A stretch of DNA of 64,000 bases from Alkalibacillus almallahensis. GTDB taxonomy: Bacteria > Bacillota > Bacilli > Bacillales > Alkalibacillaceae. Made by a program: the position numbers and the translations under genes. Where the stretch lies: positions 1 through 64,000 of the forward strand of contig NZ_JAASRU010000001.1 of NCBI RefSeq assembly GCF_011761495.1, written 5' to 3'. Of this stretch, positions 1 to 64,000 are shown piece after piece; positions within the stretch are counted from its first letter, which is position 1; every line of letters starts with the position of its first letter. Under the pieces are notes generated by a model, which worked only from the letters and a program-made list of their open reading frames with translations, made no database searches and was not told where the DNA came from.

Positions 1-134
1 AGTCTTATTGCATCATAAATATAAGGATATACAAGGCCAAATGGCATAAGTAAGGAGTGCTCTTAAGAGAGCACCCCAACATTTGACTTAGAACCTATTA
101 AATAAATAAGTGAACTTATTAAATAAATGAAGTG

Positions 135-170
135 AGTTTTGAAATAAATGAATGCATTTATTTCAAAACT
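135..170. repeat. AT-rich perfect inverted repeat at the 3' end of the BCCT gene
   Basis: A 16-bp perfect inverted repeat (135-150 with 155-170) with a 4-base loop overlaps the stop codon of the minus-strand transporter gene. It may act as a transcript end or 3' stabilising hairpin, but it is AT-rich and no clear T tract follows it. The motif AAATAAATGA recurs just before it, near 108-130. A smaller 7-bp inverted repeat lies at 57-74, also without a T tract. No gene is seen in 1-168. Confidence 0.5.
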
Positions 171-1704
171 ATTTATATTTGCGGCGTTTGAGGTCGTGTT
201 GTTTTGCTTCTTCCCGAAAGGCTTTGACAATAGAGAATATAATCATTATGAGTATAAACACAAACGGGAAGGCGGCAATGATTGAAGCGGTTTGTAAAGC
301 ACCTAACCCACCTTGCCACAATAAAACGGCAGCTGTTGCCGATTGAACAACCCCCCAAGCAAGTTTTACTTTCAAATCAGGATTAAGATCGCCACCAGTC
401 GTTTGCATACCTAATACGAAAGTAGCTGAATCGGCAGATGTGATAAAGAATGTGCTAATTAATAAGATTGTCAGTAATGTGGTGACAAGTTGTAAGGGAT
501 AGTTTTCTAAGACTGTGAATAGAGCTCCTTCTTCACCTACATTATTTATGACTGTTTGTATGTCCATCCCGTGATGGTATTCGAGGGAGATTGCTGAACC
601 GCCGAAAGCTGAAAACCAAAGTGCACCAAAAATCGTCGGAACTAAAAGAACACCAATGATAAATTCACGAACGGTTCTTCCTCGTGAAACACGTGCGATA
701 AACATACCAACAAAGGGAGCCCAAGCAATCCACCATGCCCAATAGAATATTGTCCAGCTTTCAAGCCATCCTGTATCATCTGGACTAAATGGCGTTGTAC
801 GAAAACTCATAAACGGTAAATTTTGAACATAACTACCAAGGGTGGTCGTGAAATAGTTCATAATGAAGTTGGTCGGTCCGGCAAATAACATAAATAAGAA
901 TAGCAAAAACATTAGCACGATATTCGTCGTACTCAAATATTTAATACCACGGTCTAAACCTGTCAAAGCAGATAGCATAAATAAAATAGTTACGACACCA
1001 ATAATAATTAATTGCAAAGTGACAGTGTTAGATAAATTTTCATTAACGAAGCCTAGGCCACTGCTGATTTGTTGAGCACCGAGCCCAAGTGATGTCGCTA
1101 CCCCGAAGACAGTGGCAAACACGGCAATCGTGTTAACGATCGTACCTGAACTGCCATCCATTCGGTCGCCAAATAATGGTTTCAGTGTACTACTAATTAG
1201 TCCAGGATAATCTTTACGGAACTGAAAATAGGCTAAAGCTAAAGCTAAAATCGCGTAAATTCCCCAAGGGTGTAGACCCCAATGAAAGAAACTATAACGC
1301 ATAGCAACGCGTCCAGCTTCGCCATCACCACTAACATCATACGGAGGTGCGTTAAAATGCGAAATAGGTTCAGCGGCCCCCCAAAATATCAAACCAATCC
1401 CCATACCAGCGCTAAATAACATACCGAACCAAGTTAAGTAATTGTATTCAGGTTCATCATCTTCTTTACCTAAGACAATGTTTCCGTATTTTGAGACGAT
1501 CAAATAAATAGCGAAAATTAAAAAGGCGGTGGCAGATAATAAATAAAACCAACCAAATTTAGAAACAAGGAAACTTTGCACATTATTTGTAACGGTATTG
1601 AGGTTCCAATTTGGCCAGGTTTCTTCAGGAATGACACCCCACGCAATAAATAATATGGCGATAACTAATGATATATAAAATACGCGTGTAACGGATTTCT
1701 TCAT
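169..1704 (-). CDS. BCCT family betaine/carnitine/choline transporter
   Basis: Sodium-coupled uptake of a quaternary-ammonium osmolyte such as glycine betaine across the cytoplasmic membrane. The 511-aa product has about 12 hydrophobic segments. It carries the glycine-rich GMGIGL motif, followed by FWGAAEP, and the Trp-rich stretch WAWWIAWAPFVGMFIARVSRGR that marks the BCCT substrate site and following loop. GMGIGL, rather than GMGVGL, is the form usual in sodium/betaine carriers. Length matches OpuD-type carriers. The start at 1704 is chosen because AGGAGG lies 7 bases before it; an open frame continues 15 codons further upstream without a good ribosome site. It is transcribed divergently from the deacetylase gene. 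Exact substrate is not decidable from sequence. Confidence 0.93.
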   Translation of the reverse strand: MKKSVTRVFYISLVIAILFIAWGVIPEETWPNWNLNTVTNNVQSFLVSKFGWFYLLSATAFLIFAIYLIVSKYGNIVLGKEDDEPEYNYLTWFGMLFSAGMGIGLIFWGAAEPISHFNAPPYDVSGDGEAGRVAMRYSFFHWGLHPWGIYAILALALAYFQFRKDYPGLISSTLKPLFGDRMDGSSGTIVNTIAVFATVFGVATSLGLGAQQISSGLGFVNENLSNTVTLQLIIIGVVTILFMLSALTGLDRGIKYLSTTNIVLMFLLFLFMLFAGPTNFIMNYFTTTLGSYVQNLPFMSFRTTPFSPDDTGWLESWTIFYWAWWIAWAPFVGMFIARVSRGRTVREFIIGVLLVPTIFGALWFSAFGGSAISLEYHHGMDIQTVINNVGEEGALFTVLENYPLQLVTTLLTILLISTFFITSADSATFVLGMQTTGGDLNPDLKVKLAWGVVQSATAAVLLWQGGLGALQTASIIAAFPFVFILIMIIFSIVKAFREEAKQHDLKRRKYK

Positions 1705-1850
1705 AAAACATCCTCCTATCTGAAAGTAAGACATCGTTAGTTTTAGCAAGTCATTCTAATCCATACATAAATCAGTCATAAATTAACCTATCCATTTTAG
1801 ATCAACGTAAGATATAATATAACTAGAGACGATCAAGAGGGGGAACAGAA

Positions 1851-2765
1851 TTGAAAAAATGGATCATATTTTTTGTGTGCATTTTAGCATTAGTTGGGTG
1901 TGGAAGTGAAACTGAAAACGAAGAATCGAGTGAAGAAACTAATAATCAAGAAGAGCAATCAAATGAACAAGTAGACGAAGAAAAGAAAGAAACAGAAGAT
2001 CAATCAAATGAGGAAACAACTGAACCAAGTGAAAATGAAGCTCAAGCAAAAAATGATGAAGAACAAGATCAAGTGGAAGACGATAACGAGAACTCTACTT
2101 CTGGTAATAATGATGAAGAAGTTCAAAAGCCTTTATATGAAATGAATGATGTATGGTCATTTAAACCAATTAATGACGCACCTTCAGAAGTTGTTTTACT
2201 TACGATTGATGATGGGCCTGATGGTCAATTCCTTGAAATGGCCAAAACATTGAATGAACTAGATGCATCAGCGATATTTTTTGTGAACGGCATTTTTATG
2301 GAAGATGAAGAAAGCCAAGAAATTGTTAGACAAATACATGAGATGGGTTTTTCGATTGGCAACCATACATATAGTCATCAAAATCTGAGTGAAATTAGTC
2401 AATCAGAGCAGCGTGAGGAAATCTTGTCTCTTAACCAACTGATTAAGGAAGTGACAGGTGAAAAACCAGAGTTTTTCCGAGCTCCACATGGCGTTAACAC
2501 TGATTTTGCTAAGCAATTGGTAGAAGAGGAAGGCATGTTGTTAATGAATTGGTCGTATGGCTATGATTTTAAGCAGGATTACATGGAGAAAGATGCGATT
2601 GCAGACATCATGGTTAATACAAACTTATTATCAGACGGAGCAAACTTATTGATGCATGATCGTGAATGGACAAATGCAGCTTTGAAAGATATTGTTCAAG
2701 GCTTGCGCGACAAAGGATATGACATGCTTAACCCTGATACTATATTGTTACCGACAGATAAATAA
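1851..2765 (+). CDS. NodB-type polysaccharide deacetylase lipoprotein
   Basis: Predicted extracellular carbohydrate esterase family 4 enzyme that removes acetyl groups from peptidoglycan or another surface glycan. A lipoprotein signal ends at LVGC with the lipidated Cys at residue 17. Residues about 20-90 form a linker of almost only Glu, Gln, Asn, Ser and Lys. The NodB domain follows with its usual motifs: TIDDGP (metal and catalytic Asp pair), HTYSH (metal-binding His), FRAPHG and LLMHD. All catalytic positions are intact. The start is TTG, preceded by GAGGGGG. A TATAAT lies at 1813-1818, with no good -35. It is a single gene closed by a terminator. The acidic linker suits an external protein in a salt-adapted cell. 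The natural substrate is unknown. Confidence 0.9.
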   Translation: MKKWIIFFVCILALVGCGSETENEESSEETNNQEEQSNEQVDEEKKETEDQSNEETTEPSENEAQAKNDEEQDQVEDDNENSTSGNNDEEVQKPLYEMNDVWSFKPINDAPSEVVLLTIDDGPDGQFLEMAKTLNELDASAIFFVNGIFMEDEESQEIVRQIHEMGFSIGNHTYSHQNLSEISQSEQREEILSLNQLIKEVTGEKPEFFRAPHGVNTDFAKQLVEEEGMLLMNWSYGYDFKQDYMEKDAIADIMVNTNLLSDGANLLMHDREWTNAALKDIVQGLRDKGYDMLNPDTILLPTDK

Positions 2766-2770
2766 GAAAC

Positions 2771-2800
2771 AAAAAAACTTGGTGGTCACCAAGTTTTTTT
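2771..2800 (+). terminator. Intrinsic terminator after the deacetylase gene
   Basis: Hairpin CTTGGTG/CACCAAG flanked by A7 and followed by T7. Confidence 0.92.
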
Positions 2801-2904
2801 GTTAAAGTTGTTGAATTAGGATTTCCTATATGAATTGTAGAAGATTTTTGATAAATATCATCCAATCACTTTTTTCAAACGTACTCTTAATGAATCCTTA
2901 TAAA

Positions 2905-2933
2905 TTGTGAAAGGCTGATCTCTTAATTATAAT
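2905..2933 (+). promoter_or_regulatory. Sigma-A type promoter of the ECF sigma operon
   Basis: TTGTGA at 2905-2910 and TATAAT at 2928-2933 with a 17-base spacer, about 35 bases before the sigma gene. I saw no clear ECF-type autoregulatory promoter in addition. Confidence 0.7.
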
Positions 2934-2968
2934 AGTAATAACTAACTTAGCATAAAAAGGAGACTCAT

Positions 2969-3535
2969 ATGAGCGATCGGGATTTGGAATTATATGATGC
3001 AATCCAACGGGGCGACAAACATGCGCTCGAAGAATTGTACGAGAAGTATGAAAAGCTCCTGTATTCGTTTGCTTTTAAGATGACGAAGAATAACGAACTG
3101 TCTGAAGAAGTCGTGCAGGAAGTATTTATTAAGATCTGGACTAAGAAGGGGATTTACCAAAAAAAGAAAGGAAAGTTCTCTTCATGGATTCTGACAGTAG
3201 CAAGAAATACCGCAATCGATATCATGAGAAAAAAGAAAGTTCAAACCTACACGTTAGAAGAAAGAGATTCGCTGTATAGTGAAGAACCTTTAACAGAAGA
3301 GCTGTTCGAGTGGAAAGAGGATGCTGAAAGGGTTCGAGAGGCTATGCGTAAATTGAATACAAATCAATTAGAAGTTATCCATTTGTTCTACTTTGATGCA
3401 ATGTCACAACAAAAAATATCTGAAAGACTAGATATTCCGCTTGGGACAGTCAAAGGAAGGATACGACTGGCATTAAATCATCTAAAGAAACATCTGACGA
3501 CAATTGATGAAAAGGGGGGATCGCGTGATGAATAA
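2969..3535 (+). CDS. ECF-subfamily RNA polymerase sigma factor
   Basis: Alternative sigma factor of 188 aa. Region 2 (about residues 22-90) includes SEEVVQEVFIKIW and the FSSWILTVARNTAIDIMRKKK stretch that contacts the -10 element. Region 4 (about 127-175) is a helix-turn-helix with QKISERLDIPLGTVKGR. Regions 1 and 3 are absent, as expected for the ECF class. The stop overlaps the start of an RskA-type anti-sigma gene by 8 bases, so the two are translationally coupled and form a regulatory pair. The pair type (HxxxCxxC cytosolic domain, one membrane helix, RskA domain outside) suggests control by an envelope signal, which I infer. Its regulon may include the surface protein gene just downstream. 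Confidence 0.93.
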   Translation: MSDRDLELYDAIQRGDKHALEELYEKYEKLLYSFAFKMTKNNELSEEVVQEVFIKIWTKKGIYQKKKGKFSSWILTVARNTAIDIMRKKKVQTYTLEERDSLYSEEPLTEELFEWKEDAERVREAMRKLNTNQLEVIHLFYFDAMSQQKISERLDIPLGTVKGRIRLALNHLKKHLTTIDEKGGSRDE

Positions 3536-4322
3536 CGAAAAATGTAATTGGTTGATTGATTATTTTAACGGGGAGTTATCAATAAAAGAGAAGGAAGAAT
3601 TTGAAGAACATCTAAAGGACTGTTTGGAATGCCAACAGGAATTAGCTGAATTAAACACATTACACGAAGATCTCCCTTTTGCTTCCGAGCCTGTTAAACC
3701 TCCTGAAGGTATGAAGGACCGTGTGCTTGGGAATGTTTTCGCAAATAATGAAACGAACTCAAGTAATGAATCAGAAACTGTAGAAGGAAAAGAGGAGAAA
3801 GAAGCAGAGAGAAATGTTCCATTTATTCATAAAAATGACTCAAAAAGAAGGGTTCAGAAAAAGCAAGGTTCATTTTATACCATTGCAGCAATTTTATTTC
3901 TATCACTTGTAGGAAATATATATCTTCTCATGGAGATGAATGAAACTGCCGATACTCCTGTCGAAGAATCTGAAAATCAAACAGACCAACTCATTCAATC
4001 CGTGGCCCTAGATGCAACTGAAGTAATGGACGCGACCGGTCAGGCATCGATTTTGGAAAACGAAGAAGGTCGGACATTATTAGTGCAAGCTGATAATTTA
4101 GAGGAAGTGTCTGGAGAGGAAGCCTACCAAGTATGGTTATTAGAAGATGAACAGCCTTACAGGGCTGGTACCTTCGTTCCTAGTGAAAATGGTAGCGGAG
4201 CTGTTTCCTTTAATTTAGATAGCTTAGAAGATGTAAACTGGGATACCGTTGCCATCACGCTTGAGCCAACCCCTAACAGTGAAGTTCCTCAAGGGGATAT
4301 CTTATTAGCTGCTGGTTTATAA
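3528..4322 (+). CDS. RskA-type membrane anti-sigma factor with zinc-finger N-terminus
   Basis: Partner and inhibitor of the upstream ECF sigma factor. From the ATG at 3528 the product is 264 aa. Residues 1-45 hold a ZAS-type zinc motif, His28-x3-Cys32-x2-Cys35. A Glu-rich, positively ending linker leads to one transmembrane helix at about 113-136. Residues about 165-264 match the extracellular anti-sigma-K (RskA) fold, with the typical QVWLLEDEQPYRAGTF and the ending LEPTPNSEVPQGDILLAAG. The start is set by GGGGGG 8 bases before; GTG at 3525 is an alternative. Release of sigma by regulated proteolysis is the family's known mode but is not shown here. Confidence 0.92.
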   Translation: MNNEKCNWLIDYFNGELSIKEKEEFEEHLKDCLECQQELAELNTLHEDLPFASEPVKPPEGMKDRVLGNVFANNETNSSNESETVEGKEEKEAERNVPFIHKNDSKRRVQKKQGSFYTIAAILFLSLVGNIYLLMEMNETADTPVEESENQTDQLIQSVALDATEVMDATGQASILENEEGRTLLVQADNLEEVSGEEAYQVWLLEDEQPYRAGTFVPSENGSGAVSFNLDSLEDVNWDTVAITLEPTPNSEVPQGDILLAAGL

Positions 4323-4333
4323 ATAGCACCATT

Positions 4334-4399
4334 AACATTTGTCTGTGTGATATTGCTTCTTAACTATTGAAGTGATATGGCATGAGGCAAATGTTTTTT
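4334..4399 (+). terminator. Probable terminator after the anti-sigma gene
   Basis: AACATTTG (4334) pairs with CAAATGTT, followed by T6, across a long imperfect stem with G-U pairs. Confidence 0.6.
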
Positions 4400-4523
4400 A
4401 TATGACAAAGTGCATGTCACATAATTATTTCAACAAAAATTTCAAAATAATTTATAATAGAAGTGATCCAAATCATCAACCTCCACGTATGCTCAGTGAA
4501 ATCAATAAAAAGGAGAGTGGAGA

Positions 4524-5873
4524 ATGATGAATTGGAAAAGAGGATTAATGGTTGTACCTTTGGCGGTATCACTGGTAATTCCAGGGACGATGACGGTGAA
4601 CGCAGATGATCACGACAGTCAGAAAATGGAGCCTACAGTACAGAATGAAGCAATTGACCTTCGAGCGACATTAGATCATTACTTAAGTGAACATGCGTTC
4701 TTAGCCGTTGAAGCTATGCGTAAAGGTGCAGATGGTGCAGAAGATTACGATGCTATCGTAGCAGCGCTTAACGAGAACACAGAAGATTTAACTGGAGCAA
4801 TTGAATCGGTATATGGTGAAGATGCTGGTCAACAGTTTAACCAAATGTGGTCAGATCACATTGGATTCTTCGTTGATTATGTCATGGCTACTGCCGAAGA
4901 GGATGAAGAAGGAAAGCAAGCAGCACTTGATGAACTTGCTCAGTATAAGAATGAATTTTCCGAGTTTCTAGAAACAGCGACGGGAGAACGTTTAGAAGCT
5001 GAATCGCTAGCAGAAGGGTTGCAAATGCACGTAAACCAGTTGATCGGAGCCTTTGATGCATATGTGGCTGGCGATTACGAAACAGCATATGAGTATGAGC
5101 GTGAAGCTATTGGTCATATGTATATGGTAAGTAAAGGTTTATCAACAGCGATTGCTGATCAGTTCCCAGATAAGTTTAATGAAATGTCACCAGCAACTGC
5201 AGCGGCAGACCTTCGTTCAGACTTAAATAATCTTTTATCTGAGCATGCTGGACTAGCTGTAATGACAATGCAAAATGGAATTGACGGTTCAGAAGATTTT
5301 GATGCATCTGCAGCAGCACTTAGCAATAACACAGATGACTTGGCAGCGGCGATTTCATCAATATATGGTGAAGAAGCAGGACAGAAGTTTAAAGAAATGT
5401 GGGCGGCACACATCGGTAACTTTGTTGAATACGTTCAAGCAACAGGAGCCGAGGATGAAGAAGCGAAACAAGCAGCACTAGATGCACTTGATCAGTACCG
5501 AACAGACTTTTCAACTTTCCTTGAAAATGCAACAGATGAACGCCTAGAATCTGACGCATTGGCTGAAGGACTTCAAATGCATGTGAATCAATTAATAGGT
5601 GCATTTGATAACTATGTGGCAGGTGATTATGAAATGGCATATGATAACACGCGTGAAGCATACGCACATATGTTCAATCCCGCTGAAGGTCTATCAACAG
5701 CATTTGTTGATCAGTTCCCAGATAAATTCCAAGAAAAATCACCATCAGAAATGCCAAAAACAGGTCTAGCACCCGCAGATGAAGGCATGTCAACCTTTGG
5801 AATAACTGCACTAATTGGAATTCTTGCAGCAATTGTAGCCACAGGATTCTATATTAGAAGATCCGAACAATAA
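4524..5873 (+). CDS. Secreted two-repeat helical protein with LPXTG-like cell-wall anchor
   Basis: No named function recognised. The 449-aa product starts with a signal peptide (cleavage probably after VNA, residue 27). It has two copies of a roughly 180-residue, all-helical domain, beginning at residues 45 and 229. Each copy keeps four His positions in the same contexts: SEHA, HIG, LQMHVNQLIGAF and HM, apparently one per helix, which suggests a metal- or heme-binding bundle. This is inference. The C-terminus is a sortase-type signal: MPKTG at 410-414, a hydrophobic helix and the tail RRSEQ. A sortase gene lies next door in convergent orientation. AGGAG is 8 bases before the ATG (a second ATG follows directly). 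A TATAAT at 4453-4458 may be its -10 element, with a weak -35. Confidence 0.88.
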   Translation: MMNWKRGLMVVPLAVSLVIPGTMTVNADDHDSQKMEPTVQNEAIDLRATLDHYLSEHAFLAVEAMRKGADGAEDYDAIVAALNENTEDLTGAIESVYGEDAGQQFNQMWSDHIGFFVDYVMATAEEDEEGKQAALDELAQYKNEFSEFLETATGERLEAESLAEGLQMHVNQLIGAFDAYVAGDYETAYEYEREAIGHMYMVSKGLSTAIADQFPDKFNEMSPATAAADLRSDLNNLLSEHAGLAVMTMQNGIDGSEDFDASAAALSNNTDDLAAAISSIYGEEAGQKFKEMWAAHIGNFVEYVQATGAEDEEAKQAALDALDQYRTDFSTFLENATDERLESDALAEGLQMHVNQLIGAFDNYVAGDYEMAYDNTREAYAHMFNPAEGLSTAFVDQFPDKFQEKSPSEMPKTGLAPADEGMSTFGITALIGILAAIVATGFYIRRSEQ

Positions 5874-5889
5874 TTATACAATCAAAGTT

Positions 5890-5925
5890 AAAAGAACCGT
5901 CCATATTTAGGACGGTTCTTTTTTT
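5890..5925 (+). terminator. Intrinsic terminator after the surface protein gene
   Basis: Perfect 11-bp stem AAGAACCGTCC/GGACGGTTCTT with a 7-base loop and a T tract. Bases 5926-6107 show no gene. Confidence 0.93.
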
Positions 5926-6107
5926 GAGACAACTTTGATCTACTCACTATTAGTTCAATAATTTAAGAATCATTTCAAGATCCATTCTAAAGCCTGTGGA
6001 ATCTTATCAATTTCTAATGCTGTTTATTAATCCGATACTTTATATAATAAAACTCTAATATAAACTGCATTCAGAGCCATAAAAAGTCTAAGACCTAATA
6101 CATAAAG

Positions 6108-6136
6108 AAGGCAATCGCATTCGGTGCGATTGCCTT
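6108..6136 (-). terminator. Terminator of the sortase gene
   Basis: Perfect 12-bp stem AAGGCAATCGCA/TGCGATTGCCTT just downstream of the minus-strand stop codon. The T tract on the minus strand is weak. Confidence 0.7.
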
Positions 6137-6140
6137 GCTT

Positions 6141-6848
6141 TTATTTTTTCAATTCTGTATAGACTACTAACCGTTCTTCCCGGCCATTAAATTCGTGATC
6201 GAATTCACCTTCACAAGTAATCAAGTTGAGAAGACTACGATGGGAATAACCGAAAATTTCTTTTACTGGTGAGTCTTTTCTAGGGTAAACTTCTTTTTTA
6301 AAAACTTCAAAAGTAAGTTCTTTGCCATGTTTATCAGTTATGATTACTTCATCACCAGATTCTAGTTTGTGCAGATCATAGAAGACTGCAGGATTGACTG
6401 TATCGTCTACATGTCCAGCAATAACTGAGTTGCCGCGTGCACCAGGTTTGGTACCCGGTTCGTACCAGGCAACATTTTCAAGTCCATCCGGTACATCCAT
6501 TTGACCATTATCTAGTAGTCCAACATGCTCGATTTTGGTGTCTACACCAATAGCGGGAACTTTTATGCGTGTAGGTGTAATACCATTTCGTTCATCCTTT
6601 ATGATATCACTACTTGAAAATGAATTTTCGTTTTGCATATGATCTGAAGTTTGAATCTTGCTTTTTGTATTACGTTTCTCGATTTCATCATTTGAAGATG
6701 TTTTATCTTGCTTTTCTTCTGATTCTTCAAAAGCACTTTCTGAATCAGTGGAATTATTTGAACTCATCTGGTTCTGTGTAGAACTCGCACAACCAATTAA
6801 AAAAATAAGAAAAAATAAAACACAGATTAAACTTATTATGGGCTTCAT
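6141..6848 (-). CDS. Class F sortase with a lipoprotein signal
   Basis: Transpeptidase that cuts an LPXTG-like sorting signal and joins the protein to the cell wall. The sortase domain covers about residues 90-235. It shows the catalytic His in VIAGHVDD, the catalytic Cys in LITCEGEFD, and an Arg in REERLVVYTEL near the C-terminus. The short N-terminus ends in LIGC, a lipobox with Cys at residue 20, so the enzyme is probably a membrane-anchored lipoprotein rather than having the usual uncleaved helix. A Ser/Glu/Asn/Lys-rich linker follows. Its likely substrate is the adjacent MPKTG protein (inference from position). GGGGGAG lies 11 bases before the ATG. Confidence 0.9.
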   Translation of the reverse strand: MKPIISLICVLFFLIFLIGCASSTQNQMSSNNSTDSESAFEESEEKQDKTSSNDEIEKRNTKSKIQTSDHMQNENSFSSSDIIKDERNGITPTRIKVPAIGVDTKIEHVGLLDNGQMDVPDGLENVAWYEPGTKPGARGNSVIAGHVDDTVNPAVFYDLHKLESGDEVIITDKHGKELTFEVFKKEVYPRKDSPVKEIFGYSHRSLLNLITCEGEFDHEFNGREERLVVYTELKK

Positions 6849-6906
6849 TTAATTTACACTCCCCCTTTTTAGATTTATTTAGCATACGATTAAATTAATC
6901 ACTTGG

Positions 6907-6936
6907 ATCATAGAATTAACTAATTGTATAAATCAA
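6907..6936 (-). promoter_or_regulatory. Probable sigma-A promoter of the sortase gene
   Basis: On the minus strand TTGATT (6936-6931) and TATGAT (6912-6907) with an 18-base spacer. Confidence 0.55.
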
Positions 6937-7003
6937 AATGTTGCTATATCACATTTCTTAAGGAAACAGAAACAATTTTTTTGCAGATAATTATTATAAC
7001 CTG

Positions 7004-7032
7004 TTGCAAAAATTAGTATGACATAATATACT
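7004..7032 (+). promoter_or_regulatory. Promoter of the SR1-like RNA with a CcpN-like box
   Basis: TTGCAA (7004-7009) and TATACT (7027-7032) with a 17-base spacer. TATGACATAAT at 7017-7027 fits 10 of 11 positions of the CcpN operator consensus as I remember it (TRTGHYATAYW). It overlaps the promoter, as expected for glycolytic repression of SR1. Confidence 0.65.
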
Positions 7033-7079
7033 GTTATTAACCTAAAATTATATCATTTTCTGATAAAGGAGCGATGGTC

Positions 7080-7184
7080 ATGGGCACAATTGTTTGTAAA
7101 GAGTGTCAACGTGTTATTGATCACTTTGAAGTTGAAAAAGTGACAGTAATTTATAGTAGTCAGTGTTCTTGTCATAAACACTAG
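7080..7184 (+). CDS. SR1P-family GapA-binding peptide
   Basis: A 34-residue peptide preceded by AAAGGAG at 7066-7071. It begins MGTIVCKECQ, keeps Ile13 and the FExEKVTxxY stretch, and ends in a Cys-rich tail. This agrees closely with B. subtilis SR1P, which binds glyceraldehyde-3-phosphate dehydrogenase GapA and promotes its interaction with RNase J1. The pair of N-terminal Cys (CxxC) plus the C-terminal CxC could bind a metal, which is inference. Slightly shorter than the 39-residue B. subtilis peptide. Confidence 0.88.
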   Translation: MGTIVCKECQRVIDHFEVEKVTVIYSSQCSCHKH

Positions 7185-7212
7185 TTTGAAATCGCTTTCA
7201 GTATCAAAGTTT

Positions 7213-7243
7213 TAGCACACGGTATAGGCCGTGTGCTTTTTTC
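7213..7243 (+). terminator. Terminator of the SR1-like RNA
   Basis: GCACACGG/CCGTGTGC stem with a 6-base loop, followed by T6. Confidence 0.92.
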
Positions 7244-7288
7244 AATTCGAAGGGAAAATGCTATACTAATTAAAAAGGAGGGGACGCA

Positions 7289-8248
7289 ATGGGTTTAAAC
7301 ACAAGAGTAACAGAATTATTAAACATTGAGTGGCCTATCATCCAAGGAGGTTTAGCTCATTTAGCTTATGCTGATTTGGCTGCTGCTGTTTCAAATGCTG
7401 GCGGACTTGGTCAAATAACAGCTATGAGTTTACCTGACGAAAACGCTTTACGCCAGGAAGTACATAAATTGAAACAAAAAACAGATCGCCCATTTGGTGT
7501 AAACTTCGCCATTGGGCAAGGGCATCGAGAGTTTAGTCACATGGTGCAAGTAGCGATTGATGAAAAGGTTCCAGCAATCTCAGTAACAGGTGGCAATCCT
7601 AAGCCTGTTTTAGATCAAGTTGAAGGCACAGGTATCAAAACGCTCGTATTAGTAGCTGCCAAACGCCAAGCAGAAAAAGCTGCTGAACTGGGGGCAGATG
7701 CAGTGATGGTTGTAGGTCAAGAAGGAGGCGGTCATATTGGTCGTGATGACCTCGGAACCTTTGTCTTAACTCCTGAAGTTGCTGATGTTGTTGATATTCC
7801 AGTTATTGCATCAGGTGGCATTAGTGATGGACGTGGATTAATGGCTGCTTTAGCATTAGGTGCAGAAGGGATTGAAATGGGGACACGGTTTATCGCGACA
7901 CAAGAGTGTGTTCAAGCGCATGAACAATATAAGCAGGATCTCGTTAATGCTGATGCACAATCAACTGTTGTGATTAAATCATCTCTAGGTCAACCTGCGC
8001 GAGCCTTAAAAAATAATTGGACAGATGAAATTCTGTCGTTAGAAGCAAAAGAAGCAGGATATGAAGGACTAAAAGATTATATTAGTGGTCAAGCTAATAA
8101 ACGTTATATTTATGATGGGCTCGAAGCTCAAGGTTTTGGTTGGGCCGGTCAAGTTGCTATGCGAATTCAGGATATACCGACAGTAGAAGAATTATTTAGC
8201 GCTATTCAATCAGACGTGGCACGTATTCAAAAACAATGGCAAATGTAA
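7289..8248 (+). CDS. Nitronate monooxygenase / FabK-like FMN oxidoreductase
   Basis: TIM-barrel flavoprotein of the 2-nitropropane dioxygenase family, 319 aa. Seen are the N-terminal WPIIQGGLAHLA, the substrate and flavin loop GQEGGGHIGRDD with the family's active His, and the phosphate-binding IASGGISDGRG followed by GAEGIEMGTRF. Members oxidise alkyl nitronates (detoxification) or, as FabK, reduce enoyl-ACP. The sequence alone does not separate these; an isolated gene away from fatty-acid genes favours nitronate oxidation. AAGGAGGGG precedes the ATG. It probably forms an operon with yktA, 13 bases downstream. Confidence 0.9.
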   Translation: MGLNTRVTELLNIEWPIIQGGLAHLAYADLAAAVSNAGGLGQITAMSLPDENALRQEVHKLKQKTDRPFGVNFAIGQGHREFSHMVQVAIDEKVPAISVTGGNPKPVLDQVEGTGIKTLVLVAAKRQAEKAAELGADAVMVVGQEGGGHIGRDDLGTFVLTPEVADVVDIPVIASGGISDGRGLMAALALGAEGIEMGTRFIATQECVQAHEQYKQDLVNADAQSTVVIKSSLGQPARALKNNWTDEILSLEAKEAGYEGLKDYISGQANKRYIYDGLEAQGFGWAGQVAMRIQDIPTVEELFSAIQSDVARIQKQWQM

Positions 8249-8261
8249 GAGGTGACAGAAT

Positions 8262-8534
8262 ATGAATTATCATTACCCGATTGATCCTGATTGGTCGACG
8301 GAAGAAGTGATGCAAGTTATTCAGTTTTTTAACACAGTAGAATCGGCTTATGAAGAACAAGTAACGGCAAAACAAGTATTAGATGATTACAAACAATTCA
8401 AAGCAGTTGTGCCTTCTAAGAGTGAAGAAAAATCGATGTTTAAAACTTTTGAAAAAGAAACGGATTATATCCCTTATCGAGTCGTGAAAAAAGCACAAGA
8501 ATTGAATGAACAAGACTCATTTTCTATGACTTAA
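8262..8534 (+). CDS. yktA: UPF0223 family protein YktA
   Basis: A 90-residue cytosolic protein of unknown function, conserved in Bacilli. It begins with YHYPIDPDWST-like sequence and keeps the family's YEEQV and KSMFKTFEKETDYIPYRVVKKA stretches. It is followed by yktB and suhB as in B. subtilis, which supports the assignment. The ribosome site is AGAGGTGACAG, 5 bases or so from the ATG. Confidence 0.9.
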   Translation: MNYHYPIDPDWSTEEVMQVIQFFNTVESAYEEQVTAKQVLDDYKQFKAVVPSKSEEKSMFKTFEKETDYIPYRVVKKAQELNEQDSFSMT

Positions 8535-8539
8535 TAGTT

Positions 8540-8966
8540 AAGAAGTTGGAACAAAATAATAATTAGCTATACAAAATATGAATGTTTGAAATAATCATAG
8601 GAAAGCAGTAGCAAAGCGGAATCAACACACGTAGACGCCTGCGGGAACAGCACGCGTCTCGAGACCCCGCAGGCCCCGCTTTTGGGCTGAGGGATGCACC
8701 TGCGTCTTCTAGTAACGCTTCGAAGCGGGCTTCCTCGGTGCAAGTTTCAAGGTAGCTTATTCGATGGTGTCGCCTGGCTCGAGCCGTGCCCCGGTAAAGG
8801 AAACACAGCGATTGCGTAAGCAGAGCTGATGTTGAGCTTATGTCACGTAGAACCAAGCGAAGTGTTTTGATGGAGCGTCATTTAAGCAGAAACCCCGACC
8901 GATTTATTTTTCATAAAAATCGGTCGGGGTTTACTTTGCATTATTAGTTTTGTCTCAACCTCTTTT
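8540..8966 (+). repeat. Structured MITE-like element, long copy A
   Basis: A GC-rich intergenic block that also occurs, shorter, at 18256-18543. Imperfect terminal inverted repeats (GTTGGAACAAAA at 8545 and TTTTGTCTCAACC ending 8960) enclose a core. The core contains AAAGCGG/CCGCTTT (8613, 8676), GCCTGCGGG/CCCGCAGGC (8637, 8666) and a 16-bp 3' hairpin (8890-8905 with 8917-8932). Relative to copy B it has two extra segments, about 8693-8777 and 8791-8852. It lies between the convergent ends of yktA and yktB and probably also ends transcription. It encodes no transposase. Similar GC-rich repeats are common in Bacillaceae intergenes. Confidence 0.8.
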
Positions 8967-8968
8967 GG

Positions 8969-9604
8969 TTACTGTAGTTTTTTCGTCAGATTATAAAGCG
9001 GCATTAGTGTTCTAACAGCTTCATCAAATAATTCCATCATCGTTTCCTCATCCTGTAAACGTTCATCATCACGATTGAAAACTTGACCACATAATATTTC
9101 GGCTTTTTTCACCGTTTCTAAACGTTCCACAAGTTCATCAAATTCTCGATCTTTAACATCTTTATGACTAATTGTTTCAGGTTTTGTGTGGTCTTTAGAC
9201 CATACAAAGTTATCAGGAATTTGACTGAGAATCTCTTGTTTGTTTGCCTTTAATTGTTTTGCGAAATCTTCTTTAATTGGACTTTCGTAAATAACGGCAA
9301 ACCAAATAAATACATGGGATTCCCACATGCCAATTTGGAAGTGCGGAAGCTTTTTATAACCACGTTGATTATTCGCAAGGGCAGCCCACGTGTCGTTAGG
9401 TGGATTTGTTTTACGACGTGCGTGTTTAGCAACGTGAATATACATTTGATCGCCAGCAAGTGAGGAAACAGTAGGTTCTAAACGTTCTGCAATATCTTGA
9501 AGTTTGGGCGATATGCGGCTTTTAAGCTCAGTCATTCGCTCATCTAATCCGTCAATCGTAAAAACGTCAAAGTCTTTTTGGCTAAATCCATTAAACGTTG
9601 TCAT
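8969..9604 (-). CDS. yktB: DUF1054 family protein YktB
   Basis: Cytosolic protein of 211 aa, unknown function. It matches the YktB family in length and in stretches such as GFSQKDFDVFTIDGLDERM, HVAKHARRKTNPPNDTW and PHFQIGMWESHVFIWFAVIYE. Known structures of the family have an alpha/beta fold (established knowledge, not seen here). AAGGAGTG lies 6 bases before the ATG. It is divergent from suhB and its 3' end abuts the structured repeat. Confidence 0.92.
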   Translation of the reverse strand: MTTFNGFSQKDFDVFTIDGLDERMTELKSRISPKLQDIAERLEPTVSSLAGDQMYIHVAKHARRKTNPPNDTWAALANNQRGYKKLPHFQIGMWESHVFIWFAVIYESPIKEDFAKQLKANKQEILSQIPDNFVWSKDHTKPETISHKDVKDREFDELVERLETVKKAEILCGQVFNRDDERLQDEETMMELFDEAVRTLMPLYNLTKKLQ

Positions 9605-9762
9605 GCAAACACTCCTTGTTCAATTAATGTTCGTATTATGTCGAATTCGTTAGTTATTTTAACATATTTAGCTCATCTTGTAGCATGAAACCCTTTAGCT
9701 TATGCGGGTTAATTATTTTTGTTATAATATAGTTACTGAATAGAGAAAAAGGGGTTCTGTTA

Positions 9763-10563
9763 ATGGATAATCGCAGCAAACAATCGATGTTAGATCAAGC
9801 TAAACAATGGGTTTATGATGCTGGTCAATTGATCCGAGATATGATGGAAAGCCCGTATCAGATTAATACCAAAAAAGATCACAAAGATCTAGTGACTGAA
9901 GTTGATGAAGCGACAGAACAATTCTTACTTAATAAAATTAAGTCGATCTATCCTGACCATCAAGTGATGGGGGAAGAAGGTGTAGGTGAAGATGTTAAAT
10001 CACTAGAAGGCACCGTATGGATTATTGATCCTATCGATGGAACGATGAATTTTGTTCATCAGAAACGATTTTTTGCAATTTCAGTAGGTATCTATCATGA
10101 AGGAATTGGCGAGATTGGCCTCATCTATGATGTGATGGGCGATGTGATGTATGAAGCTGCACGTGGTCAAGGAGCTTACAAAAACCGAAGACGCCTACAA
10201 TCCTTGGATCAAACGAAAACACTAGAGGACGCTCTAATCGGTTTAAATAATGTTTGGGCTATGCCTAATCGGCGTCTGAAGGAAACGACGATTCATCAGC
10301 TTATTGCTAAGGCCAAAGGAACTCGTTCGTATGGATCGGCTGCTTTAGAATTTGCTTTTATTGCTGAAGGGATTATCGATGCCTATGTCACTATGCGTCT
10401 AGCTCCATGGGACGTAGCTGCTGGAATGATTCTAGTGAATGAAGTGGGGGGTATGACCACGCAAATAGATGGATCGCCTCTTGATTTGTTACAAAAAAAT
10501 ACGGTAATTTGTGCTAATCAGGCAATCCACTCTGAGCTATTAACTTATATTGAACCGAAATAG
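9763..10563 (+). CDS. suhB: Inositol monophosphatase family protein
   Basis: Magnesium-dependent sugar-phosphate phosphatase (inositol-1-phosphate or related substrate), 266 aa. The metal-site motifs are complete: GEE near residue 70, WIIDPIDGTMNF (about 86-97) and the C-terminal WDVAAGMILVNEVGG. Orthologue by position of B. subtilis yktC. AAGGGG precedes the ATG; a TATAAT at 9723-9728 is a possible -10 element without a good -35. It is monocistronic and convergent with ylaF. Substrate is not certain, since family members also act on NADP or fructose bisphosphate. Confidence 0.92.
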   Translation: MDNRSKQSMLDQAKQWVYDAGQLIRDMMESPYQINTKKDHKDLVTEVDEATEQFLLNKIKSIYPDHQVMGEEGVGEDVKSLEGTVWIIDPIDGTMNFVHQKRFFAISVGIYHEGIGEIGLIYDVMGDVMYEAARGQGAYKNRRRLQSLDQTKTLEDALIGLNNVWAMPNRRLKETTIHQLIAKAKGTRSYGSAALEFAFIAEGIIDAYVTMRLAPWDVAAGMILVNEVGGMTTQIDGSPLDLLQKNTVICANQAIHSELLTYIEPK

Positions 10564-10566
10564 AAA

Positions 10567-10595
10567 GCGAGCGCCTACGTTAAGTAAGCGCTCGT
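10567..10595. terminator. Shared terminator between suhB and ylaF
   Basis: CGAGCGC (10568-10574) pairs with GCGCTCG (10588-10594), followed by GTTTATT. It sits between the two convergent stop codons. Confidence 0.75.
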
Positions 10596-10775
10596 TTATT
10601 GTTCATCACGTTGATATTCGCTTTTTAATTTAAAGCCATATCCCATTAAAGCTAAACCTGAGAAGAAAAAGAGGGCCATTAACCCATAATTTCTATAGCT
10701 GATGACAATCGCGGTTGCTATAAAGCAGGATACGATAATAATAGCAAGTATGAGCATTTTCGTTTCGTATTTCAT
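10596..10775 (-). CDS. ylaF: DUF5325 family small membrane protein YlaF
   Basis: A 59-residue protein with two hydrophobic segments, about residues 7-25 (MLILAIIIVSCFIATAIVI) and 31-47, and a charged C-terminus KLKSEYQRDEQ. Size, topology and position (next to suhB, before ylaH) match YlaF. GAGGTG lies 6 bases before the ATG. In B. subtilis typA (ylaG) follows; here there is none. Function unknown. Confidence 0.82.
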   Translation of the reverse strand: MKYETKMLILAIIIVSCFIATAIVISYRNYGLMALFFFSGLALMGYGFKLKSEYQRDEQ

Positions 10776-10905
10776 GATTTCACCTCATTCATATTAAGTG
10801 TACACGATGTGACAAATTTTGAAAACATTCAATTCCTATGTAGCACAACGTTTTCGGATTTAGTATGATGGTAAAGGGTAAGAAGGTTAGAAAAGAGGGA
10901 TTATT

Positions 10906-11235
10906 GTGGACTCAGAATCAATTGAAGCAGCAGACCAGCATTTTCGCTTTGCACCGATTGAACAATATTTTCTTGTAGATGTTGGCGGTGAAGCGGGCTT
11001 TTGGTTATTATTTTTAGCTATTGCTGTATTTGCGATCATCACATATAAATTAGGGTTTGCTAAACAATTGCCGATCGGTAAATCGTTGATTGTTTATGGA
11101 CTGTTAGTATTAGGTTGCTTTTTATTAATTTTATTTGCGGTCTTTTCGTTACCTATTGTTGAAGTATTAATGATTGTATCGGCGGTGTTAGGTATTTATC
11201 GTTTTCGCCTCCATCGTGAACGAAATACGAATTAG
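10906..11235 (+). CDS. ylaH: YlaH-like membrane protein
   Basis: Integral membrane protein of 109 aa, function unknown. The N-terminus is polar, with SESIEAADQHFRFAPIEQYF, and the three hydrophobic segments lie at about 33-53, 62-80 and 84-100. Sequence and position fit the YlaH family of Bacillaceae. The start is GTG with AGAGGG about 6 bases before it. Confidence 0.88.
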   Translation: MDSESIEAADQHFRFAPIEQYFLVDVGGEAGFWLLFLAIAVFAIITYKLGFAKQLPIGKSLIVYGLLVLGCFLLILFAVFSLPIVEVLMIVSAVLGIYRFRLHRERNTN

Positions 11236-11241
11236 AATGTT

Positions 11242-11286
11242 AAAATTCCGGAGGGCTAAATTGCTTAAGCCTTCCGGAATTTTTTA
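11242..11286 (+). terminator. Intrinsic terminator after ylaH
   Basis: AAAATTCCGGAGGGCT pairs with AGCCTTCCGGAATTTT with one internal mismatch, followed by T5. Confidence 0.92.
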
Positions 11287-11315
11287 ATGAGAATTGTAAA
11301 AAATTCGCTCTCAAC

Positions 11316-11519
11316 CTATCTTAAATATTCATCATACTCATCCGTTTGATAAGTTTTAAAGTGTGGTGATTGTTTTCGCTCAATTGTTTTAGTTGTAATA
11401 CGCTCAGAACACTCTTCACATAGATAGGAAATTTTTCTTTTTTTCCGTAATTGCTTTGCTAATAGTGAAACCGAATCGATTTTGTCTATTTGATCGCATA
11501 GCACACATTGTGCACGCAT
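11316..11519 (-). CDS. ylaI: YlaI family zinc-ribbon protein (DUF2197)
   Basis: Small cytosolic protein of 67 aa with two CxxC knuckles, CVLC near residue 5 and CEEC near residue 38, so probably a zinc ribbon. Sequence (AKQLRKKRKISYLCEECSERI) and place match YlaI. Start at 11519 is preferred: GAGGTG lies 6 bases before it, while the in-frame GTG at 11528 overlaps that site. Function unknown. Confidence 0.87.
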   Translation of the reverse strand: MRAQCVLCDQIDKIDSVSLLAKQLRKKRKISYLCEECSERITTKTIERKQSPHFKTYQTDEYDEYLR

Positions 11520-11553
11520 TTCGATCACCTCAATTAATTCATCTATAGCTTGT

Positions 11554-11583
11554 ATTATAGCACGACAAACAAAAAATTGTCAT
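11554..11583 (-). promoter_or_regulatory. Promoter of ylaI
   Basis: On the minus strand ATGACA (11583-11578), an 18-base spacer and TATAAT (11559-11554) with an upstream TGC extension. Confidence 0.7.
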
Positions 11584-11654
11584 TTCGATGTTTGAAATAG
11601 TAGCATCAGGGAATACCTTAACTAAGAAATTTTTCATTTCAGGAGGGAACTTTT

Positions 11655-11906
11655 ATGTCTAGAAAACTTATTATTTCATCAGCAATTGCTGCTGGAGCGG
11701 CCGTCACATCTTATTTATTAATTGATGAGAATAGACGTCAGGATGTAAAAAACAAAATTAATGATTTTACAAATTACTTAACAGGAGAAAGATTCCCGAT
11801 TGAGGAAGCGGGTAAGCCTGAATTAGATGATCTTGAAAATTCTGAAATGGTAGCAGAAGGATCTCAATTCGGTGTGCAATATTATAATGAAGTGAAGTCA
11901 GAGTAA
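11655..11906 (+). CDS. Small YtxH-like hypothetical protein
   Basis: Not firmly recognised. The 83-aa product has a short hydrophobic N-terminal segment (residues 4-22, LIISSAIAAGAAVTSYLLI) followed by basic and then acidic, amphipathic sequence. This resembles the one-helix YtxH/general-stress type of small membrane protein. A strong AGGAGGG precedes the ATG by 8 bases, and a terminator follows. Role unknown. Confidence 0.75.
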   Translation: MSRKLIISSAIAAGAAVTSYLLIDENRRQDVKNKINDFTNYLTGERFPIEEAGKPELDDLENSEMVAEGSQFGVQYYNEVKSE

Positions 11907-11909
11907 ATT

Positions 11910-11943
11910 TAACTCCCAAAAAGTCAATCCTTTTTGGGAGTTA
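11910..11943. terminator. Bidirectional terminator
   Basis: AACTCCCAAAAAG/CTTTTTGGGAGTT perfect 13-bp stem between convergent genes. The T tracts inside the stem and downstream can serve either strand. Confidence 0.85.
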
Positions 11944-11949
11944 GTTTTA

Positions 11950-12540
11950 TTATGAAGATGTTTCCTGCTGAGGTGGGTTTTGAGGGTGGCGTTGCTGTTC
12001 GTCCGTTTGCTGTTCATTCGTTTGTTCTTCATATGAAGGAGCTTGATTTGATTCTGGAGGAGTTTCTGGAATGTAACGACCCACAAGATTAGCTATTTCA
12101 TTAACAATGACATGTTGTGCTTCTCCCTCTCGGATACCACGGTTGATTTCTTGGATACGTGCAACGATATCTCCACCGGCGACAACAAATGCATAATGGC
12201 CGTATGGGTCATCTTTTAATGCTTCAGCAACCGTGTATTTAACACTACCTACACGTGAGCGACTAAGATCATCAGTCACATTAATACCAACAATCGTATA
12301 ACGACCGAACACTAATGCATTAGCTTCTTCAACTTCTTCGACTTCAGCAGCAATTTGGGAGAGACGATCTGCTGCTTCTTGGTTCGTATGGTCGCGGTTT
12401 TGGGGTTTTTCTGAATCTTCGACTTGAATAATGTGTTCTTCATTGATATTAGAATCAATTGAATCCATTTCAGGTTCATTTTGACAAGCATACATTCCCA
12501 TAAGCGCTAAAAGAAATGAGCCAATTATAAAATATCTCAT
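11950..12540 (-). CDS. ylaJ: YhcN/YlaJ family sporulation lipoprotein
   Basis: Predicted lipoprotein of 196 aa; the lipobox MYAC places the lipidated Cys near residue 19. The central domain contains RLSQIAAEVEEVEEANALVFGRYTIVGINV and VGSVKYTVAEALKDDPYGHYAFVVA, typical of the YhcN/YlaJ family, whose members are found in the spore membrane and affect germination. The C-terminal 30 residues are Gln/Glu/Pro-rich. Start at 12540 (ATG) is preferred over the in-frame TTG at 12543 because AGGAG is then 8 bases away. It is followed downstream on the same strand orientation by no partner; ylaK is missing. Confidence 0.88.
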   Translation of the reverse strand: MRYFIIGSFLLALMGMYACQNEPEMDSIDSNINEEHIIQVEDSEKPQNRDHTNQEAADRLSQIAAEVEEVEEANALVFGRYTIVGINVTDDLSRSRVGSVKYTVAEALKDDPYGHYAFVVAGGDIVARIQEINRGIREGEAQHVIVNEIANLVGRYIPETPPESNQAPSYEEQTNEQQTDEQQRHPQNPPQQETSS

Positions 12541-12608
12541 CAAAAAACTCCTTTTTAGCTTAGTATTAAGTTAAAAGGAGCTTTTAATCGTAACAAGATT
12601 ATCCAATT

Positions 12609-13088
12609 TTAAACGACGGTAATTTCGCCTACACCTTGATAAGGATTAGCTTGATTAGAACCATCAGGTAAAATCACATGAACAGGACCAGATTCTTTTA
12701 ATGGTTTTCCATCAACTGAGAACAATAGATAACAATTAATTAAATCTGAAATCGAAATACGTTTCTCACCATTATCGGTATGTAAAATGGCTTCTGTAGC
12801 ATCAGCGCTAGGCTCTGCATTATGGATGAAATGTTGAAGTGGCATCACATAACTGTTTTCTAATGCCTTCTTTCGATTGTATCGATCGACACTATCGTTA
12901 ATTGGAGGATTAATTTTTTGTTGATACTGTTGAACTGTTAAAGCATCATCCGCTTTATCCTCTTGTTGTTCATCTTGTGGTGTTTGATTAAACACTTCGT
13001 CTAATAACACTTTCCGGTCATCAAAAATCCATACAGTGGGATCGAGAGTGATTGGAAAGCCAACGTTTCCTTTAATTTGTACGATCAT
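12609..13088 (-). CDS. Conserved hypothetical protein, probably YlaL
   Basis: Cytosolic 159-aa protein with no signal peptide or membrane helix. It starts MIVQIKGNVGFPITLDPTVWIFDDRK, has an acidic Gln-rich stretch at about 50-70, and ends in a beta-rich domain with LIPDG-like VILPDGSNQANPYQGVGEITV. Homologues in Bacilli are sometimes labelled peptidyl-prolyl isomerase, which I cannot support from motifs. Its place between ylaJ and glsA (ylaM) suggests ylaL. GAGGTG lies 6 bases before the ATG at 13088. Confidence 0.75.
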   Translation of the reverse strand: MIVQIKGNVGFPITLDPTVWIFDDRKVLLDEVFNQTPQDEQQEDKADDALTVQQYQQKINPPINDSVDRYNRKKALENSYVMPLQHFIHNAEPSADATEAILHTDNGEKRISISDLINCYLLFSVDGKPLKESGPVHVILPDGSNQANPYQGVGEITVV

Positions 13089-13195
13089 GACGTGCACCTC
13101 TTTCTATAAGAACAATCAATTTTGGGTCATTTTTTATAGACCGATAAGTTGATTATATCTAAAAATAGCTAATCATGCATTAAGGAGAGATGATA

Positions 13196-14125
13196 ATGAG
13201 TTTTGTTTCAAAGAAAGAACTTGATTACTGGTTAGAACATGTGCGAATTTATGCTAATAATGGAACAGTCGCCGATTATATTCCTGCCTTAGCTAATCAA
13301 AGTCCTGAAATTAGTGCGGCGGCTTTTTATAGTGTTGATGGTGAAAGTCCAAGTACTGGACAATCAAATTATACATTTACCATACAAAGTGTATCCAAAG
13401 TTTTCATATTAGCGTTGGCGTTAATTCAACATGGAGAAGAAGCGGTATTTAATCGTGTAGGTAAAGAGCCCTCAAGTGATCCTTTTTATTCGATACGTAA
13501 GTTAGAACTTGAATCGCCGGGAAAACCACTCAATCCAATGATTAATGCTGGAGCGCTTGCCGTAACCAATATGATTCGTGGTCGTCATTCTGAAGAGATG
13601 GTGGAAGAAATCTTAGACTTTATTCGACGTTTATGTCAAGATGATTCAATTTCTTATGATCGCGACGTTGCTGAATCTGAATTTCAGACAGCTTTTTTGA
13701 ATCGCTCATTAGCTTATTTCATGAAACAAAATGGAATCATTACAGGAAGTGTTGAAGAATTATTAGATGTCTACACGAAACAATGTGCGATTGAATTGAA
13801 TGTAAAGCAATTGGCGAGGATCGGTGCTGTTTTTGCGAATGATGGGCGAGATCCTGATACGAATGTTCCTCTTATACCAGCAACTGTCGCAAGAATTTGT
13901 AAGACTTTTATGGTCACATGTGGAATGTATGATTACTCTGGAACATTTGCGATCAATGTGGGGATCCCTGCTAAAAGTGGAGTTTCCGGAGCAATACTTG
14001 GTGTAATCAAAAATGAAGGAGGTCTGGCTGTATTTGGGCCTTCATTAGATGAGAAGGGTAACAGTGTAGTGGGCATCGAATTATTAGAAAAACTTGCACA
14101 AGAAAAGAAATGGTCGATTTATTAA
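13196..14125 (+). CDS. glsA: Glutaminase
   Basis: Hydrolyses L-glutamine to glutamate and ammonia. The 309-aa product has the serine beta-lactamase-like fold of the glutaminase family: SVSK (catalytic SxxK, about residue 64), NPMINAGALA, and the C-terminal GVSGAILGVIKNEGGLAVFGP. Position before ylaN corresponds to B. subtilis ylaM (glsA2). AAGGAG lies 8 bases before the ATG at 13196, better placed than the in-frame ATG at 13190. In salt-adapted bacilli, glutamate is a major solute, so the enzyme may feed that pool (inference). Confidence 0.95.
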   Translation: MSFVSKKELDYWLEHVRIYANNGTVADYIPALANQSPEISAAAFYSVDGESPSTGQSNYTFTIQSVSKVFILALALIQHGEEAVFNRVGKEPSSDPFYSIRKLELESPGKPLNPMINAGALAVTNMIRGRHSEEMVEEILDFIRRLCQDDSISYDRDVAESEFQTAFLNRSLAYFMKQNGIITGSVEELLDVYTKQCAIELNVKQLARIGAVFANDGRDPDTNVPLIPATVARICKTFMVTCGMYDYSGTFAINVGIPAKSGVSGAILGVIKNEGGLAVFGPSLDEKGNSVVGIELLEKLAQEKKWSIY

Positions 14126-14217
14126 AATTCTTCTTTATAACTAGATTTCTTGCATTTTCAGCTGTGAAACGGTAGTATAATTAAGTAGATAGGATTAATA
14201 GGTAAGGGGGAATTTTC

Positions 14218-14508
14218 GTGTCATCTCATGTAGCGCTTGAAGAAAATGAACAAGCACTCGCCCTCTTAAAGGCAGATGCGGATAAAATATTGCAATTAAT
14301 TAAAGTGCAAATGGATAACTTAACTATGCCGCAATGTCCTCTTTACGAAGAGGTTTTAGATACACAAATGTTTGGATTGTCTCGCGAGATTAATTTCGCT
14401 GTTCGTTTAAATTTAATACACGAAGATACAGGTAAAGAAATCATGGAGAATTTAGAGCGAGAGTTAAGTGCCTTACACGATGCGGCTCAGGCACAAAAGT
14501 CGACTTAA
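14218..14508 (+). CDS. ylaN: UPF0358 family protein YlaN
   Basis: Cytosolic 96-aa helical protein. It shows the family's [44 protein letters not shown] core. Recent work on homologues describes YlaN as an iron-responsive partner that counteracts the Fur repressor (established for B. subtilis and S. aureus, not testable here). The start is GTG with AAGGGGG upstream. Confidence 0.95.
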
Positions 14509-14511
14509 TAG

Positions 14512-14560
14512 AAACTCAAACTAATGGCTTAATATAAGTTATTAGTTTGAGTTTTTTTTT
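14512..14560 (+). terminator. Intrinsic terminator after ylaN
   Basis: AAACTCAAACTAAT/ATTAGTTTGAGTTT 14-bp stem, extended inside by CTTA/TAAG, followed by T9. Bases 14562-14807 are AT-rich and presumably hold the pycA promoter; I see no clear consensus there. Confidence 0.94.
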
Positions 14561-14807
14561 ATTTTCTCGATTTCATTGGTATTATAGTGCTTTATTAATA
14601 AAATCCACCAACAACTGTTAAAATTAGTCTTTTTGATCAATGAGATGCAATATTCTTTGGTATTAGCCTTATTTCGAAGCATTACATCATTAGACAAAAA
14701 TAATTTTTTCATGTAATCTAAAAAATATTCAGATATTTAAGTAAATATCCTAATGGTAATCAAGTATTAATCGATGCTTAGAATAATCATTCATTGGAGG
14801 TAAAACT

Positions 14808-17800
14808 ATGGCAGACCTTAAATCATTTAATAAAGTTTTGGTCGCGAATCGAGGAGAGATTGCGATTCGTGTGTTTCGTGCGTGTACAGAAATGAATATT
14901 AGAACAGTAGCGATTTATTCAGAAGAAGATACAGGATCGTATCATCGTTATAAAGCTGATGAATCGTACTTAATTGGTCAAGGTAAAAAACCAATTGATG
15001 CTTATTTAGATATCGAGGGGATCATTGAATTAGCGAAAGAAGTCGATGTTGACGCGATTCACCCAGGTTATGGTTTTCTATCTGAGAATATTGAATTTGC
15101 TAAACGATGTGAAGAAGAAGGAATAACTTTCATTGGACCATCAAGCGATTTATTACATACGTTTGGTGATAAAGTAAGAGCGCGAGAAGCGGCTGTGAAT
15201 GCTGATATACCCGTTATACCAGGAACGGATGGGCCTGTATCATCTGTTGAAGAAGTAGAAACGTTTGTTGAAGAACATGGTTTACCGATTATGATTAAAG
15301 CTGCGTTAGGTGGCGGTGGACGTGGTATGCGCATTGTTCGCACACGTCAGTCTCTTCGCGATTCATATGAACGTGCAAAATCAGAAGCAAGAGCTGCTTT
15401 TGGTAGTGATGAGGTTTACGTTGAAAAACTAGTCGAACAACCGAAACACATTGAAGTACAAATTTTAGGTGACCACCAAGGGGATATTGTCCACTTATAT
15501 GAACGAGACTGTTCAATTCAGCGTCGTCACCAAAAAGTGGTTGAAATTGCTCCAAGTATTTCATTAGATGAAAAACAACGTGAAGATATTTGTGATGCAG
15601 CTGTGAAATTAATGAATTCAGTTGATTATGTTAACGCTGGGACAGTTGAATTCCTAGTAACTGAAGATGAATTTTTCTTTATTGAAGTCAACCCGCGGGT
15701 CCAAGTAGAACATACGATTACTGAAATGATTACAGGGATCGATATTGTTCAGTCACAAATCCGTATCGCAATGGGTTATACATTACACAGTCATGATGTT
15801 GGTATTCCTAGACAAGAGGATGTCATTACACACGGTTATGCCATTCAATCACGTGTTACAACAGAAGATCCACTTAATCAGTTCATGCCGGATACAGGAA
15901 AAATTATGGCCTATCGTACAGGTGGAGGTTTCGGTGTACGCTTAGATGCTGGTAATGGCTTTCAAGGTGCTGTTATTTCGCCTCATTATGATTCCTTACT
16001 CGTTAAAGTTTCGACATGGGCGCTTACATTTGAACAAGCTGCCCATAAGATGGTTCGTAATTTAAAAGAATTCCGTATTCGAGGCATTAAAACGAATATT
16101 CCATTTTTAGAGAATGTCATTCAGCATAATAAGTTCTTGAATGGGACTTATGACACGACGTTTATTGATACTACACCTGAATTATTTGTGTTCTCGAAAA
16201 GATTTGACCGCGGAACGAAATTATTGTCTTATTTAGGCTATACAACGGTAAACGCTCCTGCAGCAACGGGAGTTGATAAAAAACCACTGTTCTCAAATCC
16301 GCGATTACCTGATGTGGATAAACATTCGCCATACCCAAATGGAACGAAACAAATCTTAGAGGAACATGGTCCTAAAGCAGTTGCTGATTGGTTGAGTGAA
16401 CAAAATGAAGTGCAGTTAACTGACACGACATTTCGAGATGCTCATCAGTCGTTATTAGCAACACGTGTTCGTTCTAAAGATTTATATCAAGTAGCTGAAC
16501 CAACAGCAAAATTATTACCTAATTTATTCTCAGTCGAAATGTGGGGCGGAGCAACATTTGATGTGTCATACCGTTTCTTGAAAGAAGATCCATGGGAACG
16601 ACTGCAAACTTTACGTGAGAAAATGCCAAACGTACTCTTCCAGATGTTACTCAGAGCGAGTAATGCAGTCGGATATAAAAACTATCCAGATAATGTTATT
16701 GATGATTTTGTTGAACAAAGTGCTGAAGCAGGAATCGATATCTTTAGAATCTTCGATAGCTTGAATTGGGTTGAAGGTATGATCCCAGCCATTGAAGCTG
16801 TTCGTAAGCAAAACAAAGTAGCTGAAGCGGCTATTTGCTATACGGGTGATATTTTAGATCCTAAACGCGATAAGTATGATCTAGACTATTACGTTAATCT
16901 GGCGAAAACATTAGAAGAAGCAGGAGCTCATATTCTAGGAATTAAAGATATGGCCGGGTTATTGAAACCTGAAGCAGCTTATCAATTGATTAGCGCACTA
17001 AAAGAAGCAGTATCAATTCCAATTCACCTACACACACATGATACGAGTGGTAATGGTATTATGATGTATTCTCGCGCTGTAGAGGCTGGTGTCGATGCAG
17101 TTGATGTGGCAACAAGTGCTATGGCTGGTAGTACATCTCAACCTAGTGCGAATAGTCTGTATTACGCTTTAGAAGGTTCTAGTAAGCAACCAAATGTTGA
17201 TATTGCGTCTTACAATTATTTATCAAGATACTGGGAAGATATTCGACAGTATTATAATCAATTTGAAAACGGGTTGAAATCACCTCACCCAGAAGTTTAT
17301 TTTCATGAGATGCCAGGCGGTCAATACTCAAACTTACAACAACAAGCGAAAGCTGTTGGCTTAGGTGATCGCTGGGATGAAGTGAAAGAGATGTATCGCA
17401 ATGTAAACGATATGTTTGGCGATATCGTTAAAGTTACACCATCATCAAAAATTGTTGGTGATATGGCATTGTTTATGGTGCAAAACGAATTGACCGTTGA
17501 TGATGTTTATGAAAAGGGTGAATCGCTTGATTTCCCTGATTCTGTCGTTGAATTCTTCCAAGGTTATATCGGCCAACCTTATAAAGGCTTTCCAAAAGAA
17601 TTACAGCGTATTGTGTTAAAAGGTCGAGAAGCTATTGAAACACGTCCTGGTAAAACACTCAAACCTGTTAATTTTGAAGCATTAAAAGAGCAACTTTACG
17701 AGAAACTAGATCGACAAGTGACGCCATTTGAAATTGTATCCTATGCTTTGTATCCAAAAGTATTTTTGGATTACCAAAAGTTTGTTGATCAATACGGTGA

Positions 17801-18254
17801 TGTGTCAGTCCTAGACACACCTTCATTCTTATATGGCTTACGACTTGGTGAAGAAATAGCTGTTGAAATTGAGCAAGGAAAAACATTAATGGTTAAGCTT
17901 GTATCAGTCGGAGAAGCTCAAAAAGATGGAACGCGTGTGGTTTACTTTGAATTAAATGGTCAGCCACGAGAAGTCATTGTGCGTGATGAAAGTGTTCAAG
18001 ATGTCACGCAGGCACGTGTTAAAGTTGATGAAGGCAATGCAAACCATATTGGTGCGTCTATGCCTGGTACAGTGGTTAGTGTATTAGTAAAAGAAGGTGA
18101 GCAAGTGAAGAAAAATGATCACCTGATGATTACAGAATCCATGAAAATGGAAACAACCATACAAGCACCGTTTGATGGTAAAGTGAAACGAATTCTTGTA
18201 AAAGATGGAGAGTCGTTAGAATCTGGGGATTTACTTGTTGAAATGGATTCATAA
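14808..18254 (+). CDS. pycA: Pyruvate carboxylase
   Basis: ATP- and biotin-dependent carboxylation of pyruvate to oxaloacetate, refilling the TCA cycle. The 1148-aa single chain has the biotin carboxylase domain (about 1-455, with the ATP-grasp loop GGGGRGMR and RDCSIQRRHQKVVE), the carboxyltransferase domain (about 530-800, starting TTFRDAHQSLLATRVR), the tetramerisation and allosteric region, and the biotinyl domain ending the protein with the biotin-accepting Lys in ESMKME. Length equals B. subtilis PycA. TGGAGG lies 9 bases before the ATG. It is followed immediately by structured repeat copy B; an ftsW homologue (ylaO), expected just upstream, is absent. Confidence 0.98.
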   Translation: MADLKSFNKVLVANRGEIAIRVFRACTEMNIRTVAIYSEEDTGSYHRYKADESYLIGQGKKPIDAYLDIEGIIELAKEVDVDAIHPGYGFLSENIEFAKRCEEEGITFIGPSSDLLHTFGDKVRAREAAVNADIPVIPGTDGPVSSVEEVETFVEEHGLPIMIKAALGGGGRGMRIVRTRQSLRDSYERAKSEARAAFGSDEVYVEKLVEQPKHIEVQILGDHQGDIVHLYERDCSIQRRHQKVVEIAPSISLDEKQREDICDAAVKLMNSVDYVNAGTVEFLVTEDEFFFIEVNPRVQVEHTITEMITGIDIVQSQIRIAMGYTLHSHDVGIPRQEDVITHGYAIQSRVTTEDPLNQFMPDTGKIMAYRTGGGFGVRLDAGNGFQGAVISPHYDSLLVKVSTWALTFEQAAHKMVRNLKEFRIRGIKTNIPFLENVIQHNKFLNGTYDTTFIDTTPELFVFSKRFDRGTKLLSYLGYTTVNAPAATGVDKKPLFSNPRLPDVDKHSPYPNGTKQILEEHGPKAVADWLSEQNEVQLTDTTFRDAHQSLLATRVRSKDLYQVAEPTAKLLPNLFSVEMWGGATFDVSYRFLKEDPWERLQTLREKMPNVLFQMLLRASNAVGYKNYPDNVIDDFVEQSAEAGIDIFRIFDSLNWVEGMIPAIEAVRKQNKVAEAAICYTGDILDPKRDKYDLDYYVNLAKTLEEAGAHILGIKDMAGLLKPEAAYQLISALKEAVSIPIHLHTHDTSGNGIMMYSRAVEAGVDAVDVATSAMAGSTSQPSANSLYYALEGSSKQPNVDIASYNYLSRYWEDIRQYYNQFENGLKSPHPEVYFHEMPGGQYSNLQQQAKAVGLGDRWDEVKEMYRNVNDMFGDIVKVTPSSKIVGDMALFMVQNELTVDDVYEKGESLDFPDSVVEFFQGYIGQPYKGFPKELQRIVLKGREAIETRPGKTLKPVNFEALKEQLYEKLDRQVTPFEIVSYALYPKVFLDYQKFVDQYGDVSVLDTPSFLYGLRLGEEIAVEIEQGKTLMVKLVSVGEAQKDGTRVVYFELNGQPREVIVRDESVQDVTQARVKVDEGNANHIGASMPGTVVSVLVKEGEQVKKNDHLMITESMKMETTIQAPFDGKVKRILVKDGESLESGDLLVEMDS

Positions 18255-18255
18255 T

Positions 18256-18543
18256 AAGAGGCTGAGACAAAAGAATAATTAGTTATACAAATAACGAATG
18301 TTTGAAATAGTTATAGGTGAGCAGTAATAAAGCGGAATCAAAACACGTAGACGCCTGCGGGAATAGCACGCGTCTCGAGACCCCGCAAGCCCCGCTTTTG
18401 GGCTGAGGAGACTCGAGCCGTGCCCGCGGCAAGCGAAGTGTTTTGATGGAGCGTGAATCAAGTAATAAACCCGAACGATTTAATTTTCAATTAAATCGTT
18501 CGGGTTTTACTTTGCTTTATGGGGTTTTGTCTCAGCCTTTTTA
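18256..18543 (+). repeat. Structured MITE-like element, short copy B
   Basis: Second copy of the element at 8540-8966, in the same orientation and again between convergent genes (pycA and ctaA). Perfect 14-bp terminal inverted repeats, AGGCTGAGACAAAA (18259-18272) and TTTTGTCTCAGCCT (18525-18538). ATCAAAACAC near the 5' part pairs with GTGTTTTGAT further on. The 3' hairpin is 19 bp (18467-18485 with 18489-18507). Against copy A one C-G pair is an A-T pair and one C-G pair is lost on both sides, so the stem is kept. It probably also ends pycA transcription. Confidence 0.82.
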
Positions 18544-18544
18544 A

Positions 18545-19453
18545 TTAAATGGAACGTCTTGCAATCATAATCATGTAACATAATAACGCAAAGAATAGTG
18601 AAATAATCACAGCATGGAGTAACGCAATGGTCGCATTTAGCATCGTTATGATAATTAATGCTCCTAAAACGACTTGGAATACAATTAATAATGATGCAAT
18701 CGTCCAACCATATAATAAAAAGTTATTTTGACGATAGTGACGGAGAATGTAAATAAGTAAACCAATCACCCAAACAAATAATAAACCTGCTAATAAACGA
18801 TGGCCCATATGAACAGCTTGTTCAACTGAGAAACTACTAAGGGCAAATGGATTATCATTTGAACAGAATGGCCAGCCACCACATACGAGACTTGATTGCT
18901 TGTGGCGGACAAGGGCCCCTGTATAAACTACAATTAACGTATATACGAATAAACTATATAGGTGGACACGAATTGTTTTTGGAATCTTGACCATTGTCGT
19001 ATGAAGTTTCTCATCGACGTTAAAAATAATGGCAGCCAGTAAAAATACTGAAGCGAACGAAACTAGAGAGATCCCAAAGTGTAATGCTTTAATAAGTGGT
19101 GTTTGTTCAATCAGAACAGCAGCTGCACCTAATAAGGACTGAATAACGATAAAAAGAATCGTAATAAATATCAGAAATTTAGTTTCTTTGATTTGTGAAT
19201 AGTATTTCCGAGCCTGGTAAGACAATAGTAAAATGATTATTATAGCGACTCCAGAAACCATCCGATGACTATATTCAATGATCATTTCAATGTTTATGTC
19301 AGCCGGTATAAGTGTGCCATGGCAGAGTGGCCAACTTCTGCCACAACCTAAACCTGATTCTGTTTTTGTTACAAGGGCGCCGCCAACTAAAACGAAAAAC
19401 ATCGTTATGACAGATACAACAGCAACGACCTTAGGATGTAAGATATATTTCAA
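18545..19453 (-). CDS. ctaA: Heme A synthase
   Basis: Membrane enzyme that oxidises the C8 methyl of heme O to give heme A for cytochrome oxidase. The start is taken as TTG at 19453, 11 bases after GAGGTG, giving 302 aa (B. subtilis 306); the frame stays open 42 codons further upstream but without a good ribosome site. Eight hydrophobic segments are seen. The N-terminal GGALVTKTESGLGCGRSWPLCHG with its Cys pair, HRMVSG, and the second-half counterparts HKQSSLVCGGWPFC and HMGHRLLAG hold the heme-ligand His residues. It is divergent from ctaB. Confidence 0.96.
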   Translation of the reverse strand: MKYILHPKVVAVVSVITMFFVLVGGALVTKTESGLGCGRSWPLCHGTLIPADINIEMIIEYSHRMVSGVAIIIILLLSYQARKYYSQIKETKFLIFITILFIVIQSLLGAAAVLIEQTPLIKALHFGISLVSFASVFLLAAIIFNVDEKLHTTMVKIPKTIRVHLYSLFVYTLIVVYTGALVRHKQSSLVCGGWPFCSNDNPFALSSFSVEQAVHMGHRLLAGLLFVWVIGLLIYILRHYRQNNFLLYGWTIASLLIVFQVVLGALIIITMLNATIALLHAVIISLFFALLCYMIMIARRSI

Positions 19454-19631
19454 TGTCTTGTTGACACCTCTTTTCATGACTATCCATTTCATAGTACATC
19501 TTAATATAAATATGGCCCAAGCGAAAATATAAAACGTTACAAAATTATAACAATCTATTGAATAATGCCATGAAAACAAGGCTTAGTCGTTTTAAAACTT
19601 TATTAAATATGCTAAGTTTAAATTGTGGAGA

Positions 19632-19664
19632 TTTCTCACAGATTTTTCACAGATTCTTCACAAC
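19632..19664 (-). promoter_or_regulatory. Three 11-bp direct repeats, possible ResD sites between ctaA and ctaB
   Basis: TCACAGA at 19636, TCACAGA at 19647 and TCACAAC at 19658 have a spacing of exactly 11 bases, one helical turn. On the minus strand they read TTGTGAA, TCTGTGA and TCTGTGA, like the TTGTGAA-type core bound by ResD. Both cta operons are ResD-controlled in B. subtilis. The whole 331-base stretch 19454-19784 has no gene. Confidence 0.5.
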
Positions 19665-19707
19665 TTAAGATTTTTTATATGATTAAATAGAAGTGGCAGA
19701 TGTAACA

Positions 19708-19716
19708 TGATACAAT
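19708..19716 (+). promoter_or_regulatory. Extended -10 element before ctaB
   Basis: TGATACAAT (TG at 19708-19709, TACAAT at 19711-19716). No good -35 at the expected distance. Confidence 0.5.
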
Positions 19717-19784
19717 AGTTTTGTAATACATTGTCATATTTTATCCTTTTCAATGTAGAAAGGTTGAGAGGTAGGTCGAATGCT

Positions 19785-20723
19785 ATGAGTGAAGTGCGCT
19801 CAGCAGAAAAAGCGACGACCAATATCGTTGATCAATCCCAATCTAGCGTAAAATCACTATGGGCAGACTTTTTGGCGCTAATTAAAATTGGCATTATTAA
19901 CTCCAATTTAATTACAACTTTTGCAGGTTTTTGGTTGGCATTACATTTCACGAACCAAAATCCGCTTGAGCATTGGGGAACATTCCTCTTAGTCATGCTC
20001 GGAACAGCCTTGGTTATCGCTGGTGGTTGTGTCATTAATAATTATTATGACCGCGATATTGATATTGATATGGGACGTACTAAATCACGTCCTACGATTA
20101 CTGGTACAATTCCTCTACCTGTTATCTTAGGGTTAGGTATTGCTTTTTCTGTTATTGGTTTATTAACTTTATATGCAACAACAATACAGGCAGCCTTGTT
20201 CGGTTTTATGGGCTGGTTTGTCTATGTTGTCTTGTATACAATGTGGTCTAAGCGAAAGTATACTATTAATACCGTTGTCGGAAGTTTTTCAGGTGCAGCA
20301 CCGCCATTAATTGGTTGGGCTGCTGTTGATAGCACTTTACATCCGGCGGCATTTGTATTATTTTTAATTATGTTTATATGGCAAACACCACATTTTCTAG
20401 CGCTAGCTATACGTAAAAAGGATGACTATGCGAATGCTGGAGTGCCAATGCTTCCATCTGTTTATGGTAATGAAATCACTAAAAGACAAATGGTAATCTA
20501 TACAGCTTGTTTATTACCATTACCATTATACTTTTTCCAATTAGGTATGGTCTTTATTGTGTTTGCTACATTATTAAACATAGGATGGTTCATCTTAGGG
20601 TTATATGGTTTTCTGATGAAAGATGATCAGAAATGGGCAAAATGGATGTTCATATATTCCCTTAATTATTTAACATTGTTTTTCGTGGGATTAGTTGTTG
20701 CAACAATTCCATCATTCTTGTGA
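19785..20723 (+). CDS. ctaB: Protoheme IX farnesyltransferase (heme O synthase)
   Basis: Adds a farnesyl group to protoheme IX to make heme O, the substrate of CtaA. The 312-aa membrane protein of the UbiA family has the prenyl-diphosphate motif NNYYDRDIDIDMGRTKSRP and a second Asp-containing motif in KKDDYANAGVPM. Eight or nine membrane segments. The ATG at 19785 is preceded by AGAGGTAGG at 19767-19775; open frame upstream lacks a site. First gene of ctaBCDEF. Confidence 0.96.
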   Translation: MSEVRSAEKATTNIVDQSQSSVKSLWADFLALIKIGIINSNLITTFAGFWLALHFTNQNPLEHWGTFLLVMLGTALVIAGGCVINNYYDRDIDIDMGRTKSRPTITGTIPLPVILGLGIAFSVIGLLTLYATTIQAALFGFMGWFVYVVLYTMWSKRKYTINTVVGSFSGAAPPLIGWAAVDSTLHPAAFVLFLIMFIWQTPHFLALAIRKKDDYANAGVPMLPSVYGNEITKRQMVIYTACLLPLPLYFFQLGMVFIVFATLLNIGWFILGLYGFLMKDDQKWAKWMFIYSLNYLTLFFVGLVVATIPSFL

Positions 20724-20726
20724 TTC

Positions 20727-20753
20727 AATTAAGAAATTTTTATTTTCTTAATT
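20727..20753 (+). other. AT-rich hairpin between ctaB and ctaC
   Basis: AATTAAGAAA/TTTCTTAATT, a perfect 10-bp stem with a 7-base loop. A stem-loop between these genes partly limits read-through in B. subtilis; this one may act likewise or affect mRNA processing. Confidence 0.5.
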
Positions 20754-20818
20754 AATGAATAAATATGCTTTGGGCATAAAACAACAATGAATTAAGAGAA
20801 AGAGAGGTATCAAACAAA

Positions 20819-22123
20819 ATGAAAGGCTGGATGAGTCGGTTTAAAGCTGTATTCGCTTTAACAGTCATGGCCCTAATCCTTTCAGGTTGTGGCGAGTCAT
20901 TTTTAAGTGCGTTACAACCGAGTGGTGAGGGAGCCTCGATGCTTCTAGACCTAATGATCTTAAGTATCGTGATTATGTTATTTGTCTTTGTTATCGTCAT
21001 GATTATTTATGTCTTTGTTATCTTCAAGTTCCGTCAAAAGAAAGGACAAGAAGATATTGTGCCGAAACAGGTTGAAGGTAGTCACGCCCTTGAGACATTA
21101 TGGACAGTGATTCCAATTATTTTACTCCTCATTTTGGCAGTTCCAACTATTCAGTATACGTTTGCATTAGCAGACACTAGTCCAGAAACGACTGAAGAAG
21201 GGGAAGAACTTGATCAAATTTGGGTAGATGTAACCGGGAGCCAATATTGGTGGCATTTTGAATATCGAGATTTAGAAGTCACTACAAGTCAAGAGTTATA
21301 CATCCCAACTGATCGTCGAGTGAACTTATCAATGATTTCTAATGACGTTATTCACTCATTCTGGGTTCCAACAATCCAAGGTAAGATGGACGTTAACCCT
21401 ACAGGAAATAAAAATGAGATGTATATCCAAGCAGAAGAAGAAGGGGTATATTGGGGTAAATGTGCTGAGTTATGTGGTCCGTCTCACTCACTCATGGACT
21501 TCAAGATTGTAGCTGTAAGCCCAGGAGAGTTTGAACAATGGGTAGAAGATATGCAATCTGTTTCTGGTGAAGAAGAACCAGAATCTGAAACAGCACAAGC
21601 AGGACAACAAGTATTTGCAGATAATTGTATGTCTTGTCACGCAATAGGTTCTTCTCCAAATAAAACAGGACCAAACCTCACAAATTTTGCTGATCGTGAA
21701 AAGTTAGCTGGAGTCTTTGACATGAACGAAGAAAATCTTCGTGAATGGATTGCTACTAAAGGTGAAGAAATGAAACCTGGTAACTCCATGATGGATGCTC
21801 CATATGACTTAAGCGATGAAGAAATTAATCAAGTGATGGAATACTTAATGACACTAAGCCCTAGTGACGTAACACCTGAAAGTGCTAATAATGGTGTTTA
21901 TGAAGATTCTGATTTAAGTGGATTATTCCCAGAAGAATCTGAAGGTGAAGGCTCTGGTGAAGGTGAAGGAAATAGCGATTCTGAAGGAAATAATAATTCT
22001 GAATCAGGTTCAGATTCAGAGTCAGGAAACAACGAATCGTCTGGAAATAATTCTGAGGGTGATTCTGAAGGTAGTTCTAGCGAGAACTCTAATGATAATT
22101 CAGATAGTAACTCAGATGAGTAA
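20819..22123 (+). CDS. ctaC: Cytochrome c oxidase subunit II with fused cytochrome c (caa3 type)
   Basis: Electron-entry subunit of the caa3 oxidase. It is a lipoprotein: LSGC puts the lipidated Cys at residue 24. Two membrane helices follow (about 38-70 and 95-120). The CuA site is complete, with HSFW and KCAELCGPSHSLMDFK. A cytochrome c domain (about 262-350) has the heme-binding CMSCH and Met ligand region KPGNSMM. The last 63 residues (from about 21932) are a tail of Glu, Ser, Gly, Asn and Asp, not usual for the family. AGAGG lies about 12 bases before the ATG. Confidence 0.96.
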   Translation: MKGWMSRFKAVFALTVMALILSGCGESFLSALQPSGEGASMLLDLMILSIVIMLFVFVIVMIIYVFVIFKFRQKKGQEDIVPKQVEGSHALETLWTVIPIILLLILAVPTIQYTFALADTSPETTEEGEELDQIWVDVTGSQYWWHFEYRDLEVTTSQELYIPTDRRVNLSMISNDVIHSFWVPTIQGKMDVNPTGNKNEMYIQAEEEGVYWGKCAELCGPSHSLMDFKIVAVSPGEFEQWVEDMQSVSGEEEPESETAQAGQQVFADNCMSCHAIGSSPNKTGPNLTNFADREKLAGVFDMNEENLREWIATKGEEMKPGNSMMDAPYDLSDEEINQVMEYLMTLSPSDVTPESANNGVYEDSDLSGLFPEESEGEGSGEGEGNSDSEGNNNSESGSDSESGNNESSGNNSEGDSEGSSSENSNDNSDSNSDE

Positions 22124-22159
22124 TGTATAGAGACTTATGAATAGAGGGAGGTTACAAGC

Positions 22160-24016
22160 GTGAGCACGACAGCTAATCAAAAAGCTGGTATTGGTTCAGT
22201 TTTATGGGATTACCTTACTACGGTTGACCATAAAAAAATCGCTATTCTCTACCTAATCGGCGGAATGTTTTTCTTCCTAGTAGGTGGACTTCAGGCGATG
22301 CTGATCCGTATACAGCTAATTGTACCTGAAAATGAATTCCTTTCAGCGCAATTTTATAACGAAGTGTTAACGATGCACGGAACAACCATGATTTTCTTAG
22401 CAGCCATGCCGCTCTTATTTGCGCTCATGAATGCTGTATTGCCACTACAAATCGGTGCGCGGGACGTTGCATTTCCATTTGTAAACGCACTAGGATTTTG
22501 GTTATTCTTCTTCGGAGGGATATTTTTAAACATATCTTGGTTTACAGGTGGCGCACCTGATGCTGGTTGGACAGCATACGCACCACTATCAGTCTTTTCA
22601 GAAGGCCATGGTGTAGATTATTACTCAATTGGTTTACAGATTGCAGGTTTTGGTACATTAATGGCAGGTATCAACTTCCTTGTTACCGTGATTAATATGC
22701 GTGCACCAGGCATGACATATATGCGTATGCCGCTATTTACGTGGACATCATTTATTGCAAGTGTTTTAATTCTATTTGCATTCCCAGCTTTAACAGTTGG
22801 TTTATTCCTTTTAACATTTGATCGGTTATTTGGAGCAAATTTCTTCAACCCAGATATGGGTGGTAATGCTATTATTTGGGAGCACTTATTCTGGATCTTC
22901 GGACACCCAGAAGTTTACATCTTAATTCTCCCAGCATTCGGTGTGTTTAGTGAAGTTATACCAGCATTCGCTAAAAAACGTTTGTTTGGTTATTCATCCA
23001 TGGTATTTGCGACGATCTTAATCGCATTCCTTGGTTTCATGGTATGGGCACACCATATGTTTACCGTAGGACTTGGCCCAATTGCTAACTCAATCTTTGC
23101 GGTTGCAACAATGGCAATTGCTGTTCCCACAGGTATTAAGATCTTTAACTGGTTATTTACTTTATGGGGCGGCCAAATCAGGATGACATCGCCGATGGTC
23201 TTTGCTCTCGGTTTTATACCAACCTTTACCATTGGTGGTATGACAGGTGTTATGTTGGCATCAGCCGCGGCTGACTTCCAATATCACGACTCTTACTTCG
23301 TTGTAGCACACTTCCACTACGTCATCGTGGGTGGTGTTGTACTTGGTATTTTTGCAGGTCTTATTTATTGGTGGCCGAAGATGTTTGGTACGTTATTAAA
23401 TGAGAAGCTAAACCATTGGTTCTTTTGGTTATTCTTTATTGGTTTCCATTTAACATTCTTCTTACAACACTTCCTTGGTTTAATGGGAATGCCACGTCGT
23501 TATTGGACGTACCTTGAAGGTCAAAACCTAGACTTGTTTAATTTAATTAGTACTATAGGTGCCTTCTTTATGGCAGTCGGTACACTTGTATTCTTATACA
23601 ATGTTGTGAAGACACAAATGAAAGGTGAAAAAGTTTCTGGAGACCCTTGGGATGCACGTACGCTTGAATGGTCCATTCCATCACCTCCACCTTTCTATAA
23701 CTTTAAACAAGAACCACTTGTACGTGGTTTAGATCCTTTATGGATTGAAAAAATGCAAGGGAACGGCAAAATCCAGCCTGCTGAACCATTAGGTGACATT
23801 CATATGCCTAACCGTTCATTGACACCGTTTATGATCTCACTTGGCTTATTTATAGCCGGTTTCGGTATTATGTATCAAGGCGGTATGTGGGTTCTAGCTG
23901 GTATCGGATTTGCGACAACACTTGGTTCAATGTTATATCGTTCCTTGAAAGATGATATTGGTTATCATGTTCATAAAGAAGAATTAGAAGAAGAGGGGGA
24001 TGGTTCGAATGGCTGA
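22160..24016 (+). CDS. ctaD: Cytochrome c oxidase subunit I
   Basis: Catalytic heme-copper subunit that reduces oxygen and pumps protons. The 618-aa protein has the 12 core helices with MHGTTM (low-spin heme His), WIFGHPEVYILILPAFG (CuB His and cross-linked Tyr), WAHHMFTVG (CuB His pair) and HFHYVIVGG (heme a3 and heme a His). Two further C-terminal helices are as in Bacillus CtaD. The start is GTG, preceded by GAGGGAGG. It overlaps ctaE by 8 bases. Confidence 0.98.
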   Translation: MSTTANQKAGIGSVLWDYLTTVDHKKIAILYLIGGMFFFLVGGLQAMLIRIQLIVPENEFLSAQFYNEVLTMHGTTMIFLAAMPLLFALMNAVLPLQIGARDVAFPFVNALGFWLFFFGGIFLNISWFTGGAPDAGWTAYAPLSVFSEGHGVDYYSIGLQIAGFGTLMAGINFLVTVINMRAPGMTYMRMPLFTWTSFIASVLILFAFPALTVGLFLLTFDRLFGANFFNPDMGGNAIIWEHLFWIFGHPEVYILILPAFGVFSEVIPAFAKKRLFGYSSMVFATILIAFLGFMVWAHHMFTVGLGPIANSIFAVATMAIAVPTGIKIFNWLFTLWGGQIRMTSPMVFALGFIPTFTIGGMTGVMLASAAADFQYHDSYFVVAHFHYVIVGGVVLGIFAGLIYWWPKMFGTLLNEKLNHWFFWLFFIGFHLTFFLQHFLGLMGMPRRYWTYLEGQNLDLFNLISTIGAFFMAVGTLVFLYNVVKTQMKGEKVSGDPWDARTLEWSIPSPPPFYNFKQEPLVRGLDPLWIEKMQGNGKIQPAEPLGDIHMPNRSLTPFMISLGLFIAGFGIMYQGGMWVLAGIGFATTLGSMLYRSLKDDIGYHVHKEELEEEGDGSNG

Positions 24017-24629
24017 AGACGTTCTTAAATCAGGTGATCTGCCTGAGAATCCTGAAAGAGCCACCCTTGAAGGCCGTAACAAATTTATGGGCTTTTGGTT
24101 CTTCCTAGGCGGAGAAACTGTTTTATTCGCAAGTTTGTTTGGTACCTTTTTAGCTTTACGTAATTCCAATGCTGGTGGTCCAGCAGCAGAAGACATCTTT
24201 GGATTAGGTCTTGTTTTCATTATGACGGTGCTTCTTTTAACAAGTTCACTGACAAGTGTTTACGCTATGTATCACATGAAAAACAATGACTTTAAGAAGA
24301 TGCAATTATGGTTAGGAATTACAGTTGTCCTCGGACTCGGCTTCTTGGGCATGGAGATTTATGAATTTTATCATTACGTGCATGGTTATGAATTTGGCTT
24401 TACGACATCAGCCTTTTCTAGTGCTTTCTATACACTGGTAGGCTTCCACGGTGCACACGTTGCATTTGGTTTATCGTGGTTTGTAGCGCTCATGATTCGT
24501 AATGCAAAACGTGGTTTGAACTTATACAACGCTCCGAAGTTCTATATTGGTAGTCTTTATTGGCACTTCATTGACGTCGTATGGGTATTCATTTTCACAG
24601 TTGTATACTTGCTAGGAAAGGTGGGCTAA
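24009..24629 (+). CDS. ctaE: Cytochrome c oxidase subunit III
   Basis: Core membrane subunit of the caa3 oxidase, 206 aa, five helices. Family stretches seen: NKFMGFWFFLGGETVLFASLF, VGFHGAHVAFGLSW and LYWHFIDVVWVFIFTVVYL. The ATG at 24009 follows GAGGGGG by 8 bases and overlaps the end of ctaD; an in-frame GTG at 24000 is less likely. Confidence 0.97.
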   Translation: MAEDVLKSGDLPENPERATLEGRNKFMGFWFFLGGETVLFASLFGTFLALRNSNAGGPAAEDIFGLGLVFIMTVLLLTSSLTSVYAMYHMKNNDFKKMQLWLGITVVLGLGFLGMEIYEFYHYVHGYEFGFTTSAFSSAFYTLVGFHGAHVAFGLSWFVALMIRNAKRGLNLYNAPKFYIGSLYWHFIDVVWVFIFTVVYLLGKVG

Positions 24630-24632
24630 TCG

Positions 24633-24962
24633 ATGGCAGATCACACCAATTCCGTAGAAAACTCAGAGAAGCATGAATTTTATAAGAAAAAGCATCGCGA
24701 GCAAATGAAACATCAAGTTGTCACGTTTGTGATGATGATTGCCTTCACGCTAATTGCTTTTGGCTTAGTTATTGCAGAAGTGAGTGCGATGTTTACTATT
24801 CCAATTATTTTAGTCTTAGCCGCTGTGCAAGTTCTTTTCCAATTATATTACTTTATGCATATGAATGAGGAAGGCCATCAGTGGCCAGCAGTAATGATCT
24901 ATTCTGGTATATTTGCTGCTGTTTTAACCATTCTTGCGCTTACGACTATTACATGGTGGTAA
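24633..24962 (+). CDS. ctaF: Cytochrome c oxidase subunit IV
   Basis: Small subunit of the quinol/cytochrome c oxidase, 109 aa, with a polar N-terminus followed by three hydrophobic helices, and the family's LAAVQVLFQLYYFMHMNEEGH. It starts 3 bases after ctaE. In B. subtilis ctaG follows; here a strong terminator and a peptide transporter operon intervene. Confidence 0.95.
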   Translation: MADHTNSVENSEKHEFYKKKHREQMKHQVVTFVMMIAFTLIAFGLVIAEVSAMFTIPIILVLAAVQVLFQLYYFMHMNEEGHQWPAVMIYSGIFAAVLTILALTTITWW

Positions 24963-24971
24963 AGATTCTAA

Positions 24972-25004
24972 AAGAGCTCAGATCAATTCTGAGCTCTTTT
25001 TTTG
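24972..25004 (+). terminator. Intrinsic terminator after ctaF
   Basis: AAAGAGCTCAGA/TCTGAGCTCTTT perfect stem with a 5-base loop and T7. Confidence 0.95.
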
Positions 25005-25078
25005 TTCAATTATTGCTCAATATCAGTCAATATTTTGAGGATGGTTGTCATAAAATTATAAAAAGATTGCAAATAGGC

Positions 25079-25107
25079 TTGATTATTTTCTCGATATTAA
25101 GTATATT
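25079..25107 (+). promoter_or_regulatory. Probable promoter of the dipeptide transporter operon
   Basis: TTGATT (25079-25084) and TATATT (25102-25107) with a 17-base spacer. Two partial CodY-like sequences follow in the leader: AATTTCGAAAATT at 25121 (two bases shorter than the box) and AATTTTCGGCAAAGG at 25149 (four mismatches). Confidence 0.5.
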
Positions 25108-25173
25108 TAACTACATACAGAATTTCGAAAATTCACAAAAGTAGCACTAATTTTCGGCAAAGGGGGAGGTAAC

Positions 25174-26193
25174 ATGTCGGATACGATATTAGAATTAAAT
25201 AATTTACATACACATTTTTTTACAGATAGTGGTGAAATACCTGCTGTTGATGGCGTCAGTTTTCATGTAAATAAGGGTGAAGTTGTGGGTGTAGTTGGTG
25301 AGTCAGGTTGTGGTAAAAGCGTGACATCACTTTCTGTTATGCAATTAGTTCCAAGCCCGCCTGGACGAATTGTTAGCGGTGAGATTAATTTTAAAGGTGA
25401 AAATCTTGCTTTTGCCTCTGAAAAAAGAATGAGGCAAATACGTGGAAATGAGATTGCCATGATTTTTCAGGAACCGATGACTTCATTAGACCCTTTGTAT
25501 TCGATAGGAAATCAGTTAGTTGAAGCAATTCGAATGCACAATAAAATGTCTAAAAAAGAAGCCCGTTTAAAAGCTATAGAAATGTTAGATTTAGTAGGTA
25601 TTCCACGTGCTTCAGAAGTGGTTGATGAGTTTCCTCATCAACTTTCTGGCGGAATGCGTCAGCGCGTTATGATTGCGATGGCAATGGCTTGTGATCCGGA
25701 ACTTTTGATAGCTGATGAACCGACTACTGCCTTAGATGTTACGATCCAAGCCCAAATTCTTGATCTAATGCGTGATTTAAATAAACAAAAAGATACTGGC
25801 ATATTATTGATTACACATGACTTAGGGGTTGTAGCTGAAATGTGTGATCGAGTGGTTGTGATGTATGCAGGTCAGGTGGTAGAAGAAGGAACAGTTCGTG
25901 AAATATTGAAAGATCCGAAACATCCATATACAAAAGGCTTAATACGCTCGCTTCCTAATCTTCATGAAAAGGAACAAAAACTATATTCTATTCCTGGTAC
26001 TGTTCCAAAAGTAACCATGGATTCTGTAGGTTGTCGATTTGCTCCGCGCTGTGAATATGCATTTGGTCGTTGTTTTAGTGAGAACCCAGCTCTATATGAA
26101 ACAGAAGATCATCGATACGCTCGTTGTTTCTTGTATGACGACTTTGAAGAACAGGAGGTGGCAACACATGCAGGAACCGATTCTAGAAGTTAA
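25174..26193 (+). CDS. dppD: Dipeptide/oligopeptide ABC transporter ATPase (DppD type)
   Basis: One of the two ATPases energising peptide uptake, 339 aa. Walker A GESGCGKS (about 40-47), Q-loop [11 protein letters not shown], signature LSGGMRQR, Walker [13 protein letters not shown] and H-loop LLITHDLG are intact. The C-terminal oligopeptide-transporter extension has the Cys set [14 protein letters not shown], typical of the family's iron-sulfur or zinc site. GGGGGAGG precedes the ATG. It overlaps dppF by 26 bases. Substrate (di- or oligopeptide, or nickel) is not decided by the ATPase. Confidence 0.94.
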
Positions 26194-27136
26194 TCATTTA
26201 AAAAAATATTTTGATATTCGTGGTGGCGTTTTTGGCAAAAAGGTTGGAGCTGTCAAGGCTGTTGATGATGTGTCATTTACAGTTAATGAAGGTGAAATCC
26301 TAGGTATTGTTGGTGAGTCTGGTTGTGGTAAATCAACAACAGGAAAAGCATTGTTAAGGTTAATTGAACCAACAGAAGGCGAAGTGAAATTTAACGATCA
26401 AGATATCACGCAAGTCAATAGTGAGGAAATGCGGCAGCTTAGACGTGATATGCAGATTATTTTTCAAGATCCATATGCTTCACTAAATCCTCGTCATACG
26501 GTGGAAAAAATAGTAGCTGAACCCTTATTAGTTCATGGCATGACAAACGCGAAAGAGCGAAAAGAGCGTGTGAAAGAGTTGCTTGAGATTGTTGGGCTAC
26601 GTGCTTATCATGCATCACGATATCCCCATCAGTTTAGTGGAGGCCAACGTCAACGGATTGGAATTGCTCGTGCTTTAGCAAATAACCCTAAGCTAATTAT
26701 TTGCGATGAACCTGTTTCGGCTCTTGATGTTTCAGTTCAATCACAGATATTGAATTTGATGTCAGATTTACGAGATCAATTTAATTTAACTTATTTGTTT
26801 ATCGCTCATGATTTAAGTGTTGTGAAACATATTAGTGATCGAGTAGGCGTTATGTACTTGGGGCGCATGGTTGAGTTGGCAGATAAGGATGAATTATACG
26901 AGAATCCGAAACACCCATACACACAAGCATTATTGTCAGCTGTACCAGTAGCGGATCCTGACGAGACAGGTGAACGCATTATTTTACAAGGTGATGTACC
27001 TAGTCCTTCAAACCCACCGTCTGGATGTCCATTCCACACAAGATGTCCTCAGGCGATGGATATATGTCAAGAGGTTACACCGACGTTTCAAGATCATAGT
27101 GATCAACATTATGTAGCATGTCATTTATATGAATAA
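26168..27136 (+). CDS. dppF: Dipeptide/oligopeptide ABC transporter ATPase (DppF type)
   Basis: Second ATPase of the importer, 322 aa from the ATG at 26168, which follows AGGAGGTG by 7 bases and lies inside the end of dppD. Walker [11 protein letters not shown]-loop [15 protein letters not shown], signature FSGGQRQR, Walker [13 protein letters not shown] and FIAHDLS are present, and the C-terminal [14 protein letters not shown] extension. The frame is open further upstream only because it runs through dppD. Confidence 0.94.
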
Positions 27137-27184
27137 ATGTGCTACAAATGTTATCTATAAAAAATCTATTTAGGGGGTAAAGGT

Positions 27185-28897
27185 ATGAAACTCAAGTTTT
27201 CCTTTTTGGTAGCCATGCTACTAACCTTATTTTTAGTGTTAGCAGCTTGTGGTGGCGATGATGGTGAAGATTCATCATCTGATTCTGGCTCGTCTGATGA
27301 TGGGCAATCAGAAGAACAGTCTGGTAATGATGGCGAAGAAAGTAGTGAAAGTGAAAGTGGCGATGAGGCTTCTTCTGGAGATGGAGAAGATATTCTTGTC
27401 TATGCACGCGGCGGTGATTCAGAAAGTCTAGACTTTGCTAGTACAACGGATGGTGAGTCATCTCGTGTCACTAAACAAATTTATGAGAGTTTGTTAGATT
27501 TTGAAAAAGAATCTTTCGAAATTAAGCCAGGCTTAGCACATGACTGGGAAGTAAGTGATGATGGCTTAACGTATACATTCCATCTTGAAGAGGGCGTTAC
27601 TTTCCATGATGGTACTAAATTTAATGCAGAAGCGGTTAAAACGAACTTTGATCGCTGGTCAGGTGCTGATGATACGTACGCATTTGAAGACGAAGGGTAC
27701 GCATATTCAATGTATGGCACTATGTTTGGTGGTTTTGACGGTGATGAAGGTCACGTGATTGATTCCATTAATGTCGTTGATGATCATCAGATTGAATTCC
27801 AACTTAAACGCCCATTAGGTTTCTTCTTACAAAACATGGCGATGAGTTACTTTGCGATTACTTCTCCTGCAGCTCTAGAAGAACATGGAGCAGCAATTAA
27901 CGAAAACCCTGTAGGAACTGGACCATTTAAATTTGTAAGTTGGGAAAGAGATAATCAAATTGAGTTAGAAGCATTTGAAGATTATCGCAAGGATGGTCAA
28001 CCTAAATTAGACGGTGTTGTGTTTGAAGTTATTCCAGATAACTCGTCTCGTTTAATTGCACTAAATTCTGGTGAAGTTCACATTATGGACGGTTTAAACC
28101 CAGATGATGCGGCAGGTGTAGAAGAAGATGATGCTACAACACTTTACACTCGTGCTGCAAATAATTTTGGTTACTTAGGCTTCCAGACTGAAAAAGAACC
28201 GATCAACGATGCAACGGTACGTCAAGCAATTAACCATGCGATTAACCGCGAAGAAATTGCTGAAGCAATGTACGCTGGTTATGCTCAGCCGGCTGTAAAC
28301 CCAGTTCCACCTAATTATTTGGGTTATAATGATGAATTAGAATTATACGAATATGATTTAGAACGTGCGCAAGAATTATTAGCTGAAGCAGGTTATGAAG
28401 ATGGCTTTGAAATTGATTTATGGACGATGCCCGTAGCCCGTCCGTATATGCCAGATGCTGAAACGGTGGCAACAATTATTCAATCAGACCTATCTGAAAT
28501 CGGTGTTTCTGTTAATATTGTGCGTGAAGAATGGGCGCCGTACTTAGAGAAAACAGCCGCAGGTGAACAAGAAATGTTCATGCTTGGCTGGTCAGGTACA
28601 AATGGTGATCCTGATTATTTCTTAAGTAGTTTGTTACATGGTGATAATGCTGGTTCAAGTAACCGTTCTTTCTATCAAAATGATGAAGTAGACGAATTAC
28701 TTGATCAGGCGAAAGTTGCAACAGATCAAGAGGAACGTGCTGAATTATACAAACAGACACAAGAAATTATTTATGAAGATTCACCAATGATTCCGCTTGT
28801 TCACTCTGAACCAGTTCTAGCTTCATTAAGTAGTGTTCAAAATTATGTACCACACCCATCAACAAGTGAATCACTTGCAGAAGTAGAATTAGAATAA
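27185..28897 (+). CDS. Peptide ABC transporter substrate-binding lipoprotein
   Basis: Extracytoplasmic receptor of the importer, 570 aa. The lipobox LAAC gives Cys22. Residues 23-66 are a linker of Ser, Glu, Asp and Gly. The rest is a cluster C (SBP_bac_5) domain with YESLLDFEKES, LAHDWEVSDDGLTYTFHLEEGVTFHDG and NPVGTGPFKFVSW. It lies between the ATPase and permease genes. A hairpin after it could raise its level over the permeases. Ligand not determined. Confidence 0.93.
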   Translation: MKLKFSFLVAMLLTLFLVLAACGGDDGEDSSSDSGSSDDGQSEEQSGNDGEESSESESGDEASSGDGEDILVYARGGDSESLDFASTTDGESSRVTKQIYESLLDFEKESFEIKPGLAHDWEVSDDGLTYTFHLEEGVTFHDGTKFNAEAVKTNFDRWSGADDTYAFEDEGYAYSMYGTMFGGFDGDEGHVIDSINVVDDHQIEFQLKRPLGFFLQNMAMSYFAITSPAALEEHGAAINENPVGTGPFKFVSWERDNQIELEAFEDYRKDGQPKLDGVVFEVIPDNSSRLIALNSGEVHIMDGLNPDDAAGVEEDDATTLYTRAANNFGYLGFQTEKEPINDATVRQAINHAINREEIAEAMYAGYAQPAVNPVPPNYLGYNDELELYEYDLERAQELLAEAGYEDGFEIDLWTMPVARPYMPDAETVATIIQSDLSEIGVSVNIVREEWAPYLEKTAAGEQEMFMLGWSGTNGDPDYFLSSLLHGDNAGSSNRSFYQNDEVDELLDQAKVATDQEERAELYKQTQEIIYEDSPMIPLVHSEPVLASLSSVQNYVPHPSTSESLAEVELE

Positions 28898-28910
28898 TAA
28901 GAGGAGGGAG

Positions 28911-28941
28911 GGTAGTAGAGCATACCTCTACTACCTTTCTT
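28911..28941 (+). terminator. Hairpin between the binding-protein and permease genes
   Basis: GGTAGTAGAG/CTCTACTACC 10-bp stem followed by TTTCTTC, an imperfect T tract. Probably a partial terminator or 3' stabiliser that sets a high ratio of binding protein to permease. Confidence 0.6.
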
Positions 28942-28999
28942 CAATTTATCAACTATAACTGGCTACATAGACAATGATGAAAGAACTGAGGTGGAAAAC

Positions 29000-30001
29000 A
29001 TGTTTGCCTATACGATCCGTCGCTTGTTAATGCTAATACCAGTATTATTAGGGATGACATTAATCGTTTTTTCAATCGTTCACTTGATCCCTGGTAATCC
29101 AGCTCAGGTTATCTTAGGTGAAACGGCGACACAAGAAGCGATTCAGCAATTAGAACAATCTATGGGATTGAACGAATCGTTTTTCACACAATATGGTTTT
29201 TATTTGGCTGATTTATTACAAGGTGACTTAGGCTCATCTTTAAGAACAAAGAGTGATATTAGTCATGAAATTTTACCTCGTATAGCTGCGACTTTTGAGT
29301 TAACTTTCTTTGCTATGTTATTTGCTATTATCATTGGTATTAATGCCGGCATTATAAGTGCTTGGAAGCAAAATTCGTGGTTAGATTTTGCTGCTATGAT
29401 TTTTGCTTTGGTCGGTGTATCAATGCCAATATTTTGGTTAGCATTGATGGAACAATGGGTTTTTGCCCAGGAATTAGGGTGGTTGCCTTCCTCTGGTAGA
29501 CAACCTAGCACCGGTCAAATCGAACCCATTACGCATTTCTATGTGATCGACGCTATTTTGCATTGGGATTTTGATCGCCTAATTCAAGTGCTTTCACATT
29601 TAGTTTTACCTGCTGTGGCACTAGGTACTATTCCAATGGCGATTATTGCTCGTATGACGCGTTCGAGTATGTTGGAAGTAATGAAATCAGATTACATTCG
29701 AACTGTAAGAGCTAAGGGTTCAGGACAATTTTTAGTTATTTATAAGCATGCATTACGAAATGCAACTATTCCAGTACTAACTGTGATTGGTTTACAAACA
29801 GGGGTTTTACTAGGTGGTGCTATTCTTACAGAAACAATTTTTGCTTGGCCTGGTTTAGGTCGTTATGTTTATGAGGCAATAAATCATCGCGATTATCCAG
29901 TGATTCAATCTGGTATTTTAGTTATCGCCTTTTTATTCGTTATGATCAACCTCATTGTTGATTTACTCTATGCATTTATTGATCCAAGGATTAAATATTA
30001 A
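29000..30001 (+). CDS. dppB: Peptide ABC transporter permease (DppB type)
   Basis: First membrane subunit, 333 aa. Six helices, the N-terminal family stretch RRLLMLIPVLLGMTLIVFSIVHLIPGNPA, and the ATPase-contact EAA-like loop in DYIRTVRAKGSGQFLVIYKHALRNA. The ATG at 29000 follows TGAGGTGG; the in-frame GTG at 28991 overlaps that site. Confidence 0.94.
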   Translation: MFAYTIRRLLMLIPVLLGMTLIVFSIVHLIPGNPAQVILGETATQEAIQQLEQSMGLNESFFTQYGFYLADLLQGDLGSSLRTKSDISHEILPRIAATFELTFFAMLFAIIIGINAGIISAWKQNSWLDFAAMIFALVGVSMPIFWLALMEQWVFAQELGWLPSSGRQPSTGQIEPITHFYVIDAILHWDFDRLIQVLSHLVLPAVALGTIPMAIIARMTRSSMLEVMKSDYIRTVRAKGSGQFLVIYKHALRNATIPVLTVIGLQTGVLLGGAILTETIFAWPGLGRYVYEAINHRDYPVIQSGILVIAFLFVMINLIVDLLYAFIDPRIKY

Positions 30002-30015
30002 GGGGGTTAGTTATT

Positions 30016-30948
30016 ATGAAGACAAGTGAAGAACAGCGCGAACAATTAGAAGACGAGTCACAAGTATATAACCCCAACCCTTATCAAGAAGAAGAGGATG
30101 TCGAAGCGATATCACCATGGAAAGATGCTTTAAAACAATTAAGAAAAAGTCCTCTAGCTATTACCGGTTTTTTACTCGTTCTCTTTTTTATTATTTTAGG
30201 ATTTGTTGCGCCATTTGTATCACCATATGAATTTGATGGGGATGACCCTATCAATCGGTTGCAACCCCCTTCGGCTGATCATTGGCTAGGAACAGATGAT
30301 ATAGGTCGTGATATTTTTACAAGACTAGCCTATGGGGCAAGAATTTCATTAATCACAGGCTTTACAGCTGTGACTGGGGCCTTAGTGTTTGGTACTTTAT
30401 TAGGGATTATATCAGGTTACTTTGGGCGCTGGGTGGATATGTTAATTTCAAGAATTTTTGATATTTTACTTGCTTTTCCTAGTATTTTACTAGCGATTGC
30501 GGTTGTGGCTATTTTAGGAGCATCTTTAACAAATGCCTTAATCGCTATTGCTATTATAAATATTCCCATCTTTGGTCGACTCGTTCGTTCTAAGGTAATC
30601 AGTTTAAGGGAAGAAGAATTTATTTTGGCCGCCAAGGCACAGGGGATGAAAAGAGGTCGAATATTACTTCATCATATTTTGCCGAACAGTTTAGCGCCGA
30701 TTATTGTTCAGGCAACACTTGGATTCGGGACAGCTATATTAGAAGCAGCTGCATTAGGGTTTTTAGGTTTAGGTGCACAACCTCCTACACCTGAGTGGGG
30801 GAAAATGTTATCTGATTCAAGAGATTTTATTCAATTAGCGCCGTGGACTTTGATTTTCCCTGGTGTGTCAATTATGCTTGTGGTGCTTGGATTTAATTTA
30901 ATCGGTGACGGTTTACGTGATGCACTCGATCCGAAAATGAAAAATTGA
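30016..30948 (+). CDS. dppC: Peptide ABC transporter permease (DppC type)
   Basis: Second membrane subunit, 310 aa. A hydrophilic, acidic N-terminus of about 40 residues precedes the OppC-type first helix (SPLAITGFLLVLFFIILGFVAPF). GTDDIGRDIFTRLAYGARISL and the EAA loop EEFILAAKAQGMKRGRILLHHILPN are typical. Last gene of the operon, closed by a hairpin. Confidence 0.94.
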   Translation: MKTSEEQREQLEDESQVYNPNPYQEEEDVEAISPWKDALKQLRKSPLAITGFLLVLFFIILGFVAPFVSPYEFDGDDPINRLQPPSADHWLGTDDIGRDIFTRLAYGARISLITGFTAVTGALVFGTLLGIISGYFGRWVDMLISRIFDILLAFPSILLAIAVVAILGASLTNALIAIAIINIPIFGRLVRSKVISLREEEFILAAKAQGMKRGRILLHHILPNSLAPIIVQATLGFGTAILEAAALGFLGLGAQPPTPEWGKMLSDSRDFIQLAPWTLIFPGVSIMLVVLGFNLIGDGLRDALDPKMKN

Positions 30949-30955
30949 GGATTGA

Positions 30956-30995
30956 TTTAAAGCCTAAAAGAGATGACACTCTTTTAGGCTTTAAA
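30956..30995 (+). terminator. Terminator of the dpp operon
   Basis: Perfect 17-bp stem TTTAAAGCCTAAAAGAG/CTCTTTTAGGCTTTAAA; the T tract is partly inside the stem. Confidence 0.78.
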
Positions 30996-31112
30996 TATGT
31001 GTTGGCAAATTCAACAATTTTATTAACGTTAATGGAATTAGTCGAGTGTGAAGATGTTATCATGTATACTGAAGGTAAATGATGTGATAACTAGACTTCA
31101 GAGGTGAAGATT

Positions 31113-32030
31113 ATGTGGGATAAAATACAAATTTTTGGATTCCAAGCCCTATGGAATCCAGAAATAATTATAATCACGCTTACGTTAGTGATTCTGTATT
31201 ATTTATTTACCGGACCATTAAAACATAAAGCGGGATTATCAGAAGCACCGACTAAAAAACAGAAAATATCAATGTATTCAGCATTAGCTATTTTCTATCT
31301 TGTAAAAGGATCGCCGGTTTATTTGATGTCACATATTATGTTGATGGCTCACATGGGACAGATGGCTATCTTATACTTGCTAACGCCGATTTTAATCATT
31401 AAAGGTATTCCAAAAGAGTGGTGGAGCAAGGTATTTAATGCTTCTGGGCTTAGACATGTTTTATCGCTGTTTACACGCCCGCTAATGGCTTTAGTGATGT
31501 TTAATTTATTATTTTCGATCTATCATATACCGTTAATTCTAGATTTTACTAAGTCTCATATCACTGTACACTGGGCTGTTACCATCCTTTTATTAGTTTT
31601 TGCTTTGTTTATGTGGTGGCCGATCTTTGGCCCATTAGAAAAGAGAGTGGAAATCAAGCCTTTATTTAAACTGTTGTATATATTTGGTGCTGGCATGTTG
31701 TTAACACCTGCTTGTGCATTAATTATTTTCGCTGATACACCGTTGTATGCGACGTATTCTCAGCCAGACGCCTTTATGCAAGCATTAGCACTTTGTGTAC
31801 CACCAAGTGTATTAAGTGGCATGAACCTCGGTGGACCACAAGTGTTCTTAAATATGGAACTTGTTAGCGACCAACAAGCAGCTGGTATTATCATGAAAGT
31901 TTCACAAGAATTATTGTATGGCGGAATTTTAGCTCGTCTTTTCTATAACTGGTTCCAAAGTGAAAATCAAAGAGGAATTGACCCGCTCCCGCAAGATTTA
32001 GAACAACAAGCAACTGTAGAGAGAGGATGA
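31113..32030 (+). CDS. ctaG: Cytochrome c oxidase assembly factor CtaG
   Basis: Membrane protein of 305 aa of the CtaG_caa3 family, needed for copper insertion or assembly of the caa3 oxidase. Seven or so helices with the conserved His in MSHIMLMAHMGQM, SIYHIPLILD and HWAV. The ATG at 31113 follows GAGGTG; the in-frame GTG at 31104 overlaps it. It is separated from ctaBCDEF by the dpp operon. Confidence 0.93.
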   Translation: MWDKIQIFGFQALWNPEIIIITLTLVILYYLFTGPLKHKAGLSEAPTKKQKISMYSALAIFYLVKGSPVYLMSHIMLMAHMGQMAILYLLTPILIIKGIPKEWWSKVFNASGLRHVLSLFTRPLMALVMFNLLFSIYHIPLILDFTKSHITVHWAVTILLLVFALFMWWPIFGPLEKRVEIKPLFKLLYIFGAGMLLTPACALIIFADTPLYATYSQPDAFMQALALCVPPSVLSGMNLGGPQVFLNMELVSDQQAAGIIMKVSQELLYGGILARLFYNWFQSENQRGIDPLPQDLEQQATVERG

Positions 32031-32036
32031 CAATGA

Positions 32037-32492
32037 ATGCCGTTTTTACCAACCATTAGTACCGTTTTTATTGTATTGAGTGCCATCTTAGTCGCGATTG
32101 GTTGGGTGTTAATTGCGAATGGTAAAGCAACTGCTCATAAACGAACGATGATTGCTGCAGCGATTTCCGCCTTAACATTCTTTATACTATATGTTTCAAG
32201 GACAATTTTCCTCGGGAATCAGACATTTGGCGGTCCAGATGATATGCAAATTTATTACACGAGTTTCCTAGTGTTTCATATTATCTTAGCGACAACAGGT
32301 GCTGCTTTTGGGATTGTAACGCTTTATTTAGCTTTCAAACGCCGTATCAGTAAGCATAGAAAAATAGGTCCAGTAACTGCAATTATCTGGTTTTTCACAG
32401 CAATTACAGGCGTTATGGTTTATTTATTATTATATGTTTTATATGATAGCGGCCATAGTACAAGCTTATTTCGAGCAATTTTTGGTGGTTAA
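32037..32492 (+). CDS. DUF420 family membrane protein
   Basis: Integral membrane protein of 151 aa with four or five helices and family His residues in AHKRTM, FHIILA and KHRKIG. DUF420 (YozB-type) genes often accompany cytochrome oxidase assembly genes; the 6-base gap after ctaG supports one transcript and a role near the oxidase (inference). The ATG at 32037 is used because the ATG at 32033 runs into a stop after eight codons. Confidence 0.88.
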   Translation: MPFLPTISTVFIVLSAILVAIGWVLIANGKATAHKRTMIAAAISALTFFILYVSRTIFLGNQTFGGPDDMQIYYTSFLVFHIILATTGAAFGIVTLYLAFKRRISKHRKIGPVTAIIWFFTAITGVMVYLLLYVLYDSGHSTSLFRAIFGG

Positions 32493-32498
32493 TAAACA

Positions 32499-32541
32499 AG
32501 CTCCCTTTTAGGTAATGATTTACCTTAAAAGGGAGCTTTAT
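32499..32541. terminator. Bidirectional terminator
   Basis: AAGCTCCCTTTTAGGTAA/TTACCTTAAAAGGGAGCTT nearly perfect long stem between convergent genes. Confidence 0.87.
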
Positions 32542-33600
32542 TTAGATCTTCACACGCCATTTTATAATTCCTGCCTCACGAGCCGAATTGAAAATGATAA
32601 CCACAATTGGACCGATAAAGAATCCGAGGATGCCTATTAATTGTAGTCCGATATACATAGCGATGAGTGTTGGTAATGGTTTTAAGCCAATATGATGCCC
32701 CATCACTTTAGGTTCAACAGTACGTCGAATCGCGAGCAGTACAATCGCTAAGACTCCAAGTTGAATTCCCATTAGTGTGTCACCAGCTAGGAACATATAA
32801 ATGGACCAAGGACCTAAGATTATAATAGACCCTATAATCGGTATCAGGTCTACAGCCCAAATAATAATTGACATCAAAAGCGCAATTTCAGGCGTTATAA
32901 ATATTAATGCTACAAGCGTAACAGAAAAGATAATTAAACTGACTAAAAATTGAGCTTTAAAGAAGCCAAGAAGTACATAGGCCAGTCGGTTATTCATGAA
33001 TTTAAACTTTTCTTGAGTTTCGTCTGTCATCAAATTATACATTTTCGTTCGGAGAGTAGGTAAATCCAACATGAATAAGAAAAGTGCAATAAGATAGACG
33101 ATAAAACTGATTAAGAAGTCGGGTATATTAAGAATGAATTGTGCTACCTGATCTATTTCAACATAATCCATGATTTGTTGCTCTACGGATTGTAAATGCT
33201 GAATCGAAGTTTGTTCAACTTCTTGAACGAATTGGTTAGGCCAATCTTCCGTAAATGCATTAATATTATCTTGCATATCGATCAACATATCTTCGACTTC
33301 TTCGATATATTCAGGAGCGTTTTCAGTTAGTTTCACGACTTGGCCAATTGTCTTCGTAACCGTATATGTACCAATTGTCGCAGTGACAGTTAAGAAGATA
33401 AAGAAGACAATGGTAACCGCCATCGTTCGTTTTAAATTAAGTCGGTTCATGAACCAGCTCACGCCAGGATTTAATAAAAGAGCTGTAAAAAGAGCTAATA
33501 TAAGTGGAATTGAAATAGGTAAAATAAAGTAACCGACGATGATCGCTATGATAGCCAAGAAGATCAACGTCCACTGTTTTTTAGATAAATATTTAAACAA
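32542..33600 (-). CDS. AI-2E family (PerM-type) transporter
   Basis: Polytopic membrane protein of 352 aa: two N-terminal helices, a long charged amphipathic segment at about 85-150 (EEVEDMLIDMQDNINAF onwards), then five or six helices ending in IGPIVVIIFNSARE. This is the layout of the AI-2E/YdiK/YtvI superfamily, whose cargo ranges from signals to ions. The start is TTG at 33600 with AAAGGAG 12 bases upstream. Cargo unknown. Confidence 0.88.
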   Translation of the reverse strand: MFKYLSKKQWTLIFLAIIAIIVGYFILPISIPLILALFTALLLNPGVSWFMNRLNLKRTMAVTIVFFIFLTVTATIGTYTVTKTIGQVVKLTENAPEYIEEVEDMLIDMQDNINAFTEDWPNQFVQEVEQTSIQHLQSVEQQIMDYVEIDQVAQFILNIPDFLISFIVYLIALFLFMLDLPTLRTKMYNLMTDETQEKFKFMNNRLAYVLLGFFKAQFLVSLIIFSVTLVALIFITPEIALLMSIIIWAVDLIPIIGSIIILGPWSIYMFLAGDTLMGIQLGVLAIVLLAIRRTVEPKVMGHHIGLKPLPTLIAMYIGLQLIGILGFFIGPIVVIIFNSAREAGIIKWRVKI

Positions 33601-33727
33601 TGGGAATAGTGTCTCCTTTCATACATTTATAGAATGATTATAACATAGTAAAGTAGAATTTATGCTTGTTTGACTCAAAATTCTGATTATTGAAGCCGTT
33701 TGAATAAAAAATGGAGACTTATGAGGG

Positions 33728-33761
33728 AAAGGTGACCAAATAGACTATTTGGTCACCTTTT
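33728..33761 (-). terminator. Terminator of the YugN-like gene
   Basis: Perfect 15-bp stem AAAGGTGACCAAATA/TATTTGGTCACCTTT with a 3-base loop, directly after the minus-strand stop. Confidence 0.8.
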
Positions 33762-33766
33762 AATTA

Positions 33767-34144
33767 CTATTGTTGTGATTGTTCTTCTTTGAACTGTTGT
33801 AAATCTTCTTCTACTTTGCTTAAAACTCGTTCACTACGGTCAATGACGTTATTAGGAAAATCTTCATCACCGTATTCTACACCATGTGGATAATAATGCT
33901 TTCCAAGGAGTGGTGGTAGTAACTGAATTAAAGCAGTTCCTTTGTCAACATCACCCTCAATTGCAATTCCACGCAATCTTAGATAATAAGTAATATTTTT
34001 TTCAGGTGATTCAATTTTCAAATCATATGTGGCACGTTCATAATCCCATTGACCAGCAAGAACGAAGCCGTTTTGTTCTAAAACATGGGTTAACGGTTGC
34101 TGTTTAACAACAGTCTCATCAATTGAGAACTTTGTAATTTCCAT
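33767..34144 (-). CDS. YugN-like family protein
   Basis: Cytosolic 125-aa protein of unknown function. Typical stretches are the N-terminal FSIDETVVKQQPLTHVLEQ, WDYERATYDLKI and LLPPLLGKHYYPHGVEY. The ATG at 34144 follows GAGGTG; the in-frame GTG at 34153 overlaps that site. The C-terminal 25 residues are Glu/Gln-rich. Confidence 0.85.
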   Translation of the reverse strand: MEITKFSIDETVVKQQPLTHVLEQNGFVLAGQWDYERATYDLKIESPEKNITYYLRLRGIAIEGDVDKGTALIQLLPPLLGKHYYPHGVEYGDEDFPNNVIDRSERVLSKVEEDLQQFKEEQSQQ

Positions 34145-34328
34145 TATGGTCACCTCTTCTAAATTCTTCTCATCAAATTCATCATATTATGAAATCAACA
34201 ATTTATCAATTATTAATCCCTAAATTCCATTGAGTTGTAACAATTTTATCAAATCGGGTGGTTCTTTATGAACTCAATTAGGTTGTATGTCGTAATATAC
34301 CATAAAGAGGATATAAGGAGGTAACTGT

Positions 34329-34688
34329 ATGTCACCGGTTCATTTACCACCAGAACTGCATCAATTTAAGCAATTTGTTGAAACGAGACCAGAGCTTATA
34401 AATTTAGTTCGACAAGGGCATTATACTTGGCAAACGTTGTTTAATTTATGGAAAGAAAAAGGGGAAGAAGAAGGCTTTTGGAAGCAGTTTGGCGCAACAA
34501 AAACAGAGACACGTCAAAGTAATAGTGATTATATACAAAACGTCTTAAAAAAGATTTCAGAAATTGATATTGATCAAGTTGAAAAGAATGTTAATCAATT
34601 AATGGGAGCTTTAGCTCAAATAGAACACTTATCAGATCAATTTAAACAAATGAAGAAAGGTCCGGACAAAAAACGATTTCCATTTTAA
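34329..34688 (+). CDS. ylbD: YlbD family spore coat-type protein
   Basis: A 119-aa protein matching the YlbD family, with LHQFKQFVETRPELINLVRQG, WQTLFNLWKEKGEEEGFW and a basic C-terminus KKGPDKKRFPF. Family members are listed as putative coat proteins. AAGGAGG precedes the ATG by 8 bases. It stands before ylbF as in B. subtilis, but ylbE is missing between them. Confidence 0.88.
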   Translation: MSPVHLPPELHQFKQFVETRPELINLVRQGHYTWQTLFNLWKEKGEEEGFWKQFGATKTETRQSNSDYIQNVLKKISEIDIDQVEKNVNQLMGALAQIEHLSDQFKQMKKGPDKKRFPF

Positions 34689-34744
34689 AGGATATTGGTT
34701 TTTCTGAATAATATTTGTTATGATGATGGTATGGAGGTGTGTAG

Positions 34745-35191
34745 ATGTTAGCGAACACGGAAGTTATAGAAGTATTAGAACAAGCAGAAAAGCTTGGTGA
34801 AATGATTAAGCAATCGGAAGACTATGAGATATATCAGCAACACAAACAACAATTATATGGTGACCCTGAGGCACAAAGACTCATGAATAACTTTCAACAA
34901 ATGAAAGATGATTATGAAGATGTGCAACGTTTTGGCCGTTATCATCCAGATTACACCAAAATTATGAAAGAAATACGAGAAGTAAAACGTGATTTGGATA
35001 TGCATGATACTGTGGCAGAATTCAAACAAAAAGAGACGCAATTACAATCATTTTTAGATGATGTATCAGAAATTGTAGCTGGTGCTGTAAGTCCGAACAT
35101 TAAAGCTCCACGTGATGGTGTTGCATTGAAAGACACGGGAGATAGTTGCGGTTGTGGCAGCGGCGGTGATTGCGGCTGTGAAGCCTCTTAG
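34745..35191 (+). CDS. ylbF: YlbF, subunit of the Y-complex (RNase Y specificity)
   Basis: Helical regulator of 148 aa. In B. subtilis YlbF, YmcA and YaaT form a complex that binds iron-sulfur clusters and adapts RNase Y, affecting competence, biofilm and sporulation. Seen are the Com_YlbF core (AQRLMNNFQQMKDDYEDVQRFGRYHPDY) and a Cys-rich tail CGCGSGGDCGC that fits the cluster-binding C-terminus. GGAGG precedes the ATG. ylbG follows after 20 bases. Confidence 0.94.
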   Translation: MLANTEVIEVLEQAEKLGEMIKQSEDYEIYQQHKQQLYGDPEAQRLMNNFQQMKDDYEDVQRFGRYHPDYTKIMKEIREVKRDLDMHDTVAEFKQKETQLQSFLDDVSEIVAGAVSPNIKAPRDGVALKDTGDSCGCGSGGDCGCEAS

Positions 35192-35211
35192 GTGAAATGG
35201 GGGAATCTTGA

Positions 35212-35499
35212 TTGTTCACAAAGCGACAGGGTTTAATCATCTGGTTTAAACATATTAAGCAAGCTAAAAAATTACGTCGTTATGGTCATTTAATTTATAC
35301 GTCAAAGCGTCTGAAATATGCTGTGTTATATGTGAACCAAGAAGATTTAGAAGATATAGAGGATGAGTTAAATGAATTATCTTTTGTAAAATCTGTTGAA
35401 CGTTCTCATAAACCAGATATAGATACGGCTTATCAAGGGATGTTGAATAAAACGCATGACCTTGAAGCTGAAATGGAAAGTTACTATAAAAGTGGGTGA
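35212..35499 (+). CDS. ylbG: UPF0298 / DUF2129 family protein YlbG
   Basis: Cytosolic 95-aa protein, function unknown. Family stretch KQAKKLRRYGHLIYTSKRLKYAVLYVN is clear. The start is TTG with GGGGGAA about 6 bases before it. The terminator stem begins inside its last codons. Confidence 0.92.
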   Translation: MFTKRQGLIIWFKHIKQAKKLRRYGHLIYTSKRLKYAVLYVNQEDLEDIEDELNELSFVKSVERSHKPDIDTAYQGMLNKTHDLEAEMESYYKSG

Positions 35500-35524
35500 T
35501 TGTACTAACAATCACCCTTTTTTT
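35494..35524 (+). terminator. Intrinsic terminator overlapping the end of ylbG
   Basis: GGGTGATTGT/ACAATCACCC with a 4-base loop and T7. Confidence 0.95.
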
Positions 35525-35528
35525 GTGT

Positions 35529-35918
35529 TCAAATCGGTGGCAGTAAGTGGTTTAATCTGAAGACGGCAATGAGTTGTTGAAAGAATAAAGATTCATCATG
35601 ATATTTGGTTGAAGGTGGTACGTCAAATTCTATTAGATTGATTCCGATTTGCTTTGCAGATTCATTAAATGCTTCGTATCGAGCGTGGCTTTGACCTTCT
35701 TGAGGCTTAGGCATACCTTCTAAGCACACGTATATTGGCAAGAAGTGAGCTTGACTTGTAGGTTTCATAATAGCGGCAAACGAAATCTTATCCTGATCAT
35801 CTTTTGTGGTGTGTAGTACTAATAAATGTTGGACGCGGTCAGGCATTGAATTAATTAACGTGATTAATTCATAAACGTCACCATAGCCTTCACCTAATTT
35901 TATTATATGTTGTGTCAA
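35529..35918 (-). CDS. DUF7147-type conserved protein
   Basis: Cytosolic 129-aa protein of unknown function, found in this place in several Bacillaceae. It begins TQHIIKLGEGYGDVYELITLI and has an alpha/beta pattern without catalytic motifs I recognise. The start is TTG with a strong AAGGAGG 9 bases before it. Its database name in related genomes is sometimes methylthioribose kinase, which the sequence does not support. Confidence 0.78.
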   Translation of the reverse strand: MTQHIIKLGEGYGDVYELITLINSMPDRVQHLLVLHTTKDDQDKISFAAIMKPTSQAHFLPIYVCLEGMPKPQEGQSHARYEAFNESAKQIGINLIEFDVPPSTKYHDESLFFQQLIAVFRLNHLLPPI

Positions 35919-36056
35919 TTTTCTGTTCCTCCTTTTGATACAGGTTTAATGTAGCATGTTGTCTTTGTTTTGTGAAATCATAGTCTGATTGAGTCGAATT
36001 TGATAAAATGAACGTTATATGCTAGATGAAGTCAAAAGCTACAGGTGATTGTATAC

Positions 36057-37430
36057 ATGCGGACAGTCATGAGTATAATAGTGTTTTTAACAGTGACAAG
36101 CGTTTTGTTAGGGGGCTATCACTGGTCGTCATTCCAAGAATCTACTCCCGAAAAAGATTTAGTCATTGATGAAACAGTGAGAGTAACCGAGACTGATGAG
36201 ACATTGATGATCGAACATCAATTGGACTCTTTATCACAAATGCAAATCCCAATAAGTCTTCCAGGCCAGGTTAATTCTATATCTTGTTTAGAAAAACAGT
36301 GTCAGGTTGAAAATGATGAGTTGATTGTGAATTCACAAGGGGCCTATACTTTAGAATATCAAGTTGCTAAAACAACGATTGTTCCATCTGTTTATTACAT
36401 AAATGATTGGCTCGTAAAATTAGATCCAGAGAAACGTGATCAAAATTCGCGAAACATCCGAATGACCTTATCAGGGAAGAAACAAGGGCAATGGCATAGT
36501 ATCAGGCCGCCTGTGCTAGATAGTGAGCGAAATAATATTCATTATTATGAATGGCAATTTGAAGATTCTGTAGAACCACCGTTAATCAAATTAAAAGAGC
36601 CTGTGAGCTATCAAGAACGATTGAACCGTTTAAATATCTTATCGTATGAAGCTATTTCTCAGAAAAAATTACAAACCTTACAAAAGACATTTAATCAGTC
36701 GCATGATCAACTGTTAATTGTTAATCCTAATTTAGAAAAAGTGATTACAGATCATTTGGTTATTGTAAGCAACTTAAATAATTCTACTGAAAAAATGTTT
36801 GAAAGTTATTTGCAATCTGTTTCAACTGATGTTGAGCGAGACCAGAAAGTTATTCAAACATTAACAAATTTATTTTATCAACAAGACGTTGATCAGCCAC
36901 TTGTTAATGCTTTAACAGAAACATTAACTAATGAAGAACAGAGTAAGCTATTTCAGCGACTTATGAGTTTAGATATGAATCAAGGTTCGCTTATTAAACT
37001 CCTAGATCAATTGTTATCAGGTTTATTAGGGTATCAGACGCAATTTTTCGAGTTAAATGATTCAAGTGAGTCTTTTGTTTCGTTGTTTGGTGATGAAACA
37101 AGGTCGTTGTATATCAATGGTGAGCAAGTTGACTATGACTTGAAGCGGAAAAATGAACAAGTCTATATGAAGATGAATAATTTTATGACTGCTTTTGATC
37201 TTTATGGTTTCTCTATTGATCAACGAAATGAGTGGTTCGTGGAGTCTGATGAAAAGGAGTACCGCTTTTACTTGGATCGCTCTGTTTACATGATTGATGA
37301 TACTCGTTTCCAAGTTGATCAATCAGCATGGTTTGAAACAGATGAGTCATTTTATGTCAGTATAAGTTTACTTAGTGAAATATTTAACCGAACATTTGAA
37401 GAGAATAGCGAAGAGATACGACTTGAATAA
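36057..37430 (+). CDS. Exported stalk-domain protein of unknown function
   Basis: The 457-aa product has an N-terminal hydrophobic segment (residues 3-20) followed by WSSFQ, so it is exported or anchored. Residues about 40-190 are beta-rich and resemble an ig-like or stalk domain. Residues 190-330 are largely helical and charged. The last 90 residues (LYINGEQVDYDLKRKNEQVYM onwards, to ISLLSEIFNRTFEENSEEIRL) resemble the copper-amine-oxidase N-terminal stalk domain that binds cell-wall polymer in other Bacilli. The ATG at 36057 follows AGGTG by 9 bases. Not present at this place in B. subtilis. Confidence 0.72.
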   Translation: MRTVMSIIVFLTVTSVLLGGYHWSSFQESTPEKDLVIDETVRVTETDETLMIEHQLDSLSQMQIPISLPGQVNSISCLEKQCQVENDELIVNSQGAYTLEYQVAKTTIVPSVYYINDWLVKLDPEKRDQNSRNIRMTLSGKKQGQWHSIRPPVLDSERNNIHYYEWQFEDSVEPPLIKLKEPVSYQERLNRLNILSYEAISQKKLQTLQKTFNQSHDQLLIVNPNLEKVITDHLVIVSNLNNSTEKMFESYLQSVSTDVERDQKVIQTLTNLFYQQDVDQPLVNALTETLTNEEQSKLFQRLMSLDMNQGSLIKLLDQLLSGLLGYQTQFFELNDSSESFVSLFGDETRSLYINGEQVDYDLKRKNEQVYMKMNNFMTAFDLYGFSIDQRNEWFVESDEKEYRFYLDRSVYMIDDTRFQVDQSAWFETDESFYVSISLLSEIFNRTFEENSEEIRLE

Positions 37431-37436
37431 AAAAAC

Positions 37437-37466
37437 GGCTCTTTTTCAAATGTTTGAAAAAGAGCC
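37437..37466. terminator. Strong hairpin after the stalk-protein gene
   Basis: GGCTCTTTTTCAAA/TTTGAAAAAGAGCC perfect 14-bp stem. The T7 tract is on the minus strand (A7 before it on plus), though no minus-strand gene is near; on the plus strand no T tract follows. Confidence 0.6.
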
Positions 37467-37470
37467 ACAA

Positions 37471-37640
37471 TCTCTTTGCGTTAACAAAGAGCACAAAAAG
37501 GGAGAGGAGAAACCGGAAGAAGGTCTTATGGGGAATGATAAGACTTCTCCGAATCTAGAACGGATTCCTCAATACCGCTCTTGTTATCAGTATGGCCATT
37601 TCAAGAAAAGCTATACATTTTTAAGCAAATTTCTGTTGTA
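37471..37640 (+). ncRNA. Candidate ylbH leader RNA upstream of rsmD
   Basis: About 170 bases with several stems: CTCTTTG/CAAAGAG (37472-37488), GTCTTAT/ATAAGAC within 37523-37546, and GAATC/GATTC (37551-37567). An Rfam family, the ylbH leader, is defined just upstream of this gene in Bacilli; I assign it by position and structure only. A TTGACA at 37644 lies between it and the gene without a well-spaced -10. Confidence 0.35.
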
Positions 37641-37705
37641 ACATTGACATTTCGCTATACTTCTATAAAGATATTACTGAGATGAACAAAAAAGTTGGTG
37701 AGGCC

Positions 37706-38756
<1,051 letters not shown>

Positions 38757-38759
38757 TCA

Positions 38760-38798
38760 ATGACCCAACGTCATGTAGTACGTTGGGTCATATTTTTT
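38760..38798 (+). terminator. Terminator between coaD and ylbJ
   Basis: TGACCCAACGT/ACGTTGGGTCA 11-bp stem followed by TATTTTTT. It overlaps the ylbJ stop codon on the other strand. Confidence 0.9.
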
Positions 38799-39991
38799 AT
38801 CATCAACCAGACTGTCGCCAATATAGTTAAACTAGTAATTAAGGGGCCAAATGTTTGGATATCATTCAAGAGGTTAATAACCCAATGGTCAGCTGTTTTA
38901 GACGTGTCGACCGGAACGTCTTGTGGATTAGATGTTTGACGATCTAAATAAATAGGTTGGTATAAGAGTAGCACAAGTATAACCGCCCATACCATATGTA
39001 ATAGACGTCCAATCAGGTAGGGTTTGTAACGAATCTCAGTGTTGGCAATGATACTGGCGACTTGTGAATGAATGGATAGTCCATTGAAAGCTAGTAATAA
39101 ACTAACAAAGATGACTTGTACAAATAAAGTGGCTTCGTCCGTTTGTGCAACCATTTGTGCCCCTAAAGTAATTTCAAATAGTCCACTAATAATGGGAAGT
39201 GCTAATTCTCCAGGTTGAGAAATAAATTGAAGCCCTTTTTCTAAAATAGAACTTAGCCATTCAGAAACACCAGATAAAAATAACAATTTATTAATGACGG
39301 AAAAAAGTATAATAAATCCACCGATCATGACCAACGTTTTGACTGAAGAATAGACAGCATCTCCAAGATGTTGGCCGAGTGGTTTTTGTTGTTGTGGTTG
39401 TGGGGTGGATAACATGTGTTTGATTTTTTCTCCAAGCTTCGATGATGACTGTTGATTGGATTTCTCGCTTTTAGTGTCCGAATGACGAAGATAAAAACGC
39501 ATGCATACACCAACTAATAGACTAGCCCCGTAATGACTAATCGCAATAAGCCATCCTAACGTAGGATTATGAAAGAATCCTACTGCAACTGCGCCAAAGA
39601 TAAATAAAGGGTTGGAAGCATTCGTAAAAGCAATTAATCTTTCTGCTTCTATAGTCGATATGGCTTTTTCTTCATATAAACGCGTCGCAATTTTGGCACC
39701 GGATGGATAACCGCTTACAAGACCCATCGCAATAGCAACACCACCAGCACCAGGTAAGTTAAACAGAGGGCGCATGAGTGGTTCTAATAATATTCCAATC
39801 AGCCTAACGACACCAAAGGCTAGTAATAATTCTGCTATGATAAAAAAAGGTAGTAATGATGGGAACACAATTTCAGTCCATAACGTAAGTCCTCGAATGG
39901 AAGCTTCGTATGTTTGATCAGGAAAAAGAATCATAGCAATTGCAAAGAATAAGACAATCAAGGCATAATAGAATGTGGCAAATTTGAACAA
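38771..39991 (-). CDS. ylbJ: Sporulation integral membrane protein YlbJ
   Basis: Membrane protein of 406 aa with about eight helices and the nucleoside-recognition (Gate) pattern: WTEIVFPSLLPFFIIAELLLAFG, LVSGYPSGAKIATRLYEEKAIS, FTNASNPLFIFGAVAVGFF. In B. subtilis ylbJ is made in the mother cell under sigma E and is needed for normal spore cortex. The start is TTG at 39991, 8 bases after AAGGAGG; a longer frame to 40051 has no ribosome site. Confidence 0.92.
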   Translation of the reverse strand: MFKFATFYYALIVLFFAIAMILFPDQTYEASIRGLTLWTEIVFPSLLPFFIIAELLLAFGVVRLIGILLEPLMRPLFNLPGAGGVAIAMGLVSGYPSGAKIATRLYEEKAISTIEAERLIAFTNASNPLFIFGAVAVGFFHNPTLGWLIAISHYGASLLVGVCMRFYLRHSDTKSEKSNQQSSSKLGEKIKHMLSTPQPQQQKPLGQHLGDAVYSSVKTLVMIGGFIILFSVINKLLFLSGVSEWLSSILEKGLQFISQPGELALPIISGLFEITLGAQMVAQTDEATLFVQVIFVSLLLAFNGLSIHSQVASIIANTEIRYKPYLIGRLLHMVWAVILVLLLYQPIYLDRQTSNPQDVPVDTSKTADHWVINLLNDIQTFGPLITSLTILATVWLMIKNMTQRTT

Positions 39992-40123
39992 GTTTGTTGC
40001 CTCCTTGCATTCTAACTGTACGAATAAGTTGGAGCGTAGTAAAATATGCATTAATAGAGCACTTGTAACTGTGACTTGTCTATATATATGCTAGGGGCTC
40101 ATTGTCTAGAAGAGGTGTTAAGA

Positions 40124-40903
40124 ATGACACGACCAACGATTGGTTTAGCATTAGGTTCTGGCGGGGCGAGAGGGTTCTCTCATCTCGGTGTCATAAAGAA
40201 ATTAAGAGAGCATAAAATTCCGATTGATTATATTGCTGGAAGTAGTATGGGTGCCTTAGTAGGAGCTTTTTATGCAGCCGGACAAAATGTCGATGATTTA
40301 TATAAATTGGCTTTAACATTTAAACGCAAATACTTCATGGACGTTTCAGTACCAAGAATGGGGTTATTACAAGGTGAAAGAATCAAATCGTATATTCGAC
40401 TATTTACATATAAAAAAACTATAGAAGAGTTTACGATTCCGATGTCAATCGTCGCAACAGATTTATACACGGGAGAAAAAGTGGTTTTTCGCGACGGGGA
40501 TGCTGCATCTGCTGTACGCGCGAGTATTTCCATTCCAGGAGTTTTTGTGCCAGAAAAGATAAATGATCAGTTTCTTGTTGATGGTGGAGTTATTGACCGT
40601 GTTCCTATATCAGTTGTTCGTGATATGGGGGCAGATATTGTCATAGCTGTGGATTGCTCTAAATTTGAAGCAAATGGAGACATTCAATCAATTTATGATG
40701 TCATCATGCAAAGTATTGATATAATGCAAGATGATATTACGGATCATATGATGATCGATGCAGATATTGTCATGCGACCAGAAGTTTATCCGTTTAGCTC
40801 GCGAAATTATTCAAACACTGCAGAAATCTTACAAAAAGGAGAAGAAGAAGCGGAAAGACGGATAACAGAAATTCAAACGCTGATGAAAGGTTGGAACCAA
40901 TAA
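40124..40903 (+). CDS. ylbK: Patatin-like phospholipase YlbK
   Basis: Predicted serine acyl hydrolase of 259 aa. The oxyanion loop GSGGARG, the nucleophile elbow GSSMG and the Asp of VDGG form the Ser-Asp dyad site. Family: NTE/RssA-type. The ATG at 40124 follows GAGGTG by 6 bases. The stop codon is directly followed by ylbL, so the two are probably co-expressed. Physiological substrate unknown. Confidence 0.92.
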   Translation: MTRPTIGLALGSGGARGFSHLGVIKKLREHKIPIDYIAGSSMGALVGAFYAAGQNVDDLYKLALTFKRKYFMDVSVPRMGLLQGERIKSYIRLFTYKKTIEEFTIPMSIVATDLYTGEKVVFRDGDAASAVRASISIPGVFVPEKINDQFLVDGGVIDRVPISVVRDMGADIVIAVDCSKFEANGDIQSIYDVIMQSIDIMQDDITDHMMIDADIVMRPEVYPFSSRNYSNTAEILQKGEEEAERRITEIQTLMKGWNQ

Positions 40904-41923
40904 ATGATGGGATTTAACAGAAAACATTTAGTAATCTTAGTCTTAACTATTGCAGTAGCTGCGTTTCTTTCGTTTTATAAGCTGGATTATTATATATACC
41001 AACCAGGAGATACGACATCATTGACGGATGTTGTTGAAATCGAAGGAACAGAAAGAAGTGAAGGGCAATTTAATTTAGTGACAGTTCGTGGTGGTCAAGC
41101 CACACCTATTTATTATGGGTGGGCTATGTTACAAGATCATTATGACATTGTTGATCTTGAAGAGGTGCGACCAGAAGGTATTAGTCAAGAAGAATATATG
41201 GAAACTCAATTACATTATATGGAGAGTTCACAAGAAGCCGCAACAGTCGTTGCCTATGAAGCGGCCGATGCTGATATCACAATCAATTATAATGGCACAT
41301 TTGTAGCAGGAGTTTTACCTGATATGCCAGCAAATGATGTGATTGAACCAGGTGATGAAATTATCGCTATTAATGGTCAAGAAATTGAATCAACAAATGA
41401 TATAATTGAACGAACATCCTCATTTGGTATGGGAGATACCATAGATGTAACACTTTTAAGAGATGAAGAGGAATTGAACGTGAGTGTAGAACTGGCGCCG
41501 TTACCTCAAGATCCTGATCGACCAGGGATGGGTGTTTCGCTAGTGACCGACCGTGATGTGTCTGTTGAACCAGAAGTTGAGTATGAAAGTGGTCAAATCG
41601 GAGGACCAAGCGCCGGGTTAATGTTTGCTTTAGAAGTTTATGATCAATTGACGGATGAAAATTTGACTAACGGATTAAATATCGTTGGTACAGGTACTAT
41701 AGATTATAATGGTCAAGTAGGATCGATTGGTGGTATTGATAAGAAAGTTGTTGCCGCAGAGAAAGATAATGCTGATTTGTTCTTTGCACCTAATGAAAAT
41801 GGAAGTGAAGGATCAAATTATGAAGTAGCGCAAAAGACTGCAGAAGAAATAGATGCGTCGTTTGACGTTGTGCCGGTAGACAATTTCCAAGACGCTGTTG
41901 ATTATTTAGAATCTATGGAATAA
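40904..41923 (+). CDS. ylbL: PDZ-domain Lon-like protease YlbL (SepM family)
   Basis: Membrane-anchored serine protease of 339 aa, facing outside. N-terminal helix at about 8-25, a PDZ domain (about 125-200, NDVIEPGDEIIAINGQEI), then a Lon-type domain with the catalytic Ser in GGPSAGLMFALEVYD and Lys in GGIDKKVVAAEK. YlbL degrades the division inhibitor YneA with CtpA in B. subtilis; the Streptococcus relative processes a competence peptide. Start at 40904; the next codon is also ATG. Confidence 0.94.
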   Translation: MMGFNRKHLVILVLTIAVAAFLSFYKLDYYIYQPGDTTSLTDVVEIEGTERSEGQFNLVTVRGGQATPIYYGWAMLQDHYDIVDLEEVRPEGISQEEYMETQLHYMESSQEAATVVAYEAADADITINYNGTFVAGVLPDMPANDVIEPGDEIIAINGQEIESTNDIIERTSSFGMGDTIDVTLLRDEEELNVSVELAPLPQDPDRPGMGVSLVTDRDVSVEPEVEYESGQIGGPSAGLMFALEVYDQLTDENLTNGLNIVGTGTIDYNGQVGSIGGIDKKVVAAEKDNADLFFAPNENGSEGSNYEVAQKTAEEIDASFDVVPVDNFQDAVDYLESME

Positions 41924-41943
41924 GTAAAAAATAAGTTATTAAT

Positions 41944-41981
41944 AAAACTCTAACGTTCATGGAGGATCGTTAGAGTTTTAT
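41944..41981. terminator. Terminator between ylbL and tmcAL
   Basis: AAAACTCTAACG/CGTTAGAGTTTT 12-bp stem with a 12-base loop; A and T tracts suit both strands. Confidence 0.85.
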
Positions 41982-42001
41982 CTTATATTAGTAATCATCA
42001 C

Positions 42002-43213
42002 TTAAGTGATAATCGGCCCTTTAATTTCTTGCCGCTTTAATGAATATCTTTTATGAGGGGGTATAGGACTATAATAGGCATCAGTTGCACGTTCTTCTAT
42101 GTTTAAGAGTGGATCGTTTAATTGCTGAAGGTTTGATATGAGTGGAACATCTAATGATTTTTTGCGTAAATTAATCCATTCGCGACCCATTGAACTCATA
42201 CCAAGTAAACGTATATAAGGTGGTTCTTTTCTTTCTTTGTATTGATCAACTTCTGTTTTAGTTGTGTTTGTTAATAAGTGGACAAACATTCTTTGAAGAC
42301 GTGTCCATGTATAACGTTTCGTTTTTAATCGTTCCATCCAATCTTGAAAATTATTTGCTTGGTTAACTGTTTGTTTAAGACGATATTCCAATCCTTCAAT
42401 CATACCGTGAATATGACGTAACTGCTCATGAGAATGCGTTTGAACAAGTAATTGAAGGTGTGGAAAATATAGTTCCCATTCATGCCATAATCCACTTGTC
42501 TGCTGATAGGTAATCAATTGGTTGATGGTCTCGTCAGGTAATGCCTTTTTTGATAAATCGGATAATTCTCCTTCATTAAACAAGTCTTTACGAATACTTG
42601 TTGCTGAAGCGATGGAATAATCGATGGTCTCGTCGTGATAATGACTTTTAGTACGAGTGATGGTTTCGGGTTGAATATAACTATTCAGATGACGGATTGC
42701 TTTTACATAGCTAAATCCAAGAATGTTATTCGGTTGACCTAAATCAAGTTTTCCATCGCGTAAACCAATTGCTTCATAGGCTTTGGTGCTAGCTTGAGGA
42801 AAAGATTGGCCTTCATTCAAATGGTTTTGTCGTATTTCATTGAACAGGTCTTCGTGTTCATTAAAATAATCGTAATTCTCGGTGAATTCCGTAATATCTC
42901 CAGATTCACTTCCGAAGCAAAGATAATCGACACCTAATGCATTTAAAATCGAGACAGCTCCGTGAGCAAAAAGGTCAGCATATTGAACGGCATAGATAAA
43001 CGGGAGTTCGACTACAACATCAACACCATGCTTAAGGGCTGCTTGGGTACGAGAGAATTTATCAATAATGCCTGGTTCTCCACGTTGTAAGAAAGAACTA
43101 CTCATGACTGCTACGGTAATTTCTGCATTTGTTTTCGTGCGAGAAGCTTCCTGATGATATAAATGTCCGTTATGAAATGGGTTATATTCAACGATCAGGC
43201 CACATGCTTTCAT
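42002..43213 (-). CDS. tmcAL: tRNA(Met) cytidine acetate ligase
   Basis: Uses acetate and ATP to acetylate the wobble C34 of elongator tRNA-Met. The 403-aa protein (YlbM family) starts with the nucleotidyl-transferase motif GLIVEYNPFHNGHLYH, has PGIIDKFSRTQAALKHGVDVVVELP and FGSESGDI, and the RKxxFNEGE-like stretch SIRKDLFNEGE. ATG at 43213, AAGGATG upstream. Confidence 0.94.
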   Translation of the reverse strand: MKACGLIVEYNPFHNGHLYHQEASRTKTNAEITVAVMSSSFLQRGEPGIIDKFSRTQAALKHGVDVVVELPFIYAVQYADLFAHGAVSILNALGVDYLCFGSESGDITEFTENYDYFNEHEDLFNEIRQNHLNEGQSFPQASTKAYEAIGLRDGKLDLGQPNNILGFSYVKAIRHLNSYIQPETITRTKSHYHDETIDYSIASATSIRKDLFNEGELSDLSKKALPDETINQLITYQQTSGLWHEWELYFPHLQLLVQTHSHEQLRHIHGMIEGLEYRLKQTVNQANNFQDWMERLKTKRYTWTRLQRMFVHLLTNTTKTEVDQYKERKEPPYIRLLGMSSMGREWINLRKKSLDVPLISNLQQLNDPLLNIEERATDAYYSPIPPHKRYSLKRQEIKGPIIT

Positions 43214-43343
43214 TTAGACTCATCCTTTTTATTATCATTAAGTCTATCGTAGAAATAAATCGCTCAAAAAACAAGGGCGATATGGTATGATGAATATAAA
43301 TTATATAAAAATGTATGATTTAAGATGGTGTTAAGAAAAAATA

Positions 43344-43372
43344 TTGACAAAAGGCTGAATACCTTTTAAAAT
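43344..43372 (+). promoter_or_regulatory. Sigma-A promoter of ylbN-rpmF
   Basis: Consensus TTGACA (43344-43349), 17-base spacer, TAAAAT (43367-43372). The spacer holds an inverted repeat, AAAAGG with CCTTTT, possibly an operator. Confidence 0.85.
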
Positions 43373-43399
43373 AACTCTTGTTGCCTTGAGGTGATTATA

Positions 43400-43960
43400 A
43401 TGAATATTGCATTACAAAAAATTGTGGCACATACGCCGTACACAATTACGGAAACGGTTGATGTTAGTGAGTTAGAGGATTTCGATAATGATATTCGCCG
43501 GATTGGATCAGTTGATGTTTCGGTTGAAGCTACACTAAATCAAGGTATTTTTACGTTCCGAATAAACATTACTGGTGAAATGATCTTGCCATGTGCAAGG
43601 ACATTAGTTGATGTGCCTTATCCTTTTACGGTTGAAGCATATGAACAATTCACTCAGGTGGAATATAAAGCCTCAAAAGATGATGAAATCTTTTTCGTTG
43701 ACCGTGAAGTCCTTGACTTAACGCCTTATATCAAGGAAAATATTTTATTGGAAGTTCCCATTCGCGTTTTTAGTGAAGGTACTAAAATCGAGGATGTTGT
43801 TGATGAGCAAGAAGGATTTACTGTTCTAGGTGAAGATGAATATCTAGAAAAAGAAGCGATGCAGCAAAAGAAATTCGAGCAAGAGAAAGAATCAGAACAA
43901 CAAAAGAAAGTAGATCCTAGACTCTCATCCCTAAAACAATATTTTGAAGATGATGAATAA
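43400..43960 (+). CDS. ylbN: YceD/DUF177 family protein YlbN
   Basis: Cytosolic 186-aa protein, widely found just before rpmF and linked to 23S rRNA or ribosome assembly in several bacteria. The central LPCARTLVDVPYPFTVEAYEQF and DLTPYIKENILLEVPIRVF are typical. The end is a charged Gln/Glu/Lys helix and KVDPRLSSLKQYFEDDE. ATG at 43400 follows GAGGTG by 8 bases. Confidence 0.92.
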   Translation: MNIALQKIVAHTPYTITETVDVSELEDFDNDIRRIGSVDVSVEATLNQGIFTFRINITGEMILPCARTLVDVPYPFTVEAYEQFTQVEYKASKDDEIFFVDREVLDLTPYIKENILLEVPIRVFSEGTKIEDVVDEQEGFTVLGEDEYLEKEAMQQKKFEQEKESEQQKKVDPRLSSLKQYFEDDE

Positions 43961-44002
43961 TTCAATCGATCCTAAAACGGACTGATTAAGGAGGTGTAGA
44001 AC

Positions 44003-44176
44003 ATGGCAGTACCTAAGCGCAAAACATCAAGTAAAGTAAAACGCCAACGTCGTACGCACAAAAAACTACATTTACCAGGTATGGTAGAATGCCAAAATTG
44101 TGGTGAATATGCAAAACCTCACCACGTATGTGCAGAATGTGGTCATTACAACGGAAAAGAGGTTGTTGAGAAATAA
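44003..44176 (+). CDS. rpmF: 50S ribosomal protein L32
   Basis: 57-aa ribosomal protein. [20 protein letters not shown] is the standard start. Four Cys at residues 30, 33, 43 and 46 (two CxxC) form the zinc ribbon, so this is the zinc-binding form. AAGGAGGTG lies 8 bases before the ATG. Co-transcribed with ylbN. Confidence 0.98.
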
Positions 44177-44198
44177 ATCAACAACCCATTAACTAATC

Positions 44199-44227
44199 AA
44201 GATGTCTCAACAAGAGGCATCTTTTTT
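44199..44227 (+). terminator. Intrinsic terminator after rpmF
   Basis: AAGATGTCTC/GAGGCATCTT stem (one G-U pair), 5-base loop, T6. Confidence 0.9.
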
Positions 44228-44258
44228 ATTAACTAATCTCATCATGTAGGTGAATATA

Positions 44259-45023
44259 ATGGAAAATTTAATCAATGTGGATTACAATGAATCCTTTAAT
44301 GTGACAACAATCACTTTAAATCGACCGGAAAAGCGCAATGCTTTATCAGCACAAATGATCCAACAATTACAACAAGCTATTGATCAATTACATAATGATC
44401 CACATACAAAACTTGTGATTATTAAAGGTGCAGGAGAAGTTTTTTGTGCGGGTGGTGATTTATCTGAATTTCATGGTGATCTAACGCAACCAGAAGCGCT
44501 TACCATGTTAGAGCCGATGAAATCCGTTCTATGGAAGTTAACAACACTATCTGTCCCAACAGTTGCTTGGATGAATGGACTAGCACGAGGTGGCGGCATG
44601 GAACTTGCGAGTGCTTGTGATTTTCGCTTTGTTCAATCGGGAAGCAATTATGGATTCACACAAGGTCAACTTGGTATTTCAACTGGTTGGGGTGGTGGCA
44701 CTTTACTATATGAGCGAATCCATAAACAAGATGCTTATTATTGGTTAGTGACGGCCGATGTTCGTGAGGCTGATCAGTTAATTGCCAATCGCTTTGCTCA
44801 AGGGGTATTTTCAAATCATGATGATATTTGGGAAAGTGAGCTTATGAAGCCGTTTCTTAATCGTGACATCGAACAATTAAAACATTGGAAGCAACAATGG
44901 TTGCAACAATTTGATTTACAAATGTTAAAAACTCGTATGGATGATGAAGTAAAATCTTGTAGTTATTTGTGGGTTAGTGAAGCACATCATCAAGCCGTTG
45001 CTCAATTTTTTAATCGAAAATAA
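44259..45023 (+). CDS. Enoyl-CoA hydratase/isomerase family protein
   Basis: Crotonase-fold protein of 254 aa. Seen are NRPEKRNALSAQM, the oxyanion-hole stretch AGGDLSEF and the second oxyanion region LARGGGMELASACDFRF. The usual catalytic Glu of hydratases in the third motif is replaced by GQLGISTGWGG, so the reaction could be hydration, isomerisation or hydrolysis of an acyl-CoA (as in 3-hydroxyisobutyryl-CoA hydrolase relatives). ATG at 44259 follows AGGTG. Confidence 0.85.
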   Translation: MENLINVDYNESFNVTTITLNRPEKRNALSAQMIQQLQQAIDQLHNDPHTKLVIIKGAGEVFCAGGDLSEFHGDLTQPEALTMLEPMKSVLWKLTTLSVPTVAWMNGLARGGGMELASACDFRFVQSGSNYGFTQGQLGISTGWGGGTLLYERIHKQDAYYWLVTADVREADQLIANRFAQGVFSNHDDIWESELMKPFLNRDIEQLKHWKQQWLQQFDLQMLKTRMDDEVKSCSYLWVSEAHHQAVAQFFNRK

Positions 45024-45094
45024 ATTCACTAGTCTATCTAATCTTCTAGATGCATACCTTACTAGTAATGATTGCTAGTAAAGGAGGGATAGAC

Positions 45095-45541
45095 ATGACG
45101 ACAAGACAAGATGCATGGACTAAAGATGAAGATCTATTATTGGCTGAAACGGTTATTCGCTACATAAGAGAAGGAAAAACCCAAATGAAAGCATTTCAGT
45201 CAGTAGGGGAAAAGCTCAATCGAACTGCTCAAGCTTGTGGCTTTCGTTGGAATGCTAATTTAAGAAAGCATTATGATCAGGCGATTGAACTGGCTAAAAA
45301 AGATCGAAAACAATTGGGAAGACAACGATTACAAACTTTTGAAGAAGAGATGCCCAAACAAGAAAGCGAACGATTTGATGATTTGATTGCTCAACTCAAA
45401 CGCTTAAAACAAGAGTATGGTGAGTTTGAACAACCAGATAAAGTTGAAAAATTACAAGAGCAATTGGAAGCTTACCAAACATGTTTGTCACAAATTCATC
45501 ATTTAACACGGCCATTTGTAAATGGTTATAAAACAGATTGA
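45095..45541 (+). CDS. RsfA family sporulation transcription regulator (YlbO-like)
   Basis: 148-aa DNA-binding protein with an N-terminal Myb/SANT-like domain ([34 protein letters not shown]) and a C-terminal coiled-coil (about 95-135). RsfA-type proteins fine-tune the sigma F regulon in the forespore. Position after rpmF fits ylbO. ATG at 45095 follows AAGGAGGG; an in-frame ATG at 45050 has no site. Confidence 0.9.
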
Positions 45542-45548
45542 TTAAAGT

Positions 45549-45593
45549 AAAAGCACCTCATCCCAATATGAACAAGGGATGAGGTGCTTTTTG
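45549..45593. terminator. Bidirectional terminator
   Basis: AAAAGCACCTCATCCC/GGGATGAGGTGCTTTT 16-bp perfect stem between convergent genes, with T5. Confidence 0.94.
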
Positions 45594-45595
45594 TA

Positions 45596-46072
45596 TTATT
45601 CACTACCTTTTTCGCTGACACCTTCAGGTAACCAAATGAAAGGATTTTCGCCGAAATCACGTTGTAATTCATAAGTAGCGGGTTGAAAACCTTGTTTTTC
45701 CCAGAAACCATGAGAATTAATACGTGCGTTAGTTTTAATAGGTAAATTAAAACTTTTGGCAAAGTCTACTAACTGTTTACCAAATCCACGATTTCTGAAG
45801 CTGTTTAAGACTTCCAATTTCCATAGTTGTAAGAAGTCTTGCTGTGGTTCGAAGTAATAGTCATACTTGGCATCAACACGATACAAGCTCATACGAGCAA
45901 CGAGTTCATCACCATAATATATACCGTAAAATGGTGATTCGCTGTTGTTTTCGATCATATTGTTTTCTAAGTCTTCTAACATTGATAATTCTTGAATACC
46001 GTATGCTTTGAATTTTTTAAATTCTTCTAGCGTTCTAAAATTTATTAATAAGGGTTCTACTTTCGTTGGCAT
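45596..46072 (-). CDS. ylbP: GNAT family N-acetyltransferase YlbP
   Basis: Cytosolic 158-aa acetyltransferase. The acetyl-CoA loop is FRNRGFGKQLVDFA, preceded by LWKLEVLNS, and the C-terminal GFWEKQGFQPATYEL is typical. Length and sequence fit YlbP. AAGGAGG precedes the ATG by 9 bases; a TATAAT lies about 40 bases upstream on the same strand. Acceptor unknown. Confidence 0.92.
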   Translation of the reverse strand: MPTKVEPLLINFRTLEEFKKFKAYGIQELSMLEDLENNMIENNSESPFYGIYYGDELVARMSLYRVDAKYDYYFEPQQDFLQLWKLEVLNSFRNRGFGKQLVDFAKSFNLPIKTNARINSHGFWEKQGFQPATYELQRDFGENPFIWLPEGVSEKGSE

Positions 46073-46219
46073 GGTTCGGACCTCCTTACGTTTTCTGATA
46101 CTTATTATAGTACAATCGCACGTTAATGAAAACGATTGTCCTCAGAAATTCCATCCCTAATCGTGATATTTTTTGCTAAAATAAGAAGTGAAGGTACGAT
46201 AGTGGGTAGGTGAATGGTG

Positions 46220-47089
46220 ATGTCAGTTGGTGTAATTGGTATTGGTGCATTGGGTTTATTTGTCGCACATGAATTAAGTCAAATGGGTTATTCGGTCACT
46301 TGTTATGTGAAGCGAGAGGACCAGAAGATTACGCTGGATCGTGAAGGCATACAGAAAGATGATCAAACACCAGTTTATCCGAATGTTCAAATGACGCAAG
46401 CACTACAAGCACATGATTGGTTGTTTGTATGTACGAAACAAACAGATTTAGATAATGTTCTAGAACGGATTGATCAAGCGAACGATAAAATTAACCATGT
46501 TGTGTTTTTACAGAATGGTCTCGGACATGTTGAAAAGATTAACGCTTTAACGGGCTTGCAAAAGTTTATCGGTGTCTGCGAGCATGGTGTTAAGCGTGAA
46601 AATGATCACCATGTTTTACATACAGGGAAAGGGCTTATACGACTGGCTCCTCTTAATCATACAGAAACGTTTAGTTTAAATCACCTTCAACATGATCATT
46701 TCCCTATTATTATAGAGGATTCATTACAAAAAACAATAGAAGAAAAACTTGTTATCAATAGCGTTATAAACCCATTAACTGCTATTTACGGTGTTAAAAA
46801 TGGAACAATATTAAAAGTAAATCGTTTACGACGATTAGCACATCGATTGGTATTAGAAGCAACGGAGGTATTAGATTTAGACGATGAGGTTATTTGGGGT
46901 CGGGTTGAGTCAGTATGCCGTAACACAAGTGAAAATACGTCTTCGATGTTAGCGGATATTAAACGTGGAAGACAAACAGAAATAGATTATATGAATGGTT
47001 ACCTTGTTCAGTTAGCTTCTGAACAATGCCCGACTCATGAATTAATATATCAAATGATAAAGGTGAAAGAATGTTTAAGTGAGGTGTAA
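46220..47089 (+). CDS. panE: 2-dehydropantoate 2-reductase family protein
   Basis: NADPH-dependent reduction of ketopantoate to pantoate in vitamin B5/CoA synthesis, 289 aa. The nucleotide loop is GVIGIGALG, with the substrate Lys in VCTKQTD and the second in VINSVINPLTAIYGVKNG. B. subtilis ylbQ orthologue by position. Three starts (46214, 46217, 46220) are possible; 46220 is best spaced from TAGGTG. A paralogue may carry the main activity, so the exact role is moderately sure. Confidence 0.85.
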   Translation: MSVGVIGIGALGLFVAHELSQMGYSVTCYVKREDQKITLDREGIQKDDQTPVYPNVQMTQALQAHDWLFVCTKQTDLDNVLERIDQANDKINHVVFLQNGLGHVEKINALTGLQKFIGVCEHGVKRENDHHVLHTGKGLIRLAPLNHTETFSLNHLQHDHFPIIIEDSLQKTIEEKLVINSVINPLTAIYGVKNGTILKVNRLRRLAHRLVLEATEVLDLDDEVIWGRVESVCRNTSENTSSMLADIKRGRQTEIDYMNGYLVQLASEQCPTHELIYQMIKVKECLSEV

Positions 47090-47464
47090 GTGGTGGCGTA
47101 TTTTGGAACGATTATTGCAGTGTTGTCCACTGTTCCATTTTTAACCTTTTTTATTCTATTTTGGGTGTTTAGGAAATGGACTGGACAAGCGTCGCGGTCG
47201 ACAAAACGAGCTGCCGATTATTCTACTGTGTTATTTCTTTTTGCTGATATTGCTTTATTAGATTACATATTTAATATCGTTCCTTTCTGGGAAACGCTAT
47301 TAGCTTATATCATTATTTTTGCTATTGTCTTAACCATTCAATGGCGGCGAGAAGAAGAAATAATAATTATTCGAGCGGTTCGTTTTGTTTGGCGCTTAAG
47401 TTTTGTTATGTTATCAGTAGCTTATCTTTTGTTAGTGCCTGTAGCTATCTTAATGAATTTGTAA
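47090..47464 (+). CDS. DUF3397 family membrane protein
   Basis: 124-aa membrane protein with four hydrophobic segments (about 5-25, 42-62, 66-86, 100-122) and a charged loop WRREEE. DUF3397 genes are usual just before bshC in Bacillaceae. It begins with two GTG codons (47090, 47093) directly after the panE stop, with GAGGTG at 47081-47086; the second is better spaced. Function unknown. Confidence 0.85.
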   Translation: MVAYFGTIIAVLSTVPFLTFFILFWVFRKWTGQASRSTKRAADYSTVLFLFADIALLDYIFNIVPFWETLLAYIIIFAIVLTIQWRREEEIIIIRAVRFVWRLSFVMLSVAYLLLVPVAILMNL

Positions 47465-47504
47465 TTGAATCGAAAATATAGATGTGTAATTAAAGGAAGG
47501 TATC

Positions 47505-49133
47505 ATGATGGACGTACAATCAATAAAATTAGATCAATCCAAATTAATGCAAGATTATCGAGATAGAAAAGAATCAATTTATCAGCATTTTTACTATGAT
47601 CCGTTTCAAATTAATAACTTCAAACGTCGTCAAGACTATATAACAAAACAAAAGTATCAACGTGAGAATTTAGTCGAAATATTAAAGACGCAGAATCGAA
47701 AATGGGGGATGTCGGATCAAGTAGAAAAACAAATTGATACCTTATTAGATCCTAATGCTTCTGTTGTGATTGGTGGTCAACAAACAGGGTTGTTAACAGG
47801 TCCTTTATATACCATTCACAAGATTGTATCAATAATCATTCAAGCTAAAGAACAACAAGATTATTTAAAACAGCCTGTTATTCCTGTTTTTTGGATGGCT
47901 GGAGAAGACCATGATTTTTTAGAAGTCGATCATGTCTATACGCTTGATGAGAATGAGTTACATAAAACAAGAATTAATGACCAGACTCCGTTTGATGTGA
48001 AATTACCACTTTCAAAACGCGAATTACCAAAAGATACGCAAGCGTTTGTAGATCGTGTCTTTGCATCATTCCAAGAAACTGAGCATACGAAAGCAGTTTA
48101 TGATTTAGTGACGCAAGCTTTATTAGCAAGTGATACCTATGTAGACTTTTTTGCCTGTTTTATTCAACAGTTATTCCAAGAAGAAGGGCTAGTCTTGGTT
48201 GATGCAGCAGATGACGATTTGCGCCGAATGGAAAAAGATTATTTCATTAAAATTGTCGATCATCAACAAGAAATCGCAACTTCTGTTGTTAATCGATTGC
48301 AAGAATTGTCAAAAGATGATTATCACGTTTCTTTAGATGTAACGGCAACTGATGCACATTTATTCTATCATCATGAAGGTGAACGTTTATTGTTAGAAGT
48401 TGATGATTCAGGGGATTTCGTGACGAAAGGTGGAGGAGCTCGTTTCACCAAAGAATCTCTAAAAGAAACGATTGAAGCGTCACCTGAGAAATTCAGCAAT
48501 AATGTGGTCACCCGACCTCTAATGCAAGAATGTGTATTTCCTGTGTTATCCTTTGTCGGTGGTCCGGGTGAAATTGCTTATTGGGCAGCTTTGAAAGATG
48601 CTTTTGTAGCTCTAGACTTGCAGTTGCCAATTGTAACGCCACGTTTATCTTTAACTTTAATGAAACGGAATCACCAAACATTGTTAAATGACTATCAAAT
48701 AAACGCGACGGATTTGATTAATTATGGAACTTACCAAGACAAGATGAATTGGTTAAAACGTCAAACTCAGTCGCCTATTGACGAAACAGTGAATGAAGTG
48801 AAGAAACAATTCACCCAGGATCATAAGCCACTACAAGATTTAGCGGCATCGATTAGCTCTGATTTACACGATCTAACTCAAACGAATCTGGATCAAATTC
48901 AAGAACAAATCAATTATATAGAAAACCGATTAATGCAGGCAGTAAAGGAAAAAAACCAAGTAACTGTTAATCATTTTGATACACTAGACTTGTTCTATAG
49001 ACCGGAGGGTGGTTTACAAGAGCGGATTTGGAATATCACTTATTGGTTGAATGAAATTGGGTTATCATTACCCCAAGAATTAACCAAGTTGCCAGCTCGT
49101 TGGGAACAAGATCACCAACTTGTTTATCTGTAA
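47505..49133 (+). CDS. bshC: Bacillithiol biosynthesis cysteine-adding enzyme BshC
   Basis: Last step of bacillithiol synthesis: adds Cys to GlcN-malate. The 542-aa protein has IGGQQTGLLTGPLYTIHKIVSII, FWMAGEDHDFLEVDHV, and a long helical region at about 420-480, as in the family. AAGGAAGG precedes the ATG (a second ATG follows). It stands directly upstream of mraZ, as in B. subtilis (yllA). Confidence 0.96.
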   Translation: MMDVQSIKLDQSKLMQDYRDRKESIYQHFYYDPFQINNFKRRQDYITKQKYQRENLVEILKTQNRKWGMSDQVEKQIDTLLDPNASVVIGGQQTGLLTGPLYTIHKIVSIIIQAKEQQDYLKQPVIPVFWMAGEDHDFLEVDHVYTLDENELHKTRINDQTPFDVKLPLSKRELPKDTQAFVDRVFASFQETEHTKAVYDLVTQALLASDTYVDFFACFIQQLFQEEGLVLVDAADDDLRRMEKDYFIKIVDHQQEIATSVVNRLQELSKDDYHVSLDVTATDAHLFYHHEGERLLLEVDDSGDFVTKGGGARFTKESLKETIEASPEKFSNNVVTRPLMQECVFPVLSFVGGPGEIAYWAALKDAFVALDLQLPIVTPRLSLTLMKRNHQTLLNDYQINATDLINYGTYQDKMNWLKRQTQSPIDETVNEVKKQFTQDHKPLQDLAASISSDLHDLTQTNLDQIQEQINYIENRLMQAVKEKNQVTVNHFDTLDLFYRPEGGLQERIWNITYWLNEIGLSLPQELTKLPARWEQDHQLVYL

Positions 49134-49169
49134 CCACTGAGTCACCACCCGCTACCACTTTTCTACCAC
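49134..49169 (-). promoter_or_regulatory. Reverse array of four GTGG boxes after bshC
   Basis: CCAC at 49134, 49145, 49155 and 49166, i.e. GTGG on the minus strand every 10-11 bases. Read on the minus strand the block GTGGTAGAAAAGTGG is close to GTGGTGAAAAGTGG in the forward array near mraZ. Confidence 0.5.
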
Positions 49170-49200
49170 ACTAAAAAAACCTCTATATAGCAAGGATTGA

Positions 49201-49234
49201 ACACGTATAGTTTAAACTATACGTGTATTTTTTT
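49201..49234. terminator. Perfect palindromic terminator between bshC and mraZ
   Basis: A 26-base perfect palindrome (49201-49226), ACACGTATAGTTT with its complement, followed by T7. Confidence 0.93.
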
Positions 49235-49253
49235 GATAAATTTTAAATACATG

Positions 49254-49297
49254 GTGGTGAAAAGTGGAGCGATGTGGTAAACTTGTTGAAAAGGTGG
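49254..49297 (+). promoter_or_regulatory. MraZ-type boxes: GTGG repeats at exact 10-bp period
   Basis: GTGG at 49254, 49264, 49274 and 49294 (the 49284 slot is degenerate), ending 10 bases before the mraZ start. MraZ proteins bind short direct repeats of this kind upstream of their own gene (TGGGN type in E. coli, AAAGTG type in mollicutes). Confidence 0.65.
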
Positions 49298-49306
49298 GCA
49301 AAGTCT

Positions 49307-49738
49307 ATGTTCATGGGAGAATATCAACACAATATAGACGCAAAAGGACGTATGATTGTGCCGTCCAAGTTTCGTGAAGGACTTGGTCAAACTTTCGTCG
49401 TCACGCGCGGATTAGACAAGTGTTTATTTGCATACCCTATGGACGAGTGGAAGCAATTAGAAGAGAAATTGAAGCAGCTTCCATTGACGAAGAAAGATGC
49501 CCGAGCATTCACGCGTTTCTTCTTTTCAGGCGCAGTGGAATGTGAAATTGATAAGCAAGGAAGAATTAACATCCCTTCATCACTTCGGTCGTATGCCAAT
49601 TTGGACAAGGAATGTACTGTTATTGGTGTTTCAAACCGAGTTGAATTATGGGCGAAAGAATTTTGGGATGAATACGTAGAAGGCTCTGAGGATTCCTTTA
49701 GCGAAATTGCAGAGAATCTACTTGATTTTGATATTTAA
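49307..49738 (+). CDS. mraZ: Transcriptional regulator MraZ
   Basis: AbrB-like ring-forming DNA-binding protein that controls the division and cell-wall cluster. It is 143 aa from [22 protein letters not shown], equal to the B. subtilis length. The second half repeats the fold ([19 protein letters not shown]). AAAGGTGGG lies before the ATG at 49307; the open frame to 49274 is rejected as it would cover the binding boxes. First gene of mraZ-rsmH-ftsL-pbpB. Confidence 0.96.
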
Positions 49739-49761
49739 TGTGACGAAAAGAGGCAAACCCC

Positions 49762-50736
49762 ATGTTTGATCATTATAGTGTACTAAATGAAGAGACAATT
49801 AAAGGGCTTAATGTTCGTCCTGATGGAATTTATGTTGATTGTACGCTAGGTGGTGCTGGTCATGCCCAACGTATTTGTGAACTCTTGAATAGTGATGGAC
49901 GCTTTATAGCTTTTGATCAAGATCAAACAGCTCTAGAATATGCCCAATCATTACTACAAGGTTATGAAGCTCAAACAAACTTTATGAATCGAAATTTTGT
50001 TACATTGACAGAAACTTTAGATGAATTAGGAATTTCTGAAGTTGATGGTATTTTATTCGATTTAGGCGTATCTTCACCCCAATTGGATGAAGGTGAACGT
50101 GGATTTAGTTTTCATAAAGATGCACCATTAGATATGCGAATGGACCAGTCAGAAGATTTAACAGCTTATCAAGTTGTTAATGAGTGGTCTTATGAAAGTT
50201 TGGTTAGCATCTTTTTTAGATATGGGGAAGAGAAATTTTCTAAACAAATTGCTAGGCAGATTGAGCGAAAAAGAGAAGAAAAGCCAATCGAAACAACATT
50301 AGAATTGGTTGATGTCATCAAAGAAGCAATACCAGCCTTTGCTAGACGTAAGGGTGGTCATCCTGGCAAACGGATATTCCAAGCTATTCGAATTGCTGTG
50401 AATGACGAACTAAACGTTTTTCAAGATGCATTGCATCAAGCAGCAAGAAAATTAGCTGTTGGTGGACGTTTAGCTGTTATTACATTTCATTCATTAGAAG
50501 ATCGGATTTGCAAACAAGCGATGAAGAAATGGAGTTCAGAACCACCTATTCCTAAAGATATTCCGTTGTTACCCGAAGAAGTACAACCACCGTTTGAGAT
50601 GATAACACGTAAACCAATCGTTCCTTCTGAAAGTGAATTGGATGAGAACAGACGATCTCGATCGGCTAAATTACGTATCGTTGAAAAAGTGACTGAATGG
50701 GACGAAAAATATGCACTAGAAGAAAGGAGAAGTTAA
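49762..50736 (+). CDS. rsmH: 16S rRNA (cytosine1402-N4)-methyltransferase
   Basis: Methylates N4 of C1402 in 16S rRNA. The 324-aa protein has the SAM site [30 protein letters not shown], the helical insert around 110-215 with [15 protein letters not shown], and [16 protein letters not shown] at 49762 with AAGAGG upstream; ftsL starts 2 bases after it. Confidence 0.97.
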
Positions 50737-50738
50737 AC

Positions 50739-51119
50739 ATGGCGCTTGAGGAAGTTAGGTCGTATCACGTTCAAGAACCTGTTCAACCCACGAGAAGACA
50801 AGATGATCAACACAGCCCACAACAACCACCTGTTCAAAAACCTTGGTTTACAAAAGGTGAGAAAGTTATTTATATTTGTGGGATATTAATAATTGCAGTT
50901 ATGGCAACATTTGTTGTGAATTTTTCTTCTTCAGTTGATTCATTAAATCGTGATGTCGAACAATTAGATTCTCAATTAACTGAGGTAAGAACACAAAACG
51001 ATTCATTACATGCTAATGTTCAAGAGCTTAGTAACCCTAATCGTATCTTAACAATTGCTGAAGAGAATGGATTGAACATTCGCCATGCAGAAGTGAAACA
51101 AGCGTCGAGTATGCCATAA
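50739..51119 (+). CDS. ftsL: Cell division protein FtsL
   Basis: Bitopic divisome protein of 126 aa: about 45 cytosolic, Pro/Gln-rich residues, one helix (about 46-65, VIYICGILIIAVMATFVVNF) and an outside coiled coil (SVDSLNRDVEQLDSQLTEVRTQNDSL). It works with DivIB and DivIC to activate septal synthesis. AAAGGAG is 9 bases before the ATG at 50739. Confidence 0.95.
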   Translation: MALEEVRSYHVQEPVQPTRRQDDQHSPQQPPVQKPWFTKGEKVIYICGILIIAVMATFVVNFSSSVDSLNRDVEQLDSQLTEVRTQNDSLHANVQELSNPNRILTIAEENGLNIRHAEVKQASSMP

Positions 51120-51131
51120 GGTGTGATCATC

Positions 51132-53327
51132 TTGAAGAAGAACCAAATGAATTTCATGTTACTCGGTGTTGTCGTTATTTTTTCATTTTTATTTCTCGTA
51201 ATTTTAGGTCGCTTTCTATACATACAAGCGACAGGAGAAGTTCATAATGTTGATTTGGTTAAATACGGAGAGAACATGCGTGAAACGGAAGAAGTTGTGC
51301 CAGCAGAACGTGGTTTGATTTATGATCGTTCGGGCATGGTTTTGGCCGACAATCAGCCAGTTTATAATATGTATGCGATCTTAGATGAATCCTATACCGG
51401 AGATTCTTCATCGCCTCTCCATGTTAAAGATGTTGATCGTACGGCTTCTGAACTAGCATCTGTTTTAGATGCTAAACAAGCCGAAATTAAGGAGATCCTT
51501 TCCAATGGTGTAGAGGAAAATCGGTATCAAACAGAATTTGGCCAAATAGGAAAAGGATTATCTGAAAAAACTTATGAAGAAATAAAATCACTTGATTTAC
51601 CAGGAATATATTTCAATGAATCACTCGATCGTTACTATCCTAATGGGTTATATGCATCGCAGGTGATTGGCTATACAGGTTATGGCGGTGAAAATAATAA
51701 CCAAATCACTGGTGTGTATGGTATTGAACGACGATATAATGAAGAATTGACAGGTCAAAACGGTTATGTCAATTATCAACAAGATAGTTATGGTGACCCT
51801 ATTCGAAATGCTGATAAAAATGTTCAGGCACCAGAAGACGGTAATAATTTGCATTTAACAATTGATCAGAAAATCCAGTCCTTTTTAGAGGATGCATTGA
51901 CTACCGTTGAAAATGAATATGATCCAGAAAGAATTATGGCAGGAGTTATGGACCCTGATACTGGCGAAGTTTTAGCCATGTCAAATCGACCAACATTTAA
52001 CCCGAATAAACGAGAAAATATCGAAAATTGGTATAATGATATGATTTCGTCACCATTTGAACCAGGTTCAACAATGAAGATTTTCACCGTTGCATCTGCA
52101 ATGGAAGCAGGTGTTTATAATGGACAAGCAACATATGAATCAGGTGAATTTAAAATTAATGAACAAGGTCGATCTATACATGACCATGACGTAGATGGTT
52201 GGGGGACGATTACTTTTGACGAAGGAGTTCTAAGATCCTCTAACGTCGCTATGGCTGAACTATTATGGAATTATATGGGACCAGACACTTATATGGATTA
52301 TCTAGAAGCGTTTCACTTCGATCGTAAAACAGGAATTGATATTAATGGTGAACGTATAGGTCGCATATCATATGGTGGTCCTTGGGAACAAATCACAACC
52401 GCATATGGTCAAGGTTCAACTTTCACGCCAATGCAAATTATGAAGGCTGCCACTTCATTTGCTAATGGTGGAAAAATGGTGAAACCTTATGTTGTTTCTC
52501 ATATCACAGATTCGGAAACTGGAGATAAGGTTAAGGAAACTGAACGTGAAGTTGTAGGTCAACCGATTAGTGAAGACACAACGGAACAAATGAAAGACTT
52601 ATTAGGTCGGGTTGTGACAGCAGAAGAAGGTACGGCTGGTGCATTTGAACTTAATCAGTATTCATCATTCGGTAAGACTGGTACTGCATCAATACCTGAT
52701 CCAGAAACAGGTCTATATATGAAGGGTGGAGGCAACTATGTCTTTTCTTATATAGGTATGGCACCTAAAGATGACCCTGAATTGATGATGTATGTAGCGG
52801 TTAAACAACCAGATGTTGAATATCGTTACCAAGGTAGTGAAACAACGTCTTTTATCTATAACACTGTTATGGAAAACAGTTTAAATTACCTTGATGTAAC
52901 CCCTGATCAAGAGAATGTTGATCAAACTAAGAAGCAAAGCCTTAACGATGTAACAGGCCAATCAACGGATGAAGCTGTCGCGACATTAGAAGAGAAGGGC
53001 TTGAATGTAGAGGTTATAGGTTCAGGTGAGCAAATCAAATCTATGTGGCCTGCGGAGAATACAGAAGTTGTAGCTAGTCAAAGAGTGTTACTTCAAACTA
53101 ATGGAGAATTAACAATGCCTGATATGACTGGTTGGACATTACGTGATGCTTTAGCTTTCGGTAGATTGAATGATTTAGAGTTAGATTATATAGGAACAGG
53201 ATTTGTACAGAAACAAAATATAAAACCAGGTGCAACCTTTGAATCTAATCAAAAGTTAGTATTAGAACTATCTGATACTAGCGGAGAAGCTGATCAAGAA
53301 AATCAAGATAACGATGAAGAAGAATAG
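51132..53327 (+). CDS. pbpB: Penicillin-binding protein 2B (divisome transpeptidase)
   Basis: Class B transpeptidase for the division septum, 731 aa. One N-terminal helix, a dimerisation domain, then the transpeptidase with PGSTMKIF (Ser nucleophile in SxxK), SSNVAM (SxN) and GKTGTAS (KTG). Two PASTA domains at the C-terminus (about 595-715) and an acidic tail ending NQDNDEEE. Start is TTG at 51132, 8 bases after AAGGTG; GTG at 51123 is the alternative. Length and the two PASTA domains fit PBP2B, not SpoVD. Confidence 0.95.
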   Translation: MKKNQMNFMLLGVVVIFSFLFLVILGRFLYIQATGEVHNVDLVKYGENMRETEEVVPAERGLIYDRSGMVLADNQPVYNMYAILDESYTGDSSSPLHVKDVDRTASELASVLDAKQAEIKEILSNGVEENRYQTEFGQIGKGLSEKTYEEIKSLDLPGIYFNESLDRYYPNGLYASQVIGYTGYGGENNNQITGVYGIERRYNEELTGQNGYVNYQQDSYGDPIRNADKNVQAPEDGNNLHLTIDQKIQSFLEDALTTVENEYDPERIMAGVMDPDTGEVLAMSNRPTFNPNKRENIENWYNDMISSPFEPGSTMKIFTVASAMEAGVYNGQATYESGEFKINEQGRSIHDHDVDGWGTITFDEGVLRSSNVAMAELLWNYMGPDTYMDYLEAFHFDRKTGIDINGERIGRISYGGPWEQITTAYGQGSTFTPMQIMKAATSFANGGKMVKPYVVSHITDSETGDKVKETEREVVGQPISEDTTEQMKDLLGRVVTAEEGTAGAFELNQYSSFGKTGTASIPDPETGLYMKGGGNYVFSYIGMAPKDDPELMMYVAVKQPDVEYRYQGSETTSFIYNTVMENSLNYLDVTPDQENVDQTKKQSLNDVTGQSTDEAVATLEEKGLNVEVIGSGEQIKSMWPAENTEVVASQRVLLQTNGELTMPDMTGWTLRDALAFGRLNDLELDYIGTGFVQKQNIKPGATFESNQKLVLELSDTSGEADQENQDNDEEE

Positions 53328-53369
53328 ATCGTCATACTAGATCTATACTTTTTGAAATTTTTATTCTAG

Positions 53370-53411
53370 AACCCAGATGATTTCTATATTTGAAATCATC
53401 TGGGTTTTTTC
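53370..53411 (+). terminator. Terminator between pbpB and spoVD
   Basis: AACCCAGATGATTTC/GAAATCATCTGGGTT perfect 15-bp stem, 7-base loop, T6. Confidence 0.95.
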
Positions 53412-53534
53412 ATGACAATTATTAAATTATGAATCACAACAGAATCAAGATGATGAAAGCAACAGGTGATATATTGATCGTTTCATACATATTATGAGTA
53501 CAAGCTCATTATTGTGAATAAAAGGGGTATGAAG

Positions 53535-55475
53535 ATGAAACGAATTTCTTTTGTGACTGTTCGAAAACGACTCGTCATATTGCTGTGTTTGTTAGCTGTC
53601 TATTTTTTGATTATGATTGTTAAATTAGCTTATGTTCAATTGGTTTCCAGTCCAGAAATACTAGCAAAGGCAGAAGATTTGTGGAGTCGAGATATACCTT
53701 TTCAAGCAGAACGGGGGCAGATTATTGACCGTGAAGGTGATGTTCTGGTCGAAAATGAAGTAGCGCCCAGTCTAGTTATTGTACCCCGACAAGTGGAAAA
53801 TGTGGATGAAGTGGTAGATGAAATATCTCAGATTATTGATATTGAACAAGATAAATTACGAGACCATGTGACGAAAGAAGTCTCAGTTGAAGCGATTCAC
53901 CCTGAAGGCCGTCAATTGTCTGATGAACAAGCCGATAAAATACGTTCTTTAAATTTACCAGGTTTATATTTGGCAGAGGATTCAATTCGCCATTATCCAA
54001 ATGATGATGACTTGGCGCATGTTTTAGGTTTTACAGGGATCGATAACCAAGGGTTAATGGGACTTGAAGCAAGTTATGATGATGTTTTAAGTGGTGAGTC
54101 AGGTGCTTTATCATTTTTCTCTGATAATAAAGGTCGTAGGTTGGAAAATCGATCCAATCGTTACTCGCCACCGCGTGATGGTGATCATCTAGCTTTAACA
54201 ATTGATAAAGATGTTCAATCAATCATTGAACGAGAGTTAGATCAAGTCGTTGCAGAATATAATCCAGATGGAGCGATGGCTGTCGTTATGGACCCATCTA
54301 ACGGGGAAGTTCTAGCTATGTCAAGTCGTCCAACATTCCACCCGAATAACTATCAATCTGTAGAACCTAGTGTTTATAATCGTAACCTTCCAGTTTTCAG
54401 TACATATGAACCAGGTTCAACTTTTAAAATTGTGACCCTTGCTGCTGCCTTAGAAGAAGGTGTAGTTGACTTGGAAGATGATAGTTATCATGATCATGGT
54501 CATACGAAAGTAGGCGGGGCACGTCTTCGTTGTTGGAAAAGTGGAGGCCATGGCGATCAATCTTATTTAGAAGTTGTTCAGAACTCATGTAACCCTGGTT
54601 TTGTTAATTTAGGTCAAAAGTTAGGGGAAGAACGACTATTTTCATATATTGATACATTCGGATTTGGTCAAAAAACAGGTATTGACTTGGAAGGTGAGAG
54701 TAAAGGAATTATATTCGATGAAAGTCAAGTTGGGCCTGTAGAATTAGCGACCACAGCTTTTGGGCAAGGGGTTTCTGTTACACCTATACAACAATTAACT
54801 GCGGTTTCTGCTGCAATTAATGGCGGATATCTGTATGAACCCCATGTTGTAAAAGGCATTGTTGATGGTCAAACTGGAGATATGAAAGAAAGTAAAGAAC
54901 CCACTTTGAGAGATAAAGTCATTTCAGAATCAACGTCTGAAGAAGTGCGAAATGCTTTAGAACATGTGGTGGCAAAAGGAACAGGTAGAGGTGCTTATGT
55001 TAATGGTTACCGTGTAGGAGGTAAAACAGGAACAGCTCAAAAAGTTGGGCCAGATGGCAATTACTTAGATAATAATCATATTGTATCTTTTATGGGTTTT
55101 GCACCAGCAGATGATCCTGAATTACTTGTTTATATTGCCGTTGATAATCCTAAAGACGTTATTCAGTTTGGTGGGGTTGTGGCCAGTCCAATTGCAGGTC
55201 GAATCATTGAAGATTCTTTACGAGAGTTAGACGTTCCAAAAAGAGATGACGGTTTAGCGAAAGATTTCCAATGGCCAGAGCAACCTACAGTAGAAGTACC
55301 AGAGCTTATTGGGGAGTCGGTTGATGATCTCTCGCGTTATTTAACAAATGTGACAATTGATGCGCAAGGTGAAGGGGACACGGTCATTTCGCAATCACCA
55401 GCTGCAGGTGAAGTGGTTGAATCAGGTTCAACCATACGTGTATTTTTGGGTGATACAGAAAAAGACGAAAATTGA
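53535..55475 (+). CDS. spoVD: Sporulation-specific penicillin-binding protein SpoVD
   Basis: Class B transpeptidase for spore cortex synthesis, partner of SpoVE. It is 646 aa from the ATG at 53535, the B. subtilis length; AAAGGGG is 7 bases before, whereas ATG 53529 is too close and GTG 53514 lies before the site. Transpeptidase motifs PGSTFKIV, SCNPGF and GKTGTAQ, and one C-terminal PASTA domain. A CATACATAT at 53484 resembles a sigma E -10, but the -35 fit is poor. A terminator separates it from pbpB. Confidence 0.95.
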   Translation: MKRISFVTVRKRLVILLCLLAVYFLIMIVKLAYVQLVSSPEILAKAEDLWSRDIPFQAERGQIIDREGDVLVENEVAPSLVIVPRQVENVDEVVDEISQIIDIEQDKLRDHVTKEVSVEAIHPEGRQLSDEQADKIRSLNLPGLYLAEDSIRHYPNDDDLAHVLGFTGIDNQGLMGLEASYDDVLSGESGALSFFSDNKGRRLENRSNRYSPPRDGDHLALTIDKDVQSIIERELDQVVAEYNPDGAMAVVMDPSNGEVLAMSSRPTFHPNNYQSVEPSVYNRNLPVFSTYEPGSTFKIVTLAAALEEGVVDLEDDSYHDHGHTKVGGARLRCWKSGGHGDQSYLEVVQNSCNPGFVNLGQKLGEERLFSYIDTFGFGQKTGIDLEGESKGIIFDESQVGPVELATTAFGQGVSVTPIQQLTAVSAAINGGYLYEPHVVKGIVDGQTGDMKESKEPTLRDKVISESTSEEVRNALEHVVAKGTGRGAYVNGYRVGGKTGTAQKVGPDGNYLDNNHIVSFMGFAPADDPELLVYIAVDNPKDVIQFGGVVASPIAGRIIEDSLRELDVPKRDDGLAKDFQWPEQPTVEVPELIGESVDDLSRYLTNVTIDAQGEGDTVISQSPAAGEVVESGSTIRVFLGDTEKDEN

Positions 55476-55497
55476 GTTCCTCGACTTAGACAGAATT

Positions 55498-55506
55498 TGT
55501 TATAAT
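55498..55506 (+). promoter_or_regulatory. Extended -10 promoter element before murE
   Basis: TGTTATAAT: TG at 55498-55499 and TATAAT at 55501-55506, about 35 bases before murE. No good -35. Confidence 0.6.
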
Positions 55507-55540
55507 AGTATAGGTAAACTGTATTAAAGGTAGTGATTAT

Positions 55541-57019
55541 ATGAACTTATACGAATTAATTCAATCAACACAAACGATAAATGCTATAGATCGAGAAACT
55601 ATTCAGGAAATAGAAATTGCAGCTATTGAAATGGATTCTAGACAAGTAAGCAATGGGGCACTATTCATTTGTATGGAAGGTTTGACAGTAGATGGTCACG
55701 ATTATGCTGGGTTAGCTGTTGAACAAGGTGCTAAAGCGATCGTTGCTGAAAAACAGGTGGATGTCGATGTGCCAGTTATATTAGTACCAAGTGCTGTCCA
55801 TGTTTTAGCGGATTTAGCTAATACGTTTTATGGCTATCCAAGTGAAAGCATGAACGTAATTGGAATTACTGGGACTAATGGAAAAACAACCTTAACGTAT
55901 TTACTTGATGCAATCTTCTCAGAAGTAGGACAAAAGACTGCTGTGATAGGCACAATAGATATGAAAATAGGTGATAAACGAATCCCTGTTGAAAACACAA
56001 CGCCTGATGCCCTATTTTTACATAGACACTTACATTTAATGCGTGAAGAAAATGTTGATACCGTGATCATGGAAGTATCCTCACATGCTTTAAAACAAGG
56101 AAGAGTGCTAGGTATTGATTTCGATGACGCTGTTTTTACGAACCTATCACAAGACCACCTTGACTATCATCCGCACATGGATGATTATGCTTATGCGAAG
56201 TCGTTATTATTTGCGCAATTAGGACAGTCGTTACAAGGTAAAACTAAATCAGCCGTCATTAATATAGATGACTCATACAGTGGTGTCATGATGAGGTCAA
56301 CCGCTCAATCAATTATTTCATATAGTTTAGAACAATCAGCGGTTATTCAAGTTGAAGACTATGAGTTGTCCCCGCATGGATTATCATTCGTGGTGAAGAC
56401 GCCGCTTGGTGATATTCCAATTACCACGAAAATGTCAGGTAAGTTTAATATATATAATATATTGGCTGCAATTGGCGTAGCTTATCGACATGAATTATCA
56501 TTAGAGATGATTAAAAGTGCCATCGAACAACTACAAGGTGTTCCTGGTCGATTTGAATTGGTAGATGCCAACCAAGATTACACGGTTGTTGTTGATTACG
56601 CGCATACTCCTGATTCTCTTTTAAATGTGTTGCAAACAATTGAAGAATTAAAACAAGGGCGAGTTATTACGATTGTTGGTTGTGGAGGAGACCGTGATCG
56701 TTCAAAACGACCGAAAATGGCTGATGCCGCTATAGCCTATAGTGATGAAGTTATATTCACTTCCGATAATCCTCGAACAGAAGATCCGCATGCCATTTTG
56801 AAAGACATGACTAATCACTTAGATGAAAGTAACTATTTTAAGGTGATTGAAAGCAGGCGAGACGCGATTAAAGCAGCCATTGACAACGCGGGTGAGCGTG
56901 ATATGATTTTAATTGCTGGTAAGGGTCATGAAACTTATCAAGATGTTGCTGGTGAACGTCATCATTTCGATGATCGAGAGGTAGCACGTGAATTAATTTT
57001 AGCGCGGCAAAAGTCATAA
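55541..57019 (+). CDS. murE: UDP-MurNAc-tripeptide synthetase (meso-DAP adding)
   Basis: Cytosolic Mur ligase adding the third residue of the stem peptide. 492 aa with the ATP loop GITGTNGKTT, the carbamylated-Lys region, VVDYAHTPDSLLN, and DNPRTEDP, the motif that selects meso-diaminopimelate over Lys. AAAGGTAG precedes the ATG. It begins the murE-murF-mraY-murD run. Confidence 0.97.
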   Translation: MNLYELIQSTQTINAIDRETIQEIEIAAIEMDSRQVSNGALFICMEGLTVDGHDYAGLAVEQGAKAIVAEKQVDVDVPVILVPSAVHVLADLANTFYGYPSESMNVIGITGTNGKTTLTYLLDAIFSEVGQKTAVIGTIDMKIGDKRIPVENTTPDALFLHRHLHLMREENVDTVIMEVSSHALKQGRVLGIDFDDAVFTNLSQDHLDYHPHMDDYAYAKSLLFAQLGQSLQGKTKSAVINIDDSYSGVMMRSTAQSIISYSLEQSAVIQVEDYELSPHGLSFVVKTPLGDIPITTKMSGKFNIYNILAAIGVAYRHELSLEMIKSAIEQLQGVPGRFELVDANQDYTVVVDYAHTPDSLLNVLQTIEELKQGRVITIVGCGGDRDRSKRPKMADAAIAYSDEVIFTSDNPRTEDPHAILKDMTNHLDESNYFKVIESRRDAIKAAIDNAGERDMILIAGKGHETYQDVAGERHHFDDREVARELILARQKS

Positions 57020-57031
57020 AGGAGCAGGACA

Positions 57032-58384
57032 ATGACTAAATTTACTTTTAATTTTCTAAACCAACTTTTCCCAGAATTTTCAGGGGACATACAAGAAGAA
57101 GTACAGATACAAGAAATTTATACTGATAGCCGAAAATCGGTATCTCAAGGGTTATTCGTGCCAATCATTGGTGAACGTTTCAATGGGCACGATTTTGTTT
57201 TGCAGGCTATAGATAAGGGAGCTGTCGCAGTTATTTGGCAGAAGGACCAACCATTCCCTGAAAACAAACCTGACAGTATACCGTTTTTCCTCGTTGATGA
57301 CTCATTAACGGCTCTGCAAGAATTGGCACAAGCCTATCGAAACAAAATTAATCCAACAGTAATTGGTATAACAGGGTCAAACGGTAAAACGACAACAAAA
57401 GAAATTATAAGTTCTAGTTTGAAACCTTTTTATCAGGTTTCTAAGACTGAAGGTAACTTAAATAACTTAATTGGAATGCCCCTATCCATTCTGGCAATGC
57501 CTCAAAATACTGAGGTACTCGTATTAGAAATGGGAATGAATCAATTCGGTGAAATAGCCCGCTTATCAGAAATAGCCCAACCTGATATTTCTGTCATCAC
57601 TAATATTGGCGAATCACATATAGAATACTTGGGTAGTCGCAAAGGCATTTCACAAGCTAAATTAGAAATCGTTGAAGGGATGAAGAAATCTGGGTTAGTC
57701 ATTGTGGATGGAGATGAACCACTATTAAATGTCACTTTATCTCAGCAGATGCTTACCTGTGGTTTTGCGAATGAATTGAATTATGTTGTTTCCCAAATTG
57801 AACAGCATGATGATCAAACCACTTTCATGATCAATGAAATGCCTGTATCGATTCCATTACTGGGTAGTCATCAAGCGAAAAACAGTGCATATGCGCTTGC
57901 TGTTGGTCGTGCTTTAGAGATTCCAGAAAGAGAGATGGTTCAAACATTAGCGGACTTAACTTTGCCTGGTATGAGATTCGAACAAATCGAAACAGAATCA
58001 GGTGCTTTCTTGATTAATGATGCCTACAATGCGTCAGCTACATCTATGAAAGCATCTATTGATGTAGTCAAAAACATGAAACAACAAAATAAAGTTCTCG
58101 TTTTAGGGGATATTTTTGAGTTGGGCGAGCATCTTGAAGCAGAACACAAGAAAGTAGGAGCATCAATAGATTCTGACATCACTGCATTAATTACAATTGG
58201 TGATGCTAGTCGTTTTATTCATGAGGGTTTATCTGACAACTTTAAAGGATATAAAACTCATGTTAGGTCTAATGAAGACGCTAGTTCTTTAATTAAGCCT
58301 TATTTAAAAAACGATAGTGTTATTTTATTCAAAGCTTCTAGAGGTATGCAGTTGGAGAAAATTATTGATGAGTTAATGAATTAA
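57032..58384 (+). CDS. murF: UDP-MurNAc-tripeptide D-alanyl-D-alanine ligase
   Basis: Completes the UDP-MurNAc-pentapeptide by adding D-Ala-D-Ala. 450 aa with GITGSNGKTTTKE, TEGNLNNLIGMPLSIL, LEMGMNQFGEI, NDAYNASATSMKASID and LGDIFELGEH. It starts 12 bases after murE (AAGGAGC site). In B. subtilis murF is elsewhere, paired with ddl, so this cluster keeps the wider bacterial order. Confidence 0.97.
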   Translation: MTKFTFNFLNQLFPEFSGDIQEEVQIQEIYTDSRKSVSQGLFVPIIGERFNGHDFVLQAIDKGAVAVIWQKDQPFPENKPDSIPFFLVDDSLTALQELAQAYRNKINPTVIGITGSNGKTTTKEIISSSLKPFYQVSKTEGNLNNLIGMPLSILAMPQNTEVLVLEMGMNQFGEIARLSEIAQPDISVITNIGESHIEYLGSRKGISQAKLEIVEGMKKSGLVIVDGDEPLLNVTLSQQMLTCGFANELNYVVSQIEQHDDQTTFMINEMPVSIPLLGSHQAKNSAYALAVGRALEIPEREMVQTLADLTLPGMRFEQIETESGAFLINDAYNASATSMKASIDVVKNMKQQNKVLVLGDIFELGEHLEAEHKKVGASIDSDITALITIGDASRFIHEGLSDNFKGYKTHVRSNEDASSLIKPYLKNDSVILFKASRGMQLEKIIDELMN

Positions 58385-58417
58385 TTTTTTATATGTAGAA
58401 GAAAGGAAGTTCTAATT

Positions 58418-59401
58418 GTGTCACAGTCGATTATCTTGTTTACCATGGCGGTGGGTTTTTTAATAACCGTGATGTGTTCACCAATATTTATTCCGTTTCT
58501 AAAACGATTGAAATTCGGTCAAAGCATTCGCGAAGAAGGACCGGAATCACATCAAGTTAAATCTGGTACACCAACTATGGGTGGATTAATGATCATATTC
58601 GCTACCGTTATAGCTAGTTTGGCGCTTACATGGTTTGAGACAGAACTATTTATGACTAAAGAATTAGCGATTGCACTCATTGTACTAGTTGGTTATGGCT
58701 TGATTGGATTTTTAGACGATTTTATTATTATTGTTAAAAAACGTAATTTAGGTTTAACTTCAAAACAAAAAATGCTCGCTCAGGTTGTCATTGCAGTTGT
58801 TGTTTATTGGATATTACATAATAGTGATTTCTCAACGGCTGTTACACTACCTGGTACAGATTTATCGCTAGAATTCGGTTGGCTTTATAGTGTACTTATT
58901 TTACTCATGCTTGTCGGCACATCGAATGCCGTTAATCTAACAGATGGATTAGATGGTTTAGTTTCAGGAACAGCATCGATTGCTTTCGCTGCTTTTGGTA
59001 TTATTGGTTGGGCTTATGGTTTACCGTCAGAAATTGTTATTTTCACATTTGCAATGGTAGGGGCACTATTAGGCTTTCTAGTCTTTAATAGTCATCCTGC
59101 TAAAGTTTTTATGGGTGATACAGGTTCTCTTGCAGTAGGTGCATCATTAGCAATTATTGCGATTTTAATGAAATTAGAATTATTATTAATTCTAATTGGT
59201 GGTGTATTTGTTGTTGAGACTTTATCAGTTATGTTACAAGTTGTTGTGTTTAAAGCTACTGGACAAAGAGTCTTGAAAATGAGCCCACTACATCACCATT
59301 ATGAATTAAGTGGTTGGTCTGAGTGGCGAGTTGTAGCTACTTTCTGGACTGTAGGGTTTATTTGTGCAGCATTAGGCGTTTACATCGAGGTGTTTATTTA
59401 G
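58418..59401 (+). CDS. mraY: Phospho-MurNAc-pentapeptide transferase
   Basis: Membrane enzyme moving phospho-MurNAc-pentapeptide to undecaprenyl phosphate (lipid I). 327 aa, ten helices; active-site motifs [30 protein letters not shown] and the His triad SPLHHHYE. Start is GTG after AAAGGAAG. Its stop shares a base with the murD start. Confidence 0.97.
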
Positions 59402-60747
59402 TGAAAACGTTAAAGAATTTTCCATATCAACATGTACTTGTATTAGGTTTAGCTAAGAGCGGACAAGCAGCTGCTCAATTACTATATGATAGTCATATTT
59501 CATTTGCGATTAATGATAAGCAATCATTTGAACAAAACGAAACGGCTCAATACTTCGCTGGCTTGGGTGTCGACGTCGTCACAGGTGATCATCCTTTATC
59601 AGTTTTAGATGGTGTGGATCTTGTAGTCAAGAACCCGGGGATCCCTCATCAACATGTTATTGTTGCTGAAGCTGAAAAACAAGGTGTGCCTGTTGTAACT
59701 GAAATAGAACTAGCGTATCTCTTAGTCGATGGGCCACTTGTTGCCATTACAGGAACGAACGGTAAAACGACAACGACAACACTCATCCATCGAATTTTAG
59801 ATGAAGCAGGATTAAACCCACTTCTAGCAGGTAATATTGGTGTGGTTGCCTCAGAAGTTGTTCGTGAACAGAAGCCAGGTCAACCAGTTGTCATGGAGTT
59901 ATCATCTTTTCAGCTAAAAGCTATTCATCAGTTCAAACCAGACATTGCAGTGTTGTTAAATATTACGGAAGCTCATCTTGATTATCATCAAACGCTTGAG
60001 GATTATGTTAATTCCAAGTTACGTTTAGTTGAACGGCAAACAGCAGAAGATTTTGTTGTATATAATCATGATGACTCCACAATTACATCAAACCATGAAT
60101 CGTTTCAGGCGAAACAAACACCGTTTTCTATGATAAATTCTATGCCTCATGGTGTTTCATGCCTTGATGGCGACCTATACATTGGCAAAGAGAAGTTAAT
60201 GGCTAAACGTGATGTCGCCTTACCTGGTGACCATAATTTAGAGAATGTGTTAGCTAGTATTGCTGTAGCTTCTCAGTTTAATGTTCCTCACTCAGTTATT
60301 GAATCGGTGTTAAAGCAATTTATAGGGGTTAAGCATCGTTTACAATTTGTGAAATCTCTTGATGGTCGTTATGTTTATAATGACTCAAAAGCCACCAATA
60401 TCTTGGCGACCACAAAAGCTATCCAGGCTTTTTCCAATCCAATTGTTTTAATTGCTGGCGGATTAGATCGTGGTGTTTCATTTGATGAGCTCATTGAGCA
60501 ATTTGATAGCGTAAAATACTGTGTAGCATATGGTGAGTCAGCACAGAAGATTGCGCAATCAGCTTATGAACATGATTTTCATGCTGTAACAATTTGCGAA
60601 GATATAGTTGAAGCAACAAATGAAGCCTACCAGCAAAGTGAAGCAGGTGACGTCATTTTATTATCCCCAGCATGTGCCAGTTGGGATCAGTTCAAAACAT
60701 TTGAAGATCGTGGTGACATGTTTATCGAAGTCGTGCATAAGCTCTAG
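59401..60747 (+). CDS. murD: UDP-MurNAc-alanine D-glutamate ligase
   Basis: Adds D-Glu to UDP-MurNAc-L-Ala. 448 aa with VLVLGLAKSGQAA (Rossmann), ITGTNGKTTTTTL, LAGNIGVV, ELSSFQLK, NDSKATNILATTKAI and LSPACASWDQF. GTG start at 59401 overlapping the mraY stop by one base, 9 bases after GAGGTG. Confidence 0.97.
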   Translation: MKTLKNFPYQHVLVLGLAKSGQAAAQLLYDSHISFAINDKQSFEQNETAQYFAGLGVDVVTGDHPLSVLDGVDLVVKNPGIPHQHVIVAEAEKQGVPVVTEIELAYLLVDGPLVAITGTNGKTTTTTLIHRILDEAGLNPLLAGNIGVVASEVVREQKPGQPVVMELSSFQLKAIHQFKPDIAVLLNITEAHLDYHQTLEDYVNSKLRLVERQTAEDFVVYNHDDSTITSNHESFQAKQTPFSMINSMPHGVSCLDGDLYIGKEKLMAKRDVALPGDHNLENVLASIAVASQFNVPHSVIESVLKQFIGVKHRLQFVKSLDGRYVYNDSKATNILATTKAIQAFSNPIVLIAGGLDRGVSFDELIEQFDSVKYCVAYGESAQKIAQSAYEHDFHAVTICEDIVEATNEAYQQSEAGDVILLSPACASWDQFKTFEDRGDMFIEVVHKL

Positions 60748-60750
60748 TGA

Positions 60751-60808
60751 GGGGCTTGTCCATGACGTAAGCCCCAACTTCCTCTTTGAAGTTAGGGGTG
60801 TTTTTTTG
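60751..60808 (+). promoter_or_regulatory. Alternative hairpins over the spoVE ribosome binding site
   Basis: Stem 1: GGGGCTT (60751-60757) with AAGCCCC (60769-60775). Stem 2: CCCCAACTTC (60772-60781) with GAAGTTAGGGG (60788-60798, one bulge), then T7. They share CCCC so cannot form together. Stem 2 plus T7 looks like a terminator, but it also covers the AGGGGTG site and ends at the TTG start at 60806. Confidence 0.55.
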
Positions 60809-61912
60809 TTCAAATCACATCACTCTGTTGATCGATTTTTATTATTTGCAATTATTTCATTATTAGTGATTGGCTTGCTTATGGTTTATAGTGCATCATC
60901 AGTCTGGTCAGAATACAAGTTCGATGATCCAACATTTTATTTGAAACGACAAGCGTTGTTTGCCTTTCTTGGTTTATTAGGTATCATTTTTATGATTAAA
61001 ACGCCGTATGAACAGTTTTTGAAATTCGCTGTCATTATTTATGGAGCGTGTTTCATATTTTTAATCATTGTATTAATCCCTGGTATTGGCATGGTACGTG
61101 GAGGTGCCCAGAGCTGGGTAGGCGTTGGTGCGTTTAGCATACAGCCGAGCGAATTTATGAAAGTGGGCGTGATCCTGTTATTCGCAGCGTGGTTACCTAA
61201 GTGGCAAGATCGATTGCATCAATTTAAAAAGGGATTTTTCCCACTATTATTGTTGTTGATTATTCCTTTTGGTCTTATAATGCTACAACCTGATCTAGGG
61301 ACAGGGGTTGTATTAGTCGGTACAGGAATGTTGATGCTTTATATAGCTGGTGCAAAAATAAGTCATTTTGTTTCGTTAGCAATGCTTGGATTGGTTGGAT
61401 TTGTGGCCCTTATCGCATCTGCACCGTATCGCATTAATCGAATTACAGCCTTTTTAAATCCGTGGGAGGACCCTTTAGGTGATGGGTTTCAAATCATTCA
61501 GTCATTATATGCCATTGGTCCAGGTGGTTTATTGGGGCTCGGGTTTGGTGAGAGTATGCAGAAATATTTTTATCTCCCTGAACCACAAACAGATTTTATT
61601 TTTGCAATCATTGCTGAAGAATTAGGCTTAATCGGTGGTAGTGTGATCATTGGACTGTTTTTTATCATTATCTGGCGTGGAATTATTATAGCCTTAAACG
61701 TTGAGGATTTAAGCGCTTCATTATTAGCGTTTGGCATTACGGCTATGTTTTCTATTCAAGTTATGATTAATATTAGTGTTGTGATTGGATTAATACCTGT
61801 AACTGGAATAACATTACCATTACTGAGTTATGGTGGATCATCACTAACTATTACATTAATCTCGCTAGGATTATTGTTAAATATTAGTCAATATGCGAAA
61901 ATAAAAACGTAA
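60806..61912 (+). CDS. spoVE: SEDS-family glycosyltransferase SpoVE
   Basis: Integral membrane peptidoglycan polymerase of the FtsW/RodA/SpoVE family, 368 aa, ten helices. Motifs MVYSASSVWSEYKFDD, GARSW-like GAQSWVGVGAFSIQPSEFMKVG, QPDLGTGVV, and FAIIAEELGLIGG with the catalytic Asp region YLPEPQTDFIF. N-terminus and place in the cluster match SpoVE, the cortex partner of SpoVD. No other ftsW copy is in the window, so it could also serve division. The TTG at 60806 follows AGGGGTG closely. Confidence 0.9.
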   Translation: MFKSHHSVDRFLLFAIISLLVIGLLMVYSASSVWSEYKFDDPTFYLKRQALFAFLGLLGIIFMIKTPYEQFLKFAVIIYGACFIFLIIVLIPGIGMVRGGAQSWVGVGAFSIQPSEFMKVGVILLFAAWLPKWQDRLHQFKKGFFPLLLLLIIPFGLIMLQPDLGTGVVLVGTGMLMLYIAGAKISHFVSLAMLGLVGFVALIASAPYRINRITAFLNPWEDPLGDGFQIIQSLYAIGPGGLLGLGFGESMQKYFYLPEPQTDFIFAIIAEELGLIGGSVIIGLFFIIIWRGIIIALNVEDLSASLLAFGITAMFSIQVMINISVVIGLIPVTGITLPLLSYGGSSLTITLISLGLLLNISQYAKIKT

Positions 61913-61926
61913 ATAGAGATTTACTT

Positions 61927-61956
61927 TGGCTCGCTAACATAGCGAGCTTGTTTTTA
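61927..61956 (+). terminator. Intrinsic terminator after spoVE
   Basis: GCTCGCTA/TAGCGAGC with a 3-base loop and TTGTTTTT. Confidence 0.9.
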
Positions 61957-62058
61957 TGTTTGGCTCTTTTAATCAATTAATGTTTAAATAGTGAAGCCAA
62001 AATTTTGAGAAAATCTTTAATTTAGCCCCAAATACCTTATTATTATTACGAAAATCTA

Positions 62059-62067
62059 TGCTATAAT
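62059..62067 (+). promoter_or_regulatory. Extended -10 promoter element before divIB
   Basis: TGCTATAAT: TG at 62059-62060, TATAAT at 62062-62067. The -35 is weak. Confidence 0.6.
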
Positions 62068-62140
62068 GGGTTAATAAATTGATAAGATAGGATGACTGTC
62101 ACTTCATAAAGTGATAAGTCTGTAAGGAGCCGCTTTAACG

Positions 62141-62935
62141 ATGGCTGATGATCAAGAAAAAGTTGTTTCGTTAGAAGAACGCATGCCGCAATTAAAACAT
62201 TCGCGCAAAAGACGTGCAAACCGGCGATTTTATATGGTTATGATCTTGATTATATTATTAATCCTAATTATAGTTTACATACAATCGCCACTTAGTCATG
62301 TCAAGTCGATTGAAACGACCGGCAATTCAACTCTAGAAACTGAAAAAATAGTTGAACTATCATCTGTGCAATTAGATGATTCTTTTTGGCAACTGAAATT
62401 AAATGAAATAAAAGAGCAGGTAGAGCAACATCCTGAAATTGAAAAGGTTGAAATATCAAGAGAATGGTATAATACAGTCCTTATATCGGTGTCTGAATAT
62501 GAACGTGTTGCTTATCAACAGTCAGGTGATTATTTCTATCCAATCTTGCAAAATGGTGAACGATTAGAGCGTGTCGAATTAAAGTTACCACGTGAAGACG
62601 CACCTTTACTCCATAATTTTGAAGGGGAGTTTTTACAAGATGTTGCAAAACAAATGGCTAGTATGCCTGATTCCATTTCACGGTTAATATCTGAAATATA
62701 TTACGAACCAAATGATCAGGATCAACGGCGTGTTCGGCTTTTCACAATAGACGGACAAGAAATTATTGCAACGATTGATCAATTAGCTGATAAGATGGAA
62801 TCCTATCCATCCATTGCAGCGCAGATTCAAGAAGAATCAATGGAAGGTGTTCTTCATCTTGATGTCGGTGCATATTTCGTCCCTTACGAATCAAGTGACG
62901 ATGAGGAGCGGGTCGAGATTGATAATGGTTCGTAA
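62141..62935 (+). CDS. divIB: Cell division protein DivIB (FtsQ)
   Basis: Bitopic divisome protein of 264 aa. About 30 basic cytosolic residues, one helix (about 31-48), a POTRA domain (about 55-125, SHVKSIETTGNSTLETEKIVEL), a beta domain and an acidic tail SSDDEERVEI. AAGGAG lies 13 bases before the ATG, rather far. murG and murB, its upstream neighbours in B. subtilis, are not here. Confidence 0.93.
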   Translation: MADDQEKVVSLEERMPQLKHSRKRRANRRFYMVMILIILLILIIVYIQSPLSHVKSIETTGNSTLETEKIVELSSVQLDDSFWQLKLNEIKEQVEQHPEIEKVEISREWYNTVLISVSEYERVAYQQSGDYFYPILQNGERLERVELKLPREDAPLLHNFEGEFLQDVAKQMASMPDSISRLISEIYYEPNDQDQRRVRLFTIDGQEIIATIDQLADKMESYPSIAAQIQEESMEGVLHLDVGAYFVPYESSDDEERVEIDNGS

Positions 62936-63066
62936 AAAATGTAGAAAGTTGTAAGATTATGCAGGGATTCAGCCTTCTTTAGTTGAATTATTATACATTA
63001 GAAGTTTAAGCGCATTGGATGCGTTGAATCGATATAGAAAACGGAGCAGTTACTGGAGGTGCAATC

Positions 63067-64000
63067 ATGAACCGAAGTGAAATTTTGGTGAGTTTGGATA
63101 TAGGGACATCCAAAGTGAAGGTCATCATTGGAGAAGTTTCAAATGACACGATTAATGTTATCGGTGTTGGAACAGCAGAATCATCAGGAATGAAGAAAGG
63201 TGCTATTGTTGATATTGATCAAACCGTTCATGCTATTCAAAGCGCCGTAGATCAAGCGGAAAGAATGGTTGATATGACAATTCAACGTGTCGTTGTATCG
63301 ATTAACGGCGATCATATTCAATTACAAGATTGTCATGGTGTTGTCGCTGTATCGAGTGAGACGCGTGAAATAGAACAAGAAGATATTGCAAGAGTGATAG
63401 AAGCATCACAAGTTATGCAAATCCCTCCTGAGCGTGAAATTGTCGATGTTATTCCAAGACAATTTATTGTTGATGGACAGGATGAAATCTCAGATCCTCG
63501 TGGCATGATTGGTGTTCGGTTAGAAATGCAAGGAACATTAATCACTTGTGGTAAAACAAACCTACATAACATATTAAAATGTGTTGAGCGAGCAGGATTA
63601 CATGTGGAGGATATTAGTTTACAACCACTTGCTGCTGGTGAAGTCGCTTTATCACAAGACGAAAAAACATTAGGTGTCGGTTTAGTAAATGTTGGTGCTG
63701 GAAGTACAACAGTATCCTTCTTTGCGGATGGCCATCTAATTAATACATCTGTTATACCCCTTGGTGGAGACAATGTTACTAAAGATATTTCTATCGTATT
63801 AAAGACTTCAACTGAAGAGGCTGATCAGATTAAACTAAATCATGGTCATGCTCAATTAGAAACAGCAAATGAAGATCATACTTTTCAAGTGACATCGATA
63901 GGTAATGATGAAACGAAAACAGTTAGCCAAGTTGAAATTGCTGAAATTATTGAAGCTCGTTTAGATGAGATATTCCAATTTGTTTTACAAGAATTTCGAC
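63067..64000 (+). CDS. ftsA: Cell division protein FtsA (5' part, runs off the window)
   Basis: Actin-like protein that tethers FtsZ to the membrane. The first 311 codons are present without a stop; the full protein is usually about 420-440 aa. ILVSLDIGTSKVKVIIGE (phosphate 1), the 1C subdomain region ISDPRGMIGVRLEMQGTLI-like sequence, and GVGLVNVGAGSTTVSFF (phosphate 2) are seen. TGGAGGTG lies 6 bases before the ATG. ftsZ would be expected next. Confidence 0.96.
   Translation, partial: MNRSEILVSLDIGTSKVKVIIGEVSNDTINVIGVGTAESSGMKKGAIVDIDQTVHAIQSAVDQAERMVDMTIQRVVVSINGDHIQLQDCHGVVAVSSETREIEQEDIARVIEASQVMQIPPEREIVDVIPRQFIVDGQDEISDPRGMIGVRLEMQGTLITCGKTNLHNILKCVERAGLHVEDISLQPLAAGEVALSQDEKTLGVGLVNVGAGSTTVSFFADGHLINTSVIPLGGDNVTKDISIVLKTSTEEADQIKLNHGHAQLETANEDHTFQVTSIGNDETKTVSQVEIAEIIEARLDEIFQFVLQEFR

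Follow-up and report, generated by a model that had tools for sequence, protein, structure and literature searches.

Opposed, helically phased arrays of MraZ-like boxes suggest operator looping upstream of mraZ in one large branch of the bacilli

Introduction

Auxiliary operators in phase with a main operator are a known kind of regulatory element. AraC represents a DNA loop system of this type, the octamer of lambda CI bridges OL and OR, and together with the likewise octameric DeoR it exemplifies multi-site operators bridged by a higher repressor oligomer; both differ from the case described here in their longer loops, another protein fold and palindromic sites. For loops of the Lac repressor in living cells, fitted helical repeats were reported as 11.60, 11.08 and, in the absence of HU, 10.95 bp (PMC1762422), values that lie above 10.5 bp because of supercoiling.

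MraZ is known to repress the operon that encodes it and to bind direct repeats. In E. coli, Mollicutes and Burkholderia its operator at the dcw promoter consists of GTG-type direct repeats over or near the mraZ promoter, which are bound by MraZ and are described as a single array (PMC8475190, PMC7761207). An octameric toroid is described for MraZ relatives (PMC7761207), and the PDB entries 9r4j and 9sz7 are, by their titles, cryo-EM structures of MraZ with promoter DNA and, for M. genitalium MraZ, with a 4-box promoter. In the literature searched, mainly open-access journal papers, we found neither a reverse MraZ array nor looping by MraZ, nor a phased auxiliary operator for this protein.

Here, we describe a locus in which a comparable operator of direct repeats is accompanied by a second, inverted array located 75–262 bp upstream, in contrast to the one array described for the dcw operators (PMC8475190, PMC7761207). 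As in LacI loops, the distant second site shows a helical phase near 11 bp, but the LacI phase was obtained with engineered spacings (PMC1762422), whereas here it emerges from natural differences among species, and the protein involved would be a ring built of AbrB-like domains.

Materials and methods

The window is the whole analysed stretch of 64,000 nucleotides of Alkalibacillus almallahensis (NZ_JAASRU010000001.1, positions 1 to 64,000). For the comparison, regions of 330 bp upstream of mraZ were searched, so that more distant arrays are missed, and a reverse array was called where at least two CCAC boxes follow each other in steps of 10–11 bp. Duplicates of the same upstream region were dropped from the first survey (4/186), the further batch (5/57) and the class sample (5/68); for the enlarged survey, two loci were omitted as repeats of genomes G000 and G015 and then 12 duplicates of 302 were removed.

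The array distance d was measured from where the last box of the 10-bp reverse pair starts to where the first forward box starts. One value of d was used per cluster of alignable spacers. For the out-of-sample fit, 64 old clusters were used (the original 66 merged to 64 when the new loci joined), and new loci clustering with old ones (at least 20/41) were left out as test points.

Results

Two opposed arrays flank the terminator of the upstream gene

The features of the locus are listed in Table 1; the upstream gene is taken here to be bshC, the name given to it in the first-pass annotation. Both box arrays that this annotation had reported were recovered from the positions of the GTGG and CCAC starts. 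The forward GTGG boxes start at 49254, 49264 and 49274 and thus follow the exact 10-bp period claimed for all four, but the fourth box at 49294 lies 20 bp further, i.e., one period is skipped. The steps between the four CCAC starts are 11, 10 and 11 bp, and the first CCAC directly follows the stop of bshC. The hairpin between the arrays had been assigned to mraZ; it follows bshC and is the terminator of that gene.

Table 1. Features of the bshC-mraZ region (positions of the window).
Feature	Position	Strand	Remark
bshC	47505..49133	+	gene upstream of the array; based on the open reading frame
Reverse MraZ-like box	49134..49137	-	abuts the bshC stop codon; the core pair follows after 11 bp
Reverse MraZ-like box, core pair member 1	49145..49148	-	10-bp pair present in 164/164 array-bearing loci
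Reverse MraZ-like box, core pair member 2	49155..49158	-	its start precedes that of the first forward box by 99 bp
Fourth reverse box	49166..49169	-	among the loci examined, shared solely with G005, the closest relative of this genome
Intrinsic terminator of bshC	49201..49235	+	hairpin 49201-49226 (11-pair stem) and T-run; within the proposed loop
Main MraZ operator	49254..49277	+	three GTGG boxes, exact 10-bp period
Probable extended -10, TGG-TAAACT	49275..49283	+	overlaps the third box; read by eye
Fourth forward GTGG	49294..49297	+	20 bp from the third box; overlaps the probable ribosome-binding site (by eye)
mraZ	49307..49738	+	143 aa; ATG at 49307; presumed repressor of its own operon

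The mraZ product is an MraZ with the double AbrB-like fold according to its predicted structure: the monomer model (pLDDT 85) matched five MraZ entries with Z scores of 17.5–19.8, the highest with 1n0e, while structural relatives other than MraZ remained below Z 6 and were set aside.

The forward array has the properties of a main operator, as three GTGG boxes at a 10-bp period precede mraZ in 336 of 340 regions. Among 180 loci, the T, A and T downstream of the third box are conserved in 171, 145 and 164, respectively. Since the likely extended -10 TAAACT follows the third box, a bound operator should block the promoter. The third box itself donates the TG of this likely extended -10, so that operator and promoter share bases. 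A simple promoter scan found no sigma-70 match on either strand of the locus and also missed the probable mraZ promoter. In L161 (Pseudogracilibacillus) and L324, extra GTGG boxes extend beyond the main operator toward the mraZ start; by the rule used, both are devoid of a reverse array.

The reverse array is conserved in five families

Absence of the reverse boxes from close relatives had been named beforehand as the result that would refute the idea of bridged arrays; the 10-bp CCAC pair was in fact present upstream of the mraZ operator in all 22 genomes of the window's family. The four reverse boxes of the first-pass annotation are, however, conserved to different degrees. The 10-bp core (49145/49155) is kept, whereas the outer box at 49134 has counterparts in 13 of the 22 family genomes, with boxes 0, 11 and 21 bp past the bshC stop, and the innermost one is restricted to the pair of genomes given in Table 1. 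Throughout the 164 arrays found in total, two boxes are the rule (149 loci), three occur in 13 and four in 2, and each array contains an exact 10-bp pair.

In the first survey, reverse arrays were found in 39 of 182 regions (0.24 in shuffled sequences, 1 on the same strand as the operator), in the enlarged survey in 123 of 288 (shuffles 0.55, same strand 2) and in the further batch in 41 of 52 (same strand 6). Altogether, 164 of 340 regions carry at least two CCAC boxes at 10–11 bp, compared to 0.38 in shuffles, a fraction that does not represent the rate for the order, because once the first survey was complete, the array-bearing families received denser sampling. Chains on the operator's own strand amount to 8/340, seven of which are the right arms of terminators in genus g136, the exception being L099. 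Chance arrays are ruled out by the shuffles and the same-strand counts. A search of the 22 family genomes for GTGGN6-7GTGGN6-7GTGG returned 46 rows. Nine of these lie away from mraZ, while the 37 at mraZ comprise 22 forward rows and 15 reverse rows, the latter contributed by 13 genomes.

Five families have the array (f1 22/22, f6 37/42, f13 94/127, f36 3/8 and f25 2/2), while it was found in 0/65 loci of the other families sampled from the order. The missing pairs in 33 f13, 5 f6 and 5 f36 loci show that the reverse array is not essential. Among named records, 6 of 74 carry it, all of them Oceanobacillus or Virgibacillus, and a search of the plasmid collection returned two Listeria records, one with an annotated mraZ. 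Upstream of the array, a bshC relative was found in 161 of the 164 loci.

The arrays share a consensus without preference for their own locus

In the 164 array-bearing loci, the spacers of the reverse array match operators at about 5.7 of 12 positions, versus 3.8 with shuffled letters. The match to the operator of the same locus (5.69/12) is no better than that to other loci (5.79; within-family permutation p 0.58). The two arrays had been described as near inverted copies of each other, but they have only the consensus in common. On the same grounds, we rejected the idea that the operator had recently been duplicated in inverted form or had undergone gene conversion. When a matrix built from operators was run over 182 loci, 36 reverse-strand and 3 same-strand hits scored at least 10, with 0 in shuffles; the window's own array, with an 11-bp step in its outermost pair, reached a score of only 4.0.

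A consensus that is common to the loci and shows no own-locus preference is what a shared DNA-binding protein predicts. Because its spacers fit the consensus and match their own operator no better than those of others, the reverse array looks like a second MraZ site rather than an RNA arm.

Helical phasing of the array distance

The distance d is 99 bp in the window, 97–99 bp across six genomes of its genus and 75–262 bp over all loci. Across 66 clusters, the period that fitted d best was 11.35 bp (R 0.45; p 0.0005 when compared with jittered distances). The phase of loci added later could be predicted from those of the first survey, with a mean cosine of 0.28 over 45 clusters (p 0.0004 against jittered and 0.004 against uniform distances). 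In addition, a phase prediction was fixed before more genomes of family f13 were fetched, and the 21 new f13 clusters followed it with a mean cosine of 0.62, which none of 20,000 null draws reached (p<0.0001); under stricter clustering, 14 clusters gave a cosine of 0.51 (p 0.0003 jitter, 0.003 uniform). A fit on f13 only gave cosines of 0.57 and, with the stricter clustering, 0.44 on the new genomes (p 0.002 and 0.01).

With all data, the period was 11.34 bp (10.84–11.54) for 85 clusters and 11.20 bp (10.44–11.58) for 68 stricter clusters (p 0.0002–0.0006). At 11.3 bp, with both period and phase fitted to the data, 70 of the 85 clusters deviate from the common phase by no more than a quarter turn, about half being expected. 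The period is imprecise, as f13 alone peaks at 10.6–10.9 bp and the bootstrap spans 10.4–11.6 bp with all data and up to 9.6–13.5 bp in earlier sets. The array distance should therefore be quoted with a period of 10.4–11.6 bp, about 11.2–11.3 bp being best.

Controls for shared ancestry

Unclustered loci without an array look periodic in the distance from the bshC stop to the operator (111 loci, R 0.34 at 11.7 bp; 68 distinct values, R 0.15), i.e., shared descent alone can mimic a period, which is why one value per cluster was used. After clustering, the array-less loci were periodic neither in this distance (p 0.27–0.80; 0.10–0.42 when scanning 10.4–11.7 bp only) nor in that from the T-run to the operator (p 0.55–0.65; 0.23–0.30 when scanning 10.4–11.7 bp only). 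In array-bearing loci, the bshC-stop distance was not clearly periodic (p 0.07–0.38), while the T-run distance was (p 0.001–0.03). The T-run lies inside the proposed loop, and its periodicity could also stem from hidden common descent.

In 80 sister pairs from a bshC tree, the 33 changes of d of at least 4 bp favour multiples of a full 11.2-bp turn (mean cosine 0.28, p 0.004): 19 fall at 8–14 or 19–26 bp and none at 4–7 or 15–18 bp, with 14 larger ones excluded and with bins that were chosen after viewing the list and are 15 bp wide on phase versus 8 bp off phase. Compared with four control distances, these bins gave one-sided Fisher p values of 0.003, 0.02, 0.16 and 0.37, and the sister pairs are consequently no more than suggestive of whole-turn changes. 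In 8 of the 19 on-phase pairs, the bshC-operator distance shifted by the same amount as d, to within 6 bp; in 1 pair it did not change, and in the remaining 10 the stretches on either side of the array were both altered. Sliding of the boxes was rejected as cause of the period, as it fits 1 of these pairs while a change of the spacer fits 8, the 10 others being mixed.

Discussion

As known for auxiliary looping operators, the locus has a conserved, distant second site with the same recognition sequence and in helical phase, the latter with the stated caveats on period and ancestry. We consider it reasonably probable that the reverse array is an auxiliary, inverted operator, which MraZ would bridge to the mraZ promoter, thereby looping out the bshC terminator. 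This reading builds on computed properties, namely the presence of both arrays, their MraZ-box consensus, their opposed orientation and their phased distance. A ring-shaped MraZ with its many DNA-binding surfaces would simultaneously bind the main GTGG operator, which covers the mraZ promoter, and grip the inverted array 75–262 bp upstream. The DNA in between, including the terminator, would thereby form a loop, and mraZ and the cell-division operon would be under tighter autorepression. Either one ring on both arrays or two rings back to back could provide the geometry, and both fit. The first-pass annotation had already suggested a loop bridged by the MraZ ring, and the distance phased across lineages supports it indirectly; from the sequences we infer that MraZ binds the reverse array, that the loop forms and that transcription is lowered.

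It is difficult to account for a phase near 11 bp unless both arrays are contacted simultaneously, and their conserved opposition points to a fixed geometry. The phase found here also falls within the range of the Lac loop repeats (10.95–11.60 bp). Going beyond the single locus, we lean, with slightly more reserve, towards the view that MraZ, a division regulator widespread in bacteria, represses by loop formation between two opposed operator arrays in one large branch of the bacilli, and that selection on loop length left, across species, a record of helical phase with an in vivo repeat near 11 bp.

The strongest of the other explanations, which we nonetheless regard as unlikely, is that the reverse array serves as a lone MraZ roadblock halting RNA polymerase that leaks from bshC into mraZ, with no loop involved. 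Consistent with this option, 116 of 161 loci have the array starting at most 16 bp past the bshC stop, and in the window it stands ahead of the terminator. However, a roadblock could work at any helical phase relative to the operator, which leaves the observed phasing unexplained, and a fixed orientation would not be expected either. In 23 of the 161 loci the array starts more than 60 bp past bshC, which speaks against a roadblock. With another 22 loci in which it starts at 17–60 bp, the array is not merely a bshC tail.

A further option, less probable again, is that the periodicity is an artefact of shared descent or of the gain and loss of boxes in 10-bp steps, and that the array is a conserved MraZ site of some other use. 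The periodic T-run distance of the same loci, the apparent period of unclustered array-less distances and the imprecision of the period would all agree with this, as would the sister pairs in which both stretches changed and in which box shifts are possible. Against it stand the use of one value per spacer cluster, the out-of-sample tests and the clustered controls, and on-phase sister pairs changed as a spacer change would in eight cases and as sliding in one.

Very improbable, in our view, is that the reverse array is the MraZ-repressed operator of an antisense promoter into bshC: its orientation and consensus are those of the mraZ operator relative to its own promoter, but the 149 two-box arrays are devoid of the third box, which carries the -10 in the operator, the TA found after the operator's third box is absent from all 15 arrays that have three or four boxes, no promoter-like site was detected on either strand by the scan that also misses the probable mraZ promoter, and a phase to the operator would not be expected. 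Equally remote is pairing of the arrays as RNA in a bshC read-through transcript, with the hairpin controlling expression: the window's read-through RNA does fold well, with the arrays paired together (-55.6 kcal/mol, z -5.4), but same-locus spacers gave no sign of co-evolving pairs, no 11-bp phase is predicted, and no Rfam family was found at the gathering threshold.

If bridging by MraZ holds true, the opposed, phased array would offer a directly testable reason for the MraZ ring, as a ring can hold two DNA segments. Natural variation in spacing between genomes would then reveal DNA loops and the in vivo helical repeat without an experiment.

Several loci deserve mention in their own right. 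The two closest genomes share, outside the window, a run of three GTGG boxes with 11-bp steps that is located away from mraZ (G000:C1:270069-270094 and G005:C3:64084-64109). L206, L263, L337, L340 and L344 feature a lone CCAC with C-rich flanks near the expected place, which are perhaps decayed reverse arrays. Among 63 further loci of the class (62 from other orders and 1 from the window's order), two showed a reverse pair, L394 and L397. The pair of L394 lies, by eye, inside the upstream coding region and was rejected. That of L397, from family f59 of another order, has the MraZ-box consensus, is located 163 bp before the operator and is possibly real, perhaps as an independent gain. In genus g136 of family f13 (L214, L308, L310, L312, L313, L314 and L315), the reverse pair doubles as the left arm of an intrinsic terminator, in which a short loop joins the CCAC boxes to complementary GTGG boxes and a T-run follows, so that operator and terminator are fused.
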